Source: Luminiphilus sp. (GTDB taxonomy: Bacteria; Pseudomonadota; Gammaproteobacteria; Pseudomonadales; Halieaceae). Taken from it: a DNA stretch of 35,562 nucleotides. The DNA lies in NCBI GenBank assembly GCA_029242325.1, contig JAQWUD010000039.1, positions 1 through 35,562 on the forward strand, given 5' to 3'. Of this stretch, positions 1-35,562 are shown piece after piece; positions within the stretch are counted from its first letter, which is position 1; every line of letters starts with the position of its first letter. The translations under genes were made by a program, and so were the position numbers. The notes below the pieces were generated by a model, which saw nothing but the letters and a program-made list of their open reading frames with translations, did no database searches and was not told the DNA's origin.

Positions 1-1
1 G

Positions 2-205
2 AGAGCACTGGTGTACGTCGCGGTGCTATTTGTTTGCAGCGCTCTGGCCGTTTTTGCTGGGCCGGCGCGGGCAGCAGCGACCTTTGGCATTGTCACCGCT
101 TCAATCGAAGGTGCCTATTGGCTGGGCAGCGCGATTGCCAACCGCGACATTCGGGTTGAGCAGACAGCATGTGGAGTCAAGCGGGAGAGTGGTTATGCCC
201 ATTGA
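2..205 (+). CDS. Possible 3' end of a gene, or a small secreted ORF (unrecognised)
   Basis: This frame is open from the window edge to a TGA at 203-205. It could be the tail of a gene that starts upstream, or a 64-codon ORF from GTG at 11. The N-terminal part reads as a hydrophobic stretch of about 20 residues ending in small residues (GPARAAA), which resembles a signal peptide or membrane segment. The remaining 40 or so residues match no family I know. There is no clear ribosome binding site before the GTG, and a second frame is also open here (30-227). I cannot assign a function, and it may not be coding. Confidence 0.25.
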   Translation, partial: RALVYVAVLFVCSALAVFAGPARAAATFGIVTASIEGAYWLGSAIANRDIRVEQTACGVKRESGYAH

Positions 206-655
206 CTCTTTTTGGGGGGAGAACTGAGCGACGGGTTTTGTCGGCTAACCCGTATTACTAGAATGACAAAGACCTTAACAACCACTTCAGTCGTCTTTGC
301 CCTGAAGGCGACGAGGTTTTGGCAAAAGGGCTGCGCGGTGGAGGGCTCAGAAGTTAACATTGCGTGGAGATCGGGCCAGTCATGGAAAGTTGCACCGTGA
401 TACATCAAATGCGACTTATCCCTATGGAGCCCGCTGGGTTGGCGCGATATGATTTGGGCTCTCAAAATTTGCCCTGCCAAGCCATTGGCACGGTGGCCTT
501 CGAGTGGTGATCATCGGGGGCGGAGCCGAGGGGCAGGATTGCGACCCATGCCCCGATATGGTACTTTGTTTTATAAAGTACTTTTCAAAAATGATGAATG
601 TGAAGTTAGCATTAGAAACAGATAGTTCTTACTTGAAAGAGGTCACATCAGGGAG
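206..655. other. Intergenic region upstream of the RND efflux genes
   Basis: I find no convincing gene here; the short ORFs on both strands lack ribosome binding sites and protein-like composition. CAAAGAC (267-273) and GTCTTTG (293-299) could form a 7-bp stem with a 19-nt loop, which may be chance. The part nearest the efflux genes is A+T-rich and carries the inverted repeat listed separately. The promoter of the RND pair should lie in the last 100 bases, but I cannot place a good -35/-10 pair. Confidence 0.5.
561..581. promoter_or_regulatory. Perfect 7-bp inverted repeat, candidate operator for the efflux genes
   Basis: GTACTTT (561-567) and AAAGTAC (575-581) are exact reverse complements separated by seven A/T-rich bases. 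A TATAAA hexamer (572-577) overlaps the right arm. The element ends 80 bases before the preferred start of the RND adaptor gene. Its size and symmetry fit a dimeric repressor of the TetR/AcrR type, which often controls RND pumps. No regulator gene is adjacent, so the role is inferred from position and symmetry. Confidence 0.45.
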
Positions 656-661
656 ATGAAC

Positions 662-1867
662 ATGATCGCTACACTACGGCGAGCGGCTTGGCCCGTCGGT
701 ATCGGTTTAGCCGGAATTGCGATCTTTGCGCTTTTGCACCTCACCAAACCCCGGCCGATTCCCAATATTGAGCCACCCCGACCGATTGGTGTCGAGGTAT
801 CGCGAGCCGTTCGAGCCGCCTCCCGACCGACGGTGGTGGCTTATGGTGAGGTCCGCCCAGGTGTCCGTACCCAGCTGGTCGCGCAAGTCGGTGGAAGAAT
901 TGAGGCCATTGCGCCCGCCTTCATTGAGGGCGGGGAATTTGCGCCCGGTGACGTCCTGTTGAGTATCGAGAACACCGACTACCTGGCGAGCGTAGATGAG
1001 CGCTTGTCGCGATTGGCCGCTGCACGGGTGGATCTGGAGCAAGCGGTTGCTGATGCTGACGTGGCGAGAAGGCAGTTGGCGGGCCAGAAAGATCCGTCCC
1101 CTTTGGCTTTGAAAAAGCCTCAAGTGGCGCGGGCAGAGGCCGCCCTCAAGGCGGCCGAAACTGCGCTCGCACTGGCGCAGACTAATCTCAAGCGTACCCA
1201 GATCAGCCTGCCATTTCGCGGTCGGGTGCAAAGCCAATCTGCGGATCTGGGAGAGTTCGTGAGTCCGGGCAAAGTGCTTGGAACCGTATTTGGTACCGAT
1301 ATTGCAGAGGTGCGTCTGGCGCTGACGGATCGTCAGCTGGCCTCTTTGGGTATTCCCATCGGATTTTCAGGCGAGACGGAGGGAGCATTGCCTGCTGTGG
1401 TTTCAGGAGAAATCGGCGGTGTCACAGGTCGGTGGAAGGGCGCTCTGGTGCGATTGGATGCCGCGATAGACCCCGCGACGCGCACCGTATACGGCACGGT
1501 AAGGGTGAACGATCCCTACGGGGAGGGTTCAAGCGAGACCATGCCCCTGGCCGTAGGTTTATATGTCGATACGGAAATCGAGGGCCGGCCGATTATTGAT
1601 GCCGTGCAGATTGCGGCAGAGGGGCTGCGCGCGGGCAACGAGGTGTTCATATTAAATGGCGAGGGTTTGCTGGATGTGCGCCAGGTTGAGGTGGTCCACC
1701 GCAATCGCAATACAGTGTTGCTGGGTGCCGGGGTGCAGGCGGGTGATCAGGTGATCACTTCGGCGATTCGCAATCCGGTGAGGGGGATGCGATTGAAGGC
1801 GATGGACGCGGCGGTAGTTGCCGAGAGTCCTTCGGCTGAGAGCACCCCGGACGATAACGAGGTCTGA
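662..1867 (+). CDS. RND efflux periplasmic adaptor (membrane fusion protein)
   Basis: This is the adaptor that bridges an inner-membrane RND pump to an outer-membrane channel. The roughly 401-residue protein has an N-terminal membrane anchor (about residues 9-27), a beta-barrel/lipoyl half (VAQVGGRIEAIAPAF), an Ala/Gln-rich alpha-helical hairpin (about 105-175), a second lipoyl half (LPFRGRVQSQSADLGEFVSPG) and a C-terminal beta-barrel/membrane-proximal region. An in-frame ATG lies at 656, but GGGAG at 651-655 would touch it. That Shine-Dalgarno sits 6 bases from the ATG at 662, so I choose 662. The RND transporter begins 10 bases after the stop, giving a two-gene operon. No TolC-like channel gene is in the window, so the pair probably uses one encoded elsewhere. 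The substrate cannot be read from sequence. Confidence 0.92.
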   Translation: MIATLRRAAWPVGIGLAGIAIFALLHLTKPRPIPNIEPPRPIGVEVSRAVRAASRPTVVAYGEVRPGVRTQLVAQVGGRIEAIAPAFIEGGEFAPGDVLLSIENTDYLASVDERLSRLAAARVDLEQAVADADVARRQLAGQKDPSPLALKKPQVARAEAALKAAETALALAQTNLKRTQISLPFRGRVQSQSADLGEFVSPGKVLGTVFGTDIAEVRLALTDRQLASLGIPIGFSGETEGALPAVVSGEIGGVTGRWKGALVRLDAAIDPATRTVYGTVRVNDPYGEGSSETMPLAVGLYVDTEIEGRPIIDAVQIAAEGLRAGNEVFILNGEGLLDVRQVEVVHRNRNTVLLGAGVQAGDQVITSAIRNPVRGMRLKAMDAAVVAESPSAESTPDDNEV

Positions 1868-1877
1868 GCGTCGCGCC

Positions 1878-4800
1878 ATGGAAAGTTTGATCCGCTGGTG
1901 GGTTCGTAACCCGGTTGCCGCCAATCTTGTGATGCTCATCATTGTGACTGCGGGTTGGTTGGGTCTGCGGGATATTGAAAAAGAAGCTTTCCCCTCCGTT
2001 CAGCCGGATATCGTGCAGGTGGAATTAATCTGGCCCGGCGCATCCCCAAAAGAAGTGGAGCAGCAGGCGATACAGCGGGTCGAGGAGGCGCTTAAAAACG
2101 TCTCCAACGTCTACCGTATCACCTCGGAAGCTCGGGAAAGTCTCGGTTCGCTCACGGTAGAGACGTTTCCCTCTGTGGACCTCAACACCTTTCTTAATGA
2201 CGTAAAAAACGCGGTCGACTCGATCACCTCATTTCCCCGAGACCTCGAGAACCCCAGAGTGCGGCGATTCGAATGGCGTCCAGAAATGATCCGTGTTGCG
2301 GTGGTGGGGGAGGTCGGTGAACGTGCACTGACTCGATTGGCTAATCGGTTGCGTAATGAAATGGCCGGCTTGCCTTATCTGTCGCAGGTGGATGTATTTG
2401 GCTCGCGTCGTGAAGAGGTCACGATAGAGCTCTCCGAGAGAGCCCTTCGTACCTATGACCTGAGCTTCTCTGATGTGGCGGCAGCGATTCGCCGTGACTC
2501 GATGAATGTCTCTGTTGGGGAAGTGCGCACACAAACCGGAGACGTACAGCTCCGGGTAGAGAATCTGGCCGACACGCAGGAGAACTTTGAACAGATTGTG
2601 GTTCGCCAGACCGTTGACGGTGGCAAAGTCCGTGTGGTTGATGTGGCAACGGTTATCGACGGTTTTGAGCAAAACGAAATTCTTGCCACGCTCAATGGCA
2701 AGCCCGCGGTTCTTTTGCAGGCTATGTCGACGGATGACATGCAGGTCGTCAAGGCGAGCGAGGCGGTCCGTGAATGGGTTGAAAAGACCGCCCCATCGCT
2801 ACCGGTAGGGGTTGATCTGGAGTTGTGGTCCGATACTGCCGACATCTATAAAAACCGTATGGAGCTTATCGCTGAATCGTCTATTCTGGGTCTGGCTCTC
2901 GTATTTGTTGTGCTGATTTTGACGCTTGAGCCCAAGGTGGCTCTATGGGTGACGGTAGGCATTGCCGTCAGCTTTCTCGGCGCATTTTCCCTGTTGCCTG
3001 CAAATGATGTGTCACTCAATTTGCTCTCAACTTTTGCCTTTTTGCTGGTGCTAGGGATTGTTGTAGACGATGCCATCGTGGTGGGCGAGAGCATTCATCA
3101 CCATGTGCATCACCGCGGCATGACGGGCGACGAAGCCGCTGTAGCCGGTGCCTTTGCCGTCAGCAGGCCTGTCATTTTTGCGGTACTCACCACAATAGTT
3201 GCTTTCGCACCCTGGCTATTTGTCTCCGGTGTCACGGCACAATTCACGCGGCAATTGTCGGTAGTGATTTCGTTGGCGCTGCTATTTTCTTTGATTGAAG
3301 CGTTTCTCATCTTGCCCAGTCACCTGCGTCGTCTGGACACCCGGTTGCCCACGACGGGTTGGCGGATGCGGCAGCAGCGGATTGCAGACGGGATTGTTCG
3401 CTTTGCTGACACCGTATACAGACCATTTCTCGAAAAATGCCTGCATCGCCGCTATACGACGACCATGGTGTTTTTCTCACTGTTTTTGGTGTCTCTGGGT
3501 TTGTTCACCAGTGGTTGGGTGAAATTCTTCTTCTCGCCTCAAGTCGAGAGCGAGGAGGTATACATCAATGTCCGTCTGCCTCCGGGAACGCCCTACAACC
3601 GTTCGATGGAGGTGCTCGCGCAGCTGCAGTACGCAGAGAAAAAACTGGCAGAAGAGGTGAATGCCGAGGCGGAGGCAGGTGTTGGCACGGGTGACTTAAT
3701 AGAGAGTTGGTATACGCGTGCCCGCCGCGAGGATGTGATTGCCATCGTGCTGTTGGCACCGCCTGATCAACGCCATCTCAGCGCGAAGGAAACCGCCGAG
3801 CGTTTCTCCGATTTGGTCGGCGACATTCCCGATGCAGATGAAGTGAAGGTGAACTACACCCTCAGTGACAGTGAGGCCAGCATCACGATCCTTCTGCAGC
3901 ACGAGGACCTTGACACTCTGAACGCCGCAAGCCGGACGTTGCAGCAACATTTGGCCAGTTACGACAAGGCCTACTTTATTCGTGATGATCAGTTGGGCTC
4001 GCTACCCGAGTTACGATTTCACCTCAAACCTGGCGCCGAGAAGTTGGGCGTGACGCTGGGCGATGTATCGACGCAGGTGCGCCAGGCATTTTACGGAGAA
4101 GAGGTGCAGCGGCTGCCTAGAGAAAACGGTGATGTGCGTGTCATGGTGCGTTACCCGGAAGCTGCGAGGGCCTCGCTTGGCGCTTTTGAGGATGTCCGTA
4201 TTCGAACGCCTGATGGGCGATTGCTGCCATTGCTGTCGGTGATTGACGTGGAGATCGGGCAGGCGACCCGCCGGATTACGCGCCGCAATGGTGAGCGAGT
4301 CGTTACCGTGCGGGCGACGGTAGAACCTGAATCACTCGGCGAGATTAATCGAGCCGTCAGGGAGGATTATTTACCGACCCTCGCTGCGGCATATCCGGGG
4401 CTCCAAATCCTGAAAGGGGGTTCACAGGAAGCCGAGGCGGAGTTTTTCAGTGAAATTGCCTCGCTCTACACCATTGCCCTGTTTGTCATCTATGCCCTGA
4501 TTGCGGTGGCATTTCGGTCCTATAGTCTGCCATTGCTGATTATGACAGCGATGCCGTTCGGTTTTATGGGCGCGGTTTTTGGACATCTCATTTTTAACTT
4601 GCCGATGGCCCTGTTCTCCTATTTCGGCATTGGCGCTGCGGCGGGCGTAGTCATCAACGACAACCTGGTGCTCATCGATTATGTCCGCCGCCTAGAGCGT
4701 GAGGGGGCATCCCCGCCGGATGCGCTGGTTGCGTCCGCAGTCAGCCGCTTTCGGCCCATTTTTCTGACGACGGTAACGACGTTTGTCGGGTTGATTCCTA

Positions 4801-4994
4801 TCATGGCCGAGCAGTCCACCAGTGCCCAGTTCTTGAAGCCAGCGGTGCTGTCGTTGGCGTTTGGTGTTTTCTTTGCCTTGTTCGTGAGCTTGCTGTTGGT
4901 ACCCGCGATGTACCTGATTGGTTACGACTTGCATCAAAAGCGTGCCGCGCAAAAGTTACAAGGTCAGTCCACGGCAGAAACTGCGCCCGCTTGA
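1878..4994 (+). CDS. RND-family efflux transporter, AcrB-like inner-membrane subunit
   Basis: This is a proton-driven trimeric exporter of about 1038 residues, the usual size for the hydrophobe/amphiphile RND family. The start MESLIRWWVRNPVAANLVML is the typical cytoplasmic N-terminus plus first membrane helix; an upstream in-frame start (1818) would overlap the adaptor and adds no family-like sequence. The proton-relay pair Asp-Asp of TM4 is present (GIVVDDAIVVGES, about residues 397-398). Two large periplasmic loops separate the two groups of membrane helices, as expected. The last C-terminal helices end near MYLIGYDLHQKR. It lies 10 bases downstream of its adaptor. It resembles the broad AcrB-like group of marine gammaproteobacteria; drug, bile or lipid export is possible and the substrate is unknown. 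The gene ends 5 bases from the convergent peptide transporter, leaving no room for a separate terminator. Confidence 0.93.
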   Translation: MESLIRWWVRNPVAANLVMLIIVTAGWLGLRDIEKEAFPSVQPDIVQVELIWPGASPKEVEQQAIQRVEEALKNVSNVYRITSEARESLGSLTVETFPSVDLNTFLNDVKNAVDSITSFPRDLENPRVRRFEWRPEMIRVAVVGEVGERALTRLANRLRNEMAGLPYLSQVDVFGSRREEVTIELSERALRTYDLSFSDVAAAIRRDSMNVSVGEVRTQTGDVQLRVENLADTQENFEQIVVRQTVDGGKVRVVDVATVIDGFEQNEILATLNGKPAVLLQAMSTDDMQVVKASEAVREWVEKTAPSLPVGVDLELWSDTADIYKNRMELIAESSILGLALVFVVLILTLEPKVALWVTVGIAVSFLGAFSLLPANDVSLNLLSTFAFLLVLGIVVDDAIVVGESIHHHVHHRGMTGDEAAVAGAFAVSRPVIFAVLTTIVAFAPWLFVSGVTAQFTRQLSVVISLALLFSLIEAFLILPSHLRRLDTRLPTTGWRMRQQRIADGIVRFADTVYRPFLEKCLHRRYTTTMVFFSLFLVSLGLFTSGWVKFFFSPQVESEEVYINVRLPPGTPYNRSMEVLAQLQYAEKKLAEEVNAEAEAGVGTGDLIESWYTRARREDVIAIVLLAPPDQRHLSAKETAERFSDLVGDIPDADEVKVNYTLSDSEASITILLQHEDLDTLNAASRTLQQHLASYDKAYFIRDDQLGSLPELRFHLKPGAEKLGVTLGDVSTQVRQAFYGEEVQRLPRENGDVRVMVRYPEAARASLGAFEDVRIRTPDGRLLPLLSVIDVEIGQATRRITRRNGERVVTVRATVEPESLGEINRAVREDYLPTLAAAYPGLQILKGGSQEAEAEFFSEIASLYTIALFVIYALIAVAFRSYSLPLLIMTAMPFGFMGAVFGHLIFNLPMALFSYFGIGAAAGVVINDNLVLIDYVRRLEREGASPPDALVASAVSRFRPIFLTTVTTFVGLIPIMAEQSTSAQFLKPAVLSLAFGVFFALFVSLLLVPAMYLIGYDLHQKRAAQKLQGQSTAETAPA

Positions 4995-4999
4995 TGGCG

Positions 5000-6538
5000 T
5001 TAGCGGATGCCGTGCATCATGCGCTTGAGTAGCGGCGACAGCAATAACAAGGCGGCGGCCCCCGCGAGTCCAATGCTGAGCAGCTGGCCAAACAGGTCGG
5101 TATAGGCAGACAGCGCGTCACTGACGTTGACATTTTCTGCGTTAACCGGCTGGGCGGCTACCGTAGCGATCTGCGCGGCCACATAAGACGAATAAGCCGA
5201 TGCCAGAAACCAGGTGCCCATCATCACTCCGACGACGCTTGGGACAGCCAGTTTGGTCACCGCAGAGAGCCCGACGGGGCTGAGGCATAGCTCACCCATA
5301 GTGTGTAAGAGGTAGGCCAAAACCAGCCACCAAGCCGACACCATGCCGGCTTCGTCCGGGAATTGTGCCCCGTACACAAGTGCGCCAAAGCCAAGGCCCG
5401 CTTGGGCGATACCCAAAGAAAACTTGACGGGCGTAGCGGGCTCCCAGCCCGCTTTACTCAGACGCGTCCAGAGCAATGCGAACGGTGGGGCGAGTAAGAA
5501 AATAAAGAAAGCGTTTGCTGCCCCAAATTGAGCAGCTGTGACCGTTACCCCCAGCAGCGTCTTATCGGTAACCCGATCCGCATACAGCGTCATCGAGCCT
5601 GCGGCCTGCTCAAACAGGGCCCAAAAGACAACGGTAGAGAGCGTCAGTACGATTAGCACGAACATACGCTCGCGCTCGACTTTGTTGCACCGCACCAGCA
5701 AGAACCAGCCAAGCCCAGCCAGCACAACGAGCGAGAGCACATCGAGTAAGGTGCCCACGGTATCGGTCAGTTGAACCAACTGCCAGACCACGGCGACCAT
5801 CAATAAACTGCCCAGATAAATAGCCCGCTCCAGAGTGAGTCCAGGCAGGACCGCGGGGCGAAGCAGGACGTCGAGGTCAGGGGGTTGGCCATGGCCGTCG
5901 AGAAATTTCTGACCCCATTGGAACATGATCAGACCGATGAGCATTCCAATGCCTGCGGCGCCGAAGCCCCATGTCCAGCCATACACCTCACCGAGCCAGC
6001 CACACAGCAGAGTAGCGGCAAAGGCGCCCACATTGATGCCCATGTAGAAGATGGTAAATCCGGAGTCCCTGCGGGCATCGCCCTCCGCATAGAGTTTGCC
6101 AACCACGGTCGAGATGTTGGGCTTCAGAAATCCCACCCCCACCACAATGAGAGCCAGTGATAGGTAAAACACGGAAAGCGCGGCGTCATCGCGAACGATG
6201 CCCTCGGCAGTCTGTCTTGCTGCGTCGCCCTCATAGGCCATGCCCAGATGCCCCGCGACGAGCAGAAGCCCGCCAAACGTCACTGCCTTGCGCATCCCGA
6301 TAAACCGGTCAGCGATGAGTCCCCCTAACACCGGCATGGCGTAAACGAGCGAGGCATAGCTGCCCAGCACTCCGAGGCCGGCTGCGTCGGAAAAGAGGTG
6401 GTATTTGGTGAGGTAGAGCAGCAGCAGGTACTTCATGCCGTAGAAAGAGAAGCGCTCCCACAGCTCGGTGGCAAAACAGATATAGAGACCCCTTGGATGG
6501 CCCCAGAGGTCATCGGTCCGGGTTGTCGATGAGCTCAT
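5000..6538 (-). CDS. Proton-dependent oligopeptide transporter (POT/PTR2 family)
   Basis: This is an inner-membrane proton symporter for di- and tripeptides, of the major facilitator superfamily. The 512-residue protein has the POT signature ELWERFSFYG at 25-34, which contains the ExxERF motif used in proton coupling. The second PTR2 signature FYMGINVGAF lies at 164-173. Hydrophobic segments run along its length, consistent with 12 to 14 helices. The start is the first ATG, with GAGG about ten bases upstream. It is a single gene, convergent with the RND pair, and dusC lies upstream on the same strand after a 93-base gap. It resembles DtpT/DtpD-type peptide permeases; substrate preference cannot be read from the sequence. 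Confidence 0.93.
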   Translation of the reverse strand: MSSSTTRTDDLWGHPRGLYICFATELWERFSFYGMKYLLLLYLTKYHLFSDAAGLGVLGSYASLVYAMPVLGGLIADRFIGMRKAVTFGGLLLVAGHLGMAYEGDAARQTAEGIVRDDAALSVFYLSLALIVVGVGFLKPNISTVVGKLYAEGDARRDSGFTIFYMGINVGAFAATLLCGWLGEVYGWTWGFGAAGIGMLIGLIMFQWGQKFLDGHGQPPDLDVLLRPAVLPGLTLERAIYLGSLLMVAVVWQLVQLTDTVGTLLDVLSLVVLAGLGWFLLVRCNKVERERMFVLIVLTLSTVVFWALFEQAAGSMTLYADRVTDKTLLGVTVTAAQFGAANAFFIFLLAPPFALLWTRLSKAGWEPATPVKFSLGIAQAGLGFGALVYGAQFPDEAGMVSAWWLVLAYLLHTMGELCLSPVGLSAVTKLAVPSVVGVMMGTWFLASAYSSYVAAQIATVAAQPVNAENVNVSDALSAYTDLFGQLLSIGLAGAAALLLLSPLLKRMMHGIR

Positions 6539-6631
6539 TGTGCGTATCCTCGCGTTGTGGTCATTAGGTGGCGCTCACTCTGAGTAACCCCCTCCAAATA
6601 GGTGGGTCCCACACGCCACAGCAGACCTCGA

Positions 6632-7618
6632 TTAAGCCGCTCTGGCGAGGGCGTCTGAGCCCAGAGCAGCCAACATGTCTTCACTGCAGGTGAGTCTCTT
6701 CACTGTGCTGAATAGCGCCGCAGCCTGGGGGTAATATATTTTGAGATAAACCAGCCATTGTTTCACCGGGTTGACCGCATAGCGGGCGTCATATTGAAGC
6801 TGATTGCGCTCCAGAAAATGGATCAGAAGCTCTCTCACATGGTCCCAGGTAAAAGGAATTGGATCGATGCTGCGGTAATGCGCTTGAATCGCCGCGCCGA
6901 GATCAGGCCGGCAAAGCGCTCCTCGCGCGAGCATAAATGCGCCGCAACCGCTGACCCGATGGCAACGAGCGATGTCTGAAACGCCCCAGAGTTCTCCGTT
7001 CGCAATCACCGGTAATGACAGTCGTTGCCTCGCGTTCTTCAGTTTTCCCCAGTGGGCTGGCGGCCGATAGCCCTGTCTTCGTGTTCGCGCATGAATGGTG
7101 AGCTCGGATAGCCCTACCGGCGCCAACGCATCGAGAATAGAATCGAATTGGCCGTCATCCTCATAGCCCAGGCGGATTTTGGCGGTTACAGGAACCGAGT
7201 GCGGCACGGTGTCTCGCACCGCTCGGCAGATGGATCTCATCAGTTGAGGGGATCGTAACAAAGCCGCACCCCCCAGCGAGCGGTTGACGGTTTTAGCGGG
7301 GCAGCCAAAATTGAGGTCAATACCCGGTGCGCCGAGGTGTGCAGCCCTACGAGCGTTGGCCGCCATGAGGTCAGGGTCGGAACCCAGGAGCTGTATATAG
7401 ACTGGAACGCCTGAGGAGGTGAGTCCGCCCTGGGCCAGTTCAGGCGCATAACGATAAAACACCCGCTTGGGGAGGATTGTTTGAGAGACCCTGACAAATT
7501 CCGTGACACACCGCTCGTAGCCGCCAATGGCGGTAAGTTGCTCTCGCATGATGGTGTCCATCACACCCTCCATGGGCGCGAGGATCAAACGAGGCACGCT
7601 TTCGGTCGACTGCATCAT
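6632..7618 (-). CDS. dusC: tRNA-dihydrouridine synthase, DusC-like
   Basis: This FMN enzyme reduces a uridine in the D-loop of tRNA (U16 for DusC). The 328-residue protein starts with the FMN-barrel motif LAPMEGVMD (13-21). It has the catalytic cysteine in NFGCPAKTVN (103-112, Cys106), the motif TAKIRLGY and the helical C-terminal tRNA-binding domain. The short form and the motif order fit DusC better than DusA or DusB. Two adjacent ATG codons (7618 and 7615) are possible starts and neither has a strong ribosome binding site. The gene diverges from accA, so the roughly 120 bases between them must carry both promoters. Confidence 0.9.
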   Translation of the reverse strand: MMQSTESVPRLILAPMEGVMDTIMREQLTAIGGYERCVTEFVRVSQTILPKRVFYRYAPELAQGGLTSSGVPVYIQLLGSDPDLMAANARRAAHLGAPGIDLNFGCPAKTVNRSLGGAALLRSPQLMRSICRAVRDTVPHSVPVTAKIRLGYEDDGQFDSILDALAPVGLSELTIHARTRRQGYRPPAHWGKLKNARQRLSLPVIANGELWGVSDIARCHRVSGCGAFMLARGALCRPDLGAAIQAHYRSIDPIPFTWDHVRELLIHFLERNQLQYDARYAVNPVKQWLVYLKIYYPQAAALFSTVKRLTCSEDMLAALGSDALARAA

Positions 7619-7737
7619 GCGCGGCAGGGTAACCAGATAATGGGCTTTTTAACAGAGGGCGTGACCTTGTCTCGTAGCCTTTGTAGACTGGGTCGCTTGC
7701 ATTGTCCCGCGATGGCCCGCGGATGTGGACTGGCGAT

Positions 7738-8685
7738 ATGAATCCGAACTATCTCGACTTCGAGCAGCCCATTGCTGAGCTCGAAATGAAAATTGAGGAA
7801 CTGCAGAGTGTCAGTGACGATGCCGAGCTCAATCTTGCTGAGGAAATTGCGCGACTGCGAGAAAAGTCCACGGCGCTGACCGCAAAAATCTATGCGGACT
7901 TGAGTGCGTGGGACATTGTACGCGTCGCGCGTCATCCGCTCAGGCCATACTCGTTAGACTATATCCCTGAGATCTTCACCGAATTTGACGAACTGCATGG
8001 CGATCGCCACTTTGCCGACGACAAAGCGATTGTCGGTGGCGTCGCTCGCCTAGATGGCAAGCCGGTGATGGTGATTGGTCAGGAAAAGGGCAGGGCGGTC
8101 AAAGACAAGGTTTATCGCAATTTTGGAATGCCCAAGCCGGAGGGCTACCGCAAGGCAATGCGCCTGATGGAGATGGCGGAGCGCTTTCGGATGCCCGTGA
8201 TCACATTGATTGATACCCCCGGGGCTTATCCCGGCATTGATTCTGAGGAGCGAGGGATATCCGAGGCGATTGCGCAGAACCTGGCTGTCATGTCGCGTTT
8301 GAGGACACCTATTATCTGCATTGTGATTGGCGAGGGCTCCTCTGGAGGCGCGCTGGGGATTGGTGTGGGTGATCATTTGGCTATGTTGCAGTACTCCACT
8401 TACTTCGTTATCTCGCCGGAGGGTTGCGCCAACATTATCTGGAAGAGTTCTGAATTTGCGCCTGATGCGGCTGCGGCAATGGGCGTGACGTCTTCCAAGT
8501 TGGAGGAATTGGGGATTGTGGACACCACTATTCCCGAGCCGCTGGGTGGCGCGCACCGGGACCCTGAAGAAATGGCCGCCCGGGTCAAGCAGCATTTGTT
8601 AAGCGAGGTGGATCGACTGGCTTTGATGGATACCGAGACGATGCTCGAGGCACGTTATCGGCGGCTGATGTCCTACGGCAACTGA
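7738..8685 (+). CDS. accA: Acetyl-CoA carboxylase carboxyltransferase subunit alpha
   Basis: AccA and AccD form the carboxyltransferase that moves CO2 from biotin to acetyl-CoA, giving malonyl-CoA for fatty-acid synthesis. From [11 protein letters not shown] the protein is 315 residues, against 319 in E. coli. A TTG at 7702 would add 12 residues unlike the family, so I take the ATG at 7738. Visible family blocks are the helical N-terminus ([10 protein letters not shown]), [17 protein letters not shown], the glycine-rich active-site region [17 protein letters not shown], and the C-terminal dimer region. It begins the plus-strand housekeeping block, with tilS 17 bases downstream, a common gammaproteobacterial pairing. 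No strong Shine-Dalgarno is visible. Confidence 0.96.
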
Positions 8686-8702
8686 TCACGGTTCCGCCGC
8701 AC

Positions 8703-10007
8703 GTGCGTGAACTGCTCTCCATTCTTCCCGAGACGGTGACGTCTGCGCCGCGGTGGTGGGTTGCACTCTCGGGTGGGGCCGACAGTGTCGCGTTACTCTA
8801 TGGCTTGGCCGCCCTGCGCACCGAGCGGGGTGGGCCGCCGATCTCAGCGATTCATGTGAATCATGGTTTGCAGCCTGACGCTGCTGCGTGGCCCTCAGTC
8901 TGTCGGGGTCATTGCGAGGCGCTCGGAATATCGCTACGGGTGGAGCAGTGTCAGGTGGAGCAGTCGGGGCGCGGGCTCGAGGCAGAAGCGAGGCGGGTGC
9001 GATATGACGTCTTTGAATCGGTGCTGGCGACCGGAGAGGTGCTGTTCACGGCGCACCATGCTGACGATATGGTCGAGACCGTGTTGCTGCGTCTGCTCCG
9101 TGGTGCGGGCCCTCGAGGCTTGGCGGGGATTCCGCGACAGCGCAGCTGTGGCGCAGGACTTATTTTCAGGCCATTACTCGATACGAAGGCGTCGGCGATA
9201 AGGGAGGCAGTGGAGGCGGCAGGCCTCTCTTACGTGACGGACCCCAGCAACCTCGAAACAAAGCAGGATCGGAATTATCTGCGGCAGGTCGTATTGCCTC
9301 GGATAGGGGAGCGCTGGCCAGGTTACCGCGACACCATTCGGCGGGCCGCGAATCTGCAGAGCGCGACGCAGGACCGGTTAATGACAATGCCGTTGCCTCG
9401 CACTGAGACCGTGATGGGAGAGGCCGCCCTGGTCATCGATCCACTGAGTGATTCGTCCAATCTGGCCGCGCAGATTTATCAGTGGCTTGCCGGTGCAGTA
9501 GAGGCTACGCCGGACCAGCGGCGCCTGGTGGAATTTGCGAGACAAGCGCTCACGGCCAAGCCTGACCGGCTGCCGGAACTGAAGTGGGGGGCGGAATGCC
9601 TGCGGGCTTGGGGGGGTATGATCGTTCGGGCGACCGAGCCTGATCCCGCGGTTGATTGGCCCTCGGAACTGATTGTCGGACAGTGCAGCCAGGGGCCCTG
9701 GGGCAAATGTGATTGGGAGCAGGCTGATTCGGGGCAGGGATTGCCTGAGGGCATGCTTTTGGGTGTAGTGCCGGCCCTCAGTATGTCGCGGCTGACCCTG
9801 CCCAACCGTCCGCGCAAATCGATGAAAAAGAGCCTTCAGGAGTTAAGAGTCCCTCCATGGTGGCGTAGCTATCTCCCTGTTTTTGAACACAAAGGCACTC
9901 CGGTATGGGCTGTCAGTGCCGGTCCGCTGGCAGGGCTGGAGCAGTACGCGACGACGCGCGACGAACCACGCCTAGCGCCGGTATGGCAGGCGCGAGGTGC
10001 AGTTTAA
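8703..10007 (+). CDS. tilS: tRNA(Ile)-lysidine synthetase
   Basis: TilS changes the wobble cytidine of the CAU-anticodon tRNA-Ile to lysidine, so that it reads AUA. The 434-residue protein carries the N-type ATP pyrophosphatase PP-loop SGGADS (23-28). It also has the TilS motif around VTDPSNLETKQDRNYLRQ and ends in the small C-terminal domain that contains RLTLPNRPRKSMKKSLQE. The length matches E. coli TilS (432). The GTG at 8703 is the most upstream start that clears the accA stop and leaves the family N-terminus complete. It is probably co-transcribed with accA. Confidence 0.95.
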   Translation: MRELLSILPETVTSAPRWWVALSGGADSVALLYGLAALRTERGGPPISAIHVNHGLQPDAAAWPSVCRGHCEALGISLRVEQCQVEQSGRGLEAEARRVRYDVFESVLATGEVLFTAHHADDMVETVLLRLLRGAGPRGLAGIPRQRSCGAGLIFRPLLDTKASAIREAVEAAGLSYVTDPSNLETKQDRNYLRQVVLPRIGERWPGYRDTIRRAANLQSATQDRLMTMPLPRTETVMGEAALVIDPLSDSSNLAAQIYQWLAGAVEATPDQRRLVEFARQALTAKPDRLPELKWGAECLRAWGGMIVRATEPDPAVDWPSELIVGQCSQGPWGKCDWEQADSGQGLPEGMLLGVVPALSMSRLTLPNRPRKSMKKSLQELRVPPWWRSYLPVFEHKGTPVWAVSAGPLAGLEQYATTRDEPRLAPVWQARGAV

Positions 10008-10034
10008 ATTGAGCCGGCAGGGGCTTCCTGTTAG

Positions 10035-12610
<2,576 letters not shown>

Positions 12611-12635
12611 ACCCGCAACAAACAGGAGCCAATGA

Positions 12636-13924
<1,289 letters not shown>

Positions 13925-13925
<1 letters not shown>

Positions 13926-14209
13926 TGCGCTGGCTAATGGGTGTCTTGGTGGGGCTCCTGGTAGTCCTGCAATACCGCCTATGGCTTGCTGATGGTGGCC
14001 TTGCCGAGGCCAGTCGACTCAGAGAGCAGCTTGCCCAGGCTGAGGCTGAGAACGCAGCGCTCACGGCCCGAAACGATGTTCTGGCACAAGAGGTGGTGGC
14101 GCTCCAGAATGGGATGGAGGCGGTTGAAAAGAGCGCCCGTGAAAATCTGGGGCTCATCAAAGAGGGCGAAATCTACTACCAGTTCATCGAGGAGCAAGTG
14201 GCTCAATGA
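13925..14209 (+). CDS. ftsB: Cell division protein FtsB
   Basis: FtsB is a small bitopic protein of the FtsQLB complex, which signals septal peptidoglycan synthesis to FtsWI. The 94-residue protein has a short cytoplasmic start, a membrane helix at about 4-20 (LMGVLVGLLVVLQY), then a periplasmic coiled coil rich in Leu, Ala and Glu (about 25-70), and the conserved ARENLGLIKEGEIYYQF region near its end. The ATG overlaps the eno stop by one base (TGATG) and the stop overlaps ispD, so it sits in the usual eno-ftsB-ispD arrangement. Confidence 0.95.
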
Positions 14210-14910
14210 AGAGTATCTGGGCAGTAGTACCCGCGGCGGGATCGGGGCGTCGGGTGGGTGGCGAAATACCTAAGCAGTACCGCGAAATCGCGGGCGCTCC
14301 TCTGATGGAGCATACCCTGCAGGCGCTGTTGCGATCGGCTGATATCCGCGGTGTAGTGGTCGCGCTGGATCCCTCGGATCGTCGCGCTGACTCGATTGCG
14401 AGCCTCGCGGACGTGCGGGTGCAGACGACCCCCGGTGGCGGTGAGCGAGCCGATTCGGTGCTGGCGGGGTTGGATGCGCTGCATGATCGGGCCTCGGATG
14501 GGGATTGGGTACTGGTTCATGATGCGGCGAGGCCCTGTTTGGGCTTTGATGCGCTCTCAGCACTGATCAATCAGGTGCGATTGCTGGGGGAGGGGGCCAT
14601 ACTGGCGGAACCGGTCGCTGACACGCTCAAGCAGGTATCAAGTGAGGGACGGATAAGCGGCACATTGGAGCGGGGAGGGGTATGGCGCGCGCAGACGCCT
14701 CAGCTGTTCCCCCTGTCACGGCTTCGGGAGGCACTCATGCGGTGTTTGGCGCAAGGGGTGCAGGTGACCGATGAGGCGATGGCAATGGAGTGGGCGGGTG
14801 AGCCGGTCCATGTGGTGGAGGGCCCCTCGAGCAATATCAAGGTGACGGTCGAGTCGGATCTGTTATTCGCTGAGCTACTGTTGAAGAAGAGAGAAGCGGG
14901 GACTCTATGA
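14206..14910 (+). CDS. ispD: 2-C-methyl-D-erythritol 4-phosphate cytidylyltransferase
   Basis: IspD joins CTP and MEP in the non-mevalonate isoprenoid pathway. The 234-residue protein has the nucleotidyltransferase N-terminus [18 protein letters not shown] (the glycine-rich CTP loop with conserved Arg and Lys), the block [10 protein letters not shown], and the C-terminal [10 protein letters not shown] motif. The start codon overlaps the ftsB stop (ATGA) and the 3' end overlaps ispF in the same way. PyrG, which makes CTP, the cosubstrate of IspD, is encoded upstream in the same block. Confidence 0.97.
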
Positions 14911-15395
14911 TGCGAATGGGTCACGGCTACGACGTACACGCTTTTACCGAGGGCGAACACGTCATGCTGTGCGGTGTTGCAGTGCCCTGCAAGTATGGCC
15001 TCTTGGCGCACTCGGATGGTGATGTGGCCTTACATGCGCTGTGCGATGCCTTGCTCGGTGCGGCAGGCCTTGGGGATATTGGCCACCATTTCCCCGATAC
15101 TGACCCGGCGTTTCGGGGCGCCGATAGCGGCGCGCTCTTGCGTTCGGTGGCGGAAAACCTCAGCGCGAACGGCTGGGGTGTCATCAATGTCGATCTCACC
15201 ATTATTGCCCAGATCCCTAAAATCAGCCCTTATATTGAAGAGATGCGCAAGCGGGTCGCTGCGGCTTTAGCGGTGCCATCGGGTCAAGTCAATGTGAAGG
15301 CAACGACGACAGAACGTCTGGGCTTCATTGGCCGCGAGGAAGGCATAGCGGCACACGCTGTCGCACTGATTGGCAATGAGGCGTTTCCCAGATGA
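14907..15395 (+). CDS. ispF: 2-C-methyl-D-erythritol 2,4-cyclodiphosphate synthase
   Basis: IspF closes CDP-ME 2-phosphate to the cyclodiphosphate, downstream of IspD and IspE. The 162-residue protein shows the zinc ligands Asp and His in GHGYDVHAF, the block [19 protein letters not shown] with the third zinc-ligand His, GHHFPDTDP, and the C-terminal [14 protein letters not shown]. Its ATG overlaps the ispD stop by four bases. A second in-frame ATG follows immediately (14910) and could also be used. In many gammaproteobacteria truD and surE come next; here the stop overlaps pcm directly. Confidence 0.97.
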
Positions 15396-16045
15396 ACCAA
15401 ATGGGAATTGGAATGACATCCCAGCGGACGCGGGAGCGCTTGATACAGCGATTGATGGATCAGGGCATCACGCATTTTGAGGTGCTGGAGGCGATTCGGA
15501 GCATGCCGCGGCACTTGTTCGTCGATGAAGCGTTGGCTCACCGATCGTATGAGGATACAGCCCTTCCCATTGGTTATGGGCAGACGCTGTCGCAGCCCTA
15601 TATGGTGGCGAGGATGAGCGAACTCGCGCTTGCGCGGGGCCGTCCCGGGAAAGTGCTTGAGCTGGGGAGTGGGTCCGGCTACCAAACCGCAATTCTGGCG
15701 TCTCTGGTGGGTGAAATCTGCGCGGTAGAGCGCATCAAGCCATTGGTGGAGCGCGCGAGAAAGCAATTGCGATCACTCAAGATACGCAATGTTCGGTTGC
15801 GGCATGGTGATGGCCTCGAGGGATGGTCCAGTGAAGCGCCCTTTGATGTGATTCTCGGCGCAGCAGCGCCCGAGCAGGTGCCTGCAGGGCTACTCGAACA
15901 GCTCGCGCCGGGTGGTCGTCTGATTCTTCCTGTAGGGGGACGCAGGCAAACCCTTATGATGGTGACGGCCACGCCAGACGGTTATGTCGAAGAGGCGGTC
16001 GAGGCGGTGAACTTTGTTCCCATGATCAGTGGTGTGGAGCGTTGA
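15392..16045 (+). CDS. pcm: Protein-L-isoaspartate O-methyltransferase
   Basis: Pcm methylates isoaspartate residues with S-adenosylmethionine and starts repair of aged proteins. The 217-residue protein has the family block [20 protein letters not shown], the methyltransferase motif [17 protein letters not shown], and [23 protein letters not shown] 15392 overlaps the ispF stop by four bases; further in-frame ATG codons at 15401 and 15413 are weaker choices because they lose the coupling. In E. coli and Pseudomonas pcm follows surE; surE and truD are missing here. Its stop overlaps the DUF368 gene. Confidence 0.94.
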
Positions 16046-16953
16046 GGCCGGAACCGCTTGGCGTGTTTTGGCGGGGGCTCCTTATGGGGGCCGCAGATGT
16101 GGTGCCGGGCGTATCGGGTGGCACTATTGCGCTGGTCACGGGTATTTATGAGCGGCTACTCAACGCACTGGCTGCCTTTGATGGGGAGGCGATCAGTTTG
16201 TTGATCGCAGGCCGATGGCGTGTTTTCTGGTACCGCATGGATGGTCCCTTTCTCGGCGCGCTATTCACGGGAATCCTCGTCGCTGTCTTCACGCTCGCCC
16301 AGGGTATCGACTGGTTGTTGCAACACTATCCTCAGCCTCTATGGGCTTTTTTTTGCGGGCTGGTATTAACAAGCGGGCTCTCGTTGGTGCGTGACGAGAC
16401 CAATTTGGCAACAGTCGATGGATTTGTGCTTTTTGTGCTTGGCGTCGCGCTGGTTGTGGCGATCGCGTTGGCGCCTCGGGCGGACTTCCTGACGGGACTG
16501 CCCGGATTCTTCTTCGGCGGCGCGGTGGCGATCTGTGCAATGATTCTGCCGGGTATTTCTGGCAGTTTTGTGCTCGTGCTCCTCGGGATCTATCCGCAGG
16601 TGCTGGCAGCGGTAAGCGACTTACGCCTTACGCCACTGGTGGTTTTTGCGTTGGGCTGTGCCGTGGGTCTGATGCTTTTCAGTCGGATCTTGAGGTGGAT
16701 GCTGGCGCGTGCCCGGGGGCGCGTGATGGCCCTCTTGAGCGGGATTTTACTCGGCTCTCTGGTGTCGATCTGGCCTTGGAAGTTGGTGACGAGCGTTGAG
16801 TTATCGGGCAACTTGGCTGAGCTCACGCGGCCGGTGCTACCCAATCATGTTTCGTTGGCAGACCCGCAATTAGGCGTTTGCCTGCTGGCTTTTATAGGTG
16901 GGGTGGTGGCGATATGGTCGCTGCGGCGATTGGCAGGTGTGCGCTATGGCTAA
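16042..16953 (+). CDS. DUF368 membrane protein, PopT-type polyprenyl-phosphate transporter
   Basis: DUF368 proteins were recently shown to be one of two families that return undecaprenyl phosphate across the cytoplasmic membrane for reuse in peptidoglycan and O-antigen synthesis (PopT; the other family is DedA/UptA). The 303-residue protein is strongly hydrophobic, with about eight or nine helices. It carries two related signature loops, VVPGVSGGT near residue 25 and ILPGISGS near residue 170, as expected for the two inverted halves of the family. The start is a TTG at 16042 inside the pcm stop (TTGA overlap); no ATG or GTG lies upstream in frame, and the next ATG would cut the first signature. 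It overlaps nlpD by eight bases. The family call is firm; transport activity is by homology. Confidence 0.88.
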   Translation: MRPEPLGVFWRGLLMGAADVVPGVSGGTIALVTGIYERLLNALAAFDGEAISLLIAGRWRVFWYRMDGPFLGALFTGILVAVFTLAQGIDWLLQHYPQPLWAFFCGLVLTSGLSLVRDETNLATVDGFVLFVLGVALVVAIALAPRADFLTGLPGFFFGGAVAICAMILPGISGSFVLVLLGIYPQVLAAVSDLRLTPLVVFALGCAVGLMLFSRILRWMLARARGRVMALLSGILLGSLVSIWPWKLVTSVELSGNLAELTRPVLPNHVSLADPQLGVCLLAFIGGVVAIWSLRRLAGVRYG

Positions 16954-17830
16954 ACGCAGGTGGCGCTCGTTTACAGGGTGTAGCGTTTTAGTGCTGATGA
17001 CGATGTTCGGCGCCTGCGCCGAACACACGCCTACCGTTATCGAGGACCGATCGGTTGCCTTGGTCGAGGCGCTGCCTGAAATCAGGCAGACTGGGGTAAC
17101 GGGTGCCAGAGAGGGCGACGGAGTGCCGCCGGTGGGCACTGTTTATATTATCAAACCCGGTGATACGCTGTATTCCGTTGCATTCAGGTTGGACATTGAT
17201 TATCGAACTCTGGCAAGTTACAACGGGATTGTGGCGCCTTATTTGATCAGGGTGGGACAGTCGCTGAATACTATACCGACGGCGCTACCTGATGGTGCGA
17301 GCGATATACCGAATTCGGCCCCGGCATCACCGCCACCGGTAACCTCCAGCAATGCCATTGGCGCGAACACGCCTGCCAAGCCCTCTGACGCCGACGATAA
17401 AGGGAGTGTGCAACGCCCGTCCAGTGTGGGTTCTAACAACGACCGGCCGTCACGGAACTACCCGGTGGATCGTTGGATCTGGCCTGCGAAGGGCGGGGTC
17501 GCGCGAGTCTTCTCCGAGGATCTTCATAAAGGAATTGACCTGACCGGTGAAAAGGGCGACGCCGTGAGGGCGACGGCGGCAGGCATCGTGGTCTATGCGG
17601 GAACTAGCGTGACGGGTTACGGTGCGCTATTGATCGTAAAACATAACGACGCATTTCTGAGCGCTTATGGACACAACGACGCGCTGCTTGTTGCTGAGGG
17701 GCAGTGGGTGGAGGCCGGTCAGTTGATCGCGCACATGGGTAGTTCCGGCGCCGATGCGGTGAAGCTCCACTTCGAAATACGGCGCAATGGGCGTCCAGTG
17801 GACCCCATCGGGTTACTGTCGTCGCGGTGA
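16946..17830 (+). CDS. nlpD: NlpD/LytM-type lipoprotein, amidase activator
   Basis: NlpD activates the septal amidase AmiC and so helps daughter cells separate. From the ATG at 16946 the protein is 294 residues. It has a lipoprotein signal ending in FGAC (Cys24), a LysM peptidoglycan-binding domain (66-108, IIKPGDTLYSVAFRL), a Pro/Ser/Asn-rich linker, and a LytM/M23 domain (about 178-290). The zinc-site pattern is only partly kept: His194 and Asp198 (HKGID) and His275 are present, but Lys273 replaces the first His of the HxH motif. It is therefore probably catalytically inactive, as in E. coli NlpD. In-frame upstream codons to 16898 exist but would place extra residues before the signal peptide. 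rpoS, its usual downstream neighbour, is absent. Confidence 0.92.
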   Translation: MAKRRWRSFTGCSVLVLMTMFGACAEHTPTVIEDRSVALVEALPEIRQTGVTGAREGDGVPPVGTVYIIKPGDTLYSVAFRLDIDYRTLASYNGIVAPYLIRVGQSLNTIPTALPDGASDIPNSAPASPPPVTSSNAIGANTPAKPSDADDKGSVQRPSSVGSNNDRPSRNYPVDRWIWPAKGGVARVFSEDLHKGIDLTGEKGDAVRATAAGIVVYAGTSVTGYGALLIVKHNDAFLSAYGHNDALLVAEGQWVEAGQLIAHMGSSGADAVKLHFEIRRNGRPVDPIGLLSSR

Positions 17831-17875
17831 TGAGTCGCAGCGATGGGGTTGCGTGCACGTGCCCGCAAGGACTCC

Positions 17876-18199
17876 CTAGCGCTCCATTAGCTCGAGTTTG
17901 CCTGGTTTGCCGGCCCAGTCTTCCGCATCCGGTAGCGGTTCCTTCCGTTCAGTGATATTTGGCCAGACTTCCGCCAGCTCGGCATTCAATTGCAGGAAGG
18001 CGTCCTGATCAGCGGGCAGCTCATCCTCTGAGAAAATGGCGTCAACGGGGCACTCGGGCTCGCAGAGCGCGCAATCTATGCACTCATCGGGATGTATGAC
18101 AAGGAAGTTGGGGCCCTCGTAAAAACAATCCACAGGACATACTTCTACACAGTCTGTGTGCTTACACTTGATGCAATCTTCACCCACTACAAAAGTCAT
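17876..18199 (-). CDS. fdxA: Seven-iron ferredoxin FdxA
   Basis: This is a small electron carrier with one [3Fe-4S] and one [4Fe-4S] cluster. In the 107-residue protein the cysteines fall at 9, 12, 17, 21, 25, 40, 43, 46 and 50. These are the positions of Azotobacter ferredoxin I shifted by one, so 9, 17 and 50 should hold the 3Fe cluster and 21, 40, 43 and 46 the 4Fe cluster. The C-terminal tail (about 55-107) is the acidic extension typical of this family. A GAGG lies seven bases before the ATG. It lies 60 bases downstream of mutS on the same strand, an arrangement also seen in pseudomonads, and it converges with nlpD. Confidence 0.95.
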
Positions 18200-18259
18200 A
18201 CCGATACCTCGTTCATCCCGGGGCGAAGGATACTGGCTGAGGCGGATTTTGAAAACTGC

Positions 18260-20824
18260 TCACGACGCATCATTGAGCTTCTCTTTTAACGCATAGATCC
18301 AGTCCAGTGCCTCTCTGGCGCTCATACTGTCAGGGTCCAGATCGCGAAGTTGGGTCGCGGCAGCGGCGCTTGGCTCTAGTTCGCTTGCTGTAAACAGTTC
18401 GGTTTGTGTGGGTGCTGGCCCGGCAGACCGTCCGCCCTCCAATTCGCGCAGCTTCTCTCTCGCAGTATCCAGAACAGAGCCTGGTACACCTGCAAGCTTC
18501 GCAACTTGCAGACCAAAACTGCGATTGGCGGGCCCCTCCTGAATTTGATGAAGGAAGACGACATGGTCCTCGTGTTCGGTGGCGTCTAAATGCACATTGG
18601 CCATGGCAGCGTGCTGGTCGGGTAATGCGGTGAGTTCAAAATAGTGGGTGGCAAAAAAGGTGAGGGCGCCAATTTGATTTGCAAGTGCCAGCGCGCTGGC
18701 CCACGCGATACTGAGACCATCAAATGTGCTTGTGCCGCGACCAATCTCGTCCATCAGCACCAAACTGCGCTCAGTGGCATTGTGTAAAATGTTGGCGGTC
18801 TCAGTCATTTCAACCATGAAGGTTGATCGGCCGCTGGCGAGATCATCTGAAGACCCAATGCGGGTAAAAATTCTGTCCAGGCAGGAGAGCGTCACCGTTT
18901 TTGCCGGCACAAAGGCGCCTACATGAGCCAGCAACGCGATTAGCGCATTCTGGCGCATGTAGGTTGATTTTCCCCCCATGTTGGGCCCCGTAATCAGCAG
19001 CATGCGCCGCTTCTGATCTAGATGCGTGTCGTTGGGAATGAAGGGCGTATCTCTCACTGCTTCGACGACCAGGTGTCTTCCTGCCTCTACATGGAGTAGC
19101 GAGTCTTCACAAAAAACCGGGCGACACAGGTTAAGATTGATGGCACGCTCCGCAAAACAGCCGATGACATCGACGTCGCACAAGGCAGTAGCGGTGGTCT
19201 GAAGCGGTGCCAGAGATTTCGCTAGCTCTGCCACGAGCTGCTCATACAGGAATTTCTCTCTGGCCAGTGCCCGGCTCTTGCTTGACAGCGCTTTGTCCTC
19301 GAACGTTTTGAGTTCGGGTGTAATAAACCGCTCAACGTTTTTGAGGGTCTGACGGCGTTGATACGTATCGGGTGCTTGCTCTGACTGTGCGCGACTGATT
19401 TCGATGTAATAACCGTGCACTCGGTTGTATCCCACTTTGAGTGTGGAGAGGCCGGTGCTATCTCGCTCCCTTTGCTCTATCTGCACAAGATAGGCGCCCG
19501 CGTTCTCGCTGATCGAACGCAGCTCATCAAGTTCTTCATCGTAGCCGTGCCCGATCACACCGCCGTCGCGGATGAGGACCGGCGGGTTCTCGACAATGGC
19601 GCGCTCCAGCAGCGTGGTGATTGCTGTGTAATCAGGCATATCGGAGGCAAGCTGCCGGAGGAGCGATGTATCCTCAGGCAGCCGGTTTCGAATGAGTGGT
19701 AGAAGTCCGAGGCTGTTTCCAAGGCGGCTGAGGTCTCGAGGTCGCGCTGAACCCAGCGCCACTCGCGCGAGGATTCTCTCTAGGTCAGCAATGTCCTTCA
19801 ATGCGTCCCGAAGAGGTTCGAATTGATAATCGTCTGCCAAACTTTGGACTGCATCAAGGCGCTGCTCTATTAAATGCCGATCCCTGATGGGGCGGTGCAG
19901 CCAGCGCCTCAGGTGCCGGGCGCCCATGGCTGTAATAGTACTGTCGTATACCGCAAACAGAGTGTGCGCCTCGCCGCCGCTCAGCGTGAGATCAATTTCC
20001 AGATTTCGGCGGGTGGCGGCGTCCAGAACGACCGTGTCGCTGGCTGACTCTGCGTGTATCGCGCGGATGTGGGGCAGCTCGCTGCGCTGAGTATCCTTTA
20101 CGTAGTGCAGTAGAGCGCCGGCCGCCGCGATCGCAGGCCCAAGCCCGGCACAACCAAAGCCCGCGAGGTCTTTAGTTTGAAATTGCCGCTGAAGATCCTC
20201 TCTTGCAACGGCTTCATCAAACAGCCAATCGGGCAGTGAGCGAATTGCGCCGGGCCACGCGGCTTCCATCAGTCGGCTCGACTCAGGAACCAGAATCTCT
20301 GCGGGAGTCAGCCGGGCCAGTGCCGCCTCAAGGGCCAACTCATCCTGCACTTCGGTGACCAGAAAGCGGCCACTGCTCACGTCAAGCCACGCTAGACCAT
20401 ATGCTGCTACCGAGGTGGCAACGGCAAGGATCAATGCATCCTGTTTGGCGTCTAGCAGGGACTCATCGGTCAAGGTGCCTGGGGTGACGATGCGAACCAC
20501 TTCTCGCTCGACCGGTCCTTTGCTGGTGGCGGGGTCGCCAATTTGTTCCGCTATGGCGACTGAACGGCCTGCTTTGACTAGCCTTGCCAGATACCCCTCG
20601 GCGGCGTGATAGGGCACGCCCGCCATTGGAATGGGCTGCCCGGCAGATTTGCCGCGGCTGGTTAGTGTGATATCGAGTATTCTCGATGCGATTTTTGCGT
20701 CTTCATAAAAGAGTTCATAGAAATCACCCATGCGATAAAAGAGCAGGTCAGCAGGATGCGCTCGCTTGATGGCGAGGTACTGCTGCATCATGGGGGTGTG
20801 TGCGGCGGATGGCGTGTCACTCAT
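18260..20824 (-). CDS. mutS: DNA mismatch repair protein MutS
   Basis: MutS recognises base mismatches and small loops and starts methyl-directed repair with MutL. From the ATG at 20824 the protein is 854 residues (E. coli 853). A TTG ten codons upstream (20854) is possible but gives a non-family extension. The mismatch-binding domain I has the conserved Phe-Tyr-Glu wedge motif in [11 protein letters not shown]. The lever/clamp region follows, then the ATPase with Walker [14 protein letters not shown], Walker [17 protein letters not shown] and the FATHYFEL block. The C-terminal end ([19 protein letters not shown]) matches the dimerisation tail. No truncation or frameshift is visible. Confidence 0.97.
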
Positions 20825-20898
20825 ACAGGGATTGTGACCCGCACCGCCGGACAAGGAAAGCGGACGTGTGGCGGACTAGGCCGCCTGTGAGGGTGGGG

Positions 20899-21204
20899 CT
20901 ACTGTGTAACCTGATCAACCACGCAGTACTGGGCAAAATCGGCTACCTCTTGGGTAGTCCATTCTCCCTTGGCTGTTCCTTTGAGGTCCTCGCACCAGGC
21001 TTCGCTGCCAATGGTGGTGGTCTCCAATACGCAGTGGGTCGCGAAGGTTTTGGCATCCGAGCCTGTCCACTCGCTTTTCTTCTTTTCGCCCATGGTGTTA
21101 CACCATCCCTCGCTGCCCGGTTTGTCGGCGCAGCCCCCGAGCGCGCCCAGGCTGGCACATATGAGAATATAGAAGAACGCTCTGATCGATTTGGAGTGTG
21201 TCAT
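20899..21204 (-). CDS. Small lipoprotein with two tandem DUF3012-like repeats
   Basis: The 101-residue protein starts MTHSKS, with a hydrophobic signal ending in the lipobox LGGC (Cys25), so it should be a lipoprotein. The mature part consists of two copies of one unit of about 35 residues: GSEGWCNTMGEKKKSEWT...THCVL and GSEAWCEDLKGTAKGEWT...QYCVV. Each copy holds the pattern GSExWC, a basic linker, EWT and a final Cys-Val, so a disulfide within each copy is likely. This matches my memory of DUF3012, which is usually a single unit in short lipoproteins. A TTG seven codons upstream (21225) is a less likely start. It lies upstream of mutS on the same strand but probably has its own transcript. 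Function unknown. Confidence 0.75.
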   Translation of the reverse strand: MTHSKSIRAFFYILICASLGALGGCADKPGSEGWCNTMGEKKKSEWTGSDAKTFATHCVLETTTIGSEAWCEDLKGTAKGEWTTQEVADFAQYCVVDQVTQ

Positions 21205-21454
21205 GTCTTGTTTCTTAAGTTGCAAAGCCAGTCGAGCATCCTACTAAAAAACCGCTGGCCGATGTGTGCATTAGATGACAACGTAGCGTGTTGGCGGCGA
21301 TGCGTTTTACTGGCAAGGGGTTCCGGCTTGCGCGATCGTGGATGTTGGTGCGACAGTGGTGATAGCCCCTTGCACGATATTAACGGCATCATAGTTGCCA
21401 CCGTGCATGTGCACTGCAAATCAATCATCAGACAATATTCACGAAGTGAAAAAC

Positions 21455-21663
21455 ATGAAAAAGGTCATCTTGTTTTTGTTCGTTGCCCTGTGGGTGCCAT
21501 TTACCGCGGTGCAGGATCTTGATTACGGGGAGGGAGGGTTCATCGCGAACTTCGATATTGACTCTGCCCACACCACCGATGGCACTAACTATAAAATTTC
21601 GGCAACGGGGAAGCCGATTTTGTTGCCAAGACCATGACCTTCAAGGTTTCACCGCTCAAGTAA
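21455..21663 (+). pseudogene. Small secreted protein interrupted by a one-base frameshift
   Basis: An ATG at 21455 begins MKKVILFLFVALWVPFTA, a clear signal peptide, followed by QDLDYGEGGFIANFDI and KISATG. The frame then reads KPILLPRP and stops at 21637. The frame displaced by one base at the GGGG run (21607-21610) continues as GEADFVAKTMTFKVSPLK and stops at 21661-21663. With five G instead of four, one smooth protein of about 69 residues would result. This is a recent inactivation, a run-length sequencing error or, less likely, programmed -1 frameshifting. I do not recognise the family. The upstream 230 bases show nothing else clear. Confidence 0.5.
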
Positions 21664-21684
21664 GTGGCGCGTAGGGGTATGGGT

Positions 21685-21712
21685 CAATAAAAAAGGGGGC
21701 GTAAGCCCCCTT
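21685..21712 (-). terminator. Rho-independent terminator for the 137-residue membrane protein gene
   Basis: AAGGGGGC (21693-21700), GTAA and GCCCCCTT (21705-21712) form a G+C-rich stem of eight pairs with a tetraloop. Read on the minus strand, the stem is followed by TTTTTTATTG. It lies 26 bases beyond the stop of the minus-strand gene ending at 21739. The A/T tract is only on the side useful to that strand, so I assign it there. Confidence 0.85.
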
Positions 21713-21738
21713 AAAGACATTGCACAGAAGTCTGAAAG

Positions 21739-22152
21739 TCAGCTCTTGTCCCACTTGGCAAACATGAAGACGTACACCGATAGGGCGACATTAATAATCA
21801 CCTGAGCCAGCGAGAGACCCATCAACCAGCCAGGCGGATTGATGGTTTGGCCGATCGGCAGGCCTGCTCGTGTCATAAAGTTGGTCGCGCCTGCTGATCC
21901 GTCGGCCGCCATTTCACTGAGCGAGGACAACAGCATGAACGCGCCATTTTGCGCGGTCATGGTGAAGAACGTCAGCATGCCCACGGCGATGAGCGTATTG
22001 ACCATCGCCGCTGCTCTCACGGAGCTTGGCAGATTGCGGAACAAGTAGGCGACTACAACGACAACGAGCGGCATCAGAACGCCACACAGAACCAGTGTGG
22101 AGAATACCGAACGGTTCATGAGCAAGAAGTTCATTACATCTGAGTCAGACAT
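21739..22152 (-). CDS. Small integral membrane protein, unknown family
   Basis: The 137-residue protein has four probable membrane segments: about 18-38 (VFSTLVLCGVLMPLVVVVVAY), 50-66 (MVNTLIAVGMLTFFTMT), a weaker one near 70-80, and a C-terminal one (LAQVIINVALSVYVFMF). The chain ends in a short basic tail (AKWDKS). The ATG at 22152 is preceded by GGGGAAG, a good ribosome binding site; an upstream TTG (22164) is less likely. A candidate promoter and a strong terminator frame it as a single-gene transcript. I do not recognise the family and no partner gene is adjacent. Confidence 0.7.
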   Translation of the reverse strand: MSDSDVMNFLLMNRSVFSTLVLCGVLMPLVVVVVAYLFRNLPSSVRAAAMVNTLIAVGMLTFFTMTAQNGAFMLLSSLSEMAADGSAGATNFMTRAGLPIGQTINPPGWLMGLSLAQVIINVALSVYVFMFAKWDKS

Positions 22153-22172
22153 TTTCTTCCCCAAGTATTTTT

Positions 22173-22202
22173 TTATGACATGCGCTTTCGCGCACAGTAC
22201 AA
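22173..22202 (-). promoter_or_regulatory. Candidate promoter with an inverted repeat in the spacer
   Basis: Read on the minus strand, TTGTAC (22202-22197) and TCATAA (22178-22173) are spaced by 18 bases, and the second ends 20 bases before the ATG of the membrane protein gene. The spacer contains TGCGC-TTTC-GCGCA (22181-22194, plus-strand reading), a 5-bp inverted repeat between the two hexamers, where a regulator could bind. The hexamers are each only partial matches to sigma70. Confidence 0.35.
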
Positions 22203-22346
22203 GCTACCTTTTTGGTTTCGGACATGCAAGCGCGCTGGCTTGAGTTTACTCGTTTGAAAATCATGCCAGGCGCTTTTCACTGCAATTGCTTAAAGCACAC
22301 GTCTGAAGGAGTATGGGAGTGCCGGTTTGTCTATAGGAGTCGGATA

Positions 22347-22841
22347 ATGCTCTGGTTTCGCAGCGTCCTCATATTGTTTGTGTCCTTGATTCTCGTCAGT
22401 GCGCCGAGAGCGCAAAAACTCGTCACTGAAGAGGCCGCAATGGCGTCGCTGGAGGGTTTCTTTGAAGCACTCTCAGTCGAGAACTATGCGCAGGGTAGAA
22501 TCGACAAATGGGTGACTGACGATTTTTTGATTTTTGAGATGGGCAAAGCCTTTACTTGGACGGAGTTTAAGGCTTTTCTTGACGGGGCTTCCTACGGCAT
22601 GTGGATCAGCACGGATTGGAAGTTATCCGATGAGCGAGTGAGCCTAACCGATGACTCGGCTCACATTAGCTACCAAAACGAAGGCGAGTTCGTTTACCCT
22701 GACCCCGATAACCCGGGCCAGCGCATAAAAGAGCGAAACGTCTGGCTTGAGAGCGCTTACCTGGTCCGGGATCAGGGACGACTCAAGATTAAATTCCTGC
22801 AATCTGACAATGTCAGTCAAACAGTCGAATCCTTGCCATAA
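22347..22841 (+). CDS. Secreted NTF2-like (DUF4440/SnoaL-type) protein
   Basis: The 164-residue protein starts MLWFRSVLILFVSLILVSA, a signal peptide with probable cleavage around APRAQ. AGGAG at 22335-22339 lies seven bases from this ATG, which decides against longer in-frame starts to 22212. The mature part has the order of an NTF2-like fold: a helix (ASLEGFFEALSVENYAQG), a motif of acidic and aromatic residues (VTDDFLIFEMGKAFTWTEF), then strands ending ESAYLVRDQGRLKIKFLQS. Such proteins are enzymes or binding folds; no catalytic residues can be assigned here. It faces the minus-strand alcohol dehydrogenase fragment. Confidence 0.65.
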   Translation: MLWFRSVLILFVSLILVSAPRAQKLVTEEAAMASLEGFFEALSVENYAQGRIDKWVTDDFLIFEMGKAFTWTEFKAFLDGASYGMWISTDWKLSDERVSLTDDSAHISYQNEGEFVYPDPDNPGQRIKERNVWLESAYLVRDQGRLKIKFLQSDNVSQTVESLP

Positions 22842-22903
22842 AACGGGTCCGCAGAGCATGCTCTCGGCGCTCCCCGCTGTGCTCCTGCAGCGCTTCTCAG
22901 GCG

Positions 22904-23017
22904 TCAGTCGCGGAGGACCTGATTGAGCTCAATCAAGTAGCCGTCGGCGATCACGGGCCATTTTTCCTCAAGCCCATCGGTATTAAATAGCAAAATCGCG
23001 TTGCCCGGCGTGAAGGC
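22904..23017 (-). pseudogene. 3' remnant of another gene joined to the dehydrogenase fragment
   Basis: In the frame one base off the dehydrogenase, the sequence is open and protein-like: AFTPGNAILLFNTDG, then EEKWPVIADGYLIELNQVLRD and a stop at 22904-22906. The ending DGYLIELNQ resembles the last strand of vicinal-oxygen-chelate (glyoxalase-type) proteins, which often end DGNLIEL, but the match is short and I hold it loosely. There is no start codon or ribosome binding site for it. The simplest reading is a deletion that joined the front of one gene to the back of another. Confidence 0.35.
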
Positions 23018-23468
23018 CTAGCGCAAGGGGCTCGATCAGCGCGCCTTCCACCCAGTCGACGCTGTCGGGCAGCAGCACCGAATTTTGCGTGTCCAGCGCC
23101 ACATATTCTGCAAAGCCACCTGCGCGCTGTAATCCGAGAATAATGTTGTTATCGCATTGCAGTGGCTTTCCGGTCCGACAGGGCAAGCACTCACCGCAGG
23201 AGTGGGAAGGCATTCCCGTTACCTTGCGTCCGATTTTCCAATCGGCGGGGCAGTTCGCCCCCACTTCAACAATTTCGCCGGCAAATTCATGCCCCATGAC
23301 AGTGCCTGAGAGAAGTAGGCCGTTGTGTTCCTCTGTCGCATGCAGGTCGGTTCCACAAATCCCGCAGCGCTTTACCGCAATAACGACTTGGCCGGGATCG
23401 GGTTTGGGGTCGTCTACACTGTCCATCGCCAGAGGGGTGCCAGGTTGACGGCATACCGCTGCGCGCAT
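22983..23468 (-). pseudogene. Truncated zinc alcohol dehydrogenase (N-terminal domain only)
   Basis: This is the GroES-like half of a medium-chain dehydrogenase, 161 residues against about 340 for the family. The catalytic zinc region (CGICGTDLHATEEH and GHEFAGEIVEVG) is intact, as is the structural zinc loop with four cysteines (CGECLPCRTGKPLQC). The protein runs normally to EPLALGLHAG, then stops after QRDFAI, exactly where the Rossmann NAD-binding domain should begin, so it cannot be a working dehydrogenase. The start is good: ATG at 23468 with AGGAGG eight bases upstream. It is read in the same direction as the MFS gene upstream, which may have been its transporter partner. Beyond the stop another frame stays open (see next entry). 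Confidence 0.8.
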
Positions 23469-23615
23469 GGTCGCTGCCTCCTTTGGGTGCGTATGCCCGG
23501 TTGGCTGTCTATGAGTGTAAGGGGTTTGGGGGGTTCGTCTGCCTGGCCGCCTGTTTTTGTCAGTATGGGCAGCGTTTTTGTGCGCCAGTGCTCGCCAAAG
23601 TGGCCCGCGATGGAG

Positions 23616-24908
23616 TCAGTTGGTCTGTAGCATTTGACGATTGAGTTCCAGATCCCTCGCCAGGCTGCGTACGCCCATCCATAGAAAGAAGACGCCTGCC
23701 ATGCCCAGCGTCAGCGTGGTCGCCATCGCATAGCGCAGATTGTCATCCCCGAAGGGTTCGGCAAACAGATCGCTGAGGATGCCTACGGTGAGAGGGCCTA
23801 ATCCGAGCCCAATAAGATTTAATACAAAGTAGAGTATGGCTGAGGCTATGGCGCGCATTCCGGGGGAGACGAGGTTGTGGCAAGTGGCAATGCAGGGTCC
23901 AAGGTATAGAGCACTCAGTATCTGCGAAGGAATCATCGCCGCAATAATCAGGGTCGTGCTGTTACCCAATAGCGTGTAGTAAGCGGGGATCATGGCGGAC
24001 AGGCCACCGAGTATGGGAATCCATATGTACCAGCGCACATCGCGGGCGGCCATGCGATCGGCCAAAAAGCCACCCAGAAAAGTGCCCGCAGCACCCGAGA
24101 GGCCGGATATCAATCCCAAAGTAACCCCAACCTCTGAGAGTGACATGCCATGATTGCGCATCAGAAACGAGGGCATAAAGTTTCCGTTGCCGTAGGATAC
24201 GAAGGCCGAGAAGGCGCAGCCCACTGATATCCACCAGAAGGTGGGGCGGGTCCGCAGGCAGGCCATGGTCTCGGAGAAGCTCGATTTCGCAGCGGTGCCG
24301 CCTACGTCGTATTGACCTCGCTTGGGTTCCTTGACGACCCAGAGCACCGCTACCGCGTATACAATGCCGGGCAACCCGATCAGGAAGAAAGCACTTCGCC
24401 ACCCGAAGTTCTCTGCGATCCATCCCCCGGCAGCGAACCCGAACAGCACCCCTAGATAGATGCCCATGCTGTAAAAAGAAAGCGCCGTTCCTCGGCTGCT
24501 CGGGGGGAAATAATCGCTGATGATTGAGTGTGACGGCGGAGAGCCGCCGGCCTCACCCACGCCCACGCCGATCCGCGCGGCCAGCAGCTGGCCGTAGTTT
24601 TGCACCAAACCCGAGATTGTGGTCATGAACGACCAGAGAGCAAGGGACGCCGCAACGATATTTCGTCGGTTGCTGCGATCCGCGAACCAGGCAATGGGAA
24701 TGCCCGCTGTGACGTACACGAGGGCGAAGCTGAAACCGGTGAGCAATCCGAGTTGGGCGTCGCTCAATCCAAGTTCAGCCTTGATGGGCTCCTGCAGGAT
24801 GACCAGAATCTGACGGTCAATGAAGTTGAAGGTATAGACCAGTGTCAGCATGACCAACACGGTCCAGCGATAACGGATGCTGTGGGCGTCCACTTGCTCT
24901 GCAGTCAT
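23616..24908 (-). CDS. MFS transporter, spinster-like family
   Basis: This 430-residue, twelve-helix inner-membrane carrier has the N-terminal FNFIDRQILVILQEPIKAEL found in the spinster-like MFS group common in marine gammaproteobacteria and sphingomonads. The loop 2-3 motif is GIPIAWFADRSNRR, and the helix 4-5 region GVGVGEAGGSPPSHSIISDYFPP is also characteristic. The substrate is unknown; relatives are annotated for sugars, lipids or aromatic compounds without strong proof. The ATG at 24908 has no clear Shine-Dalgarno. It diverges from moaC across 79 bases and lies 147 bases upstream of the dehydrogenase fragment on the same strand. Confidence 0.88.
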   Translation of the reverse strand: MTAEQVDAHSIRYRWTVLVMLTLVYTFNFIDRQILVILQEPIKAELGLSDAQLGLLTGFSFALVYVTAGIPIAWFADRSNRRNIVAASLALWSFMTTISGLVQNYGQLLAARIGVGVGEAGGSPPSHSIISDYFPPSSRGTALSFYSMGIYLGVLFGFAAGGWIAENFGWRSAFFLIGLPGIVYAVAVLWVVKEPKRGQYDVGGTAAKSSFSETMACLRTRPTFWWISVGCAFSAFVSYGNGNFMPSFLMRNHGMSLSEVGVTLGLISGLSGAAGTFLGGFLADRMAARDVRWYIWIPILGGLSAMIPAYYTLLGNSTTLIIAAMIPSQILSALYLGPCIATCHNLVSPGMRAIASAILYFVLNLIGLGLGPLTVGILSDLFAEPFGDDNLRYAMATTLTLGMAGVFFLWMGVRSLARDLELNRQMLQTN

Positions 24909-24987
24909 CGATGGTCGGTTCGCAACGTGGTGACTCGTATCATGACAGCTAATGCCGTTTGCTGCATCGGAGTGTTAACATTAGCCC

Positions 24988-25485
24988 ATGCCAGAATATA
25001 CAGATCGTCTGACGCACCTCGATGAGGCGGGCCGGGCGCAAATCGTCGATGTCACCGAAAAAGCGGTTACCGCTCGTGAAGCCACGGCTGCGGCACGCGT
25101 GCGGATGCAGCCCGAGACATTACTGGCCATTATGGATGGCGAAATTCCGAAGGGAGATGTATTGGCGGTGGCGCGGATCGCAGGGATTCAGGCGGCAAAG
25201 AAATGTGCCGATCTGATTCCGCTGTGTCATCCGCTGCCGCTCTCATCTGTAAAAGTTGATCTGGCCCCGGATAGCACACTTCCCGGTGTGCGCATTCAGG
25301 CAACCTGTAAAGTAACAGGACAGACGGGCGTGGAAATGGAGGCACTCACTGCGGCCTCCGTTGCTGCGCTAACCCTCTATGATATGTGCAAAGCCATTGA
25401 TCGAGGCATGACAATAGAGGGGACTCAATTGATTCGTAAGGCAGGTGGAGCGAGTGGGGAGTGGCAGCGTGTCTGTCAAGATTAA
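24988..25485 (+). CDS. moaC: Cyclic pyranopterin monophosphate synthase
   Basis: MoaC converts 3',8-cH2GTP from MoaA to cyclic pyranopterin monophosphate, the first molybdenum-cofactor intermediate. The 165-residue protein has the family sites: a Lys in [20 protein letters not shown] with the active-site His, the paired glutamates in [12 protein letters not shown], and [11 protein letters not shown] with the conserved Asp and Lys. It starts a moaC-moaD-moaE cluster; moaA and moaB are not in the window. No Moco riboswitch-like structure is obvious in the short 79-base leader. Its stop overlaps moaD by 17 bases. Confidence 0.96.
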
Positions 25486-25738
25486 ACTCTTTTCCTCGCT
25501 TCGCGAGGTGCTGGGTGAGAGTGAGATTGAGTTCGATCTTGGCACCCTTGACAGCGCGCCGGGGGAGGCAGACGTAGCCACCATTAAGGCGGCGCTGTCG
25601 AAATGTGGAGCCGATTGGCGAGAGGCGCTGAACCAGCCCAATCTGGTGCACGCGCTTAACCACAAAGTGGTGTACACCCAAGCCATCGTCTCTGAGGGGG
25701 ATGAGCTCGCATTTTTCCCGCCGATGACGGGAGGCTAG
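25469..25738 (+). CDS. moaD: Molybdopterin synthase sulfur carrier subunit
   Basis: MoaD is a ubiquitin-fold protein whose C-terminal Gly-Gly is adenylated and thiocarboxylated by MoeB, and which then gives sulfur to MoaE. From the GTG at 25469 it is 89 residues and ends in FFPPMTGG, the diagnostic tail. The start is inside moaC (17-base overlap), and GGGGAG at 25456-25461 lies seven bases upstream; an in-frame codon at 25445 would add a non-family stretch. moaE follows after one base, so the two subunits are made together. Confidence 0.94.
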
Positions 25739-25739
25739 C

Positions 25740-26201
25740 GTGTCGGTGGCTTTGCAAGCGGAAGCGATTGATGTGGCGGCGGAGTACGCGCGCCTGGAGG
25801 GTGGCATTCCCGGTGCCGCAGTAGCGACTTTCACCGGCTACGTGCGGGCGTCATCTGACGGCCACCCAGTGACAGGTCTTGAGCTAGAGCACTACCCTGA
25901 AATGGCGCTGAAAGTCCTGCAGGAGCTGGGGCGGGAAGCCGAGTCGCGTTTTCAATTGGGCAGATGGCGGATCGTACACCGGTTTGGGTTGCTCGCGGTT
26001 GCCGAGACAATCGTCTGGGTAGGTGCCGTGGCGGATCATCGAGGGCAAGCGATCAGCGCTTGTGAGTACATGATGGATACCTTGAAAACGGATGCGCCTT
26101 TTTGGAAGCGCGAGCAGGGTCCGGCTGGAGAACAGTGGGTGGCGAGCCGCGCGAGTGATTCTGAGCGGCGTGCGCGGTGGCAGGCCCGGGAGGCGCAATG
26201 A
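25740..26201 (+). CDS. moaE: Molybdopterin synthase catalytic subunit
   Basis: MoaE dimers bind two MoaD and insert two sulfurs into the pyranopterin to form molybdopterin. The 153-residue protein has the family blocks GAVATFTGYVRA, LELEHYPEMA, WRIVHRFGLLAVAETIVWVG and the active-site segment APFWKREQGPAGEQWV with its conserved lysine. The GTG at 25740 begins one base after the moaD stop, and its TGA overlaps the Nudix gene start (ATGA). Confidence 0.96.
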   Translation: MSVALQAEAIDVAAEYARLEGGIPGAAVATFTGYVRASSDGHPVTGLELEHYPEMALKVLQELGREAESRFQLGRWRIVHRFGLLAVAETIVWVGAVADHRGQAISACEYMMDTLKTDAPFWKREQGPAGEQWVASRASDSERRARWQAREAQ

Positions 26202-26737
26202 AATTTTGTAGTCAGTGTGGCGCAACGGTGAGTCTGCAAATCCCGGTCGATGACGACCGTGAGCGGCACGTATGCACTGCCTGCGAGACCATCCACTATA
26301 TCAACCCCAAAGTCATCGTCGGTTGTTTGCCCGTCGTCGGCGATCGTATCCTGCTGTGCAAGCGAGCCATCGAGCCGCGGTATGGAAAGTGGACCCTGCC
26401 CGCTGGGTTCATGGAAATCCGTGAGACGTCCGCTGCTGGTGCAGCGCGAGAAACCTGGGAGGAGGCCGCGGCCGAGGCGATTGATCTTGCGCTTTACCGT
26501 ATCTTTGACGTGCCTCATATCAGTCAGGTGTATTTGTTTTATCGCTGTCACATTGCAAATGATGCTTTTGGAGTGGGGCCTGAATCGCTGGAGAGCGCTT
26601 TGTTCAAAGAGGAAGATATCCCCTGGGACGAGCTGGCCTTCCCGGTGGTGCGCGAAATGTTGGGGGAGTACGTCGAGGATCGTAAGTCTGGGCAATACCC
26701 CATTCGCAATACGGTCATAGAATACCCGAGGAGGTAG
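26198..26737 (+). CDS. Nudix hydrolase with N-terminal zinc ribbon
   Basis: From MKFCSQCG (ATG 26198, overlapping the moaE stop by four bases) the protein is 179 residues. A zinc ribbon comes first (CSQCG and CTACE, about 4-29), followed by the Nudix fold. The Nudix box reads GFMEIRETSAAGAARETWEE then AAAE: the GX5E part and the REUXEE metal-binding part are present, but the Gly normally found near the end is Ala. The family cleaves nucleoside diphosphates linked to another group (NADH, ADP-ribose, dinucleotides); the ribbon plus Nudix order resembles NADH pyrophosphatase-like proteins, though this one is shorter. Coupling to moaE suggests co-expression, but no role in cofactor synthesis is proven. 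Confidence 0.85.
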   Translation: MKFCSQCGATVSLQIPVDDDRERHVCTACETIHYINPKVIVGCLPVVGDRILLCKRAIEPRYGKWTLPAGFMEIRETSAAGAARETWEEAAAEAIDLALYRIFDVPHISQVYLFYRCHIANDAFGVGPESLESALFKEEDIPWDELAFPVVREMLGEYVEDRKSGQYPIRNTVIEYPRR

Positions 26738-26823
26738 CTCCCTTTTTTGTCCGAGCCCGCCTTGATCCTTGGTGTTAGACGTGCCGTACATTCACTACTT
26801 TCTAGACTGGACAGGAGGAAGAT

Positions 26824-27303
26824 ATGGCGTTTCCCAAGGTGGGCAATTTGGCGCCCAAGTTCTCGCTACATGACCACAAGGGCAACACTGTGTCGCTCTC
26901 GGACTACAAGGGAAAGTCGGCCGTGGTGGTGTATTTTTATCCCAAGGCAATGACACCCGGATGCACCGTGCAGGCTCAGGGGCTGAGGGATTCGGCGAGA
27001 GCGCTGAAAAGCCTCCATACGGTGGTGCTCGGTATCAGCCCGGATCCCGTCAAGAAACTGGCCAAGTTTGTTGAGCGGGACGCGCTTAATTTTCAGTTAT
27101 TGAGTGATGAAGATCATGCTATAGCGGATAAGTACGGCGCCTGGGGCCCAAAAAAATTCATGGGGCGTGAGTTCGACGGTATTCTCAGAACCACTTTCAT
27201 AGTGGGTAAGAACGGTAAATTGAAAGCGGTGATGGACAAGTTTAAAACCAAGGACCATCACAGCGAATTACTTGCCACCCTCAAGACTCTGGATTTAGGC
27301 TAA
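26824..27303 (+). CDS. bcp: Bcp-type peroxiredoxin lacking the resolving cysteine
   Basis: This thiol peroxidase reduces H2O2 and lipid hydroperoxides. The 159-residue protein aligns closely with E. coli Bcp: FYPKAMTPGCTVQA carries the peroxidatic Cys47, and LNFQLLSDEDH and the C-terminal FKTKDHHSE match. At the position of the E. coli resolving cysteine (VQACGLRD) this protein has Gln52 (VQAQGLRD), and Cys47 is the only cysteine in the chain. It must therefore work as a 1-Cys enzyme that takes its reductant directly. AGGAGGA lies just upstream of the ATG. The gap of 86 bases from the Nudix gene allows its own promoter, and tRNA-Gly follows 49 bases after the stop. Confidence 0.93.
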   Translation: MAFPKVGNLAPKFSLHDHKGNTVSLSDYKGKSAVVVYFYPKAMTPGCTVQAQGLRDSARALKSLHTVVLGISPDPVKKLAKFVERDALNFQLLSDEDHAIADKYGAWGPKKFMGREFDGILRTTFIVGKNGKLKAVMDKFKTKDHHSELLATLKTLDLG

Positions 27304-27340
27304 CCACCGGCTCCGTGCAGTCGTGCAATGATCCGTCGTG

Positions 27341-27356
27341 CCGCAGCTCGCTGCGG
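27341..27356. other. Inverted repeat overlapping the tRNA-Gly 5' end
   Basis: CCGCAG (27341-27346), CTCG and CTGCGG (27351-27356) form a 6-bp stem with a tetraloop. The right arm includes the first four bases of the tRNA-Gly gene, so in a precursor RNA this stem would compete with the acceptor stem. It could affect processing or be chance. Confidence 0.35.
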
Positions 27357-27426
27357 GTGTAGTTCAATGGTAGAACGAAAGCTTCCCAAGCTTTAGACGT
27401 GGGTTCGATTCCCATCACCCGCTCCA
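27353..27426 (+). tRNA. tRNA-Gly (anticodon CCC)
   Basis: The acceptor arms GCGGGTG (27353-27359) and CACCCGC (27416-27422) pair fully. Then come the discriminator T and an encoded CCA (27424-27426). The D-loop (AGTTCAATGGTAGAAC), the anticodon stem AAAGC/GCTTT around the loop TTCCCAA, and the T-arm GTGGGTTCGATTCCCAT are all standard. The anticodon is CCC, reading GGG. No copy of its 3' end is visible downstream, so I cannot show that the accessory region after it is a tRNA-inserted island. Confidence 0.96.
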
Positions 27427-27531
27427 TATCAACAGCAGAGGACGCCTCGGACGCCCAGGTTTTTGTGTGACACCTTTTGCCAAGCCCTTGGCGCATCCCG
27501 ACAAGTCATCATTTAGCCCATCTCTGACAAT

Positions 27532-27554
27532 GGACACTCCTAAAAGGAGTGTCC
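27532..27554. repeat. Perfect 9-bp inverted repeat
   Basis: GGACACTCC (27532-27540) and GGAGTGTCC (27546-27554) are exact reverse complements around TAAAA. No T-run follows on either strand, so it is a poor terminator. It may be an operator, a REP-like palindrome or the edge of a lost element. It lies between tRNA-Gly and the first small ORF of the accessory region. Confidence 0.6.
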
Positions 27555-27644
27555 GAGGCTATCCACAGCCTATTTGAGCCGGTTGGTAGCGTCCCGGTGG
27601 ACCCAATCGCTGCGCTCCCCAGGTTGCACAAGGAGGGATAGGAA

Positions 27645-27815
27645 ATGGGTAAGCGAACGCGAGATCCGAGAGAGGCAGAAGTGATTGAATATCTGTGGCC
27701 AAGGATGGGTGATTACCGCCGGGCCGAGTGGCTACGGTACTTGATTTGCGGTGATCAGGAATCAGCGAGGCAAGTGCTTGCGCGAGCCCAGCGCGAGCGT
27801 CGACACGGTCCTTGA
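27645..27815 (+). CDS. 56-residue basic protein, unknown
   Basis: ATG 27645 follows AAGGAGGGATAGGAA, a strong ribosome binding site, and the frame runs to TGA at 27813-27815. The product is rich in Arg and Glu with regular helical patterns (DPREAEVIEYLWPRMGDYRR and CGDQESARQVLARAQRER), so it should form two or three amphipathic helices. It has no signal peptide or membrane segment. I do not recognise it; a small DNA- or protein-binding factor, or the truncated front of a larger protein, are both possible. Confidence 0.5.
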   Translation: MGKRTRDPREAEVIEYLWPRMGDYRRAEWLRYLICGDQESARQVLARAQRERRHGP

Positions 27816-28087
27816 ATCCCTCCGGGTCGGCTTGTCACGCAAGATCGTGAAGGAACACGCGAACACTGTTCATGCCGCATGCAACCTTCTCGTGGGCTGC
27901 CTTGTGTGTCTGGTTTGCCAGAGAGGACGCTACTGCATAGGCTGGTGGAGGCGCGAGGGCCTATTGCAACTGATTCTCAGGCCAGAGCAGCGAATCTGTT
28001 GAGTGGAATACGAACAACACGCCTGAGCGCACCTCGCTCTTGCTGACCATCTGCGCATGCTCGGAACTGCTTAGGGGGTGTGGAGCG

Positions 28088-28279
28088 ATGAGAGAGCGAT
28101 TGGTAAAGTCGCTGGTGATGACCTACCTTGTCGTCTTTCGCCGAGAAGAGGCGAGGGCAAGTGCAATGGATTATATGGCTAAGCGCTACATAAATGAGGG
28201 GCGGTTGGGTCCTGATGAGGACTGCCCCGCGGACCACTGCCCGTGGCGCTTAAGCACCGGACCAGACGGGCTAATCTAG
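28088..28279 (+). CDS. Possible 63-residue protein, unknown
   Basis: ATG 28088 begins MRERLVKSLVMTYLVVFRREE and the ORF ends at 28279. The first part is amphipathic and basic, the second part acidic with two cysteines (DCPADHCPW). GGAG lies only three bases before the ATG, which is close. It is among several small ORFs on this strand between tRNA-Gly and the SDR gene. No family is recognised, and it may be non-coding. Confidence 0.35.
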   Translation: MRERLVKSLVMTYLVVFRREEARASAMDYMAKRYINEGRLGPDEDCPADHCPWRLSTGPDGLI

Positions 28280-28342
28280 CGCCGGCACACAACCAGTAAC
28301 CTTGATAAGCTAGTGATCTTGCTGTGAAAGAGAAAGGAAAAG

Positions 28343-28693
28343 ATGATGAGGCTAAACGCAAGATTGCTGGTTACATTGATGTCCAGCGCTGTGCACGCTC
28401 AACCCCAGCCTATCAAGCTCGGAGACATCGCGGCGGGCCGAAGTTGGAGCCCGATGCCAGCTCGCTCATTGGAGCAAGACGGGACTTACGCCTGTCGCGA
28501 TCCCAGATCAAAAGCCTTGGTGGGCATGGCGAAGTGTAACGGTCAAAAGATGACGGGCGCAAAAAATGCTGACCTGAAGACGCTGGGGGCTAAGTATCCA
28601 AATTGCGACTACATAGCCGGGGCGCAAAATATGGGCCAGGACGCTAAAGGCGCCGGCGGTATGACGCCAGGTTGCACCGGAACTCGATGCTAG
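28343..28693 (+). CDS. Small secreted cysteine-containing protein, unknown
   Basis: The 116-residue protein starts MMRLNARLLVTLMSSAVHAQ, a signal peptide with a likely cleavage after AHAQ or VHA. The mature part is about 96 residues, basic and rich in Gly, Ala and Lys, with five cysteines, the last being the C-terminal residue. AAGGA lies just before the paired ATG codons (28343 and 28346). I do not know the family. It could be a periplasmic or extracellular structural or binding protein; secretion is supported only by the signal sequence. Confidence 0.6.
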   Translation: MMRLNARLLVTLMSSAVHAQPQPIKLGDIAAGRSWSPMPARSLEQDGTYACRDPRSKALVGMAKCNGQKMTGAKNADLKTLGAKYPNCDYIAGAQNMGQDAKGAGGMTPGCTGTRC

Positions 28694-28796
28694 TGATGAG
28701 TCGTGCATAAGCGAACACAACCAAGCCCCTATGTCGGCTGTCGAAGTGCCTCTCGAGGTTTGGCCTGCTATCGCTTCTTTTTTTAAGGAGAGCTGA

Positions 28797-29057
28797 GTGA
28801 AAAAGATCCTTATTGGTGGCCTCTCTTGGTGGGCTTTCTTGCATGTGGTCTGGATTTTGACGACGTTTATACTCTGGGGCGTGTTAAATATCTCCGATGA
28901 CAATCCGCTTACCGCTATGTCAGAAACGGTCTACGATATTTATGCGTTTGGACTCTTTCGGATGCGAGGCTGGCTGATATTGGGTTTTTCACCCGCTATC
29001 TGGATCGCGTTACGCCTGCTAACAGGAAGCGCCAGAATCTTGCCTTGGAGGCGGTAA
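28797..29057 (+). CDS. Small two-helix membrane protein, unknown
   Basis: The 86-residue protein starts at GTG 28797, six bases after AAGGAG. Residues 4-28 form a hydrophobic helix (ILIGGLSWWAFLHVVWILTT), and a second segment lies near 60-76 (WLILGFSPAIWIALRLL), with Arg residues after it. It resembles the many unnamed two-helix proteins of gammaproteobacteria; no function can be given. It is 103 bases downstream of the secreted cysteine protein on the same strand and may share its transcript. Confidence 0.6.
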   Translation: MKKILIGGLSWWAFLHVVWILTTFILWGVLNISDDNPLTAMSETVYDIYAFGLFRMRGWLILGFSPAIWIALRLLTGSARILPWRR

Positions 29058-29469
29058 TCTCCGGGAGCGCCGTCTCAGGATTTCATAGCCGTGGTATCAA
29101 GGCGGCAAAGAGGCTCTCTTGGTGGCTCTCACGGTTTCTTGTTGGCTCTCTGGAGCGCGAGCGTCAGCTGTGATGCTTTGCGTGTTCGCTAGTTCAATGC
29201 ATTGATAATGGCGACTGAGTCTCATTTTTGAGTTGTGTCGGGCGCCTCTTGCACTGCTCGAAACAGATTTCGATGGGCCCACATTAGTGGGCTGTCGCGG
29301 CCCATTGCTCATCTGCTTGATAGCGAGATTTCGCGAGTGATCTCACGCCAGAAGGCGAATCGCTAACCCCGTGAGCAGCCTGGTAAGCCGCCACACTTCG
29401 TGCTTTGTATCTGTTTGCGCGTGCGAAGGTAGTGGGTTGTGAATAACGTTCCAAAAGGAGAGTAAGGCC
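29058..29469. other. Non-coding stretch with competing hairpins and short repeats
   Basis: I find no credible gene in these 412 bases. GGCTCTC occurs three times (29112, 29124, 29144). GCCCAC-ATTA-GTGGGC (29277-29292) makes one 6-bp stem, while ATGGGCC (29273-29279) and GGCCCAT (29299-29305) make a competing longer-range 7-bp stem. GGGC (29289-29292) can also pair with GCCC (29300-29303). Mutually exclusive stems are seen in attenuators and small RNAs, but no promoter or terminator is clear. Confidence 0.35.
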
Positions 29470-29574
29470 ATGAGAAATGTGTCACGGGTTGAGAGAGCCC
29501 TCAGCGTTTTGGAACTCATGAATCAGCTCCGTTTCAGCCACCTCGATGCCACCAACTTCAAAGGACTGGATTAA
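29470..29574 (+). CDS. 34-codon ORF: IclR N-terminal remnant or leader peptide
   Basis: ATG 29470 follows AAGGAG by nine bases, and the product is MRNVSRVERALSVLELMNQL plus 14 more residues. The VERALSVLELMN segment is like the first helix of IclR-type regulators, which usually continue into a helix-turn-helix; here the frame ends at TAA 29572-29574. The stop is four bases before the SDR start, so ribosomes finishing it could initiate the SDR. It is either the stub of a deleted regulator or a short coupled leader. Confidence 0.45.
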   Translation: MRNVSRVERALSVLELMNQLRFSHLDATNFKGLD

Positions 29575-29578
29575 CGAT

Positions 29579-30346
29579 ATGGCGGGTCGATTGGATAGCA
29601 AGGTGGCGGTTGTGACCGGAGGTGCCTCGGGCATCGGAGAGGGAATGGTTAGGCGTTTCGTGAGAGAAGGCGCAAAGGTTTTTCTGGCTGATAACGACGA
29701 GGCTAGCGGGAGCCGCGTCGCCACAGAGTGTGGCGCCCAGTTCGTACCCCTCGATGTCAGCCGCGAGGAAGATTGGCGGGCGCTTGAATCAGTGGTTAGC
29801 GCGGATGCTTCGCAGCTCGATATCCTGGTCAACAATGCGGGTATTGTCAGTAATCTCGATATTACCCAGGTGACTGTCGAGGCGTGGCAGAGACTGATGG
29901 GCATTAATCTGACCGGAATGATGCTGGGGTGTCAGATGGCGGTGAAGATGATGCGAGAGAATCCCGCCGCTGCGGCCGGGTCGATTATCAACACGGCGTC
30001 ATCCACCTCTTATCTGGCAATCCCTGATGTGGCCTATACGACCTCAAAAGCGGGGGTGGTGGGGTTGACTAAATCGGTAGCGGTGCATTGTGCCAATCTA
30101 GGGACGAATATCCGATGCAACTCTATTCATCCTGGGGCGACGCTCACTACTATTCTGAAAGCCGCTATTGAGCAAGCGCCCGAGATCAGAGATGCCTGCG
30201 AAAAAATGTCTCCACTCAACCGAATGGGTACCGTTGAGGAGGTGGCCGCAATGGCTGTCTTTTTAGCCTCAGATGAGGCCAGTTTTTGCACCGGCGGGCA
30301 GTATGCGGTGGAAGGTGGCACGGTCAGTCAACACCCCAAGATGTGA
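29579..30346 (+). CDS. Short-chain dehydrogenase/reductase (SDR)
   Basis: This NAD(P)-dependent oxidoreductase of the classical SDR type is 255 residues long from MAGRLDSKVAVV (ATG 29579). It has the dinucleotide motif TGGASGIG (13-20), an Asp after the second strand (LADND) that favours NAD, NNAG (85-88), the catalytic Ser near 141-142, and YTTSK with Tyr153 and Lys157. The C-terminal GGQYAVEGG block is standard. An earlier ATG (29546) lies inside the preceding small ORF and would add 11 residues. It resembles alcohol/steroid/3-oxoacyl SDRs of marine gammaproteobacteria; the substrate cannot be told. It could be coupled to the small ORF upstream. Confidence 0.92.
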   Translation: MAGRLDSKVAVVTGGASGIGEGMVRRFVREGAKVFLADNDEASGSRVATECGAQFVPLDVSREEDWRALESVVSADASQLDILVNNAGIVSNLDITQVTVEAWQRLMGINLTGMMLGCQMAVKMMRENPAAAAGSIINTASSTSYLAIPDVAYTTSKAGVVGLTKSVAVHCANLGTNIRCNSIHPGATLTTILKAAIEQAPEIRDACEKMSPLNRMGTVEEVAAMAVFLASDEASFCTGGQYAVEGGTVSQHPKM

Positions 30347-30420
30347 GGGGTCGCAGCGGACTTGACCTCTCAAGGCTGTGGTGAGCGCCATATCTGTAAG
30401 GGTGACGCAAGTTCCTCGAT

Positions 30421-30543
30421 ATGACGGTCTTGCCTACCCTCGAAAAAAATTCATTTTATCTCCCGAACGGCCGATATCTTAATTTGAACGAGATAAGAGC
30501 TGTATTGGAACGGCGCTCACACGTCAGCAGGATCAACGGGTGA
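30421..30543 (+). CDS. Possible 40-residue ORF, doubtful
   Basis: Between the SDR and the next gene a frame from ATG 30421 to TGA 30541 reads MTVLPTLEKNSFYLPNGRYL and 20 further residues with a helical, charged end. The composition is protein-like, but there is no ribosome binding site. It may be a fragment of a lost gene, or chance. Confidence 0.2.
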   Translation: MTVLPTLEKNSFYLPNGRYLNLNEIRAVLERRSHVSRING

Positions 30544-30591
30544 TAGGCCGGACAACTACAGCTGAACCATTAACCAAGGTGCAGAGCTGAC

Positions 30592-30933
30592 ATGTCGCAA
30601 ACGGATGGGCACATTCTTGTACGTAGCAATCCAGTCGCAAAGAACTGCGTCCGGGTTGAGGGTTCAAGAGAGTTATTGGTACGCGAGATCGCTCCTGATG
30701 ACATCGAGATCCTCGATGCGTTGAGTGTCTACCGCACTGAATTTCGCATGTACTTTGAGGACATGATCTCCGCTCAGAACAGAGTCTATGAGGCGCTATC
30801 TCCGTATTTGATGTTCGTTGGCAAGCCCTTTTTCTCTTGTGATGTCTCCGACGCTAAGTACGCCGTGCTGGAGGTTAAGGGAGGCAAGGCAGACGCCAAT
30901 GACGACCCGATTCAGGGCGGTCAGCAGGACTGA
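30592..30933 (+). CDS. 113-residue soluble protein, unknown
   Basis: The product starts MSQTDGHILVRSNPVAKNCV, has no signal peptide or membrane segment, and is acidic, ending in a polar tail (DANDDPIQGGQQD). The middle (IAPDDIEILDALSVYRTEFRMYFEDMISAQNRVYEALSPYLM) should be helical. I recognise no domain. Its ribosome binding site is weak. A clear terminator 53 bases after the stop supports a real transcript. Confidence 0.55.
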   Translation: MSQTDGHILVRSNPVAKNCVRVEGSRELLVREIAPDDIEILDALSVYRTEFRMYFEDMISAQNRVYEALSPYLMFVGKPFFSCDVSDAKYAVLEVKGGKADANDDPIQGGQQD

Positions 30934-30985
30934 ACGCCATCTCAATAGGATTTCAGCGTTGACCCTCAACAGTATCTGATTGAAG

Positions 30986-31009
30986 CCCCGCTCTCAGCGG
31001 GGTTTTTTT
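30986..31009 (+). terminator. Rho-independent terminator
   Basis: CCCCGCT (30986-30992), CTC and AGCGGGG (30996-31002) form a perfect 7-bp stem with a 3-base loop, followed by seven T (31003-31009). It ends the plus-strand transcript of the 113-residue gene. It sits 14 bases before the stop of the convergent Rieske gene. Confidence 0.92.
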
Positions 31010-31022
31010 ATGCGGTGCGTGT

Positions 31023-32240
31023 TTATGCTGTGAGCGGTGTTGCACCTTGAGTGCCCGATGCACGCCGGCGCGCGAGAAACCACTGGTGAAAATGGTGGGT
31101 GGGTAAGTCCATCAGGGGCGTAAACAGCCCGCCATCGAAAGCGGGTGAGCCCCGGCCTATTTGCATGCCCTCGACCACCGAAACGTCCTCTGCAAATACG
31201 CTGTTCCACGCCTCGTAGAGACTTTGGCGGCGTTCCTCGTAGGCCTCGGTGCTTGCCTCGGGGCTTGAATACATAAATTGCAGGCGCTCGCGCGTGACAT
31301 CGACCGCTTCAGGCATGAGTAGGATGACAAAAAAATGGTCTGCCTGAATGCCCAATAAAATGTTGGGATACAGCGACAGGTATTCTGCAGTTTTTAGGCG
31401 ATCGGTGTCCCAGCCAGAGAACTGGGGTAGTGGTTGGTTGCCACCCCGTGTCAGGTCATACACGCAAGTGCCCTGACCCGATGCAAGTGGCTCAACGATC
31501 AAATTGTAGTGCGAATCGAGCGGAGAGTAGGTGTTGAGATCTGGATGCACGAAGGGCAGATGGTAGGCCTCGCAGTAGTTTTCAACCGCGAGCTTGTAGT
31601 TACTGCGCAGCGCAATTTCCATGGCCCCGAACGCTGAGGAATCCGCTGTGAGCTCCCGATCAAAATGGATGCCGGCCAGATCTCTCCACCGCGAGAGTAG
31701 CGGTGCGAGGTGCTCGCTCAATGTGGGTGCCTCACCCGATAAATTAATAAACACGATGCCCATTAATTCCTCGCAGAGAACACTCGTCAGCGCATGATGA
31801 GCGCAGTCGAAGTGGTCGACCTGGTGAACGCCCATACCCCCGATGTTGGGCGTCGTTTTGAGTTGGCCAGTAAGGTCGTACCCCCATTTGTGATAGGCGC
31901 AGCGAATCATAAGCCCGGCCTCACCGGGTTCTGCCACCAGCTGCATGCCCCGGTGGCGGCAAACATTATGGAAGACGCGGGCACGGCCAGCTTGATCGCG
32001 TGCCATGAGCAGCGGCAGGCCCATAAAAGTCACAGGGCAAACGTAGCCTGCCGTCGGGATATCAATGCTGAACCCCAAGCCTGCCCAAGTTTCTGCTATC
32101 ACCTCATCGCGTTCTCTTCGCCACTCATTATCATCGGTGTAGGCTTGATGGGGGAGTGCGGCGCTCCTTAAAACTGAGGGGTCAGCACTCTCATGAGGAC
32201 TGATATCAGTGGTGGAAGCGAGGGTGTCAGAACGTGCCAT
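31023..32240 (-). CDS. Rieske non-heme iron oxygenase, alpha subunit
   Basis: The 405-residue protein has a Rieske [2Fe-2S] domain with Cys94-X-His96 and Cys114-X2-His117 (17 residues between His96 and Cys114). The catalytic domain has the iron ligands His227 and His232 in ENYCEAYHLPFVH, and Asp352 (AEDVSVVEG) as the probable third ligand. The residue before AYH that relays electrons between subunits is Glu224; most ring hydroxylases have Asp there, while carnitine, choline and glycine-betaine monooxygenases have Glu. That suggests an N-methylated or quaternary amine as substrate, by inference. No reductase gene is adjacent. The FAD oxidoreductase is 129 bases upstream on the same strand. The ATG at 32240 is the first of the frame. 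Confidence 0.9.
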   Translation of the reverse strand: MARSDTLASTTDISPHESADPSVLRSAALPHQAYTDDNEWRRERDEVIAETWAGLGFSIDIPTAGYVCPVTFMGLPLLMARDQAGRARVFHNVCRHRGMQLVAEPGEAGLMIRCAYHKWGYDLTGQLKTTPNIGGMGVHQVDHFDCAHHALTSVLCEELMGIVFINLSGEAPTLSEHLAPLLSRWRDLAGIHFDRELTADSSAFGAMEIALRSNYKLAVENYCEAYHLPFVHPDLNTYSPLDSHYNLIVEPLASGQGTCVYDLTRGGNQPLPQFSGWDTDRLKTAEYLSLYPNILLGIQADHFFVILLMPEAVDVTRERLQFMYSSPEASTEAYEERRQSLYEAWNSVFAEDVSVVEGMQIGRGSPAFDGGLFTPLMDLPTHHFHQWFLARRRASGTQGATPLTA

Positions 32241-32369
32241 GCATTTCGCGGTTCTTGCAGCGTACTGTAATACTACGCCCTGACGGTGGTCGGGAAAATC
32301 ATTTTTTCATGGGTCCGGGACGAGATTTCTCAGCCGCCGTAGGGTGGTGGGGTCAGCAGGTGTTGGCCC

Positions 32370-33713
32370 TTAGCTCCAGGGAAAAGGACTGTTCGACACG
32401 GGATGAAGATCGCCCTCGGCGTAGCGGGAGAAGCGAAAGGGGTTGAGCAAATCCGGTTTGTTGCCACAGATAGTTTGCGCGACGAGATCGCCCACGCCAA
32501 TCATTTTGTAGCCGTGATTGGAGTCTGCAATGACAAAACAGTTCTCCTTCATGGTGTCAAAAACCGGGAAGCTATCGGGTGTGAATGCGCCAATGCCGCC
32601 CGAGGGTTCGGTTTTAAAGTGGGGCAGAGTGCCCGAAAAGCGCTGCTGACAGTGGGCGAGGGCCGATACCCACATCTCGGCAAACTCGGGCCCCACCACA
32701 AATTCCGGTGAGTCCGGGCCGTAGGGGTCCACCGCTACCTCGCTCGCCGGCTTGTCAACGATAAACGGGGCCGCTCCGCCCTGAACGCCGCCAAAGTGGA
32801 AGTCGGGTTTGTAGTAGATACCCCACATTGCGTTTGTGAGCAGCCGGCTGTCATGGTCTGAATAAAGGGGTGCATCGGTATCCACATGGATAACCGGCGG
32901 CATCTCTCCCTCATTGGTGACCTGCAGCGTGGGGTCAACGCCCAGCGTGCCTTCCTGCAGTGACCAGTAGATCCACATCGGGATGCCCTCGCTGATCTCA
33001 CCCGTTGCGGCGTTGCGGATACCCACTTCCATGGGGAGCTCCAGCATCTCCCAAAAGATGCGGACCCAGGGGCCTGCCGCCACGACGGCATAATCGCACT
33101 CGATGCGCCCCTGATCGGTGTCTACCGCAGCGATCGCACCGCTATTGTCGCTCTCGAGCGCCTTCACCGTGATGCCGCTCATAATGCGAACCCCGAGCGC
33201 TTTGGCCTTGGCCGCAAGGCCCAGCATTGCAAGGCTATTGTTGGCGTAACCACCGGGCATTTCATGGAGCACCGAGGTGATGCCCTGCGCGCACCAATCT
33301 GAAAATAGCCCCTTCATGTAGCGTTCGCTCTCAGCGGCGCCTTCAATAAAAACGGATTCGTAGCCAATAGCCTGCTGTTGCGCATGGATGGCCGCCACGT
33401 CTTCACGCATCGATTCGCAGCTGATCTGCATGTAGCCCACGGGATGATAGCTGTAGGTCTCGGGGTCGCTCTCCCAGATATTGACCGAGTGTGCCATCAG
33501 CTCGCGCATGGCTGGCTGGAAGTAGTTATTGCGGATCACGCCACAGGCAATACCCGTGGCGCCGGCGCAGATGCCCGATTTATCCAGCACCACGATGTCC
33601 TCGCCCGTGCCTCTGCCAGTGTTTTTAAGTTGTAGCGCTAGGTGGTAAGCAGTGCTGAGGCCATGAATCCCGGCGCCAATAATCACATAAGGGCTGTGGG
33701 AAGGCAGGGTCAT
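32370..33713 (-). CDS. FAD-dependent oxidoreductase, DAO family (sarcosine/dimethylglycine oxidase-like)
   Basis: The 447-residue protein opens with the FAD dinucleotide motif IIGAGIHGLSTAYHL (GAGIHG at 13-18), continues with VLDKSGICAGATG, and ends with SFPVFDTMKENCFVIADSNHGYKMIGVG, the DAO-family C-terminal FAD block. Members oxidise secondary or tertiary amines such as sarcosine, dimethylglycine or glutamyl amines. No tetrahydrofolate-binding domain follows, so it is the single-domain type. The ATG overlaps the stop of the upstream ASCH gene by one base (TGATG), so they are coupled. Its genetic link to a Rieske enzyme fits stepwise N-dealkylation, but the substrate is not known. Confidence 0.88.
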   Translation of the reverse strand: MTLPSHSPYVIIGAGIHGLSTAYHLALQLKNTGRGTGEDIVVLDKSGICAGATGIACGVIRNNYFQPAMRELMAHSVNIWESDPETYSYHPVGYMQISCESMREDVAAIHAQQQAIGYESVFIEGAAESERYMKGLFSDWCAQGITSVLHEMPGGYANNSLAMLGLAAKAKALGVRIMSGITVKALESDNSGAIAAVDTDQGRIECDYAVVAAGPWVRIFWEMLELPMEVGIRNAATGEISEGIPMWIYWSLQEGTLGVDPTLQVTNEGEMPPVIHVDTDAPLYSDHDSRLLTNAMWGIYYKPDFHFGGVQGGAAPFIVDKPASEVAVDPYGPDSPEFVVGPEFAEMWVSALAHCQQRFSGTLPHFKTEPSGGIGAFTPDSFPVFDTMKENCFVIADSNHGYKMIGVGDLVAQTICGNKPDLLNPFRFSRYAEGDLHPVSNSPFPWS

Positions 33714-34213
33714 CAGGTAAATTCGCCGATATACTCGAAGGGCTCGATCAGCACGGGCATGTCATCGGTGCACTCCCGGCCATAGTTTTTCAGTAATCCG
33801 TTCCAATAGCCCCTATGAAGCGGAATCCAGACATCGGGGTCTTGCACGGGTGGGCCATCGAGGCTTGTTTCGGCGTACCCGATCGCTCCAAAGGTGGTCT
33901 CACGGATCTCGGTGAGGCGCACGATCAAGCGGGGCGCGCCTTGGTAATCACACAGCACGACCGGAGTGCCGGCCTCTGCATAGGGGAAACCGTTGGCATC
34001 GATTACCCAGGGGAGACTGAATGTGGCCACCTTTTCCTGCGTTTTGATGTACGCGAAGATCTGTTCGGTTGTTTCGGCATCGATGCCAATAGAGCGGACT
34101 TGATAATCGCTCCCGAGCCCGGCGTTCTGGTCACAAGCTCGTTGCCAAAAGGCATCAATTGCGCCCGGATTGGGCTGTGCGGGACCGTCTGCTATCAAAA
34201 TATCCTGAGTCAT
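33713..34213 (-). CDS. ASCH-domain protein
   Basis: From MTQDILIADGPAQP (ATG 34213, GAGAG upstream) the protein is 166 residues. The C-terminal half has the ASCH pattern: a strand VVLCDYQGAPRLIVRLTEIRE, FGAIGYAETSLDG, a Trp/His/Arg helix (HRGYWNGLLKNYG) and MPVLIEPFEYIGEF. ASCH proteins have a PUA-like fold; known members bind RNA, cleave RNA, or hydrolyse N4-acetylcytidine (YqfB). Here the gene is fused by overlap to an amine-type FAD oxidoreductase, which points to a metabolic role instead, perhaps a hydrolase in the pathway. An upstream in-frame start (34252) adds 13 residues and is less likely. Confidence 0.75.
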   Translation of the reverse strand: MTQDILIADGPAQPNPGAIDAFWQRACDQNAGLGSDYQVRSIGIDAETTEQIFAYIKTQEKVATFSLPWVIDANGFPYAEAGTPVVLCDYQGAPRLIVRLTEIRETTFGAIGYAETSLDGPPVQDPDVWIPLHRGYWNGLLKNYGRECTDDMPVLIEPFEYIGEFT

Positions 34214-34296
34214 CAGAACTCTCTTTGTATTACGTTCGTAGACGCGGATCATGCTTTAAACGGCACTCGCTGGATAGTGGGTATCTAGAGCGTCAG

Positions 34297-35250
34297 TTAC
34301 TGAAGGCCCGCTAACAAATTTGAGTACATCTCTGTATCAAACGGTATGCGGGCACTCAGCACATGCAAGGTGATGAAATGTATCAGCGGGTTGCCGGTCA
34401 CTACGGTAAAAGTGGCCTTGCCCATTCCGACGAGCACCTGCGTCATGATGATGTAGCTCACGCTGAGGGCGCCGGCTTCAACCGAGCTGTAATCGACGCC
34501 GGGGTCAAAGAGGCTGAATACGGCATAGAAAAAACCCGCCAGTAGGATCACGGTGAGCTTGCTGTCAAAAAGCACCATGAGGCGAGGTATCAATATCACG
34601 TGCATTAGCAAAACGACTGGCAACCCAGCGCCGATGGTATTGGCCGCGATGCTGGTCGGAACGCCCACTGCATATTGTTGCCCGCTTAAGGAGAAAAAGT
34701 TGACGCCACCAATGATGGGCCCGAAAAAATCGAGTGCCCAGTAGGCGACAATAATCCATGCGTTTTTACGCCACTCCAGCGTGCGGAGCAGGTCCGCTAC
34801 GCGCAAGCCTGTTCGCCGGAGCCAGTAAATTGGAATGACGATGTAGAAGACGCCGTTTAGCAGCATCCAGCTCACCACGTCATGCCAATGATGCGTGCTG
34901 CGCTCGTAAACCTCAGGCCCGGGAAAGTGCAGTCCGGTATTCCAAAAGAATCCTAGGCCTATTTGGGTGATCAACAGATAGGCGCAGACCAGCCAGAGTT
35001 GCGGTCGCGCGCGCGTGATATCGACATGGAAGTCACTCGCCCATTGAATGGGCGAACGCTTTCGCGTAAGGAAAAGAAGCAAAAATACGCTCAGCGCCAA
35101 GACCGGCAAATAGGCGCTCAAAAGGCTGGAGAGTGCACCTTCGGCAATCGGAGGGCGGTAATTGACGGTCGAGTCGAGCAAAAAGAAGGTAATCGTCACC
35201 GCCGCCCAGAGCATTGCAAAACCAATGAATAACGGACGAGTTTTTTCCAC
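34297..35250 (-). CDS. Polytopic membrane protein, unknown family
   Basis: The 317-residue protein has eight or nine hydrophobic segments, beginning PLFIGFAMLWAAVTITFFLL and including WLVCAYLLITQIGLGFFW and IIVAYWALDFFGPIIGGV. The C-terminal part has GNPLIHFITLHVLSAR, a His-rich helix that recalls CPBP-type membrane proteases, but I do not find their EExxxR motif, so I do not assign that family. It lies 83 bases upstream of the ASCH gene on the same strand, so it could start the same transcript, and just downstream of tRNA-Arg. Confidence 0.7.
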   Translation of the reverse strand: MEKTRPLFIGFAMLWAAVTITFFLLDSTVNYRPPIAEGALSSLLSAYLPVLALSVFLLLFLTRKRSPIQWASDFHVDITRARPQLWLVCAYLLITQIGLGFFWNTGLHFPGPEVYERSTHHWHDVVSWMLLNGVFYIVIPIYWLRRTGLRVADLLRTLEWRKNAWIIVAYWALDFFGPIIGGVNFFSLSGQQYAVGVPTSIAANTIGAGLPVVLLMHVILIPRLMVLFDSKLTVILLAGFFYAVFSLFDPGVDYSSVEAGALSVSYIIMTQVLVGMGKATFTVVTGNPLIHFITLHVLSARIPFDTEMYSNLLAGLQ

Positions 35251-35288
35251 TCAATCTGCCCCTTATAACGCTCTGCTGCGGATGAGAA

Positions 35289-35365
35289 TGGCCCGCCCGG
35301 CAGGATTCGAACCTGCAACCTACGGCTTAGAAGGCCGTTGCACTATCCGGTTGTGCTACGGGCGG
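35289..35365 (-). tRNA. tRNA-Arg (anticodon TCT)
   Basis: On the minus strand the acceptor arms CCGCCCG and CGGGCGG pair fully, followed by discriminator G and an encoded CCA (plus-strand TGG at 35289-35291). The anticodon loop CTTCTAA gives TCT, which reads AGA, and the T-arm has GGTTCGAATCC. It is transcribed toward the membrane protein gene, 38 bases before its start. Confidence 0.96.
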
Positions 35366-35429
35366 CGGGGGCGAAGTATCCCACTCCAGACGAGTTGGGC
35401 CAAGTCGAAGACGTGTTATTAAAAGCCGC

Positions 35430-35562
35430 TTAGCCTCGAGAGCCCACCGCGCCAGCCAGTAAGGTTCGCACGCTGTGGTCTAGTAGGACTTCAGGCTCGA
35501 TCGATCGGTCAAACAGGTTGATGAGTTGGCTGGCCTCGAGTGTGGCAATGCCATGGGTCATG
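35430..35562 (-). CDS. C-terminal end of a probable TetR-family regulator (partial)
   Basis: The last 43 codons on the minus strand are open from the window edge to TAA (35430-35432): MTHGIATLEASQLINLFDRS and on to LLAGAVGSRG. The pattern of HG, hydrophobic residues, then a helix ending at LLAG resembles the final two helices of TetR proteins, where a Trp-x-x-x-HG segment is common. The DNA-binding part lies outside the window, so the family call is tentative. Confidence 0.45.
   Translation of the reverse strand, partial: MTHGIATLEASQLINLFDRSIEPEVLLDHSVRTLLAGAVGSRG

Follow-up and report, generated by a model that had tools for sequence, protein, structure and literature searches.

What do an ASCH-domain protein, a DAO-type flavoenzyme and a Rieske oxygenase encoded side by side in Luminiphilus act on, and do they act together? 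Methylated nitrogen compounds are a major food of ocean bacteria, and the assignment of genes to individual betaines has been only partly worked out. With betaine-type Rieske oxygenases of two different kinds as its neighbours, the DAO marks a step worth assigning; its substrate, once known, would give a function to the DAO family, and the ASCH link, if functional, would place a DUF984-type ASCH protein in a metabolic context. We found no literature combining ASCH with a Rieske protein and an FAD-dependent oxidoreductase. Among the matches listed for ASCH, Rieske, betaines, Phaeobacter and Luminiphilus, no title or abstract opening concerned the gene order or the Rieske clade; likewise, among the matches listed for the homarine pathway, another candidate, no title concerned these genes. 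The literature drawn on here comprises PMC10952381, PMC12093977, PMC12478193, PMC9599836, PMC5615036, PMC11353897 and PMC7948474.

The genes lie toward one end of the window, i.e., the whole stretch of 35,562 nucleotides that was analysed:

34297..35250, minus strand: 317-aa protein, membrane-like by eye, no Pfam family, upstream of the ASCH gene
33713..34213, minus strand: ASCH-domain protein, 166 aa (179 aa if started at the upstream ATG at 34252)
33713..33713, minus strand: base shared by the ASCH stop codon (TGA) and the DAO start codon (ATG)
32370..33713, minus strand: DAO-type FAD oxidoreductase, 447 aa, stand-alone, without a GcvT domain
31023..32240, minus strand: Rieske non-haem iron oxygenase alpha subunit, 405 aa

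As in the preliminary description, the ASCH, DAO and Rieske genes follow each other in this order on one strand, with an overlap of one base between the first two and a gap of 129 bases before the third. The shared base likely reflects translational coupling. The 317-aa gene is separated from the ASCH start by 83 bases on the same strand and also precedes the ASCH gene in L019, L035, L056 and L106; it is a possible first gene of the unit, though not a steady member. No soxDAG-like genes were apparent by eye among the open reading frames around the window DAO.

We searched for the three-gene order in other genomes. Of the 57 genus genomes compared (Halieaceae, Luminiphilus-like), 20 have the DAO, 19 the Rieske and 14 the ASCH gene. 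All 19 genomes with the Rieske gene also have the DAO gene, while all three genes occur together in only 10. The ASCH gene overlaps the DAO start in 11 of the 14 cases and occurs without DAO or Rieske in three. Outside the genus, five of the 368 other genomes of the class have ASCH relatives (E 1e-8 or better), which adjoin other genes; tblastn of their loci in these five genomes detected neither a DAO nor a Rieske of the window kind, and four of the loci still lacked both genes when extended by 8-10 kb in either direction or as far as the contig reached. The G290 and the second G320 ASCH loci were covered over 1.5 kb or up to the end of the contig. Many of the genomes are incomplete MAGs, and absences in these are therefore weak. 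A conserved three-gene unit is rejected; DAO and Rieske form a steady pair, and ASCH is a local companion. We also observed that G060, of the same genus, has a different Rieske gene (26% identical) about 5 kb from ASCH. The suggestion that Rieske and DAO are a recurring pair for the breakdown of methylated amines is supported: the pair is tight in the genus and reappears in other families, in neighbourhoods with BCCT transporters, aldehyde dehydrogenases, and GbcA/B-like and sox-type genes.

Based on two residues, the window Rieske protein is a putative quaternary-ammonium oxygenase of the group Va type. Its bridging Glu224 aligns with E205 of CntA and is invariant in alignment A3, as in group V, and Tyr222, at CntA position 203, supplies the aromatic residue of group Va. 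In PMC7948474, Tyr at this position marks group Va (carnitine, choline, benzalkonium), and Asn marks the group Vb demethylases. His227, His232 and Asp352 are, by alignment, at the iron-ligand places. The Cys-X-X-Cys pair at the iron site is absent, with EAYHL or ESYHL where others have ECYHC; according to PMC10952381, the pair is present in some group V members only and is important in CntA. The window Rieske scores only 83 bits against CntA chains. No reductase gene was found within the unit or beside the window Rieske, and a search of the host genome with a PDR-type reductase taken from the cluster of a relative gave no match at E 1e-15.

The Tyr is found in all Rieske sequences of the window clade with a readable motif, and this would fit an enzyme that, like carnitine or choline monooxygenase, either cleaves the C-N bond on the side of the larger carbon chain or oxidises that chain, to give a semialdehyde for an aldehyde dehydrogenase, with DAO catalysing a later or parallel step. 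Consistently, an aldehyde dehydrogenase gene is directly beside the Rieske gene in 6 of 80 loci of DAO relatives (L037, L043, L046, L047, L055 and L061) and in each of the six plasmid-collection records inspected (two from Phaeobacter and one each from Cupriavidus, Oceanisphaera, Pseudomonas sp. MPC6 and Acinetobacter), in which the Rieske clade occurs without a DAO of the window kind. However, inspection of the open reading frames by eye revealed no aldehyde dehydrogenase in the window unit, the Cys pair important in CntA is missing, and the role of DAO is left unexplained; we consider this explanation unlikely.

The window DAO has the DAO fold and matches Pfam DAO above its cut-off, and thus belongs to the DAO amine/amino acid oxidase superfamily. 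Its relatives include sarcosine oxidase beta, L-proline dehydrogenase and dimethylglycine dehydrogenase as well as, by fold and sequence, L-amino acid deaminase. Arg61 and Lys403 are invariant in 28/28 aligned sequences (the tree comprises 28 chosen rows; the split DAO of L056 was left out), and the two motifs are at the equivalent places of sarcosine oxidase beta, where we take the Arg and Lys to bind the carboxylate. None of the curated NCBIfam models names this family above its cut-off, and the score against the SoxB model TIGR01373 is 68.4 bits versus a curated cut-off of 529. The protein also lacks the fusion to GcvT that characterizes dimethylglycine dehydrogenase/oxidase. Among the best 80 of 321 relatives, which were kept for neighbourhood analysis, identity is 67-91% over many gammaproteobacteria and some alphaproteobacteria.

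Genes near these DAO relatives encode BCCT transporters, aldehyde dehydrogenases, and GbcA/B-like and sox-type proteins. These names denote likeness, as the scores are below the curated NCBIfam cut-offs (SoxB-like, 478 vs 529; BADH-like, 427 vs 669; BCCT, 390 vs 650; GbcA-like in L052, 512 vs 670) and the SoxA/G names rest on clustering and inspection by eye. The counts derive from a simple longest-ORF caller that misses some genes; the ASCH gene of L021, found by tblastn, is absent from them. In 26 of the 80 loci, no Rieske, Sox or GlnT-like gene was counted, which argues against a single fixed partner for DAO. These 26 include L093, which was dropped from the count with its DAO outside the ORF cluster, L023, where part of a Rieske gene is present, and L035, where the locus stops at DAO.

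In 14 of the 80 loci, DAO directly precedes a glutamine-synthetase-like gene, in 12 of them together with GATase-like genes, and this order could mean that an amine is released instead of formaldehyde. DAO would then deaminate an N-methyl amino acid, yielding methylamine along with a keto acid, and other enzymes would assimilate the methylamine in a gamma-glutamylmethylamide-like manner; the L-amino acid deaminase among the DAO relatives is in line with this possibility. By contrast, the ligase scores 290 against a type III glutamine synthetase cut-off of 469.6, resembles the solved glutamate-methylamine ligase no more closely than it does other glutamine synthetases, and was not found in the five genus genomes searched (a search without a positive control genome). 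Such a deamination is very unlikely.

Glycine betaine itself is another candidate substrate: the Rieske would convert it to dimethylglycine, DAO would generate sarcosine, and a sarcosine oxidase would release glycine. SoxB- and SoxA/G-like genes form runs with DAO (e.g., in L053, L058 and L073), BCCT transporter genes are close to DAO relatives, and GbcA/GbcB-like genes are near DAO in 5/80 loci (L031, L050, L052, L054 and L057), four of which have a Rieske with the Vb motif (the motif of L031 was not readable). However, the window Rieske scores 108.5 bits against the GbcA equivalog NF058607 (curated cut-off, 670) and has the Va Tyr instead of the Vb Asn, and even the GbcA-like protein of L052 remains below that cut-off. 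The Tyr of the window Rieske weakens the proposed glycine-betaine-like demethylation, although some DAO relatives do adjoin GbcA-like Rieske genes. Moreover, P. vlassakiae has a GbcA-type Rieske and a DgcB marker in addition to its DAO cluster, and the host genome carries at other places a set of B12-type glycine betaine genes along with two DMGDH-like fusions (MtgB- and MtgC-like matches below curated cut-offs). Because this set could serve glycine betaine, the substrate of the pair in the host is probably another compound, and glycine betaine demethylation is improbable. The coordinates of the P. vlassakiae DAO cluster fit contig C13.

Starting from the gene order, protein families, co-occurrence, key residues and predicted folds, we favor, with a probability of roughly 0.55, a module in which Rieske and DAO act successively on a betaine-like substrate and ASCH is an accessory of one sublineage. 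Against this module weigh the missing reductase gene, the DAO loci with a glutamine-synthetase-like gene or with no counted partner, the plasmid-collection records in which the Rieske clade lacks such a DAO, and the context names given at scores below their cut-offs. We infer the reactions, their order, the substrate class and the role of ASCH as follows. The substrate would have a quaternary nitrogen and probably also a carboxylate. The Rieske, supplied with electrons by a reductase encoded elsewhere, would hydroxylate a carbon next to the charged nitrogen; the C-N bond would break, and an aldehyde, formaldehyde or larger, would leave. The tertiary or secondary amino acid left behind would be oxidised by DAO, and the imine so formed would hydrolyse. 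ASCH, in front in one sublineage, may hydrolyse a small molecule or regulate at the RNA level and would be dispensable for the core reaction.

The window ASCH protein matches the DUF984-type ASCH fold by prediction. It scores 18.3 bits against PF04266, below the cut-off of 21.2, and 6/6 ASCH members of alignment A2 match this model (best E 1.8e-5). Lys61, Thr64 and Asp119 are invariant across nine aligned genus sequences. In PMC9599836, the catalytic set of YqfB is Lys21, Thr24, Arg26 and Glu74; Lys61 and Thr64 correspond to the first two, Asp119 replaces Glu74, and Arg26 is lost. The cleft residues of the ribonuclease ZmASCH are Tyr47, Lys53 and Ser128, per PMC5615036. A hydrolase role is conceivable. 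A first step in which ASCH, as a YqfB-type amidohydrolase, releases the amine substrate from its N-acyl form, in line with the amide hydrolase that the preliminary description offered as one option, seems highly doubtful. Most speculative, and very unlikely, is a novel marine proteobacterial betaine pathway that would combine a Va-aromatic, Cys-pair-less Rieske with a stand-alone SoxB-like DAO, and for which one sublineage would have recruited a DAO-coupled ASCH amidohydrolase to free the amine from an acylated precursor.

Compared with known systems, the window ASCH protein resembles EF3133 (1t62) and the Lactobacillus crispatus ASCH protein (3s9x) in fold, size, and the Lys-x-x-Thr/Ser and acid places, but is only 17-20% identical to them. 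It shares the ASCH fold with the ac4C amidohydrolase YqfB and ZmASCH, and the Lys and Thr with YqfB, but has 166 rather than 103 aa besides the altered acid and missing Arg. The window DAO has the DAO fold across nearly the whole chain in common with SoxB (TSOX beta) and dimethylglycine dehydrogenase/oxidase, but is stand-alone, without GcvT and far below the soxB cut-off. The Rieske shares with CntA, choline monooxygenase and OxyBAC the bridging Glu, an aromatic residue two places earlier and the His-His-Asp iron-ligand places, and its relatives, like group Va enzymes, have a betaine transporter and an aldehyde dehydrogenase nearby; it differs from them in lacking the Cys pair and an adjacent reductase and in its DAO partner. 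Finally, with GbcA/GbcB, DgcAB and SoxBDAG, the window has in common a Rieske followed by flavoenzymes for methylamine intermediates, and relatives of its DAO, as in that system, are found with GbcA/B-like and sox-type genes; unlike in that system, the Rieske is of the Va rather than the Vb type and far under the GbcA cut-off, and DAO replaces DgcAB.

The preliminary description read three adjacent genes as one unit for the stepwise removal of N-methyl groups from an amine, with the ASCH-domain protein as a possible amidase or regulator. All three indeed lie in one stretch:

33713..34213, reverse strand, ASCH-domain protein with a DUF984-type fold, 166 aa (ASCH)
32370..33713, reverse strand, stand-alone DAO-type FAD oxidoreductase, 447 aa (DAO)
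31023..32240, reverse strand, Rieske non-haem iron oxygenase alpha subunit, 405 aa (Rieske)
29546-30346, SDR gene next to the unit

Based on the distribution of ASCH, DAO, and Rieske across the genus and class, we conclude that the unit proper is the DAO-Rieske pair, which ASCH joins optionally; wherever ASCH and DAO both occur, they are coupled. Using tblastn on 57 genomes of Luminiphilus-like Halieaceae, many of which are incomplete MAGs, we found DAO in 20 and Rieske in 19. All 19 Rieske-bearing genomes also have DAO; in 18, Rieske adjoins DAO (or an end piece of DAO) on one contig, while in genome G059, the two are on two contigs, and the DAO contig (locus L023 by its coordinates) breaks off within a Rieske fragment. 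G071, the one genome in which DAO but no Rieske was matched, contains only the first 150 DAO residues, at the end of a stretch. Separately, DAO of G011 (L056) is split across two frames, and DAO and Rieske of G068 each contain an in-frame stop; these are decaying genes or assembly errors.

ASCH is present in 14 of the 57 genomes and overlaps DAO in 11 of these, by 1 base in nine and by 4 bases in two. Neither DAO nor Rieske was found in the ASCH-bearing genomes G004, G032, and G060 (rated 97%, 69%, and 98% complete, respectively). In G032, a relative of the SDR gene (74% identical; locus L148) lies near ASCH, suggesting that ASCH there was left over after loss of the pair or is older than the pair. 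In a tree of 28 chosen DAO rows, from which the split DAO of L056 was left out, the ASCH label (8 rows) is explained by one change (support 66/74), as it is in 70% of 200 bootstrap trees. Outside the genus, ASCH relatives (E 1e-8 or better) occur in 5 of 368 further class genomes, none with DAO or Rieske of the window kind beside ASCH; four of these loci, when widened, contained AtuA/AtuC-like, VOC-like, PLP-decarboxylase-like, and hydantoinase-like neighbours (names by eye). Thus, ASCH is not a conserved feature of the pathway, and its coupling to DAO is at the level of a lineage.

Among the best 80 of 321 DAO relatives (ORF clustering, counts anywhere in the locus, with a longest-ORF caller that misses some genes), Rieske of the window clade occurs in 24 loci and is the next gene in 23. 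ASCH occurs in seven (eight by tblastn) and GbcA- and GbcB-like genes in five. Other neighbour families were checked on representatives, several of which score below curated NCBIfam cut-offs: a SoxB-like gene in 18 loci (at most four genes away in 10; 478 bits versus 529), aldehyde dehydrogenase c15 in nine (directly beside Rieske in six; 427 versus 669 for BADH), and a BCCT-like gene in seven (at most four genes away in four; 390 versus 650 for betaine BCCT). Pfam matches were strong for the latter two; the SoxA/G names derive from clustering and eye. By ORF clustering, 26 loci have no Rieske, Sox, or GlnT-like gene; one of these is L093, a locus excluded from the count because its DAO was not captured by the cluster, and two others, L023 and L035, break off at DAO or immediately behind it. 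Two further gene sets recur near DAO:

Glutamine-synthetase-like gene directly downstream of DAO, 14 of 80 loci, with a GATase-like gene too in 12: L063-L065, L067, L068, L070-L072, L074, L075, L077, L080, L092, L096
Genes from the clusters of an ACR3 arsenite exporter and of an ArsI/CadI enzyme, beside or near DAO, 9 of 80 loci, families checked in L083 only: L078, L079, L082, L083, L085, L087, L088, L089, L091

The first run possibly serves amine assimilation. L083 also has genes for a PatB-type C-S lyase and a choline dehydrogenase near DAO.

Relatives of the window Rieske are found on 87 plasmid-collection records, mostly from Phaeobacter (58) and Leisingera (17). In all six records opened, an aldehyde dehydrogenase gene lies directly 3' of Rieske, and five (the exception being Cupriavidus) contain a BCCT gene. 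Both Phaeobacter stretches have a gene for a PDR-type reductase and another for a long FAD-dependent oxidoreductase; the latter is a DAO-GcvT fusion in L165, the one tested. The other four encode a second FAD enzyme along with a protein that, by eye, resembles rubredoxin reductase. Window-type DAO is absent from all six; therefore, the Rieske clade also exists without this DAO.

The evidence supports the proposed combination of Rieske and DAO as a betaine-type module, probably with a substrate other than glycine betaine. On contig C4 of the window genome (L155:1-13673), a pair of adjacent genes for DAO-GcvT fusions, 807 and 814 aa in length, adjoins genes for two methyltransferases of the MttB/MtgB-like type, an MtgC-like corrinoid protein, and a methyl-THF:corrinoid methyltransferase. 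This set resembles the MtgBCD glycine betaine route outlined in excerpts of PMC12478193, with the MtgB- and MtgC-like matches under curated cut-offs, and likely represents B12-dependent betaine demethylation genes. The DgcB marker (DUF3483) was not found in this genome. Locus L057 of Pseudomonas vlassakiae has DAO close to sox-type genes and to a GbcA/GbcB-like pair, and the DgcB marker and another GbcA-type Rieske are on a different contig of this species; the L052 GbcA-like gene falls short of the GbcA cut-off (512 of 670). Judging indirectly from the C4 set, the lack of a DgcB match, the additional P. vlassakiae genes, and the L052 score, the substrate of the pair in the window organism is probably not glycine betaine, although redundancy is possible. 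L057 also encodes, upstream of DAO and the GbcA/GbcB-like pair, a DMSP-lyase cupin family protein (L057:3574-4359; PF16867, 115 bits).

That ASCH also occurs apart from DAO and Rieske speaks for a function independent of theirs. In an alignment of 11 rows, including Escherichia coli YqfB and DUF984-type chains, ASCH Lys61 is unchanged in all rows, Thr64 aligns with YqfB Thr24, and Asp119 is at the place of YqfB Glu74 (Glu in 1t62, 3s9x, and L115). From these correspondences, a hydrolase role would be chemically thinkable. Compared with YqfB, ASCH has the Lys and Thr in common but Asp in place of Glu74 and no Arg26.

The best solved match of the window Rieske is 3n0q, a putative dioxygenase (90 bits); other modest matches include carnitine monooxygenase (83 bits) and stachydrine demethylase (73 bits), and the GbcA model gives 108 bits versus a cut-off of 670. 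By alignment, the Rieske ligands are present, His-His-Asp occupies the iron-ligand places, and Tyr222 lies two places before the bridging Glu224. According to excerpts of PMC7948474, the residue at this position splits group V into clade Va (aromatic; carnitine, choline, and benzalkonium enzymes) and clade Vb (Asn; glycine betaine and proline betaine demethylases). All window-clade rows with a readable motif, including those from Phaeobacter, Pseudomonas, Oceanisphaera, Cupriavidus, and Acinetobacter, have Tyr, while the GbcA-like genes of L050, L052, L054, and L057 encode Asn. In G006 (L162:2473-11711), several genes come before the DAO-Rieske pair: one for another Rieske, with both the Va Tyr and Cys-X-X-Cys, and one each for an aldehyde dehydrogenase, a DAO-GcvT fusion, and a small protein. 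In the window clade, ESYHL or EAYHL replaces the Cys-X-X-Cys pair that excerpts of PMC10952381 report for some group V enzymes. Thus, compared with the group Va oxygenases, the window Rieske differs in this pair but has the aromatic residue at the same position and the bridging Glu.
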